From Gammaproteobacteria bacterium (GTDB taxonomy: Bacteria > Pseudomonadota > Gammaproteobacteria > GCA-001735895): 35,895 bases of DNA. Both the position numbers and the translations under genes were made by a program. The notes beneath the pieces were generated by a model. That model saw only the letters and a list, made by a program, of their open reading frames with translations, was not told where the DNA came from and searched no databases. The stretch lies in contig JAAEPH010000421.1 in NCBI GenBank assembly GCA_024232855.1, forward strand, positions 1-35,895. Reading direction: 5' to 3'. Below are positions 1-35,895 of the stretch, piece by piece. The number at the start of each line of letters is the position of its first letter. The first letter of the stretch is position 1.

Positions 1-175
1 CCTAAAATCCTCAGTTGAATCTACTGCGGTCGTCTACTGCACTGAATCTCATGCATTTTTTCATTATTTTAAGCTCATCCGTAGAGTGACTACGCGATCG
101 CCTAAAATAACGAAAGAAATACCTGATATTCAGCACATTAGACGCCCTCGCTACGATTCAACTGAGGATTTTAGG
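1..175. repeat. 175-bp palindromic MITE-like element, copy 1
   Basis: The ends are inverted repeats of about 21 bp beginning CCTAAAATCCTCAGTTGAAT. Most of the rest also pairs with itself imperfectly, converging on a central hairpin CGTAG-AGTGA-CTACG near 80-94. Two further copies of exactly the same length lie at 9150 and 21883 (the latter inverted). I count about 6 differences to copy 2 and 4 to copy 3. There is no room for a transposase, so the element would be non-autonomous. Its right end forms the 3' end of hemH. The window begins at its first base, so the left flank, and any target duplication, cannot be seen. Confidence 0.85.
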
Positions 176-1120
176 TTCAACCAGCTGGCGCATCATCTCG
201 ATGTGTGAATCGCGGTCGTTGAGCGCGGGGATGTAGCTGAACGCTTCGCCGCCGTGATCGAGAAACTCGCGGCGATATTCGACGTTGATCTCGTCCAGGG
301 TTTCCAGGCAATCCGCCGAGAATCCCGGGCAGACGACATCGACCGCCTTGACGCCGCGCTCGACCAGTCGCTGTAAAGCGTCGCTGGTATAAGGCTGGAT
401 CCAGGCCCGTTTGCCGAAACGTGACTGGTAACCGATCGACCAGTCGTCATCTCCGAGCCCGAGTTTTGCCGCCAGCAGGCGGGCGCTTTGCTGGCACTGT
501 CGCTGGTAGGGGTCGCCGCGCTCGACGTTCGCCCGCGGCAGGCCGTGAAACGACATCAACAGGTGGCGCTGCCCCTGCCGCCAGTGCTCACGAATCGACT
601 TCGCGAGCGCATCGATGTACGCCGGATGCTCCGGGTAGTATCCGATAAACTCGATTGCGGGTGCATAGTCCAGTTGTTTCAGGCTATCGATCAGGTGCTT
701 GTAACTGGTCGCGGTCGTGGTCACCGAGTACTGCGGGTAAAGCGGCAGCAGCACCAGTTTGTCGACGCCGGCATCACGCAACGGTCGCAATACCGAGATA
801 TAGGATGGGTTACCATAGCGCATCGCCAGTTCGACCCGGGTCGGCTCGGGCAACTTCTGTTGTAGGGCCTGTCTTTGCTTCCTGGCGTAAGTCAGTAGCG
901 GCGAACCGTCCTCGCGCCAGACCCGGCCATAAGCCCGCAGAGTCTTGTGACTGCGCAGCGGCAGAATCACGCCATGCAGCAGCGGCAGCCACAGCAGGCG
1001 CGGCAGGTGCACCACCAGCGGATCGGACAGGAATTCTTTTAAAAATCGCTTTACCGACGCTACATCGAGGGCCTCGGGCGTGCCCAGATTGGTCAGTATC
1101 ACCGCTGTTTTCGCCGGCAT
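158..1120 (-). CDS. hemH: Ferrochelatase
   Basis: Inserts Fe(II) into protoporphyrin IX, the last step of protoheme synthesis, at the cytoplasmic face of the membrane. Family signatures are the N-terminal VILTNLGTP, the SFHGLP motif with the catalytic histidine (about residue 192 from the start chosen here), and the late acidic stretch DHGGEAFSYIPALND. The start is ATG at 1120 (MPAKTAVILTNLG), which gives 320 residues, the same as the E. coli enzyme. The frame stays open upstream to a TTG at 1231, which would add 37 residues, and that start cannot be excluded. The last four residues (KILS) and the stop codon come from the 175-bp element, so the native C-terminus was probably altered by its insertion. 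Divergent from priA. Confidence 0.95.
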   Translation of the reverse strand: MPAKTAVILTNLGTPEALDVASVKRFLKEFLSDPLVVHLPRLLWLPLLHGVILPLRSHKTLRAYGRVWREDGSPLLTYARKQRQALQQKLPEPTRVELAMRYGNPSYISVLRPLRDAGVDKLVLLPLYPQYSVTTTATSYKHLIDSLKQLDYAPAIEFIGYYPEHPAYIDALAKSIREHWRQGQRHLLMSFHGLPRANVERGDPYQRQCQQSARLLAAKLGLGDDDWSIGYQSRFGKRAWIQPYTSDALQRLVERGVKAVDVVCPGFSADCLETLDEINVEYRREFLDHGGEAFSYIPALNDRDSHIEMMRQLVEPKILS

Positions 1121-1468
1121 CAGGTATGGCTCATGGCAGGAATCGCGGCCAGTGTAATCGGCGTCGCCGGCAATGTCACTGGGAATCCCGAGAGGGGGTG
1201 TTGAGTGCCATTCAGCGATAGCCGATTTCAATACTTTCGTCTAAATCAATATAAAAAATTATTCGAAAAAACGGTGAAGGGCACTTGACAGAGCAAAGAT
1301 ATTCACACGCATGGGCGGAACTGGTTATCTGACCCTATTTTTCTCGCGAAGGGTCGGCCATGTTTTGCTCAGTCATTGTAAGTGATTGAATTTAAAGGAG
1401 AAATAAAATCGATGCAAAAATGAACAATCTAATGAAGGATCAACAGAAATGCGGCCTGTAGACGGTTA

Positions 1469-1485
1469 TGTGCATTTCATGCACA
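1469..1485. promoter_or_regulatory. Perfect inverted repeat, possible operator
   Basis: TGTGCAT-TTC-ATGCACA is a perfect 7-bp inverted repeat just upstream of the DnaA-box pair. Size and symmetry fit a dimeric regulator site, but I do not recognise the regulator. The rest of 1121-1664 holds the possible N-terminal extension of hemH, an imperfect GACCCT/AGGGTC hairpin near 1333, and a possible -10 TATGAT at 1635 for priA without a good -35. Confidence 0.35.
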
Positions 1486-1488
1486 GAC

Positions 1489-1511
1489 TTATCCACAGAA
1501 AATGTGGATAA
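1489..1511. promoter_or_regulatory. Inverted pair of consensus DnaA boxes
   Basis: TTATCCACA (1489-1497) and TGTGGATAA (1503-1511) are both perfect matches to the DnaA-box consensus, face each other and are separated by 5 bp. A near-match ATATTCACA lies at 1299-1307. They sit in the AT-rich 430-bp gap between divergent hemH and priA. They could be DnaA-dependent control of priA, a DnaA titration site, or part of an origin; the sequence alone does not decide. Confidence 0.6.
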
Positions 1512-1664
1512 ACCCATTTGTCGCCATTTCTTAACAATTTAGCATTTACTTGATAGAAACGGCTTTAACTTTGGGCGCTAAGTGAAAAACCTGCTTTGCG
1601 CCTATATGCGGCTGAGCGCGATCCGGAATTCGAGTATGATTCAGCTTTAACTTGAGTACGCTAC

Positions 1665-3860
1665 GTGCCGCCTTCCCGCTTTGCCGCCTTCGCCATAGCC
1701 TTACCCCTGTATCGTGCCTTCGAGTACCGCATCGATGACAGTGAAGCGGTTGTCGCGGGCACGCGCTACCGCCTGCCGTTCGGCCAGGGTACCCGTACCG
1801 GTGTTTTGCTGAGCGTGAGCGATAGCACCGACTATGCCGCCGAACGCATCAAGCCGATAGAGGCGCGTCTCGACCAACGGCCGGTGTTGAGTGAGCACAT
1901 GCTCGCGCTCGCGAAGTGGATGTCGGAGTATTACCTGCAACCAACCGGCGAGGTAATATTTCAGTGTCTTCCGAGTTACCTGCGCGGCTCGCGTGTGTAT
2001 CAGTCTCTCAGGGTCAAGCGCTGGCAGCTGGTCGATAGCGACGCTGATGTAATCGACGAGCTGCAGAGCAGGTCACCACGGCAGTTTGAAATAGGCCTGG
2101 CGCTGTTGCGTCAGCCGGGCGGGATGACGGCAGCGCAGTTGAAGCAGATCAACCCCAACTGGCACGCGGTCGTCAGGGCCATGGAGAGTAAACAGTTGTT
2201 GCGCTGGGAGTGGGTTGACGCCGCGGTCAACCCGGTTATCGCCAGTGAACTGCCTCGGCTCAGCGACGAGCAGAGCGCTATTCTGGGACAAATCGAGCCG
2301 CGCCTGCGGCATTTCGCGGTGCACTTGCTGGACGGTATCACCGGCAGCGGCAAGACCGAGATCTACCTGCGCCTGATCCAGGCGCGTCTCGCGGACGGGC
2401 TGCAGGTGATTTACCTGGTGCCGGAAATCGGTTTGACCAACCAGTTGATCGACCGCGTCAGGCAGCGCTTCGGCGACTGCTTTGCGACTTCACATTCGAG
2501 CCTGACGGAGTATCAACGTTACCGGGCCTGGGATCGGTTTCGGCGGGGCGAGGTTCGTATCATGCTGGGTACGCGCTCGACCCTGTTTTCCCAATGCGAA
2601 CGGCTCGGCATGATCATCATCGATGAAGAGCACGACCATTCCTACCGCCAGCAGGATGGTGTTCGCTACCATGCGCGCGACGTCGCCATCAAGCGGGCGC
2701 AGATGCTCGACATTCCGATCGTACTCGGCTCGGCCACGGCGTCGCTGGAAAGCATCGCCAACTGCGAGCGCGACACCTGGTTCCACTACCGCATCGACCA
2801 TCGACCGACGCGTTATCCGCCGCCGCCGATTCAGCTAATCGATGTGCGCAACAGCCGTTTCGAGTTCGGCTGTGCGGCGCCGACGCTTGCCCGCATCGAG
2901 TCCCACCTGGCGCAATCCGGCCAGGTGCTGATTTACCTGAATCGCCGCGGCTTCGCCCCGGTCGTCATGTGCCACGAATGCGGCTGGCAATCGCAGTGCC
3001 GGAACTGCGATGCGCGCCTGACCCTGCATCAGTCGTTACAGACCTTGTTATGCCACCACTGTGGCTTCAACCAGGCCATCCCCGAGACCTGCCCGGACTG
3101 CGGTCACGATGAAATCAGGCATTACGGCATCGGCACCGAGCAACTGGAGCAGGGATTGAGGTCGCGCTACCCCGACACACCGGTGTTGCGGGTCGACCGT
3201 GATGTCATCTCGTCGCGCGACGCGCTCAAGGCGCGGCTGCAGCAATTGCAGAGCGGTGAGTCCTGTATCCTGATAGGTACGCAAATGATTGCCAAAGGTC
3301 ACGACTATCCCGCGATCACGCTGAGCGTGGTGCTGGACGCCGACCAGGCGCTGTTCAGCGCCTCCTACCGCGCCAGTGAAAGCCTGGTGCAGACGCTGTT
3401 CCAGGTTAGCGGGCGCTCGGGTCGCGGCGACCGCGTCGGCGAGGCAATCGTGCAAACCCGCTTTACAGAGCATCCGCTGATGCAGGCGCTGCAGCGCCAG
3501 GGCTATCGCGAGATTGCCGCTGATCTGCTGCAGGAACGCCGGCTGCTCGGGTTTCCACCCTGCGCGCGCGCGGTCATCTTTCGTGCCGATGCGCTCGAGC
3601 TGAAGCAGGCGCTGGTGAAGCTCGAGGAGATCAAAACCTTACTCGGGCAGGCGCGGCATTTCGAACGGCTGGCCAGTGTCGGGCCGATACCCGCGCTGAT
3701 GACGCGTCGCATCGGTCGTTACCGCGCCCAGCTATGCCTGCTCAGTGCCGACTTCCAGGCGTTGCGCTCGGTCTTGAGCCAGGCGATGCCCGCCATCCAG
3801 GAAATCGCCAGCAGCCCGCGCGTCAGCTGGAACGTCGACGTCGACGCCTACGACCTCTAA
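1665..3860 (+). CDS. priA: Primosomal replication-restart helicase PriA
   Basis: 3'-5' superfamily 2 DNA helicase that recognises stalled or repaired forks and reloads the replisome. At 731 residues it is full length for the family. An N-terminal DNA-binding part is followed by Walker A GITGSGKTE (about residue 224), the Walker B DEEH box (about 320), a cysteine-rich zinc region running from CHECGW (about 436) to CPDCG (about 480), and the C-terminal helicase lobe with GTQMIAKGHDYP. The start is GTG with weak Shine-Dalgarno pairing. Followed by argS and a SPOR gene in the same direction, as in Pseudomonas, though a hairpin-rich gap and a possible promoter separate priA from argS. Confidence 0.97.
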   Translation: MPPSRFAAFAIALPLYRAFEYRIDDSEAVVAGTRYRLPFGQGTRTGVLLSVSDSTDYAAERIKPIEARLDQRPVLSEHMLALAKWMSEYYLQPTGEVIFQCLPSYLRGSRVYQSLRVKRWQLVDSDADVIDELQSRSPRQFEIGLALLRQPGGMTAAQLKQINPNWHAVVRAMESKQLLRWEWVDAAVNPVIASELPRLSDEQSAILGQIEPRLRHFAVHLLDGITGSGKTEIYLRLIQARLADGLQVIYLVPEIGLTNQLIDRVRQRFGDCFATSHSSLTEYQRYRAWDRFRRGEVRIMLGTRSTLFSQCERLGMIIIDEEHDHSYRQQDGVRYHARDVAIKRAQMLDIPIVLGSATASLESIANCERDTWFHYRIDHRPTRYPPPPIQLIDVRNSRFEFGCAAPTLARIESHLAQSGQVLIYLNRRGFAPVVMCHECGWQSQCRNCDARLTLHQSLQTLLCHHCGFNQAIPETCPDCGHDEIRHYGIGTEQLEQGLRSRYPDTPVLRVDRDVISSRDALKARLQQLQSGESCILIGTQMIAKGHDYPAITLSVVLDADQALFSASYRASESLVQTLFQVSGRSGRGDRVGEAIVQTRFTEHPLMQALQRQGYREIAADLLQERRLLGFPPCARAVIFRADALELKQALVKLEEIKTLLGQARHFERLASVGPIPALMTRRIGRYRAQLCLLSADFQALRSVLSQAMPAIQEIASSPRVSWNVDVDAYDL

Positions 3861-3869
3861 CCGTCATCC

Positions 3870-3921
3870 CCCGCGAAAGCGGGTCGGTCCGACGTATCGG
3901 AGCGCGACGTCCCTGTCGCGC
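3870..3921. repeat. Chain of three short hairpins
   Basis: Directly after priA come three consecutive perfect palindromes: CCCGC-GAAA-GCGGG (3870-3883), TCCGA-CGTA-TCGGA (3888-3901) and GCGCGAC-GTCCCT-GTCGCGC (3902-3921). The last shares a 17-base word, in reverse complement, with the repeat at 16878-16965. No T-run follows, so it is not a normal intrinsic terminator. It may protect the 3' end of the priA message or be a mobile palindromic repeat. Confidence 0.6.
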
Positions 3922-4001
3922 GAAATCCCGCAAAAGAACACCCGCCGACCACGCCGTTAATTGGAACATAGACAGATTGGTTTTTCTGTTACCCGGTTCG
4001 G

Positions 4002-4029
4002 TTGACAAACTTTTCTTGGTCGATAATGT
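4002..4029 (+). promoter_or_regulatory. Possible sigma-70 promoter for argS
   Basis: TTGACA at 4002-4007 matches the -35 consensus. GATAAT at 4022-4027 resembles a -10 but is only 14 bp away; the alternative hexamer TAATGT (4024-4029) has 16-bp spacing but is a poorer match. It lies in the 250-bp gap between priA and argS. Confidence 0.35.
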
Positions 4030-4110
4030 ACAAAAGATGAGTGGCCGGGGTGGGCTGGCTCGGGTAAAATTCCGGTTCATTTTCCCAATGCGAACGCGGG
4101 TTTTTACCTC

Positions 4111-5862
4111 TTGAAGCAAGTCATCAACGATCTGATCGCGCAATCCTTGCGCGAGCTGCAGCAGGACGCGCAGCTTTCATCCGATCTCAACGTCAATATC
4201 CAGGTCACGCCAGCGAAAGATCCGAGCCAGGGAGACTTCGCCTCGAATGTTGCCCTGGCCCTTGCGAAACAGGCCGGTATGGCGCCGCGCGTGCTTGCCG
4301 AGGCCATCGTCGCCAGGCTGCCGACGCAGGACAGCATCGACAGGATCGAGGTGGCCGGTCCGGGATTCATCAATTTCTTCGTTAGCAGCGCGACCGGTCA
4401 TGCGGTGGTTCAACGAATACTCGAACAGGGCGACGCCTATGGCGCAAGCGAGCAGGGGCGGGGACAAAAGATCCAGGTCGAATTCGTCTCCGCCAATCCA
4501 ACCGGCCCGCTGCATGTCGGGCACGGGCGCGGCGCCGCCTACGGGGCAACCCTCGCCAGCCTGCTGGAATTCGTCGGCTTCGAGGTACAAAAGGAATACT
4601 ACGTCAATGATGCCGGGCGCCAGATGCACATCCTCGGAACTTCGGTCTGGTTACGCTACCTCGAGCTCTGCGGCGAGACCATCGTCTTCCCCAGCAACGG
4701 CTACCAGGGCGACTACGTGTGGGACATCGCCGCCACGCTGCACCGCGAAAACGGTGACGATTTTCGTCGTTCGAGCGAGCAGGCATTTGCCGGGGTATGC
4801 GAGGATGCGCCGGATGGCGACAAGGAAAAACACATCGACGACCTGATTGAAAATGCCCGGCAGCTGTTGGGTACGGAGGCCTACGATACCGTCTTCGACC
4901 TCGCGCTTGTGACGCTGGTCGACGTAATTCGTGTCGACCTTGCGGCCTTCGGGGTCGAGTTCGATCGCTGGTTTTCCGAGCGTTCACTGAGTGATGAAGG
5001 CTTGATCGAACGGGCGATAACACGCTTGCAGGACAATGGCCACGTATACCGGGAAGGCGGAGCCCTGTGGTTTCGCTCGACCGATTTCGGTGATGAGAAA
5101 GACCGCGTGGTGAAACGCGACAATGGCCAGACAACCTATTTCGCCAGCGATATCGCCTATCACATGAACAAGTTCGATCGTGGCTTCGGCAAGGTCATCA
5201 ACATCTGGGGCGCCGATCATCACGGCTATATTGCCCGCGTCAAGGCATCGTTGACTGCGCTCGGTTACGAGGCCGACGACCTCGAGATACAGTTGGTGCA
5301 GTTCGCCAACCTGTTTGAAAAGGGCGAAAAGATATCGATGTCGACGCGTTCCGGTGAATTCGTTACGCTCAGGCAATTACGCGAGGATGTCGGCCTGGAC
5401 GCGGCGCGCTTCTTTTACGTGATGCGCAAGGCCGAACAGCATATGGATTTCGATCTCGACCTGGCGCGCGAGCAGTCTAGCGATAACCCGGTTTACTACC
5501 TGCAATACGCCCACGCGCGTATCTGCAGCGTGTGGCGCCAATGCGGCGATAGATGCATTTCACCTTCGCTGCCGGAGGCAAGGCTCGAGCGACTCGACAA
5601 TGCCCACGAACAGGCGCTGATAAAACAGCTCAGCCTGTTTCCAGATCGGGTTGAAGTCGCGGCCACTCGCCGCGAACCCCACCAGGTGGTCAACTACCTG
5701 CGCGAGCTCGCGAACCAGTTTCACTCCTGGTACAACGCCCACCAGTTTATCGTCGATGACGCCGAGTTGCGCGATGCGCGTATCGCGCTGGCGACCGCGA
5801 CCGGCCAGGTGTTGCGCAATGGTCTGCGGCTAATGGGTGTTTCGGCGCCCGAGAAAATGTAA
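4111..5862 (+). CDS. argS: Arginyl-tRNA synthetase
   Basis: Charges tRNA-Arg with arginine. It is a class I synthetase of 583 residues. Visible signatures are an N-terminal tRNA D-loop-binding domain, the HIGH-like HVGHGRG (about residue 135), a diverged KMSKS-like KISMSTRSG (about residue 407), the anticodon-binding helical domain and the typical C-terminus GVSAPEKM. The start is TTG, since no in-frame ATG is close to the expected position; the ribosome site is weak, so the start is uncertain. The SPOR gene follows after only 8 bp, which implies co-transcription. Confidence 0.96.
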   Translation: MKQVINDLIAQSLRELQQDAQLSSDLNVNIQVTPAKDPSQGDFASNVALALAKQAGMAPRVLAEAIVARLPTQDSIDRIEVAGPGFINFFVSSATGHAVVQRILEQGDAYGASEQGRGQKIQVEFVSANPTGPLHVGHGRGAAYGATLASLLEFVGFEVQKEYYVNDAGRQMHILGTSVWLRYLELCGETIVFPSNGYQGDYVWDIAATLHRENGDDFRRSSEQAFAGVCEDAPDGDKEKHIDDLIENARQLLGTEAYDTVFDLALVTLVDVIRVDLAAFGVEFDRWFSERSLSDEGLIERAITRLQDNGHVYREGGALWFRSTDFGDEKDRVVKRDNGQTTYFASDIAYHMNKFDRGFGKVINIWGADHHGYIARVKASLTALGYEADDLEIQLVQFANLFEKGEKISMSTRSGEFVTLRQLREDVGLDAARFFYVMRKAEQHMDFDLDLAREQSSDNPVYYLQYAHARICSVWRQCGDRCISPSLPEARLERLDNAHEQALIKQLSLFPDRVEVAATRREPHQVVNYLRELANQFHSWYNAHQFIVDDAELRDARIALATATGQVLRNGLRLMGVSAPEKM

Positions 5863-5870
5863 TAAGGGCG

Positions 5871-6365
5871 ATGGCGCAAAGAAAGACGACATCACCCTGG
5901 GTGTGGGCTTTTTTACTGCTGATGCTGGCTTCCTTCGTGGCCTTTGTGCTGTTTCTCGACCAGAAGATAGTCAGTAGCGGTAGCGCCGACAAGCCAGGGC
6001 AGGAAATCCCCAGCAGTGAGAACAAGCCGACCATTGATTTCTACTCGGTGCTACCCCAACGCGAGGTCGAAATCACCATTTCCGATGAAGAGCGCGCCGC
6101 CATCGAAAACCCGAGTATCAACAAGGACGTGGTCGGCCAGTCGACCCTTCAGGTCGGATCCTTTCACAGCGCCGCTGAAGCCGACAGTATGAAAGCGCAG
6201 CTGGCCTTTCTCGGCCTCGAGGCCAGCGTTAAGCCCGCCGTCATCGATGACGTAACCTGGCATCGCGTGCAGCTGGGGCCTTTTCACAGTGAAACCAGCC
6301 TGTCGCGTGCCAAGAACCTGCTGATCGAAAATGAGATCAAGTACATGCAGCGCAGTGCGCACTAA
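5871..6365 (+). CDS. SPOR-domain membrane protein (FtsN-like)
   Basis: A 164-residue bitopic protein. It has a short cytoplasmic N-terminus, one membrane helix at about 10-31, a linker, and a C-terminal SPOR domain (about 90-160) with the repeated pattern LQVGSF and VQLGPF. SPOR domains bind denuded septal peptidoglycan, so a role in cell division or envelope targeting is likely. Pseudomonas has a SPOR gene in the same place after argS. It is short for a true FtsN, so I give no symbol. It ends 40 bp from the convergent metallopeptidase gene. Confidence 0.85.
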   Translation: MAQRKTTSPWVWAFLLLMLASFVAFVLFLDQKIVSSGSADKPGQEIPSSENKPTIDFYSVLPQREVEITISDEERAAIENPSINKDVVGQSTLQVGSFHSAAEADSMKAQLAFLGLEASVKPAVIDDVTWHRVQLGPFHSETSLSRAKNLLIENEIKYMQRSAH

Positions 6366-6404
6366 GCGATGCCGCGATTCAGGCCGGTGATTCAGGCCAA
6401 CTAT

Positions 6405-7127
6405 TCAGGTATAAATACTCAGCAGAAACCAGTCGGGGACCCGGTTACGCGATTTACGCAAAACTGCTTCATGAGCACGATACCCGGGACAATGTGCCTG
6501 CACCAGCGCCCAGAAGGCGCTGGAATGATTGAGGTGGCGGGTATGGCAAAGCTCGTGAATCATCAGGTATTCTACCGTCGCCGCCGGCAGGAACAGCAGT
6601 TGATCGTTGAGGCTGATGTTGTTGCGATTCGAGCAGCTGCCCCAACGCGTCCTCTGGCTGCGAATGCTCACCCCGTCGAAATCAAGGCCGGTTTGCCGCG
6701 ATATCCGCTCGAGTAGCGGCGGTAAGCAGTGTTGCGCGCGCCGCCGAATATAGCGGCGCAATTCGCCGATGCGCGCACCCTGGCCGACGGCATCGATAAC
6801 GATACTCTCGGCGCAGGGACTGTTGTCGGCATTGAATGGTGAATCACCGCGGTAAACTATCGGTGTTGTGCTGTTGTCGAAAGCCAGCGACAGTTCGTCG
6901 GGCAGGCGTACCGCCTGGCGCAGATTTGCCTGTCGGGCGAGTTGCCCGCGCGCCCAGGCGGCATGCCTGTCGACCAGTGCCGCGACCTGGTTACGCGGGA
7001 AGCGCGCGGGAATCACGACTTCGAGCCCGCCAAAGGGTTTTATCCGCAGGCGCGCGTATCGTGCCCGCCTCGAGACGCGCAGACTCCAGTCCAGTTGTAA
7101 ATCGTCAGATCTGCCGTTCCCCGGCAT
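6405..7127 (-). CDS. YgjP-type (DUF45) zinc metallopeptidase
   Basis: 240 residues. The C-terminal half carries TRWGSCS, then HELCHTRHLNHSSAFW. This is the HExxH zinc site with a third histidine downstream, the typical pattern of the YgjP-like/DUF45 family related to M48 and SprT peptidases. There is no signal peptide or membrane helix, so it is probably cytoplasmic. Substrates are poorly known. It follows the Kef-type antiporter by 8 bp on the same strand, so the two are likely co-transcribed. Confidence 0.85.
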   Translation of the reverse strand: MPGNGRSDDLQLDWSLRVSRRARYARLRIKPFGGLEVVIPARFPRNQVAALVDRHAAWARGQLARQANLRQAVRLPDELSLAFDNSTTPIVYRGDSPFNADNSPCAESIVIDAVGQGARIGELRRYIRRRAQHCLPPLLERISRQTGLDFDGVSIRSQRTRWGSCSNRNNISLNDQLLFLPAATVEYLMIHELCHTRHLNHSSAFWALVQAHCPGYRAHEAVLRKSRNRVPDWFLLSIYT

Positions 7128-7135
7128 GGCGTTCG

Positions 7136-9094
7136 CTAAAGCCCCGCCATGATTTCGATTTCCGCGGCCTGGATGTCATTCGGGTGACCCTCGATAACGA
7201 GTACATCTCCGGCCAGTAAGGCGACCTCGGAGAGTGGGTCGCTGCTGCTCACGCCGTTACGGCGCAGCGCGATGATGCTGATTTTATCGAGGCATTTGAG
7301 CGAATCGATGCTGCGGTCCACGGCATGATAGGTCCCGAGAATCTCGATGCTGTGCAGGTGATGGTGGTCGGGCGTGTCCAGGTCGACGTCATCGATACTG
7401 TGGAAGAAGGCCCGCACCCTGGCGTAGTGTCCCGCGCGCGCCTCGTCCAGCATTTCATCGATGGATTGCTGTTCTTCGCCGAGCGCGCTCAGCGTATGTT
7501 TGGCGAGCATCATGCTCGATTCGACCGTGTCGGGAATGACTTCATCCGCGCCGCATTCGAGCAGGCGTTCGAGGTGACGGTCATCACGGGTACGGATGAT
7601 CATCGGAATTTCGCTATTCAGGGTTCGCGCCGCCTGCGCGATGTGTTCACTGGTCTTGATTTCAGTGAAGGATATGACCAGCACACGCGCTCTCGAAATG
7701 CCGGCGTGTCGCAGGATATCGGGATTGCTGCTGTCACCGAGAAACACCGGTTCGCCGGCCTCGCGCGCCTCGTTGACAATATCGGCCTCGATTTCGAGTG
7801 CGATGAAGGGAGTGCCGACGCGACTCAGGAACTGGGCGAGATTTTGCGCGGTGCGTCCAAACCCGCACAGAATGACGTGGCCTTCGAGATTCTGACAGGC
7901 ATCCGTGATCGTGCTTTCGTTTTTACCGAGGCTGTCACGATAGACAGGATCGTAACGACAGGCAATGGCTTCATTGTGCTTGATGAGCAGCGGTGATATC
8001 GCCATGCTCAGAATGATGGCGGCGATTATCGGCTGGCTCAGGTCGAGATCGAGTAGCCCGGTCGCGATTGCCACCGCCAGCACCGCGAATCCGAACTCGC
8101 TGCCCTGTCCCAGCAGAATGCCCGCCTTGATCGCAACCCCGCGCATGTAACCGGCAGCGGCGGTTATTATCGTGATCGCGCCGCCCTTGCCGATGATCAG
8201 GCCCAGCGTGAGCACCGCGACCACGACCGGTTTGCTGATGATAATATGCCAGTCGAACTGCGAACCTACCGAAATGAAGAACAGGCCCATGAGCACGTCG
8301 CGAAACGGCCTGATTTCGTTTTCGATATGATGCTGATACTCGGTCTCGGCGAGCATGATGCCGGCGAGGAAGGCGCCCATTGCCAACGACAGGCCGAGCT
8401 GCCAGGTGAGCCAGGCCGCGAGTAGCGCGATGAGCAGGATAAACAGGGTAAACAATTCATGCGAGTGGGTGGTCGCGACCGCGCGCACCGCCGGGCGCAC
8501 CAGGTACTGGCCGGCGTAGAATATCACCGCAAAGGCGAGGGCGCCCTTGACCAGCGCCAGGCTGATGGGCAGCAGCAACGAAGTTTCTGCCTGGTCGGCC
8601 AATATAGGTATCAGCACCAGGAATGGAACCACCGCGAGATCCTGGAACAGGAGTACACCGAGCGAAATGTTCCCGTGCGGCAAATGCAATTCGTAGTTCT
8701 CGGTGAGTAGCTTGGTGACGATTGCGGTCGATGACATCGTCAATGCGCCGCCGACCGCGAAAGCAGCCTGCCAGGACAGTCCCATCCACAATCCAAGCAC
8801 CATGGTGCTAAGTGTCGATATGATCACCTGTACCAGTCCGATTCCGAAAACGATGTTACGCATCGCGATCAGGCGCGGGATCGAAACTTCGAGACCGATG
8901 GTGAACAACAGGAAAACCACGCCGATTTCGGCAATCTGTTCGAGCACGTGGCGGTCGTGAATCCAGCCGAAGGCGTGCTCGCCGGCCAGTAGCCCTACCA
9001 CCAGGTAGCCGAGCACCGCGGGGATATCGAGACGCCTGAACACCGCGATGCCGACGACGGACAATATCAGTATGATCAGGATTTCATTTAGCAT
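7136..9094 (-). CDS. Kef-type CPA2 cation:proton antiporter with TrkA-N and TrkA-C domains
   Basis: 652 residues. The first ~380 form a CPA2 membrane domain with many hydrophobic helices and motifs such as FTIGLEVS, LLFQDLAVVPFL and LGQGSEFGF. A TrkA-N (RCK) domain follows with nucleotide-binding VILCGFGRTAQN. The C-terminal part, ending in GDVLVIEG, looks like TrkA-C. Expected role: K+ (or Na+) for H+ exchange gated by a cytosolic nucleotide. KefB, KefC and YbaL cannot be separated by eye. The start codon is 55 bp from the second 175-bp element, so its promoter lies next to or inside that element. Confidence 0.9.
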   Translation of the reverse strand: MLNEILIILILSVVGIAVFRRLDIPAVLGYLVVGLLAGEHAFGWIHDRHVLEQIAEIGVVFLLFTIGLEVSIPRLIAMRNIVFGIGLVQVIISTLSTMVLGLWMGLSWQAAFAVGGALTMSSTAIVTKLLTENYELHLPHGNISLGVLLFQDLAVVPFLVLIPILADQAETSLLLPISLALVKGALAFAVIFYAGQYLVRPAVRAVATTHSHELFTLFILLIALLAAWLTWQLGLSLAMGAFLAGIMLAETEYQHHIENEIRPFRDVLMGLFFISVGSQFDWHIIISKPVVVAVLTLGLIIGKGGAITIITAAAGYMRGVAIKAGILLGQGSEFGFAVLAVAIATGLLDLDLSQPIIAAIILSMAISPLLIKHNEAIACRYDPVYRDSLGKNESTITDACQNLEGHVILCGFGRTAQNLAQFLSRVGTPFIALEIEADIVNEAREAGEPVFLGDSSNPDILRHAGISRARVLVISFTEIKTSEHIAQAARTLNSEIPMIIRTRDDRHLERLLECGADEVIPDTVESSMMLAKHTLSALGEEQQSIDEMLDEARAGHYARVRAFFHSIDDVDLDTPDHHHLHSIEILGTYHAVDRSIDSLKCLDKISIIALRRNGVSSSDPLSEVALLAGDVLVIEGHPNDIQAAEIEIMAGL

Positions 9095-9149
9095 CGGCAG
9101 GCTCGTCTATTGGTAGCGAGGTCTGTATAACACATTTGATGCATTTCAA

Positions 9150-9324
9150 CCTAAAATCCTCAGTTGAATCTACTGCGGGCGTCTACTGCACTGAATCTCA
9201 TGCATTTTTTCATTATTTTAAGCTCACCCGTAGAGTGACTACGCGATCGCTTAAAATAACGAAAGAAATACCAGATATTCAGCGCATTAGACGCCCTCGC
9301 TACGATTCAACTGAGGATTCTAGG
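9150..9324. repeat. 175-bp palindromic MITE-like element, copy 2
   Basis: Same length and orientation as copy 1. It is flanked on both sides by TTCAA (9145-9149 and 9325-9329), which looks like a 5-bp target-site duplication. It lies between the divergent antiporter and hydroxylase genes and could affect expression of either. Confidence 0.85.
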
Positions 9325-9421
9325 TTCAAGATACCGGGTTTGTGAATTCAAAGAACAAGCGAGGCCCCGTCATCCTGGTAAGCGATGCGGGCTAACCCCC
9401 GTATCTCGCCGTTTTATGTAA

Positions 9422-10285
9422 ATGCTGTCAATATCGTCCGCTTTGTTCGAAAATACGCGCATGGAAGCCAGCGTAATCGAAAGTCTTGTCCGCGAACGCG
9501 AAGCCATTCTGCGCCTCGGTTCCTTCGGTGCAATTTTCGTCGTCATGCTGCTGTGGGAACTGCACGCCCCGAAACGCGTCCTGAGTGTTTCGAAATGGCA
9601 GCGCTGGAGCGCTAACATCGGGCTGCTGATATTGAACAGCATCGTGTTACGACTGTTGTTTCCGGCAGCGACGATCGGCATCGCCTACTCGGCCGGCATG
9701 GCCGGTTGGGGTCTTTTCAACCACGTCGACCTGCCTTACTGGCTTGAGGTATTGCTCGCGGTGCTGTTGCTCGATCTCGCTATTTACCTGCAACATTTGC
9801 TGATGCACCGGGTGAAGGTGTTGTGGCGGCTGCACCGCGTCCACCATGCCGACCTCGATATCGATCTGACCACCGGTTCACGCTTTCACACGATTGAAAT
9901 CATCTTTTCCATGCTGATCAAGTGGTGCGTGATTTTACTGCTGGGACCGGCACTACTCGCGGCGCTGATCTTCGAGATTCTGCTGAACGGCATGGCGGTG
10001 TTCAATCACGCCAATGTGTGCTTGCCGGCCGGGACCGACCGCTGGATTCGCAAGCTACTGGTAACCCCGGACATGCACCGCGTGCACCATTCGATCCTGT
10101 TAGCCGAAACCAACAGCAACTACGGCTTCAACCTGTCGATCTGGGATCGAATCTTCGGTACCTATATTGGCCAGCCCGCAAAAGGCCACGATGGCATGAG
10201 CATCGGTATTCCCGGGTTTCGCGATGCCCGCCAGGTCGACAGGATTCCGGGGATGCTGGCGCTACCCTTTGTCAACAAGCCGTGA
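9422..10285 (+). CDS. Sterol desaturase / fatty acid hydroxylase family membrane di-iron enzyme
   Basis: 287 residues with several hydrophobic helices and the three histidine clusters of the family: HLLMH, HRVHH, and a later HRVHH near the C-terminus (TPDMHRVHH). These bind a non-haem di-iron centre that hydroxylates or desaturates a lipid; the substrate cannot be told from sequence. A second possible start, Met14 (9461), also lacks a clear ribosome site. The stop codon overlaps the GTG start of rlmG (GTGA), so the two are translationally coupled. Confidence 0.88.
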   Translation: MLSISSALFENTRMEASVIESLVREREAILRLGSFGAIFVVMLLWELHAPKRVLSVSKWQRWSANIGLLILNSIVLRLLFPAATIGIAYSAGMAGWGLFNHVDLPYWLEVLLAVLLLDLAIYLQHLLMHRVKVLWRLHRVHHADLDIDLTTGSRFHTIEIIFSMLIKWCVILLLGPALLAALIFEILLNGMAVFNHANVCLPAGTDRWIRKLLVTPDMHRVHHSILLAETNSNYGFNLSIWDRIFGTYIGQPAKGHDGMSIGIPGFRDARQVDRIPGMLALPFVNKP

Positions 10286-11436
10286 CCGGACTGCTGTCGA
10301 TCGATGAGCACAAGCTGCTGGTGGTCCCCCAGGGTGAATTTTCGCTGAAGCGGAATCCGCACGACGAGCGCCTGCAGGCCTGGGATGCGGCCGATGAATT
10401 CCTGCTGAATCACGCTGACGAAACCCGCCTGCTGTCGGGTCGTGGCCGCGTATTGATACTGAATGATGCTTTCGGCGCACTCGCGGTGGCGCTGGCGAGT
10501 CACAGGCTGTACTCGTGGAGCGATTCATTCCTCGCGCAAAAGGCTTTGCGTGACAACCTGCTGGCAAACGGTTACCCGGTTGACCAGGTCAGGACTAATT
10601 CGACGATCGAGTTCCCGACTACCGCTGTCGATTCCGTGCTGATCAAGATTCCAAAGACACTGGCCCTGCTGGAGCATCAGCTGTATGCGCTGCGCGCACT
10701 ATTGCATCACGATTCACGCGTCGTTGCCGCCGGCATGGCGCGTAACATCCATAGTTCCACGCTAAACCTTTTCGAAACCATTCTTGGTCCGACGGCGACG
10801 ACACGCGCTTTCAAAAAGAGTCGCCTGATCCTGGTTGAGCGCGATCAGTCGATTAATGAGGGCCAGAGTCGATTCCCCGATAGCTATGAGCTGCATGTGG
10901 AGCGTGATTATCGAATTGTCAACCATGCCAGTCTGTTCAGTCGCGACAGGCTCGATTCCGGCAGCCGATTTCTGCTGGAGCATATGCCCGTGGGTGAACA
11001 ATACAGCCGAATCGTCGACCTGGGTTGTGGTAACGGCGTGCTCGGGCTGATCGCGGCCGCATTGAACCCCGGCTCGACCCTGTTGTTCTGTGATGAGTCT
11101 TATATGGCGGTAGCCAGTGCGCGCGAAAACTATCATAACGCGTTTGCCATAAGGCGTGAGGCCGAGTTTCGGGTATGCGACTGCCTGCAGGGAATTGACA
11201 GTGAAAGCCGTGACCTGGTTTTGATCAACCCACCCTTCCACCAGCAGCACAGCATCGGTGACAACATCGCATGGCAGATGTTCAAGGACGCCCGCCGGGT
11301 ACTGCGCAAGGGCGGTGAACTGCGCATCGTCGGCAATCGCCATCTCGCCTACCACGCCAGGCTCAAAAAGCTGTTCGGCAACTGCACTACCATCGCCGCC
11401 AACAAAAAGTTCGTAATCCTCGACGCCATCCGCTAA
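10282..11436 (+). CDS. rlmG: 23S rRNA (guanine-N2)-methyltransferase RlmG
   Basis: 384 residues from the GTG at 10282, close to the 378 of E. coli RlmG, which methylates G1835 of 23S rRNA. It has the family's two-part layout: an inactive N-terminal methyltransferase-like domain (VLILNDAFGAL, IKIPKTLALLEHQL) and a C-terminal SAM domain with motif I VDLGCGNGVLGL and catalytic NPPF (about residue 316). The ORF track starts this frame at 9922, inside the hydroxylase gene, where the extra N-terminus is a shadow. The GTGA overlap fixes the likely start. Confidence 0.9.
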   Translation: MTGLLSIDEHKLLVVPQGEFSLKRNPHDERLQAWDAADEFLLNHADETRLLSGRGRVLILNDAFGALAVALASHRLYSWSDSFLAQKALRDNLLANGYPVDQVRTNSTIEFPTTAVDSVLIKIPKTLALLEHQLYALRALLHHDSRVVAAGMARNIHSSTLNLFETILGPTATTRAFKKSRLILVERDQSINEGQSRFPDSYELHVERDYRIVNHASLFSRDRLDSGSRFLLEHMPVGEQYSRIVDLGCGNGVLGLIAAALNPGSTLLFCDESYMAVASARENYHNAFAIRREAEFRVCDCLQGIDSESRDLVLINPPFHQQHSIGDNIAWQMFKDARRVLRKGGELRIVGNRHLAYHARLKKLFGNCTTIAANKKFVILDAIR

Positions 11437-11462
11437 GCCTCATCTTTGTATCAAGTAATTAT

Positions 11463-11562
11463 TTCTCGCAGAGGCGCGATGATCGCAAAAGCCGCGGAGG
11501 TTTTGAGTGCTTTCGCCTTCACAAACTTCGCGCTCCTGGCGCTCACTGCGCCTCCGCGAGAA
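11463..11562. repeat. GAGGCGC-type palindromic repeat, copy A
   Basis: Begins TTCTCGCAGAGGCGC and ends GCGCCTCCGCGAGAA, so the termini are inverted repeats around a less conserved centre. The same termini occur at 21592, 21742 and, as a half unit, 35707. Repeats of this wording are common between genes in several bacterial groups. It separates rlmG from the convergent DUF2207 remnant. Confidence 0.7.
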
Positions 11563-11592
11563 ACGTGTCGGGACGATGCCTGGATGTGTTTG

Positions 11593-11884
11593 TTACCAGC
11601 CACCGCCACCGCCCCCGCCGCCACCGCCGGAGGAGCCGCCCGATAAACCCGAGGACGAACCGGGCGCCACCGACGAGGCTGCAATCGCCGAGTTGAAGGA
11701 ATTCGCCAGCGCGTTCGAAAAATGGCGGCTGGAGTGGCTGTGCGAGTGATACCATCGAGGATGCGAGTAAGTCCGTTCAACCGCTCCGGCGGCTATGGCG
11801 CGGTCCGGTTTCGCGGTCCACTCGTTCTCGAGGTCGAGCGCGATAGCGTAGGGCAGCCAGGTTTCATAGATATCGCTGCTGAAG
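11593..11884 (-). pseudogene. 3' remnant of a DUF2207 membrane-protein gene
   Basis: Reading from 11883 to the TAA at 11593-11595 gives about 96 codons with no start. It includes ETWLPYAIALDLENEW and ends in the tail SGGSSGGGGGGGGGW. This matches the C-terminal end of DUF2207 proteins, which usually sit next to lemA. All the N-terminal and membrane parts are missing. The frame joins the lemA remnant out of frame near 11884-11895, so a deletion removed the 3' half of lemA and most of this gene. It is absent from the ORF track because it has no start codon. Confidence 0.8.
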
Positions 11885-12122
11885 CGCGGCGCGCCCTGCT
11901 GCGCAAAGCGGTGACATGCTCCAGGGTTGCCTTTTCAAAAGCCGAGTACTGCCTGACCGCATCGATCAGTTTTGGAATCAGGTCGTGGCGACGCTTGAGT
12001 TGTACGCCGATGTCGCTCCATCCGGCGCGGGTCATCTGGCGGTCACGCACCAGCCGGTTGTAGATAACGATCGCGTAAACCAGCGTTGCTGCCAGGAGCA
12101 CAATGACCAGCCACTCGATCAT
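11885..12122 (-). pseudogene. lemA: 5' remnant of lemA
   Basis: Starts MIEWLVIVLLAATLVYAIVI, an N-terminal membrane helix, followed by RAGWSDIGVQLKRRHDLIPKL and EHVTALRSRA, typical of the LemA family. Homology stops after about 80 residues, where a full protein needs about 190. The ORF track carries the frame on to 11793, but those last ~30 residues are the wrong frame of the DUF2207 remnant. It is therefore a broken gene, though the N-terminal piece could still be made. The start ATG overlaps the stop of the small upstream ORF. Confidence 0.85.
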
Positions 12123-12211
12123 GATTTTTTACTTTTGCGTCTGACCTCGCAGTAGCCGAGCTCCTCGAGCAGGTCGGTGATGTGGGTCGCGAAATCCCGC
12201 GCTTCGACCAC
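12119..12211 (-). CDS. 30-residue ORF between the L,D-transpeptidase and lemA
   Basis: Reads VVEARDFATHITDLLEELGY and on to a lysine-rich end, KSKKS. The GTG start shares one base with the transpeptidase stop (TAGTG), and its TGA overlaps the lemA start (ATGA). The coupling with lemA suggests the genuine 3' end of a gene. The coupling upstream may be chance, and the ORF may be the tail of a larger deleted gene. I do not recognise the protein. Too short for the ORF track. Confidence 0.3.
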   Translation of the reverse strand: MVEARDFATHITDLLEELGYCEVRRKSKKS

Positions 12212-13416
12212 TAGTTTTCTACGACGATGATACCGGGAATCGGGAAACTGCGCTCACCCTCGTACACGATCTGCCACTGCTGGCCGGTGTTGCGCCAGTA
12301 GAGCTCCTTGGGTGAGTCAACCCTCAGGTTGTTGCTGCGATAATTTTGCTCGAACTGCATCAACATCAGATTGTCTTCACCGGGATAGTTGAATATGTTG
12401 AGCTTGCTGTACTCGATTTCGATCCAGGTTTTTTTGCCGTTTACCCAACGCTTGTGGCGGTCCCAGCGCTTGAAGTTGCGGCCGTAGGCGTCCAGTTCGG
12501 TGCGTGAATAGTGGCGGCTGTATTTTTCGTGATCGAGGCTTTCCCAGTCAATAATCCAGCTCGACAGCAATTGCATGACCTGTTGCCGTTTTGTCAGCCA
12601 TTGTTCCCGGCTGATCCAGTTGACCTGCTCCGTGACGATGACCGGGGTAAAGATTTCAGGTTCGATGTAGTTGCCGATGTCGACGAAGTCAGGATTGCTG
12701 ACGACGATGCAGCCATCGCTCGCCCAGGGTGAACGATTATAGGTGTAAGACGGCGTTCCATGCAGCCAGATACCGCTACCGGTGCGCTTATTGCGTTTAT
12801 CCCAGGCGTTCGGGTAGTTGATTGGAAATGCGCCTTCGCCATACAGGTCGGGCAGCTCCTGGCCGTCGATGTAGCGGTTAACGTGATAGACGCCGATCGG
12901 GGTTTTCTGGTCACCGCGTTTTTCCTTACCGTAGCCTTTCAGCCCGATGGTAATGAAATAATCGGTTTCGAGTTGCAGGTTGCCGCCCTCGTTTCGGTAG
13001 ACGTAAACGCGTGAATTGTGTTGATCGACGAGAATGACCCAGGGTTGATCCTCGGCGAGGAAGAGGATGTTCTCGGGATATCGGTTTTGATGCGCCAGGC
13101 TGCTGTCGTGTTGCCAGCGTTGCTGAATTTCGTAGCGAAAATCGCTTATCGCACGATCCGCTTCGATCCCGGAACCAATTTCGGTCAGCGGCTCCGCCTT
13201 GGCCAGCAGCAGGTCGGCATAGAGCATGTGCCCCAGGCGACTGTGCGGATACTGCCGGATCAGGTCGCGGGTGCTGTTCAGCGCCTGCTCATGATTCAGG
13301 CTTTGAATGTCCTTGATGGTTTCGAGCAGGCTTTGTTCGTACTGGTCGCCGGGTGCTTCGGCGGCGATCGAAGCGGTCGACAGCAGCAATAGCAAAATGG
13401 TAGAAATGCGCGTCAT
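12211..13416 (-). CDS. L,D-transpeptidase (YkuD) with C-terminal Cds6/NTF2-like domain
   Basis: 401 residues from ATG 13416. A signal peptide (MTRISTILLLLLSTASIAA) leads into a helical region. The YkuD domain follows with the catalytic segment running from HGTPSYTYNRSPW to SDGC; the nucleophile is Cys236. The C-terminal ~110 residues (from about WIIDWES) are NTF2-like, as in Cds6-type L,D-transpeptidases. Expected role: periplasmic 3-3 crosslinking of peptidoglycan, lipoprotein anchoring, or hydrolysis of such links. The ORF track starts 12 codons earlier, but ATG 13416 overlaps the stop of the TPR gene (ATGA) and leads straight into the signal peptide, so it is preferred. Confidence 0.9.
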   Translation of the reverse strand: MTRISTILLLLLSTASIAAEAPGDQYEQSLLETIKDIQSLNHEQALNSTRDLIRQYPHSRLGHMLYADLLLAKAEPLTEIGSGIEADRAISDFRYEIQQRWQHDSSLAHQNRYPENILFLAEDQPWVILVDQHNSRVYVYRNEGGNLQLETDYFITIGLKGYGKEKRGDQKTPIGVYHVNRYIDGQELPDLYGEGAFPINYPNAWDKRNKRTGSGIWLHGTPSYTYNRSPWASDGCIVVSNPDFVDIGNYIEPEIFTPVIVTEQVNWISREQWLTKRQQVMQLLSSWIIDWESLDHEKYSRHYSRTELDAYGRNFKRWDRHKRWVNGKKTWIEIEYSKLNIFNYPGEDNLMLMQFEQNYRSNNLRVDSPKELYWRNTGQQWQIVYEGERSFPIPGIIVVEN

Positions 13417-14366
13417 AACACGGATAATACCCGCTCTGCCGCGATTTTCCATTGTGAACCGACGCGGTTGAAGTCAAGCCGCTTGACCACGCGGTCGCTG
13501 TAACCCGGTGAGCTGAAAGCCTGGGTGAAATCGACCGTGGCCCGATTTGCGCCGCGTTGCCTGACCTTGAACTCGCCGACTTCTACATTGATATCGCCGG
13601 GACGCAAGATGCGTTTCTGCCGGTGTTTGACCCATTGCTCATGCGTTTTGAATTTGTCATGGTAGCCGCTGGCATAGGATGCCCGGTAGGTATCGAAGTC
13701 TTTGCTGCTCCAGGCCTGTGCCCAGTTGCGGACTTTTTCGATTAGCAGAGTGCCCTCGTTTGCGGCGTTGACCACGGTTTGCGTATCATTGCCTGTCGTC
13801 GCAACTGGCTTGGGCGCCGGCTGCGCCTTGCTTGCGATCTGCTGCAACGGCCCGGCTTGTGGCGCTATTGAATCGAGCCCGGTGATGGCGGTAAGTTTAA
13901 TTTCGTGATTGTACTTCGCCGGTTCGCTGGACTCGCTTACCGCGCGTCGATAGGCTTCGCTGGCGATGCCCTTGTAGACCCGGCTCAGATTGGTGTAGGC
14001 GGTCGCATAGCTGCTGTGGGTATTGATGGCTTCGACCAGCAATTGACTGGCACGATCATAATCGCCCTGCTCCAGGTAAATCATCGCCAGGTTGTTACGC
14101 GGCTCGGGCAGGGACGGGTGATCTTGTATCAGGTCCTGGTAAAGCGAAATCGCCTTGTCGGTTTTGGCGATCATCTGGTAGGCATAGGCGGTCAGGAAAC
14201 GCGCGCGCGCCTCGGTCGGATCCTGCTGGAGAATGTCATTGCCTTCGAGTGCCGCCTGGACGTACTTTTCTTGCTCGATAAAAAGCTGTAACTGCTGAGT
14301 CGAAACCGCGGCTAGCGCGGTGCCCGGGAGCAGGAGGCAAAGTAAAACCAGCAGGTAGCGTCTCAT
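13413..14366 (-). CDS. Secreted TPR protein with C-terminal Cds6/NTF2-like domain
   Basis: 317 residues from ATG 14366 (MRRYLLVLLCLLLPGTALAA, a signal peptide). TPR-like helices occupy about 25-160 (for example PEPRNNLAMIYLEQGDYDRA), followed by a proline/alanine-rich linker. A C-terminal domain (about 205-317, VRNWAQAWSSKDFDTYRASY) resembles the last domain of the downstream L,D-transpeptidase. Shared domain, shared export and the ATGA overlap suggest the pair works together in the envelope. The ORF track starts at 14546, inside the divergent exonuclease gene, which is unlikely. Confidence 0.85.
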   Translation of the reverse strand: MRRYLLVLLCLLLPGTALAAVSTQQLQLFIEQEKYVQAALEGNDILQQDPTEARARFLTAYAYQMIAKTDKAISLYQDLIQDHPSLPEPRNNLAMIYLEQGDYDRASQLLVEAINTHSSYATAYTNLSRVYKGIASEAYRRAVSESSEPAKYNHEIKLTAITGLDSIAPQAGPLQQIASKAQPAPKPVATTGNDTQTVVNAANEGTLLIEKVRNWAQAWSSKDFDTYRASYASGYHDKFKTHEQWVKHRQKRILRPGDINVEVGEFKVRQRGANRATVDFTQAFSSPGYSDRVVKRLDFNRVGSQWKIAAERVLSVL

Positions 14367-14454
14367 CTGGGGGGATAAAGCTGGAAAAGTTGTCAGGATT
14401 ATAGCAAACACCGTTGTAAAATATGCATTCCTTATCAAGTAGATAGCGATTCCC

Positions 14455-15345
14455 GTGCATTTGTTCCTGGTTGATTCCAGTATCTTCATATTCCGTGCCT
14501 GGTATGGTTCCGAGTGCGAGCGCGTCAACCTCGAGCAACAGCCCAACCAGGCGTTTACCGGGTTTACCGATTTCGTATATCGGTTGTTAACCGAGCAGGC
14601 GCCGCGTCAGCTGGTTTTCGCCTTCGACGAAAGCCGGTCGAGTTCCGCGCGCAAGTCGATTTACGCCGATTACAAGGCTAATCGCAGTCCCGCTCCGCGG
14701 GATCTGAAGCGCCAGTTCGCGTGGTGCCGGCAATGGCTCGAAGCGCTCGGGATCAGCTGTGTCAGCAGCAGTCAATGGGAAGCCGATGACCTCATCGGAT
14801 CATTGCGCCGTTATCACGCTTCGGCGCAGTTACCGGCCGTCATTTTGACGGCGGACAAGGATCTTGCGCAATTGATAGGTGAGCACGACCTGTGGTGGTC
14901 ATATCTTGACAACATCAGGCTCGATTATCGGGCGGTGTGCCGCAAGTTCGGCGTCCGTCCGCAACAGATCGCGGAACAGTTGGCGCTGACCGGGGACAAG
15001 GTCGATAACATCCCCGGAATACCGGAAATAGGGCGCAAGACCGCCGCCCGCCTGCTCGGCAAATACGATACACTGGAAAATCTGCGGAATCACCTGGACG
15101 AGGTCGGCACAATGAAATTTCGCTATGCCGCGTCGGTGCAGCGTTCGCTGATCGAGCACCAGGCGTTGCTCGATATCGGCCTGCAGCTGACGCGCATCAA
15201 TTGCGAAATCGAGGAGATGCGGCAGGTCGAGGTTACGCGCCGGGCGGCGCAAGCCGATGTACTGGAAGTCATGATGCGCGAGCAGGTCTTCGAGGCGCCG
15301 CGTCTCGAGCGCTGGCGTAGTTATCTCGCCGGTCCCCTGAGTTGA
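14455..15345 (+). CDS. 5'-3' exonuclease (Xni/ExoIX-like, PolA N-terminal type)
   Basis: 296 residues from GTG 14455. It carries the acidic metal-binding motifs DSSIF, FDESRSS, EADDLIG and TADKDLAQL, then the helix-3-turn-helix region GDKVDNIPGIPEIGRKTA. It is a free-standing flap-endonuclease-type nuclease like E. coli Xni. E. coli Xni has lost some of the metal-binding acids, but here DKDLAQL and EADD look intact, closer to the PolA nuclease domain, so I leave the symbol empty. Likely role: flap removal or repair. It is followed after 15 bp by rluE. Confidence 0.88.
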   Translation: MHLFLVDSSIFIFRAWYGSECERVNLEQQPNQAFTGFTDFVYRLLTEQAPRQLVFAFDESRSSSARKSIYADYKANRSPAPRDLKRQFAWCRQWLEALGISCVSSSQWEADDLIGSLRRYHASAQLPAVILTADKDLAQLIGEHDLWWSYLDNIRLDYRAVCRKFGVRPQQIAEQLALTGDKVDNIPGIPEIGRKTAARLLGKYDTLENLRNHLDEVGTMKFRYAASVQRSLIEHQALLDIGLQLTRINCEIEEMRQVEVTRRAAQADVLEVMMREQVFEAPRLERWRSYLAGPLS

Positions 15346-15360
15346 TGAGGGATTGACGCG

Positions 15361-15897
15361 ATGACCTGCAGCCTGCTGTTCAACAAGCCTTTCCAGGTGC
15401 TGAGCCAGTTTTCGCCGATGGCTGGAAAGCGTACGCTGGCCGACTACATAGATATCCCCGGCGTTTATGCCGCGGGCCGGCTCGACTATGACAGCGAGGG
15501 GCTGATGCTGTTGACCGATGATGGCGCGCTGCAGGCGCGCATCGCAAATCCACGTTACCGGCGGACCAAAACATACCTCGCCCAGGTCGAGGGCATTGCC
15601 GATGATCACGCCCTGCGCAAGCTCTCGAGCGGGGTAGTGCTGAAGGATGGAACGACCCGGCGCGCCGCTGTCGAAGCGGTCGACGAACCCGGCTGGCTGT
15701 GGCCGCGGTGTCCGCCGATACGCGAGCGCCGCAACATTCCAACGCAGTGGTTGCGGCTGGAAATTTCGGAAGGCCGTAACCGCCAGGTGCGGCGTATGAC
15801 CGCGGCCGTTGGGCATCCCACCCTGCGCCTGCTGCGCATCGGAATCGGCGGCTGGTCGATCGATGGCCTGGCGCCGGGCGAGTACCGCCTGCTGTGA
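15361..15897 (+). CDS. rluE: 23S rRNA pseudouridine synthase RluE
   Basis: 178 residues of the RsuA family, without an S4 domain, as in E. coli RluE, which makes pseudouridine 2457 in 23S rRNA. The catalytic motif [11 protein letters not shown] carries Asp42. RluE-like stretches include [25 protein letters not shown] and [19 protein letters not shown]. The start has a GAGG-type ribosome site. The stop overlaps the GTG start of the next gene (GTGA). Confidence 0.93.
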
Positions 15898-16772
15898 TTG
15901 ACTGGACGCCACTGGCGGCGAAGCTGGCAGCACAGCTGCAGATACCGTTGCATGAGGTGCGCGCTGCGCCGATACCGGGGGGCAATATCAATCGCGCTTT
16001 CAGGCTCGAATTCGGCGCCGCGCGGTTTTTCGTCAAGCTCAATCGTATCGAACGGCTGTCGATGTTCGTCGCCGAAGAAGCCGGTCTCGCCGCCATCCGC
16101 CGCAGCCGCACGATCAGGGTTCCCGAAGTCTACCTGACCGGTGACGAGGGAGATCATGCCTGTATCGTCATGGAACACATCGATCTGGCGGGCGCCCCGG
16201 ATCGCGATCTACTGGCACGGCAGCTGGCGGCGATGCACGGCTGTTTCCACGATCGCTTCGGGTTTGATTGCGACAACACCATCGGAAGCACGCCCCAGAT
16301 CAACGCGTTTACCGACGACTGGATCGAATTCTGGCGTCAACATCGGCTCGGGTATCAATTGAGGCTGGCGCGGCAAAACGGTTGCGATTCCCGCCTGATC
16401 GACAGCGGCAATCGACTCGCCGAAAACCTGGCGCCATTGTTTGACGGTTATCGACCGCGGCCATCGTTGTTGCATGGTGATCTCTGGAGCGGCAACCAGG
16501 GGGCTGATGACGCGGGTAACCCCGTCATTTTCGATCCGGCCTGTTACTTCGGTGACCACCAGGCGGACCTCGCGATGATGGAATTGTTCGGGCATCCGGG
16601 TGAGCGTTTCTTCGCGGTCTACCATGAACACTTTCCAATCGACGACGGCTACCCGCTGCGGCGCGACCTCTACAACCTGTATCACCTGCTCAACCATGCC
16701 AACCTCTTCGGCGGCAGCTACGCCGCCCAGTCACAACGCCTCATCGACCACCTCCTCGCCCAACTCCACTAA
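15894..16772 (+). CDS. Fructosamine-3-kinase family protein
   Basis: 292 residues with the aminoglycoside-phosphotransferase-like fold of the FN3K family: a nucleotide-binding GGNINRAF, ion-pair lysine in FFVKLNR, catalytic loop HGDLWSGN (from about residue 194), and metal-binding [16 protein letters not shown]. Family members phosphorylate ketosamines (glycated amines) so that they break down spontaneously, a protein-deglycation repair; the bacterial substrates are less sure. The start is GTG, overlapping the rluE stop. Confidence 0.92.
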
Positions 16773-16849
16773 CCCCCACATCGCCTCCCCCGATTGCTTG
16801 CCTCTACAGTGATCGCTTGGTCGAGAACTCGAAGCCCCGATAACAAAAA

Positions 16850-16865
16850 TTGAGAACACTCTCAA
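16850..16865. terminator. Small hairpin with T-run on the minus strand
   Basis: TTGAGA-ACAC-TCTCAA is a perfect 6-bp stem. On the minus strand it is followed by TTTTT, the layout of a weak intrinsic terminator, but no minus-strand gene is seen upstream of it. It may be incidental. Confidence 0.3.
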
Positions 16866-16877
16866 GGCGTGGACGTT

Positions 16878-16965
16878 GGGAAACCTTTTGCGGGGTATGA
16901 GCGACAGGGACGTCGCGACTAAGCCTACATGGATGTACTTGCGGCGTCCCCGCAGAAGGTTTCCC
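16878..16965. repeat. 88-bp palindromic element with internal hairpins
   Basis: The 18-bp ends GGGAAACCTTTTGCGGGG and CCCCGCAGAAGGTTTCCC are inverted repeats with one mismatch. Inside are two further hairpins: GCGAC-AGGGAC-GTCGC and TACAT-GG-ATGTA. The first shares a 17-base word with the repeat at 3902-3921. It lies in the 387-bp gap before the ABC transporter operon. Apart from this and the hairpin at 16850 I see no gene there. Confidence 0.7.
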
Positions 16966-17159
16966 GGCGGCCGCGCCATCGAAGGGAGATTTAAAGTGTG
17001 GCGCCATTGCAGGATTCCGGCTAAGTGGGCCGCATGCGGATGGGGAGAATGAGAAGCGGCGAATGGGTTTCGGTAGTGCTTCGAGCGCTGAAATAGTGTT
17101 AACATGCTGCGAATAACTAGAAAGCGTCGCGCAATGCGATATACCCGGAGGGGAACTGA

Positions 17160-17945
17160 ATGAGCGATTCAACCGGTGAAGAGGCGGCACTGGAAGTCGT
17201 CGACCTGCATAAAAGCTTCGGCAATGTCGAAGTCATTCGTGGCGCTTCGCTGAGCGCACACAAAGGCGATGTGATTTCAATCCTGGGCGCTTCGGGGTCC
17301 GGCAAGAGTACCTTTCTGCGTTGTATCAACCTGCTCGAAATCCCGACCTCGGGCGACGTCTATGTCGCCGGCGAGAAAATCCGCATGAAAAGCGGCGGCG
17401 CCAGCGGTAACGTGCCCGAGGATATCCATCAGGTCGAACGCCTGCGCGCGCGCCTCGGCATGGTGTTTCAAAGCTTCAACCTGTGGTCGCACATGACGGT
17501 TATCGAAAATGTCATCGAGGCCCCGGTGCACGTGCTCAAGGTGCCCAAGGCCGAAGCCATCGAGGCGGCGGAAGCGCTGCTGCACAAGGTAGGCATCCAC
17601 GATCGCAAGGATTATTACCCGGCCCAGCTGTCCGGCGGACAGCAACAACGCGTCGCCATCGCACGCGGCCTGGCCATGAATCCCGCGGTCATGCTGTTCG
17701 ATGAACCGACCTCCGCGCTCGACCCCGAACTGGTCGGCGAGGTGCTCAAGGTCATGCGCGATCTCGCCGAGGAAGGGCGCACCATGCTCGTGGTGACCCA
17801 CGAGATGGGTTTTGCCCGTGACGTCTCCTCCAGCGTCGTTTTCCTGCACGAGGGTAAAGTCGAGGAACAGGGTGAACCCCGGCAGATGTTCAACGATCCG
17901 AATTCGGATCGTTTTCGTCAGTTTCTGTCGAGGACGATGCAGTAG
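17160..17945 (+). CDS. Polar amino acid ABC transporter ATP-binding protein (HisP/OccP type)
   Basis: 261 residues. Walker A GASGSGKST (about 43), Q-loop VFQSFNLW, signature LSGGQQQR (about 157), Walker B VMLFDEP, and the H-loop in VVTHEMGFARDV, a stretch typical of HisP/GlnQ/ArtP-type ATPases. It powers uptake through the two permeases encoded downstream. A strong ribosome site GGAGGGG precedes the ATG. First gene of an apparent operon that runs to 21578. Confidence 0.94.
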   Translation: MSDSTGEEAALEVVDLHKSFGNVEVIRGASLSAHKGDVISILGASGSGKSTFLRCINLLEIPTSGDVYVAGEKIRMKSGGASGNVPEDIHQVERLRARLGMVFQSFNLWSHMTVIENVIEAPVHVLKVPKAEAIEAAEALLHKVGIHDRKDYYPAQLSGGQQQRVAIARGLAMNPAVMLFDEPTSALDPELVGEVLKVMRDLAEEGRTMLVVTHEMGFARDVSSSVVFLHEGKVEEQGEPRQMFNDPNSDRFRQFLSRTMQ

Positions 17946-18007
17946 TCGCCCTGCGTTACTATTCAGGGCACAGAAAAATCTCAATCAAACACAACCAAGA
18001 TGAGGAA

Positions 18008-18793
18008 ATGAAAATGAAGTACAGAAATATAATAAAGGCCTTCACTGCCGTCGCCCTAGTGCTTGGCCTGGCCGGCAATAGTGTACAGGCTGCCGATCTG
18101 CGCGTAGGCGTCGAGGGCGCATACCCGCCGTTTTCGTGGAAGGAGGCCGATGGCACCCTGAAAGGTTTCGATATAGAAATCGCCGAGGCCGTTTGTGCCG
18201 AGCTGAAGCGCAAGTGCGTGCTCATCGAGCAGGACTGGGATGGCATGATCCCGGCATTGCTGGCGAGGAAGTTCGACACCATTATTGCGTCGATGTCGAT
18301 CACCGAGGAACGTAAGAAGCGCGTCGATTTCAGCGACAAGTATTACAATACGCCTGCTAAATTTGTTGCCAAAAAAGGCTCTGGACTGGAAATAAGCAAG
18401 GCCGGACTCAAGGGCAAGCGCGTCGGCTTGCAGCGCGGCACCACCCACCAGTGTTACATGGAAAAAATCTATCCCGATACCGAACTGGTGCTCTACGGCA
18501 CGCAGGAAGAAGTCTTCCAGGATCTCGTTATCGGCCGTATCGACGCCCAGTTCTCGGATTCGATCGCGGCGGATGACGGTTTCCTGAAGGTCGACGCGGG
18601 CAAGGATTTCGAGTTCATCGGCGGCGATCAACATGACGAGGCCTGCCACGGCCCGGGCGCTGGCATGGCGGTGCGCAAGGCGGATACGGATCTGCGCGAC
18701 CAGCTGAACGCGGCGATCAAGGCGATTCGCGACAACGGCACTTACCAGAAGATCAACGCGAAGTACTTCGAATTTGATATTTTTGGCGGCTAG
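18008..18793 (+). CDS. Amino acid ABC transporter periplasmic binding protein
   Basis: 261 residues of the SBP_bac_3 family. A signal peptide with cleavage after SVQA (about residue 28) is followed by LRVGVEGAYPPFSW, then IASMSITEERKKRVDFSDKYY, the region that binds the ligand's amino-acid group in LAO, HisJ and OccT proteins. The closest types bind basic amino acids or opines, but the exact ligand is not decided by eye. A GAGG ribosome site precedes the start. The following intercistronic hairpin may stabilise this part of the message, which is usually needed in excess. Confidence 0.92.
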   Translation: MKMKYRNIIKAFTAVALVLGLAGNSVQAADLRVGVEGAYPPFSWKEADGTLKGFDIEIAEAVCAELKRKCVLIEQDWDGMIPALLARKFDTIIASMSITEERKKRVDFSDKYYNTPAKFVAKKGSGLEISKAGLKGKRVGLQRGTTHQCYMEKIYPDTELVLYGTQEEVFQDLVIGRIDAQFSDSIAADDGFLKVDAGKDFEFIGGDQHDEACHGPGAGMAVRKADTDLRDQLNAAIKAIRDNGTYQKINAKYFEFDIFGG

Positions 18794-18811
18794 TACACAA
18801 CGATGGAACAA

Positions 18812-18836
18812 CCGGCCCGTAATCGTTACGGGCCGG
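18812..18836 (+). promoter_or_regulatory. Intercistronic hairpin after the binding-protein gene
   Basis: CCGGCCCGTAA-TCG-TTACGGGCCGG is a perfect 11-bp stem with a 3-base loop and no T-run. Its place between binding protein and permease is typical of stem-loops that protect upstream mRNA from 3' exonucleases and give more binding protein than permease. Confidence 0.65.
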
Positions 18837-18863
18837 GAATTCCAATAAGCGGCGGGCACTGAC

Positions 18864-19562
18864 GTGAATTATATCATCGAGTACCAGGGACAATTGCTGG
18901 CCGGCACCTGGGTCACGATACGACTCGCGCTGTTATCGCTGGTGATTGCGGTCATGTTCGGCCTGCTCGGCGCCTGGGCCAAGCTTTCGAAAAATTACCT
19001 CGCGCAAAAAACCGCGGCCGGCTACACCACCATCGTGCGCGGCGTGCCCGACCTGGTGCTGATTCTGCTGGTGTTTTACGGTGGTCAGCAAATGATCAAT
19101 TCCTTCGGTGGTCTGACCGGCTTGTGGGATTATGTCGAGATCAGCCAGTTCGCCGCCGGCGCCGGCACCATCGGCGTGGTATTCGGCGGTTACATGACGG
19201 AAACCTTTCGCGGCGCCATCCTCGCCATTCCCAAGGGGCAGATCGAAGCCGGCGTCGCCTGCGGCATGAGCCGCTTTACCATATTTCACCGCGTCATCTG
19301 GCCGCAGATGGTGCGCTACGCGCTGCCCGGCTTTTCCAACAACTGGCTGGTGCAGATCAAGTCGACCGCGCTGGTGTCGGTTATCGGCCTGCAGGACGTG
19401 GTTTACAACGGATTTGTCGCCGGCCGCTCGACGCGCCAGTTGTTTACCTTCATGTTCGCGGTGTTGCTGATTTACCTGGTGTTGACCGCGATTTCGGATA
19501 CCGGCCTGCGCTGGCTCGATCGCAAGTACAGCAAGGGTATCGAGAGGTCAGACAATGGGTGA
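18864..19562 (+). CDS. Amino acid ABC transporter permease (HisQ/OccQ type)
   Basis: 232 residues with about five membrane helices. The coupling (EAA) loop, GQIEAGVACGMSRFTIFHRVIWPQ, contacts the ATPase. TIVRGVPDLVLILLVFYGGQ is typical of the HisQ/ArtQ/OccQ group. The start is GTG, as no ATG is better placed. It overlaps the second permease gene by 8 bp; the two form the membrane heterodimer. Confidence 0.93.
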   Translation: MNYIIEYQGQLLAGTWVTIRLALLSLVIAVMFGLLGAWAKLSKNYLAQKTAAGYTTIVRGVPDLVLILLVFYGGQQMINSFGGLTGLWDYVEISQFAAGAGTIGVVFGGYMTETFRGAILAIPKGQIEAGVACGMSRFTIFHRVIWPQMVRYALPGFSNNWLVQIKSTALVSVIGLQDVVYNGFVAGRSTRQLFTFMFAVLLIYLVLTAISDTGLRWLDRKYSKGIERSDNG

Positions 19563-20334
19563 GTCGATCATCGCCTTTCTCAATACCTGGTCGCCCCTCG
19601 ACCTCGTGTTGATCGCACAGAACTTCGACCGCTTCCTCTACGGCGCGCTGGTGACGCTGCAGTTGACCGTGATTGCGCTGATCGTTGGCGGTCTGCTGTC
19701 GGTTCCGCTGGCGATTATACGCGCCGGCAAAAACCCCTGGTTGAACGCGCCGGTGTGGGCCTTTACCTACCTGTTCCGCGGCACGCCGCTGCTGGTGCAG
19801 ACCTACCTGATTTACTACGGAATTGGCCAGTTCGAATGGATCCGTGAAACCGCTATATGGGATCCGATTCTGTCGCAGGCCTGGTGGTGCGCGCTGATCG
19901 CATTTTCGCTGAATACCGCCGCCTACACCACCGAGTTGCTGCGCGGCTCTATCATCACCACCAGCCGCGGCGAGATCGAGGCGGCAAAGGCCTGTGGTCT
20001 CGGCAAATGGATGCGTATGCGCCGCATCGTGCTGCCGAGTTCTTTTCGCCGGGCACTGCCGGCGTATTCCAACGAAGTCATCTTCATGCTGCACGGCTCG
20101 GTCGTAGCCAGCACCATCACCATCCAGGATTTGCTCGGCGTCGGCCGCTGGCTGAATGGGCGTTACTATCTCGCTTACGAGGGCTTTATCACCGCGGCGG
20201 TGTTGTACCTGATCATCGTGTTACTGATCTCGCGCGGTTTTCGCCTGTGGGAAAGCCGCTGGCTGAAACACCTGTATCCGCTCGACGCCGTCAAAACCAA
20301 ACCCAAGAAGAGTCTTGCTTCCTTTCGCATCTAG
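19555..20334 (+). CDS. Amino acid ABC transporter permease (HisM/OccM type)
   Basis: 259 residues. It has membrane helices, the FRGTPLLVQTYLIYYGIGQF motif of HisM/OccM permeases, and the EAA loop GEIEAAKACGLGKWMRMRRIVLP. It pairs with the preceding permease. The basic C-terminal tail (KTKPKK) is cytoplasmic. It is followed after 14 bp by the truncated oxidoreductase remnant. Confidence 0.93.
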   Translation: MGESIIAFLNTWSPLDLVLIAQNFDRFLYGALVTLQLTVIALIVGGLLSVPLAIIRAGKNPWLNAPVWAFTYLFRGTPLLVQTYLIYYGIGQFEWIRETAIWDPILSQAWWCALIAFSLNTAAYTTELLRGSIITTSRGEIEAAKACGLGKWMRMRRIVLPSSFRRALPAYSNEVIFMLHGSVVASTITIQDLLGVGRWLNGRYYLAYEGFITAAVLYLIIVLLISRGFRLWESRWLKHLYPLDAVKTKPKKSLASFRI

Positions 20335-20348
20335 CCTGAAAATTCCAG

Positions 20349-20618
20349 GTGTTGCCAACCTCCAGCCATAACTACGACACCATCATCGTCGGCGGCGGTC
20401 TGGTCGGCGCCGCGGTCGCCTGTGGTATTGCCGCCAGGGGCGCCAGGGTTGCGGTGCTCGATGGCGGCGATCGCGACTTTCGCGCTTCGCGTGGAAACTT
20501 CGGCCTGGTCTGGGTGCAGGGCAAGGGCGCGGACTTTGCGGCCTACGCGCGTTTGAGCGCGCGGCCCCCGTTAAAACCCGTAACGCTGGGACAGTTGGCC
20601 AGCAGCGATGGAGACTAG
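20349..20618 (+). pseudogene. Fused remnant of two flavin oxidoreductase genes (OoxB-like head, OoxA-like tail)
   Basis: The 89-residue frame begins like a full FAD-dependent amine/opine oxidase: YDTIIVGGGLVGAAVACGIA (dinucleotide-binding fold), then RASRGNFGLVWVQGKGADF. After residue ~70 it jumps to RPPLKPVTLGQLASSDGD and stops. That ending resembles the C-terminal tails of OoxA/HcnB-type subunits, encoded by a different gene in such operons. An in-frame deletion of the intervening genes explains this. The piece has no substrate domain and cannot work as an oxidase. Its 3' end still carries the ribosome site for the next gene. Assignment of the tail is less sure than that of the head. Confidence 0.75.
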
Positions 20619-20621
20619 ATA

Positions 20622-21578
20622 ATGAGTGAAAAGAAATTCAATCAACCCCTGGGCGGCAACGAAATGCCGCGCTTTGGCGGTATTGCGACGATGATGCGTT
20701 TACCCCATGCCTCCAGCGCAAACGGTCTCGACGTCGGTTTTATCGGTGTACCGTTCGATATCGGCACCTCCAACCGCGGCGGCGCGCGTTTCGGGCCGCG
20801 CCAGATTCGCGCCGAGTCCTGCCTGATTCGGCCCTATAATATGGCGACGCGCGCTGCCCCTTTCGATTCATTGCAGGTGGCCGACATCGGTGATGTCGCG
20901 ATCAATACCTTCAATCTTCAGAAATCGGTGACGATTATAGAGCAGGCCTACGATGAAATTCTGGCGGCGGGTTGCAAACCCCTGACCATGGGCGGCGATC
21001 ACACCATCTCGTTACCGATTCTGCGCGCCCTTAACAAGAAGCACGGGCCGCTTGGCGTCATCCATGTCGATGCGCATGCCGATATCAATGACCGAATGTT
21101 TGACGAGCCGATTGCGCACGGCACTCCCTTCCGCCGCGCCATCGAAGAGGGTCTGGTGGAACCGACGCGCATGGTGCAGATTGGCTTGCGCGCGAGCGGC
21201 TACGAAGCCGATGACTTCGATTGGCCGCGTTCCCAGGGTGCGCGCGTGGTCCAGGCCGAAGAGTGCTGGTACAAGTCGCTGGCGCCGCTGATGGCCGAAG
21301 TGCGCGAACAGCTGGGCACCGGCCCGGTGTACCTGACTTTCGATATCGACGGTCTCGATCCGGCCTATGCGCCGGGCACGGGTACCCCCGAAATCGGCGG
21401 GCTGAGTGTGCAGCAGGGGCTCGAAATTGTCAGGGGCTGCCGCGGACTGGATCTTGTCGGGGGCGATCTCGTCGAGGTCGCGCCGGCTTACGATACCTCG
21501 GGTAACACCGCGCTGGTCGCGGCCAACCTGCTGTTCGAGATGCTGTGCGTGCTTCCCGGTGTAGAGTACCGTAGCTAA
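20622..21578 (+). CDS. Ureohydrolase, guanidinobutyrase/agmatinase type
   Basis: 318 residues of the arginase/agmatinase family. Manganese-binding motifs are GGDH (124-127), DAHAD (150-154) and DIDGLDP (from 241). The start region, from QPLGGNEMPRFGGIATMMRLPH onward with SNRGGARFGPRQIR, is very like Pseudomonas guanidinobutyrase (GbuA), which releases urea from 4-guanidinobutyrate. Agmatinase (SpeB) or guanidinopropionase activity remains possible. Its place after a basic amino acid/opine transporter supports breakdown of an imported guanidino compound. The GGAG ribosome site lies inside the preceding remnant. Confidence 0.88.
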   Translation: MSEKKFNQPLGGNEMPRFGGIATMMRLPHASSANGLDVGFIGVPFDIGTSNRGGARFGPRQIRAESCLIRPYNMATRAAPFDSLQVADIGDVAINTFNLQKSVTIIEQAYDEILAAGCKPLTMGGDHTISLPILRALNKKHGPLGVIHVDAHADINDRMFDEPIAHGTPFRRAIEEGLVEPTRMVQIGLRASGYEADDFDWPRSQGARVVQAEECWYKSLAPLMAEVREQLGTGPVYLTFDIDGLDPAYAPGTGTPEIGGLSVQQGLEIVRGCRGLDLVGGDLVEVAPAYDTSGNTALVAANLLFEMLCVLPGVEYRS

Positions 21579-21591
21579 CGCTTCACGGTGA

Positions 21592-21726
21592 GGTTCTCGC
21601 AGAGGCGCTGAGGAGCAGAGGCCGCGGAGGAAGGAAGAGGTGGTCGAAAGCTGGATTGGAGTACCCCGGGGACAATCCTGCAAAAGTTCTTTGCGATCTC
21701 GGCTCTCACCGCGCCTCGGCGAGAAC
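21592..21726. repeat. GAGGCGC-type palindromic repeat, copy B
   Basis: Starts GGTTCTCGCAGAGGCGC and ends GCGCCTCGGCGAGAAC. Same family as 11463-11562 and the next repeat; it begins 14 bp after the ureohydrolase stop codon. Confidence 0.7.
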
Positions 21727-21741
21727 TTCTTTGATCAGGCG

Positions 21742-21876
21742 GGTTCTTGCGGAGGCGCAGAGCTTTGGAGGCCGCGGAGAAATATAGGGTTTGCCGGTAA
21801 TAGTATGGTGATACCCAGGGGATCACCCTGCAAATATCCATTGCGGTCTCCGCACCTCAGCGCCTCCGCGAGAACC
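21742..21876. repeat. GAGGCGC-type palindromic repeat, copy C
   Basis: Starts GGTTCTTGCGGAGGCGCAGAG and ends CAGCGCCTCCGCGAGAACC. It is in tandem with copy B (same 135-bp span, 15 bp apart) and ends 6 bp before the third 175-bp element. The interior holds a smaller hairpin around ATACCC-AGGGGATCACCC. Confidence 0.7.
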
Positions 21877-21882
21877 TTTTAA

Positions 21883-22057
21883 CCTAAAAACCTCAGTTGA
21901 ATCGTAGCGAGGGCGTCTACTGTGCTGAATATCAGGTATTTCTTTCGTTATTTTAGGCGATCGCGTAGTCACTCTACGTGTGAGCTTAAAATAATGAAAA
22001 AATGCATGAGATTCAGTGCAGTAGACGACCGCAGTAGATTCAACTGAGGATTTTAGG
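21883..22057. repeat. 175-bp palindromic MITE-like element, copy 3 (inverted)
   Basis: The reverse complement matches copy 1 with about 4 differences over 175 bp. The flanks (TTTTAA before, ATAAA after) do not show the TTCAA duplication seen at copy 2. It sits between the GAGGCGC repeats and the tRNA-Val promoter. From 22058 to 22178 I see no other feature. Confidence 0.85.
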
Positions 22058-22178
22058 ATAAAGGCCGCTAATTCTCAAGACAGCCAGGATGCTGGAATCG
22101 GGTCCCTTTAACAAACAGGTGTGCGACAGTAGATTGGAGAAAAGGCTGAAAGCCAGTAAAAATAAGGCTTTTTGAAGG

Positions 22179-22206
22179 TTGATTCCTTCAGTTTCTAAGG
22201 TAGAAT
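22179..22206 (+). promoter_or_regulatory. Likely sigma-70 promoter for the tRNA-Val locus
   Basis: TTGATT (22179-22184), a 16-bp spacer and TAGAAT (22201-22206), followed by a GC-rich discriminator AGCCGGCC of the kind found at stringently controlled tRNA promoters. It would drive the broken copy first and then the intact tRNA. Confidence 0.5.
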
Positions 22207-22225
22207 AGCCGGCCTGATTTTGTAT

Positions 22226-22281
22226 AGTCGCGTAGCTCAGTTGGTTAGAGCACCACCTTGACATGGTGGGGGTCGGTGGTT
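22226..22281 (+). pseudogene. Truncated tRNA-Val(GAC) copy
   Basis: Identical to the first 56 bases of the intact tRNA-Val at 22389, including acceptor 5' strand, D arm, GAC anticodon arm, variable loop and the first half of the T arm. It breaks off inside the T-loop (GGTGGTT), where the hairpin chain begins. The 3' acceptor strand and CCA are missing, so it cannot form a normal tRNA. Confidence 0.85.
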
Positions 22282-22284
22282 TGA

Positions 22285-22372
22285 CAAAATCGCCGGGAGC
22301 GATTTTGCGGCGCGCGCAGCGCGGCCCGCAGGGCCGAGGGCAGGATGCCCGAGTCAATCCACGAAGTGGATT
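22285..22372. repeat. Chain of five consecutive hairpins inside the broken tRNA-Val
   Basis: Perfect palindromes follow one another: CAAAATCGC-CGGGA-GCGATTTTG, CGCGC-GCA-GCGCG, GGCCC-GCA-GGGCC, GGGCA-GGA-TGCCC and AATCCAC-GAA-GTGGATT. The order and wording resemble the array at 29974-30097. The last one contains AATCCAC, which matches the tRNA T-arm 3' strand, so it may preserve a trace of the original tRNA. Confidence 0.7.
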
Positions 22373-22388
22373 CGTTTGAAAATTATAT

Positions 22389-22465
22389 AGTCGCGTAGCT
22401 CAGTTGGTTAGAGCACCACCTTGACATGGTGGGGGTCGGTGGTTCGAATCCACTCGCGACTACCA
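22389..22465 (+). tRNA. tRNA-Val(GAC)
   Basis: 77 nt. It folds as a full cloverleaf: acceptor AGTCGCG/CGCGACT, D stem GCTC/GAGC, anticodon stem CCACC/GGTGG with loop TTGACAT (anticodon GAC), T arm with TTCGAAT, discriminator A and encoded CCA. It decodes GUC and GUU. This is the intact member of a pair whose first copy is broken, and it lies 56 bp upstream of thrS. Confidence 0.97.
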
Positions 22466-22521
22466 ACATTTTACGCAATAGATCAAGTGGCCTTTGGTAG
22501 GGGTCACCACTGGAGAATACA

Positions 22522-24420
22522 ATGCCCCAGATTACCCTTCCTGACGGATCGCATCGTCAATTTGATCAAGCTGTTTCGATTATGGACATAGCCGGCGATA
22601 TCGGTCCTGGACTCGCCCGGGCGACGTTGGCCGGTAAGGTGGACGGTCAACTCGTCGATGCCACTTACCTGATCGAAACCGACGCCGATGTCGCGATTGT
22701 CACAAGTCGTGACGAGGAGGCGCTCGAGTTGCTGCGCCACGACGCCGCGCACGTGATGGCGCAGGCGGTGCAGGAGCTTTATCCCGGCACCCAGGTAACG
22801 ATCGGGCCCGCGATCGAAGAGGGATTCTACTACGATTTCGCGCGCGAGGAGCCCTTCACGCCCGAGGATCTGGTCGAAATCGAGAAGCGCATGCTCGAAA
22901 TCGTCAAACGCGATCTGCCGATCGAGCGCGAAGTGCTGGATCGTGAAACCGCGCGAAAAATTTTCACCGATCTCGGTGAGCACTACAAGGTCGAAATCAT
23001 CGATCAGAACATCCCCGAGGGCGATGAGATTTCGATCTACCGTCAGGGTGACTGGTTCGACATTTGCCGCGGTCCGCACCTACCGTCCACCGGCAAACTC
23101 GGCAACGGCTTCAAGGTAATGAAAGTGGCCGGCGCCTACTGGCGCGGCGATTCCAGAAACGAAATGCTGCAACGCATTTACGGCACTGCCTGGCCGGACA
23201 GGAAGCAGTTGAAAGCATACCTGCATCGTATCGAGGAGGCGGAAAAGCGCGATCACCGCAAACTCGGACGGCAACTCGAACTGTTTCTCCTGCACGAGGA
23301 GGCACCCGGCTCGGTGTTCTGGCATCCGAAGGGCTGGACCCTGTTCAACCTGTTGATCAACTACATGCGCAAGCGCCAGGATGAGGCGGGTTATGTCGAG
23401 GTCAATACCCCGGACGTAATGGACCGCAGCCTGTGGGAAACTTCGGGTCACTGGGAGAACTACCGCGAACACATGTTTTCGACGCAGACCGAAGACGAGC
23501 GCGTATTCGCGTTGAAACCGATGAACTGTCCGGGCTCGGTGCTGATGTTCGCCCAGGGCCTGAAAAGCTATCGCGATCTGCCACTACGCATGGCGGAACT
23601 TGGCAAGGTGCATCGTTACGAACCTTCGGGCGCGCTGCACGGCTTGTTGCGGGTGCGCCATTTTACCCAGGATGACGCCCACGTTTACTGCACCGAAGAG
23701 CAGATGGAGCAGGAGTGCATCGATGTCATCGCACTGGTGCTCGATATCTACAAGGATTTCGGCTTCGAGGATGTCGTCATCAAGTTTTCCGACCGACCGC
23801 AGAACCGTATCGGCTCGGATGAAATCTGGGACAGGCTTGAGGGTGCGCTGATCAACGCGCTCGACAGCATGAATCTCGACTATAAGTCGTTTCCCGGTGA
23901 AGGCGCCTTTTATGGTCCCAAGCTCGAGTTCGTGTTGCGCGATGCCATTGGCCGGGACTGGCAGTGCGGCACGCTGCAGGTTGATATGAACCTGCCGGAG
24001 CGCTTCGATATCTCCTACGTCGCCGAAGACGGCAACCGGTATCGGCCGGTCATGTTGCATCGCGCTTTGTTCGGCTCACTGGAGCGCTTTTTCGGAATTC
24101 TGCTGGAACATTACGAAGGCAAATTTCCGCTCTGGCTGGCGCCGGTTCAGGCCGTGGTGATGAATATTACCGATAAACAGGCGCCGTATGTCGAAAAAGT
24201 TGAAAAAATGCTTAAAAATCAGGGAATCAGGGCACAATCCGACTTGAGAAACGAAAAAGTCGGGTTTAAAATTCGCGAGCACACTTTGCAGCGTATTCCT
24301 TATATGCTCGTGGTCGGTGATCGCGAGGTCGAAGAGGAAAGTATCGCGGTGCGTAGCCTGGGTGGTGAAGACCTCGGTTCCATGGCGGTTGGGCAATTTG
24401 TGCAAATGGTGCGGCAGTGA
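22522..24420 (+). CDS. thrS: Threonyl-tRNA synthetase
   Basis: Charges tRNA-Thr. 632 residues: an N-terminal TGS domain, an editing domain beginning around [14 protein letters not shown], a class II catalytic core and a C-terminal anticodon domain. Likely zinc ligands are Cys336 (MNCPGS), His387 (TQDDAH) and His513 (LHRALFGS), each two positions beyond the E. coli residues. The ribosome site is TGGAG before ATG 22522. It heads the classic translation operon. E. coli ThrRS represses its own translation through a leader; I cannot confirm such a leader in the 56 bases here. Confidence 0.97.
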
Positions 24421-24439
24421 TCCGGTTTTCAGACCGGAT
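24420..24439 (+). terminator. Stem-loop between thrS and infC (partial terminator)
   Basis: ATCCGGT-TTTCAG-ACCGGAT, starting at the last base of the thrS stop codon, followed by TAATTTTTA. The stem is short and the T-run broken, so partial termination or attenuation within the operon is more likely than a full stop. Confidence 0.45.
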
Positions 24440-24488
24440 TAATTTTTACGGAAAACATTAGCTTTAGAGCTTATCGGGAGAATCCCCA

Positions 24489-25007
24489 ATCGCAGACAAC
24501 AAACAGAGCCGTCTCAACGAGGAAATAACCGCGCCGGAAGTTCGGCTGATTGCTGAAGATGGTGAACAAAAAGGCATTATGCCTTTGGAAGAGGCCCAAC
24601 GAATGGCGGATGAAGCCGGGGTCGATCTGGTTGAGTTGGTACCCGATGCGGAACCGCCGGTCTGCCGTCTGATGGACTACGGCAAATTCAGGTTCCAGCA
24701 AAAGAAGAAGTTGCACGATCAGCGCAAGAAGCAGCGCCAGGTGCACATCAAGGAAATAAAGTTCAGGCCGGGCACCGAGGACGGTGATTACCAGGTCAAG
24801 CTCAGAAAGCTGGGCGAATTTATAGAAATTGGTGACCGGGTCAAGGTCACGGTTCGGTTCCGCGGGCGCGAGATGGCGCACATGGAACTCGGCACACAGC
24901 TGCTCAAACGAGTAGAGGAAGATACCAGGGAAATTGCGAGTGTGGATCAGTTTCCGCAGTCGGAAGGGCGCCAGATGACGATGTTGCTGGTGCCGAAAAA
25001 ACGCTAG
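24489..25007 (+). CDS. infC: Translation initiation factor IF-3 (ATC start)
   Basis: Binds the 30S subunit, prevents premature 50S joining and checks the initiator codon. From ATC 24489 the protein has 172 residues, near the 180 of E. coli, and begins with the expected [21 protein letters not shown]. The ORF track starts at ATG 24579, thirty codons late, inside the conserved N-terminal domain. GGGAG at 24476-24480 lies 8 bases before ATC, and no ATG, GTG or TTG fits. infC is known for rare AUU-type starts that let IF-3 repress its own translation, so the ATC is probably regulatory. Confidence 0.93.
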
Positions 25008-25025
25008 CCGCTTAAATTTAAGCGG
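25008..25025. promoter_or_regulatory. Perfect palindrome in the infC-rpmI gap
   Basis: CCGCTTAAATTTAAGCGG, two bases after the infC stop codon. A second weak hairpin (GACGC/GCGTC) follows before rpmI. In E. coli, L20 represses rpmI-rplT through structure in this region; this could be a counterpart, or just a processing site. Confidence 0.4.
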
Positions 25026-25099
25026 GCTGGGCACTACCCGAAGACGCGCCTCCGGCGTCCAGGGCTTATTAATCTTTATATTTAAACTGGGAGCAAATG

Positions 25100-25297
25100 A
25101 TGCCAAAGATGAAATCAGTCAGTGGCGCGGCCAAGCGTTTCAAACGAAACGCCGCCGGCGGCTACAAGCGCAAGCAATCGCACTTGCGTCACATCCTTAC
25201 CAAGAAATCGAGCAAGCGTAAGCGCCAGCTGGGCGAAAAGCTTGATGTTCATGCAAACGACGTGCAACAGGTGCGTCGCATGCTGCCGTATTCTTAG
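25100..25297 (+). CDS. rpmI: 50S ribosomal protein L35
   Basis: 65 residues, highly basic: [17 protein letters not shown], with [18 protein letters not shown] and a C-terminal QVRRMLPYS, all typical of L35. The ORF track begins one ATG earlier (25097). The second ATG gives the usual MPKMK start and has better spacing (6 bases) from GGGAG. Lies between infC and rplT, as expected. Confidence 0.96.
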
Positions 25298-25309
25298 GGG
25301 GATAGATAA

Positions 25310-25672
25310 ATGCCAAGAGCAAAAAAGGGCGTTACCGCACACGCTCGTCACAAGAAGGTCCTGGCTAAGGCCAGGGGTTACCGTGGCGCGCGCAGCAAGG
25401 TGTTTCGCGTAGCCAAGCAGGCCGTTACCAAGGCCGGACAATACGCTTACCGTGATCGCCGCCAACGCAAGCGCCAGTTCCGTACGCTGTGGATTGCGCG
25501 CATAAACGCCGGCGCCCGTGAAAACGGTATGTCGTACAGCGTGTTCATGAATGGATTGAAAAAGGCATCGATCGAAATCGATCGCAAGGTGCTTTCGGAT
25601 ATCGCTATTTTTGACAAGCCCGCTTTCGCGGCATTGGTCGAGAAGGCGCGCGCCGGTCTGGAAGCAGCTTAA
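25310..25672 (+). CDS. rplT: 50S ribosomal protein L20
   Basis: 120 residues, basic, with the standard L20 signature: [38 protein letters not shown], and a globular C-terminus. Essential for early 50S assembly; in E. coli it also represses its own operon. A strong ribosome site (AGGGGGAT) is 7 bp upstream, and rpmI ends 12 bp before. Confidence 0.97.
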
Positions 25673-25688
25673 GTCTCCAGGCATCATT

Positions 25689-25710
25689 GGCAGTGGCGCC
25701 AGTCACTGCC
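25689..25710 (+). promoter_or_regulatory. Hairpin between rplT and pheS
   Basis: GGCAGTG-GCGCCAGT-CACTGCC, a perfect 7-bp stem without a following T-run. E. coli has the pheM leader and attenuator here; no phenylalanine-rich leader fits in this 58-bp gap, so classical attenuation is not supported. Confidence 0.4.
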
Positions 25711-25715
25711 ATTGA

Positions 25716-26753
<1,038 letters not shown>

Positions 26754-26765
26754 GTTGATGCGAAC

Positions 26766-29138
26766 ATGGAAATAAGCGAAAGCTGGTTGCGCGAATGGTG
26801 CGATCCCCCGGTCGACAGTGAAACCCTGATAAACCAGTTGACCATGGCCGGCCACGAAGTCGAGGGCTGGCGCAACGCCGCGCCCGATTTGGTCGGGGTC
26901 GTGGTTGCCGAGCTTGTCTCGGTTGAAAAACATCCCAATGCCGACAAGCTGAACCTGTGCCAGGTCGATGACGGCAGCGGTCAGTTTGCGGTTGTCTGCG
27001 GCGCGAGCAACGTGCGTGCCGGTTTGAAGGTCGCCTTCGCCCGCATCGGTGCCGAGCTGCCGGGCATCAGGATAAAAAAGACGAAGCTGCGTGGCGTCGA
27101 GTCACAGGGCATGATTTGCTCGGCGCTGGAATTGCAACTGGCTGAAGCTTCGGACGGAATCCTGGAGCTGCCGCAGGATGCGCCGCCCGGTGAGTCGATT
27201 GTTGATTACCTGGCGCTAGCGGACAGAATTTTCGAAATAGATCTGACGCCAAATCGCGGTGACTGCCTGAGCATTGCCGGGGTCGCGCGTGAAGTGGCGG
27301 CGATCAACAAGATTCCACTGCTGCCAGGTAAGGTGACCGAAGTTGCCGACAGTACAGCGCAAGGCTTTAGCGTCGAACTCGAGGCGCCACAACATTGCCC
27401 GCGTTACGTCGGTCGGCTCATCAGCGGCATCGATCCACAAGCTCGGACTCCATTGTGGATGCAGGAAAAATTGCGGCGTTGCGGCTTGCGCCCGATTAGT
27501 CCCGTTGTCGACGTCACCAATTACGTGATGATGGAGCTGGGGCAGCCGATGCACGGCTTCGATTTCGACAAGCTCGAGGGCGGTATCAAGGTGCGCCTGG
27601 CCGAGCCCGGTGAAAAGCTGGCGCTACTCGATCAAAGCGAAGTCGAGTGCGATGCAGATACGCTCCTGATCGCGGACCACGCGGGTGCTGTCGCGCTTGC
27701 CGGAATCATGGGTGGGCTCGATAGTTCGGTGCAGTCCGAGACCCGCGATATATTTCTCGAGGCCGCCCATTTCACCGCGGTCAGGTTGGCGGGCAAGGCG
27801 CGCAAGCTCGGTATGCATACCGATGCGTCGCATCGTTTCGAACGCGGTGTCGATGCGCAGCTGCCGCCGATCGCGATGCAGCGCGCTACCGAACTGTTGA
27901 TCGCCATCGCCGGCGGTGAGGCCGGTCCGCTAATCGATGCGCTGGCGCCTGAGCAGATGCCGCAACTGCCGCGGGTAGAACTACGCCATGAACGCGTGCA
28001 ACGCCTGCTCGGCATCGAGGTCGAGCGTGGCGAAGTCGCCGATATTCTGCAACGCCTGCATATGCAGCTCGACGAAAAGGCGGACGGTTGGCAGGTGACG
28101 CCGCCCAGTTATCGATTCGATATCAATATTGAGGCGGATTTGATCGAAGAGATTGGGCGCCTGATCGGTTACAACAATATTCCCGGCACCCGGGAGGCGT
28201 CGCACATTCGAATGGACAGTTTTTCCGAGCAGCGGGTCGGTGTAAACCGGATTCGAGATGTGCTGGTCGAACAGGGCTATTTTGAAGCTGTCACCTATTC
28301 CTTCGTTTCACCGGAGCTGCAGGCGGTACTCGATCCGGGCCGGTCGACCTTACTCCTGTCTAATCCGATTTCCACGGACATGTCGGTGATGCGTACTCGC
28401 TTGCTGCCGGGCCTGATACAGGCCTTGCGACACAACCTCAATCGACAACAGTCGCGGGTCAGGTTATTTGAAACCGGGCTGTGCTTCGTGCCATCCGATG
28501 AGGGCCTGGCGCAAACGCCTCATATCGCTGCTGTAATCAGTGGGGGCCGTTTTGAGGAAGGGCTTTACTCACAGGGCGATCCTGTTGATTTTTTCGATAT
28601 CAAGGGCGATCTCGAAGCCATCCTGAGATTGGCAAATGGCGCGACGACGAGATTCGAGCCTTCGACTAATCCGGTCCTGCATCCAGGGCAGGGCGCCGAA
28701 GTGAGTCTGAACGGCGAGAACATCGGTTTTGTCGGTGGATTGCACCCGACCGTACTGGAAGCGCTCGATATAAATCAACCGGTTTTCGTGTTCGAGATCG
28801 AACTTTCCTCGATTCGTGATGCAAAGTTGCCAAATTTCAGTGAATTGTCGCGATTTCCGTCGATCAGGCGCGATATTTCGATAACGGTTGATGAAGATAT
28901 GCCGGTTCAGCGGTTGCTCGATAACATATTTTCAATAAAAAATGAAATTTTGCAGGAAGTATTTGTATTTGACGTCTATACTGGAAAAGAAGTGAGAAAT
29001 AGTCGAAAAAGTGTCGCTTTGGGCTTGATTTTACAGGACTTTTCACGCACCCTTATCGACGAGGATGTGGAAAATCTGGTTATAAAAATCCTTGCACAAC
29101 TAAAAGAACACTGTAACGCCGTTTTGAGGGAGAGCTGA
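26766..29138 (+). CDS. pheT: Phenylalanyl-tRNA synthetase beta subunit
   Basis: 790 residues. An EMAP/OB-fold tRNA-binding domain (about 40-150, [12 protein letters not shown]) comes first, then the B3/B4 editing domain, B5 domain, catalytic-like core ([15 protein letters not shown] onward) and a C-terminal ferredoxin-like anticodon domain ([11 protein letters not shown]). Full length for the family. The stop TGA overlaps the ihfA start by one base (TGATG), so the two are coupled as in E. coli. Confidence 0.96.
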
Positions 29139-29440
29139 TGTCACTGACCAAGGCTGATATGGCCGAAATGCTATTTGAGGAGCTTGGTCTCAACAAGAGA
29201 GAAGCTAAGGAAATCGTCGAACAGTTTTTCGAGGAAGTAAAAGTAGCCCTCGAAACCGGACACCAGGTTAAATTGTCTGGTTTCGGAAATTTTCTAACCC
29301 GGTCAAAGGCCGAAAGGCCAGGCCGTAACCCGAAAACTGGCGAAGAAATCCCGATCTCTGCCAGGAAGGTGGTAACATTTCGGCCGGGGCAGAAATTAAA
29401 AATAAGAGTGGAAGCGTATGCTGGAAGCGAGCAACAATAA
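29138..29440 (+). CDS. ihfA: Integration host factor subunit alpha
   Basis: 100 residues: [27 protein letters not shown], then KLSGFGNF, and the DNA-intercalating arm [21 protein letters not shown] of the IHF/HU family. It bends DNA and works as a heterodimer with IhfB, which is not in this window. The ribosome site GGGAG is at the end of pheT. IHF-alpha rather than HU is favoured by its position after pheT. Confidence 0.95.
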
Positions 29441-29774
29441 CGAATTACCGGTAATCCCAGGTAAACGTTACTTCACCATCGGTGAAGTTGCTGAGCTCTG
29501 CGACGTCAAACCTCACGTTCTACGCTACTGGGAACAGGAATTTCCCCAGTTAAAGCCGGTCAAGCGGCGCGGCAATCGAAGATACTACCAACGTCACGAT
29601 GTTTTGCTGATCCGCCAGATCCGCAGCCTGTTGTATGACGAGGGTTTCACCATTGGCGGTGCGCGTCAACGCCTCGAAGGCGAGGGCAGCAAGGACGATG
29701 CCAGCCAGAGCCAGCAAATCATCCGCCAGACCCTGGTCGAACTCGAAGAGCTTCTGACCTTGCTAAAACGCTAA
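29418..29774 (+). CDS. MerR-family regulator downstream of ihfA
   Basis: 118 residues: an N-terminal winged-helix MerR domain ([20 protein letters not shown], then [15 protein letters not shown]) and a short C-terminal helix, without the cysteines of metal sensors. It overlaps ihfA by 23 bp. This small MerR protein follows ihfA in many gammaproteobacteria; its target is not well defined. Confidence 0.9.
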
Positions 29775-29801
29775 ATCTAGCGTCAAATACCATATTTCAA
29801 A

Positions 29802-29878
29802 CGGGGCGTAGCGCAGCCTGGTAGCGTACCTGCCTGGGGGGCAGGTGGTCGTGAGTTCGAATCTCGCCGCCCCGACCA
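29802..29878 (+). tRNA. tRNA-Pro(GGG)
   Basis: 77 nt cloverleaf: acceptor CGGGGCG/CGCCCCG, D arm GCGCAGCCTGGTAGCG, anticodon stem CCTGC/GCAGG with loop CTGGGGG (anticodon GGG), T-loop TTCGAAT and encoded CCA. It reads CCC (and CCU). The 3' CCA runs straight into the terminator stem. tRNA-Pro after the ihfA-MerR pair is the usual gammaproteobacterial order. Confidence 0.97.
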
Positions 29879-29940
29879 ATTTAAAGAAATAAAAAAAGCC
29901 TCTTACCGAAAGTTTGAGGCTTTTTTTATTTCTTTAAATT
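29878..29940. terminator. Bidirectional terminator with a perfect 25-bp stem
   Basis: Arms 29878-29902 and 29916-29940 are exact reverse complements, joined by a 13-base loop. The inner core is AAAAAAAGCCTC/GAGGCTTTTTTT, so each strand has a GC stem followed by a T-run. The symmetry extends outward through AATTTAAAGAAAT. It ends the thrS-to-tRNA-Pro transcription block. Confidence 0.9.
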
Positions 29941-29973
29941 GGGCGGGAAGATGTGGACCGAATTAGAGGTTCA

Positions 29974-30097
29974 CAAATTGGCAGGGACTGCCGATTTGCA
30001 CAGCGCGTAGCGCTGCCCGCAGGCCGCTCTCGTGCATCCATGCACTACGCGGCACCTGGGCATCCTGCCCATTGGGTGCCGGCCATGGATGGCCGGC
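29974..30097. repeat. Chain of five hairpins
   Basis: In order: CAAAT-T-GGCAG-GGA-CTGCC-G-ATTTG (29974-29998), CAGCGC-GTA-GCGCTG (30001-30015), GTGCAT-CC-ATGCAC (30032-30045), GGGCA-TCC-TGCCC (30058-30070, inside an outer GGCACC/GGTGCC stem) and GCCGGCCAT-GG-ATGGCCGGC (30078-30097). The first two, the CCCGCAGG word and the fourth parallel the chain at 22285. No protein-coding frame is plausible. Confidence 0.7.
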
Positions 30098-30295
30098 ATG
30101 AAATCCTCTCGCCTGGGTAAAAATCCTCTCGATCCCGCCGGTCCGACCTATCGGGTCAAGCAAAGGGATGACAGTTGTTGTAGCAAGACCTGATTTTACT
30201 CTCCCAGTTTCCGTAATTGCCGAGCACGACTGCATGGACGCAGGAGGTAGAGCAATGCAGGAGCAATTGCCGAGGAATTCGGTGAGCGATGCGGG
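30098..30295. other. Non-coding region rich in palindromic words
   Basis: I see no gene. It contains GACC-TATCG-GGTC near 30145, CTGC-ATGGAC-GCAG near 30230 and GCAAT-GCAGGAGCA-ATTGC near 30254, in the same style as the preceding chain. The words GGTCCGAC and TATCGG recur from 3886-3900. AGCGATGCGGGCTA occurs both here (before the antiporter stop) and near 9381. Confidence 0.5.
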
Positions 30296-32794
30296 CTAGT
30301 CATCGCTGATTTTTGGTGCGTGATCCGCTCCGCGCTCGTCGTGAATAGACTGGAACGCATCTTTAACGGCCGGATACTTTTCGAGGATCTTCAGCATCGA
30401 ACGCATCGATATCCTGAGCAGGATACAAGGTGTCCTGGCCTTGATGGTTGCCGAACGCACGTGCCTTCCACGTTCAAACTCCGCCAGTAGCGCCGATTCG
30501 CCCATGATATCCCCGTCGCCGAGCTGCGCCACACGATGGGCATAACTCAACGCGTCTGTACGCCATACCTCGACCTTGCCGACAATGATGATATAAAAAT
30601 TATCGCCGGTCTCGTAGGCGCCCATTATGGTATCCCCGGGCAGGAAGTTGATAATGGTCGCATTCTTGCCCAGGTAATCGAGATCCTGGCGGGACAATTC
30701 CTCGAGCAACTTCAGGTCCGTGAGCATCTCGATGACGTCACTGTCGTCGCCCGCCACGGCGGGTTCCATCTCCTGGAGGCGTTCGATTTTCTTGTGCACC
30801 TTGTGTTGCGTCGATACGTAACCCTTGGAACTCAGGTCACCGTGTTCGTATTGATCCTTGACGTGGTTCCAGCCACTGTAGATGGTTGAACGTTGAGCCA
30901 GCAGATCGAGGTAGCGACGGTAGAAATCCGGGAAGCGTACGCGAGCCATCTTCAGGTTCTTGCGGTAATGCTTCTTCCTCTGCTTGTAAATAGCGATGAC
31001 TTTCTCGCGTGCTTCCGTCACGAGGTCATCCTGGCTTTGCAGCAGGGTGATGACGGCCTCGCACATCAATACGTGCGCCAGATTGCGTTGCAGTTGCTGC
31101 ACCATGCGCGTTCCCTGGAATCTGGACATCAGGCTTGACGACCAGCGCCGCTCGCGGATGAAGCGCAGGAAAGTTTCTTCCATGCGTTGAAAAAAACTCT
31201 GTTTGCTGCGTTCGTGCTGGCTTTCGGTTTCGCTTCCCCCCTGGCGCAAGTCCTCGCGCATGTCGTATAGCCGGTTAAGCATATCCAGGTAAATATACTG
31301 ACTGATGTAACCGGTCTCGTAGAGATTTTTAAGTTCTCTGCGTTCGATATGGTAGGCGCGTAACCTGGCGATAAAATCATCGTCACCGTGTTGTTCGGCC
31401 TCCTCGTCAAACAAACCCATCCCGAACGCGATTTCAATGTCGAGCAAGGTTCGTTTGACGTCCATTTTGGGCGCCAGCTTGTTTTGCAGCAGCCTCGATA
31501 AATTGGTACGCAGTTTGTGACGCGCATCGATGAGCACGCTGCGTAATTCCAGCTCTTCTCCCTTCGATAGCTCATTCATTCCGAGACGCTGCATCAAAGG
31601 ACGGATCGTAGGTGCGCTCACCAGCAGCGTGAACAGTACGACACCGATAGTAAGATCGAACAGAAACTGGCGCTCGGGCAGGTCGCTCGGAATCGACAGA
31701 ACCACGGCAATGGCCAGCCCACCCTTGAGCCCGCCCCACCACATGATGTGACGCTCACCCATGGTTACCTGCGGTAGCTTGAACCAGCGAACGGTCAAGG
31801 GTACAAACGTGTATATCGATAGTGCGCGCGCCGTCAATACCAATGCCACGACGATAAAAACGGGTCCGAGACGCGACATGACATCGTCGGTATTAACCGA
31901 CAGCCCCACCATTAAAAACAATAGTGAGTTACAGCATAGCGCAATGACTTCCCAGGTTTCGCTGATCGAATGCGTCGCATCCTGGCGAATGCGCGACATT
32001 CCGAACAGGCGCAATGCGATTGCCGCGCCGACAACCGCCATGACGCCCGATACGTGCAGGCTGTGTTCGCCGACAACGAAGGCGGCATAGGCGGTAACGA
32101 TCGAAGTGGCCAGGATGACGCTGATATTGGCTTTCATCCGGTAGAGCAACTCGCAGGTGACAAAACCGAGGAAGCTGCCGAACAGGGCGCCACCAATAAA
32201 AACGCGCAAAAACTCCAGGAAAACGTTGTCGATATCGGAAAAACCAATGCTGCTACCTTCGACGGCTATGGCGAGCAGAATCGAAAACGCGACGATAGCG
32301 GTCGCGTCATTGAGCAGCGACTCCCCCTCGACCAGCACATTCAGTCGATTGGGTGCGCCGAGTTCCTTGAATAGCGCGACCACGGCTACCGGATCGGTGG
32401 CTGAAATTAGCGCACCGAAAACCAGCGCGATGATTAGCCTGGTATCCAATGCGAGCCATACCCCGAGGCCGACTATAAATGTCGATATCAGCATTCCCGG
32501 AATAGCCAATATCAACACCGCGGGCAGGTCCTTGGTCAACTGGCGCGCATCCAGTGCGAACCCGGACTCAAAAATGAGCGCCGGTAGAAAAATAAACAAC
32601 ATGACCTGCGGGCTGAGTTCGAAATCCTTCAACGGTTGCAGCACGGGCCAGTGTTCGGCCAGGTCGCTCAGCAGAACGCCGATTACGACCAGGATGACGG
32701 TAAAAGGAATGGGTAGCTTACGGCACAGGCCGGTAACCAGCATTGCGATGCCCAACAAAACAACCAGGGCGAATACTGCTTCTGAAACCGGCAT
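30296..32794 (-). CDS. CPA1 Na+/H+ antiporter with C-terminal cyclic-nucleotide-binding domain (SOS1-like layout)
   Basis: 832 residues from Met 32794 (MPVSEAVFALVVLLG); the ORF track start at 32836 adds 14 hydrophilic residues. The first ~410 form a CPA1/NhaP membrane domain with ISATDPVAVVALFKELGAP and VEGESLLNDATAIV (the ND pair of CPA1 exchangers) and WGGLKGGLAIAVVLS. A ~300-residue cytosolic helical region follows. The last ~115 residues are a cyclic-nucleotide-binding domain with FLPGDTIM and GDIMGESALL. Likely role: sodium export coupled to proton entry, gated by the cytosolic part. Plant SOS1 and animal sperm NHE share this order. Confidence 0.9.
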   Translation of the reverse strand: MPVSEAVFALVVLLGIAMLVTGLCRKLPIPFTVILVVIGVLLSDLAEHWPVLQPLKDFELSPQVMLFIFLPALIFESGFALDARQLTKDLPAVLILAIPGMLISTFIVGLGVWLALDTRLIIALVFGALISATDPVAVVALFKELGAPNRLNVLVEGESLLNDATAIVAFSILLAIAVEGSSIGFSDIDNVFLEFLRVFIGGALFGSFLGFVTCELLYRMKANISVILATSIVTAYAAFVVGEHSLHVSGVMAVVGAAIALRLFGMSRIRQDATHSISETWEVIALCCNSLLFLMVGLSVNTDDVMSRLGPVFIVVALVLTARALSIYTFVPLTVRWFKLPQVTMGERHIMWWGGLKGGLAIAVVLSIPSDLPERQFLFDLTIGVVLFTLLVSAPTIRPLMQRLGMNELSKGEELELRSVLIDARHKLRTNLSRLLQNKLAPKMDVKRTLLDIEIAFGMGLFDEEAEQHGDDDFIARLRAYHIERRELKNLYETGYISQYIYLDMLNRLYDMREDLRQGGSETESQHERSKQSFFQRMEETFLRFIRERRWSSSLMSRFQGTRMVQQLQRNLAHVLMCEAVITLLQSQDDLVTEAREKVIAIYKQRKKHYRKNLKMARVRFPDFYRRYLDLLAQRSTIYSGWNHVKDQYEHGDLSSKGYVSTQHKVHKKIERLQEMEPAVAGDDSDVIEMLTDLKLLEELSRQDLDYLGKNATIINFLPGDTIMGAYETGDNFYIIIVGKVEVWRTDALSYAHRVAQLGDGDIMGESALLAEFERGRHVRSATIKARTPCILLRISMRSMLKILEKYPAVKDAFQSIHDERGADHAPKISDD

Positions 32795-32885
32795 GTGGCT
32801 TTTACCTGGGCGATGAAATCCAAAATACGCTCGCATCTAACGCATGTCAACGCAGCAATTCCCGTAGCAGAATATAGCGAATGTC

Positions 32886-32901
32886 CAATCTATCTAGATT
32901 G
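32886..32901. promoter_or_regulatory. Inverted repeat in the antiporter/hydrolase divergent region
   Basis: CAATCTA-TC-TAGATTG is a perfect 7-bp inverted repeat with a 2-bp centre, placed 92 bp upstream of the antiporter start. It has the shape of an operator, but the regulator is unknown. A second small hairpin, GGTAC-GGAAAA-GTACC, lies at 32996-33011. Confidence 0.35.
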
Positions 32902-33064
32902 CCCGCAGATTATGCCGGATTTCAGCAATATCGTACATTGGTAAACTGGCCTTCATTTCGAACACATTTCTCGCTTCACTTGCAATTATGCTAATGGTAC
33001 GGAAAAGTACCCGATAGAGTGGATAATGGCGGACAGGCCGGTTAGGCAACAGGAGGAAAGATTA

Positions 33065-33673
33065 GTGAGCACAGGGCAAGGTATTAGAGACAAGCTGGTC
33101 GAGGTGGATGATTCGATGCTGATCGTGATCGATGTTCAGGATAGCTTCCTCCACAAGTACGACAACGCAAGGTCACAGGATGTAGTTGCCAGGGTCGTGT
33201 GGTTGTTGCAAGCGGCGATTCTGATGAATGTCCCGGTTGTTGCGATGGCTGAAGACCTCGCCATTTCAGGCGGTCTCAACCAGAAGGTTCATGACGCCCT
33301 GCCCGAGGGGGCTGTCGTTCATGACAAGGATGCGTTCGGCCTGACTTACAATGCGAAAATCCTGGCAGCCGTGAAAGCCACCGGGCGCAACACGGCTGTC
33401 CTGGTTGGTGTGGAAACCGATGTATGCGTATCGCAATCGGCGCTCGGATTGATCAATCACGGATATCAGGTTGTCGTGATCAAGGATGCGGTGGCGACCA
33501 CGGAGCCCGATGAAGAGATCGGCTTGTCGCGTATGCGGGAAGCGGGCGCGGCGGTATGCTCGGTCAAATCCCTGTACTATGAATGGCTGCGTTCCGTTTC
33601 CAATGCGAGGCGCCTGGACGAATTGGCACCCGAACTCGAAAACGCGCTACTCCCCGGCTCATTGGTGTTGTGA
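33065..33673 (+). CDS. Isochorismatase-family cysteine hydrolase
   Basis: 202 residues from GTG 33065. The catalytic triad positions of the family are visible: Asp in VIDVQDSF, Lys in VHDKDAF, and Cys in GVETDVCVSQSA, preceded by the cis-peptide region. Members hydrolyse amides such as nicotinamide or N-carbamoyl compounds; the substrate here is unknown. The ORF track starts at ATG 33026, but a textbook AGGAGG (33051-33056) lies 8 bases before the GTG, so the later start is preferred. Confidence 0.88.
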   Translation: MSTGQGIRDKLVEVDDSMLIVIDVQDSFLHKYDNARSQDVVARVVWLLQAAILMNVPVVAMAEDLAISGGLNQKVHDALPEGAVVHDKDAFGLTYNAKILAAVKATGRNTAVLVGVETDVCVSQSALGLINHGYQVVVIKDAVATTEPDEEIGLSRMREAGAAVCSVKSLYYEWLRSVSNARRLDELAPELENALLPGSLVL

Positions 33674-33710
33674 CCGCAGCTCGAATCGTACCACCAGGCC
33701 GTAAATGGCA

Positions 33711-33746
33711 GGCTCAATATCCGGTCGTCTTGAGCCGGCTTTTTTG
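33711..33746 (+). terminator. Intrinsic terminator overlapping the ddl 3' end
   Basis: GGCTCAA and TTGAGCC pair around a 12-base loop and are followed by GGCTTTTTTG on the plus strand. It serves the hydrolase gene, and its sequence also encodes the last residues of convergent ddl. Confidence 0.65.
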
Positions 33747-34814
33747 CTCGTGCTCCTCGAGTGCGAGTTGAATCAGGCGATCGATCAAGCCCGTGTACGA
33801 TAGCCCGGATTCCAGCCACAGCTTCGGGTACATGCTGATGGCGGTAAACCCAGGTATCGTGTTGATTTCATTGATGAATATCTCGCCACCTGGCGTCAGA
33901 AACATGTCGACTCGCGCCATGCCTCTGGATTCCAGCACCTTGAATGCGGCAATCGCGGCCTGCTGTACCCGGTGCAGGGTATCCGGTTCCAGGCTTGCCG
34001 GGATTATCAACTTTGCGCCATCGGCATCGATGTACTTTTTCTCATAGGAGTAAAAACCGTCATCGGTTCCGATTTCGCCTACGCTCGATGCCAGCGGTTC
34101 GTCGTTGCCGAGCACCGAGCACTCGATTTCGCGCCCGACAATGTTCTCTTCCAGCACGACCTTGGTGTCGTATTGCAGCGCGCTATCAATAGCGCCATCG
34201 AGCCCCGATGGGTCCGAAACCTTCACCACGCCCACCGATGAACCCATGTTGGCGGGCTTGACATAAACCGGGTAGCCAAAGGACTGTTCGATTTGCTGCC
34301 GCAATTCCTCGCACATTTCATTGCGTCGAATGCAGATGTGGTGCGCCACCGCAATGCCAGCATCGCGCAGCAAGCGTTTCGATACGTCCTTGTCCATTGC
34401 GATGGCCGAGCCGAGGATATCACTGCCGACACAGGGGACATTGGCCAGTTTTGCCAGCCCCTGTACCGAGCCATCTTCACCATAGGGGCCATGCAGCAAG
34501 GGAAATATGACATCGATCGCGGGCAGGGGAGAACTACCCTGCAGGTTGATCAGCACCCCGGCCTGGTCGCCCGGCAACAGTGAGACCGGGCTGTTGCTCC
34601 TGTTCAGCGTGATCAATCGCGGATCGTCCGAGTTCAGCAGCGAAATGGACTTCTCGTTCAGGAACCATGCTCCGTTTCGGTCGATGCCGATCAGCACCGG
34701 CTCATATTTTTCCTGATCGATTGCGTCGATGACATTGCGGGCGGATTGAAGCGATACCTCGTGCTCAGCTGAGCGTCCACCGAAAAGTATTGCTACGCGA
34801 ATTTTTCTTTGCAT
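33714..34814 (-). CDS. ddl: D-alanine--D-alanine ligase
   Basis: Joins two D-alanines with ATP for the peptidoglycan stem peptide, in the cytosol. 366 residues with the ATP-grasp layout: N-terminal VAILFGGRSAEHEVSLQSA, central LLHGPYGEDGSVQGL, YVKPANMGSSVGV, the flexible loop with YSYEKKYI, and metal-binding INEINTIPGFT. The length and the GPYGEDG insert suggest the DdlA type. It is alone here, not in the dcw division cluster, so another ddl may exist elsewhere. The C-terminal end overlaps a terminator for the opposite gene. Confidence 0.95.
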   Translation of the reverse strand: MQRKIRVAILFGGRSAEHEVSLQSARNVIDAIDQEKYEPVLIGIDRNGAWFLNEKSISLLNSDDPRLITLNRSNSPVSLLPGDQAGVLINLQGSSPLPAIDVIFPLLHGPYGEDGSVQGLAKLANVPCVGSDILGSAIAMDKDVSKRLLRDAGIAVAHHICIRRNEMCEELRQQIEQSFGYPVYVKPANMGSSVGVVKVSDPSGLDGAIDSALQYDTKVVLEENIVGREIECSVLGNDEPLASSVGEIGTDDGFYSYEKKYIDADGAKLIIPASLEPDTLHRVQQAAIAAFKVLESRGMARVDMFLTPGGEIFINEINTIPGFTAISMYPKLWLESGLSYTGLIDRLIQLALEEHEQKSRLKTTGY

Positions 34815-35022
34815 GTGATAACTGTCTGTAAATCCAGGTGAGTAAGTGGTGAATTCCGTCAGCGGTACCAGTTTATAGCAGTCACCATAAACTGCGATAC
34901 CAATTCTCGATTTCGGGCTTTGCGGTCACCTTCCTGGACACGCCGCCGGAACCAGCCCGGGCCGGCGTCCACCGGCAGGGAGACGGTTTGACTTCGCGTT
35001 GCCAGACATTTATCGGTTGCCC

Positions 35023-35088
35023 TCAAACCGCCAGGCTGAGTGCGATCCACATGACGACAAACACAAGCAAAAAAGTATTTGGCTGCAT
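35023..35088 (-). CDS. Possible 21-residue membrane peptide
   Basis: Below the ORF-track cut-off. MQPNTFLLVFVVMWIALSLAV is one short hydrophobic helix with a clean stop. AAGGTGG, a good Shine-Dalgarno match, lies 8 bases upstream of the ATG. It resembles bacterial single-helix small proteins in form, with no family recognised. In the rest of the 34815-35195 gap I see no gene. Confidence 0.3.
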   Translation of the reverse strand: MQPNTFLLVFVVMWIALSLAV

Positions 35089-35195
35089 AAGCGCGTCCAC
35101 CTTAATAAAATCTGGCCCCGGTTTGTACTTTTTTGATTTTATGTTTGAATGCAGGCCATTAGTTTTTTTGATTGCGAAATTCGCGGGAAGTTCAG

Positions 35196-35636
35196 ATGGC
35201 AAAACAGGAACCAGGCGAGCGTGACGGGTATCGTCACTTTTTAACCATTACCACTCGCTGGATGGACAACGATATCTATGGACACATTAACAACGTCCAG
35301 TACTACAGCTATTTCGATACGGTTATCAATCGCTTCCTGATAGAGCACGGGGTGCTCGATATTCATGCGGGCGAGGTCATCGGTCTCGCCGTCGAAAGCC
35401 ACTGCAATTATTTCAGCAGTGCGGCCTTCCCGGATGATATCGAAGCGGGCCTGCGGGTCGCCCACCTTGGCCGCAGTTCCGTGCGCTACGAAGTCGGACT
35501 GTTTATCCAGGGCCGTGATTCAGCCGTTGCGCAGGGCCATTTTGTCCACGTATACGTCGATCGACAGGGCGGACAACCGGTCGGTATTCCCGAAAACCTG
35601 CGTTCGGCGTTGTCGATACTGCTCGAACCAGCATAA
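35196..35636 (+). CDS. Acyl-CoA thioesterase, hotdog fold (YbgC/FadM type)
   Basis: 146 residues from ATG 35196 (MAKQEPGERDGY). The signature RWMDNDIYGHINNVQYYSYFDT contains the aspartate-x-x-GH/N catalytic pattern of 4-hydroxybenzoyl-CoA-thioesterase-like proteins, followed by hotdog strands and the HVYVDRQGGQPVGIPENLR ending. It probably cleaves a cytosolic acyl-CoA; the chain is unknown. The ORF track uses TTG 35172; the ATG has a GGGAAG ribosome site, so it is preferred. Confidence 0.88.
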   Translation: MAKQEPGERDGYRHFLTITTRWMDNDIYGHINNVQYYSYFDTVINRFLIEHGVLDIHAGEVIGLAVESHCNYFSSAAFPDDIEAGLRVAHLGRSSVRYEVGLFIQGRDSAVAQGHFVHVYVDRQGGQPVGIPENLRSALSILLEPA

Positions 35637-35706
35637 TTCCCGCGTTGATCGCTAGCCAGTCGGTCTACTGCGATTTAGGGGCCAGGCTACGGATATTTCC
35701 CGGGGA

Positions 35707-35737
35707 GGTTCTCGCGGAGGCGCGGAGCGCGGGGAGG
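35707..35737. repeat. GAGGCGC-type repeat, half unit
   Basis: GGTTCTCGCGGAGGCGCGGAG matches the left end of copies A-C, but no matching right end follows before the window stops. Confidence 0.55.
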
Positions 35738-35895
35738 ATGCTGGGGTTGACGAACTTTGAACCTAGAAAACGCAGTATCGTGTCGAGTTAAATCCAGAAC
35801 CTTGGGATCGGAAAGGAAGCCGTGAAACTGGTTATTGTTACCCAGTGGGTGCGTTCAGCATGCTGAGCAATTCCCACCAGAAGAGGTTAGCCGCC
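35738..35895. other. Window end, no gene seen
   Basis: Holds TTTGAACCTAGAAAACGCAGT near 35756, similar to the outer end of the 175-bp element (12 leading bases match the copy 2 right end), but the body does not follow. This may be a degenerate or related element. The last 100 bases have no convincing frame. Confidence 0.4.

Follow-up and report, generated by a model that had tools for sequence, protein, structure and literature searches.

Why should an intact tRNA gene be preceded by a broken copy of itself, and where do the hairpins at the break come from? In the window (the whole 35,895-nucleotide stretch of gammaproteobacterial DNA analyzed here), the tRNA-Val gene in front of thrS follows a partial copy that is interrupted in its T-loop by a chain of hairpins. 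The original prediction explained this arrangement by insertion of a hairpin-chain element into one of two tandem tRNA-Val genes.

Anatomy of the Split tRNA-Val Copy

The features of the locus are:

22179..22206, + strand: sigma-70-like promoter, TTGATT-16-TAGAAT, 5' of copy 1
22226..22284, + strand: partial tRNA-Val(GAC) copy (copy 1), tRNA nt 1-59, with the 5' acceptor strand, D-arm, anticodon arm, T-arm 5' strand and T-loop through GA
22285..22355, + strand: RtT-type module, a four-hairpin chain with GAGTC at its end; 89.8 bits to model R1, whose training set includes this copy
22285-22307, + strand: module hairpin 1, CAAAATCGC/GCGATTTTG
about 22311-22323, + strand: module hairpin 2
22323-22335, + strand: module hairpin 3, GGCCC GCA GGGCC
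22338-22350, + strand: module hairpin 4, GGGC AGGAT GCCC, with GAGTC next
22356..22362, + strand: AATCCAC, the T-arm 3' strand of the split copy, able to pair with GTGG of 22226-22284
22356..22372, + strand: cap hairpin AATCCAC-GAA-GTGGATT, an alternative to the T-arm, present also in relatives G021 and G045
22373..22388, + strand: short spacer 5' of the intact tRNA, its final ~6 nt similar to the 5' flank of copy 1
22389..22465, + strand: intact tRNA-Val(GAC) with CCA encoded (ARAGORN, Rfam)
22522..24420, + strand: thrS (threonyl-tRNA synthetase), identified by sequence and conserved position; it follows the tRNA in the genus relatives checked as well

As predicted, the first 56 bases of the tRNA are repeated exactly 163 bp upstream. 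The likeness continues through a single mismatch (C56 to T) and then GA, giving 59 nt in total, so that the break does lie in the T-loop, but after TTTGA and not at GGTGGTT. The whole direct repeat (22220-22284 and 22383-22447) measures 65 nt at 97% identity, with a start-to-start spacing of 163 bp. Five hairpins had been counted, the last containing AATCCAC; all are real, but four make up the chain and the fifth is its cap.

ARAGORN and Rfam call a tRNA at 22389-22465 alone within the duplicated locus. Against the tRNA model, copy 1 reaches 24.9 bits (model positions 8-63; cut-off 29 bits), and nothing besides tRNA attained an Rfam gathering threshold in the window. Judged from its sequence, copy 1 probably does not function as a tRNA, because it is without a 3' acceptor strand and the invariant C56 is gone in two of the three genomes with this arrangement. 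The two tRNA parts (22284 to 22389) are separated by 104 nt; the stretch from the chain to the intact tRNA showed neither promoter nor terminator, and the chain itself showed no terminator. The expectation that a likely promoter reads into the broken copy is supported by the site 5' of copy 1, and several relatives (L011, L013-L017) have a similar promoter-like sequence ahead of their single intact tRNA-Val.

Two neighboring elements deserve mention. The thrS leader contains a hairpin (22486-22511, AGTGGCC-TTTGGTAGG-GGTCACCACT) that is kept in relatives and carries GGT in a loop resembling the tRNA-Thr anticodon loop; it is possibly a threonyl-tRNA synthetase operator. Upstream of the tRNA, at about 21890-22057, lies a MITE-like element whose inverted ends are CCTCAGTTGAATC / GATTCAACTGAGG; a close counterpart of its sequence breaks up an RtT-type module in another part of the genome (L180, L182).

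The tRNA-Val–thrS Site in Relatives

Two layouts of the element were distinguished. In the usual one (3'-type), an intact tRNA is followed by the module and a copy of the tRNA 3' end, split at the T-loop. The mirror layout, seen in the window (5'-type), has the tRNA 5' part split by the module and placed upstream of the intact tRNA. The 5'-type recurs with the same junction in G021 (L009) and G045 (L186), which are separate assemblies with their own substitutions. It stands alone at tRNA-Val in the window genome (G000) and in G021, while in G045 elements of both types surround one intact tRNA-Val. The 3'-type is found in G003, G011, G015 and G023, with a remnant in G010, and a single tRNA-Val by thrS without any element in others (e.g., G004, G012, G016, G017, and G020).

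Comparison with relatives for two intact tandem tRNA-Val genes, which had been proposed as a check, revealed none in any relative examined. The idea that such a pair was ancestral is therefore rejected. What stands of the predicted event is a partial tRNA-Val copy with a hairpin-chain element in its T-loop; a target among two pre-existing intact genes is unsupported. Since the relatives have one intact tRNA-Val whether they carry no element, the 3'-type, the 5'-type or both, sequence comparison makes it most likely that the partial copy came with the insertion.

The 5'-type was present at tRNA-Val in 3 of the 18 genus genomes examined, three others ending at a contig edge just upstream. This patchiness indicates that the element is dispensable. 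On a ThrS tree that is partly supported, and with some upstream contig ends missing, the three 5'-type genomes fall in separate groups intermingled with element-free genomes. We read tree and site states only as patchy presence, reflecting either a shared origin with losses or repeated gain. Among these three genomes, copy 1 is 97-98% identical and the module 90-94%; for comparison, identity is 45-55% at the third positions of thrS and 51-60% for the flank upstream. Such conservation reflects one of three causes: selection, gene conversion with the intact tRNA, or recent transfer.

A Hairpin Module Related to RtT

E. coli K-12 tyrTV contains, three times, GGTTCGA-CTCGAGCG...ACCCGAAGGGCGAAGCGC..GCGCTGAGTAATCCTTCCCCCACCACCA, a plan (GGTTCGA-chain-GAGTAATCC...CCA) that is also that of the module family. 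The window copy has the split T-arm (GGTTCGA-chain-TAATCC) and the conserved hairpin chain, with 92% of cells paired when it is aligned with E. coli tyrT and 20 others, and it shares with RtT the trait of being transcribed in the tRNA direction. The module is homologous to RtT (Rfam RF00391), the tyrT/rttR repeat of E. coli, as the shared plan and the agreement of the Rfam model with our model R1 on the places found both show. Within the family, 12 of 24 pairs show changes on both sides, 60 alignment cells being changed on both sides versus 9 on one, and none of 500 shuffles reached the observed covariation score. The scarcity of G-U intermediates may be a weak hint of selection on DNA palindromes.

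The window copy itself gave no match to RF00391 at E<=5 and did not reach its 45-bit gathering cut-off. It also does not occupy the RtT position, downstream of an intact tRNA and with the tRNA 3' end to CCA; it lies upstream and holds only nt 1-59 and AATCCAC. Because it falls short of the Rfam score and also lacks the 3' end of the tRNA, we do not assign it to RtT: it is a related variant outside RtT proper. The 3'-type element behind tRNA-Val in G011, of the same genus, scores 33.6 bits with RF00391, below the same cut-off.

Model R1 was built from 22 copies, those of the window and E. coli among them, and RF00391 served as an independent check. Of 276 gammaproteobacterial genomes, 125 (~45%) contain the module according to R1, from 104 of 215 genera, and RF00391 had matches in 44 of the 276; in more distant relatives it exceeds its cut-off at places that R1 finds too, e.g., G170:C13 and G218:C128. 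The module is present in 29 of 31 genomes of the genus, with about nine strong matches in the window genome. An exact-match pattern scan of 84,980 species genomes, using a first-hairpin query without tRNA sequence, returned at least 120 stretches, nearly all from Gammaproteobacteria by record titles.

Some of the dispersed copies have features of their own. Copies in the window genome (L002-L005 and L007, on contigs C192, C287, C207, and C12) have long inverted flanks and no tRNA nearby, and the two sides of their cap hairpin change together (AACCCATAGC/GCTATGGGTT vs. AAGCCATAGC/GCTATGGCTT). In Methylobacter and relatives (L049, L057, L062, L126), copies apparently lie inside or at the ends of putative reading frames (GGCATGACAAATTCGCC).

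No paper was found in the open-access literature for the module's own sequences. As far as the accessible parts of the sources go, neither intrastrand-triplex repeats (PMC4666352) nor GTAG/CGTC REPs (PMC3733652) match it. Our impression is that rtT-type modules have apparently not been described in the open-access literature as a tRNA-loop family.

Association With tRNA Loops

A profile search of these stretches yielded at least 135 module copies. Among the matches listed, 66 of 135 lie within 600 bp of a tRNA, against a background tRNA proximity of about 2% in the same loci, and 64 of these 66 are on the tRNA strand, with 2 opposite (binomial p about 6e-17). For about half of the copies among the matches listed, no tRNA lies as close as 600 bp; the module thus has other homes besides tRNA loops.

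By explicit junction criteria, at least 31 copies among the matches listed are 3'-type and at least 11 are 5'-type; class-wide searches added five further 5'-type matches. Beyond the window there are about 18 5'-types (19 loci with it), on tRNAs for Val, Gln, Ser, Lys, Arg, and Pro. In these 19 loci, the exact tRNA match mostly ends at the T-loop GA or in the D-loop (for example L039, L063, L100, L120, and L153), with CAAA directly after; anticodon-loop junctions were not seen among them. G023 (L212) has one intact tRNA-Gln between 5'-type and 3'-type split copies. This locus and the tRNA-Val locus of G045 (L186) look as if the intact gene sat within an interrupted one.

Two further elements were noticed. 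At L173 (G000:C23), a module lies behind tRNA-Tyr, as in E. coli tyrT, and is followed by tRNA-Gly and tRNA-Thr. At 29802-30113 of the window, a 3'-type RtT-like element follows tRNA-Pro(GGG): a terminator-like hairpin, then GGGCGGGAAGA...GAGGTTCA-hairpin chain-GAAATCCTCTCGCC. Its match to R1 is weak (25.4 bits), and its T-stem is closer to the tRNA-Pro of relative G008 (L037) than to the local one.

Origin of the Element and Alternative Explanations

The feature is most probably a 5'-type relative of RtT, a hairpin chain in the T-loop of tRNA-Val that arrived with a duplication of the tRNA 5' part and left a complete tRNA downstream. The module together with a copy of one flank would have inserted at TTCGA^ATCC, an event that fits both the 5'- and the 3'-type, and the exact empty site would be TTCGAATCC. 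On the most likely reading, one flank was duplicated along with the hairpin insertion and the tRNA therefore stayed functional, the upstream copy being left as a 59-nt remnant ending in the chain. Because the promoter precedes copy 1, remnant, chain and tRNA probably form one transcript. Standard tRNA processing predicts that RNase P would cut at 22388/22389, freeing a leader RNA of ~170 nt. This leader would mirror rtT, the trailer released from tyrT. If the 59-nt direct repeats recombined, the element could be lost scarlessly and the exact empty site regained, and the patchiness of the element would then be accounted for.

When the entire precursor is folded, a misfolded tRNA is slightly favored (-100.3 kcal/mol, versus -98.4 kcal/mol with the cloverleaf enforced). 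We give this no weight, because the cloverleaf misses the minimum for the lone tRNA too (-28.6 vs. -29.1) and co-transcriptional local folding should favor the cloverleaf.

The chain could instead be a selected leader or attenuator that arose from duplication and acts on the tRNA-Val/thrS transcript as a decoy, as originally predicted, or as processing control. Conservation of copy 1 and module far above neutral sites, the same-strand bias of tRNA-near modules and, in the part of the source available, the expression of RtT RNAs 5' of tRNA-Asn and tRNA-Lys in Actinobacillus (PMC4986893) speak for such a role. We nevertheless regard it as unlikely, given the patchy distribution over separate groups of the ThrS tree, the chain's lack of a terminator and the loss of C56 from two of three copies. 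Less likely still is that a RAYT (Y1) transposase spread the hairpins as REP/BIME-like palindromes, for which a tRNA loop was merely a convenient landing site. The module does consist of small dispersed hairpin repeats with many copies per genome, and a similarity of rtT was noted in an enterobacterial BIME cluster (PMC2965389). Y1_Tnp is commoner in module genomes (96/125 vs. 83/151, p=2e-4, with no correction for kinship or the size of the genomes), and the window genome has 3 matches. However, 29 module-bearing genomes, some with 10-13 copies, have no Y1_Tnp match, which weakens RAYT as sole mobilizer: the transposase is associated with the module and not required. Reading the sequence beside the window hairpins revealed no GTAG or CGTC tag, such as REP palindromes of 20-40 nt carry, and tRNA duplications are not known to flank REPs.

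Integrases, too, leave traces in tRNA genes, T-loop sites included, restoring the gene and displacing a fragment (Islander, PMC4383910; PMC1762012). The T-loop GA junction and the restored tRNA would fit a leftover of a tyrosine-integrase island or phage, with the tRNA copies as attachment sites and the chain as residue after a deletion. This is very improbable, since a chain of 70-90 nt recurs with different tRNAs, in D-loops and at non-tRNA places, the module had no match in phage records, and only 104 nt lie between the tRNA parts in the window. In addition, the departure from the usual integrase pattern that was pointed out at the start is upheld: the window displaces the 5' part, integrases normally the 3' part. 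The draft state of the genome (546 contigs) and the tendency of repeats to misassemble could suggest a misjoin of two tRNA copies. The probability of this is negligible and we reject it, because the same junction in G021 and G045 excludes both chance and assembly accident.

Returning to the insertion with a duplicated flank, we tentatively extend it to the family, a step for which we claim somewhat less than an even chance. RtT-type modules might be non-autonomous mobile hairpins that enter tRNA T- and D-loops, nearly always oriented with the tRNA, each time carry along or provoke a duplicate of one tRNA side and keep an intact gene, as 5'-type, 3'-type, or sandwich. From the strand bias and the specificity for loops, the insertion target would seem to be recognized while folded as a single strand, either RNA or ssDNA.

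So far, rtT has chiefly been regarded as a side product of a single E. coli tRNA operon. Here it becomes one case of a module that ~45% of the gammaproteobacterial genomes sampled contain, that strongly prefers tRNA loops and that has a defined junction. The module is thus a concrete and testable system with respect to the enzyme that places hairpins in tRNA loops, the orientation bias and the role of the leader and trailer RNAs.

Comparison With Known Systems

Tyrosine-integrase islands of the Islander type (PMC4383910) resemble the window in tRNA-gene insertion, a restored gene and a displaced fragment. They differ in that the ~100 nt insert has no room for an integrase, and no integrase gene lies between the restored and displaced parts in the window; the 5' part is duplicated, and the module occurs at many unrelated sites. 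REP/BIME elements are likewise small dispersed hairpin repeats, whereas the module shows strong tRNA-loop association and strand bias and is present in genomes without Y1_Tnp.

The RtT-family sRNAs Arrc20 and Arrc21 of Actinobacillus lie 5' of tRNA-Asn and tRNA-Lys and were detected by RT-PCR, according to the available part of PMC4986893. Like the window element they lie ahead of a tRNA gene, and they are annotated as RtT; that part of the description mentions neither a partial tRNA copy nor a T-loop split. The same source, again as available in part and citing Bosl and Kersten (1991), describes rtT as freed from tyrT and modulating the stringent response.

The closest counterpart is RtT itself (the tyrT 178-bp repeats, or rttR, of E. 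coli). Both it and the window element split the T-arm after TTCGA by a hairpin chain that includes a CCCGAAGGGC-type hairpin and whose last hairpin runs into GAGTAATCC in RtT and GAGTCAATCC in the window. Both lie on the strand of the tRNA and duplicate part of it. In the window, the first E. coli hairpin is replaced by the CAAAATCGC/GCGATTTTG hairpin. RtT lies downstream with the tRNA 3' end, whereas the split copy of the window lies upstream with tRNA nt 1-59.
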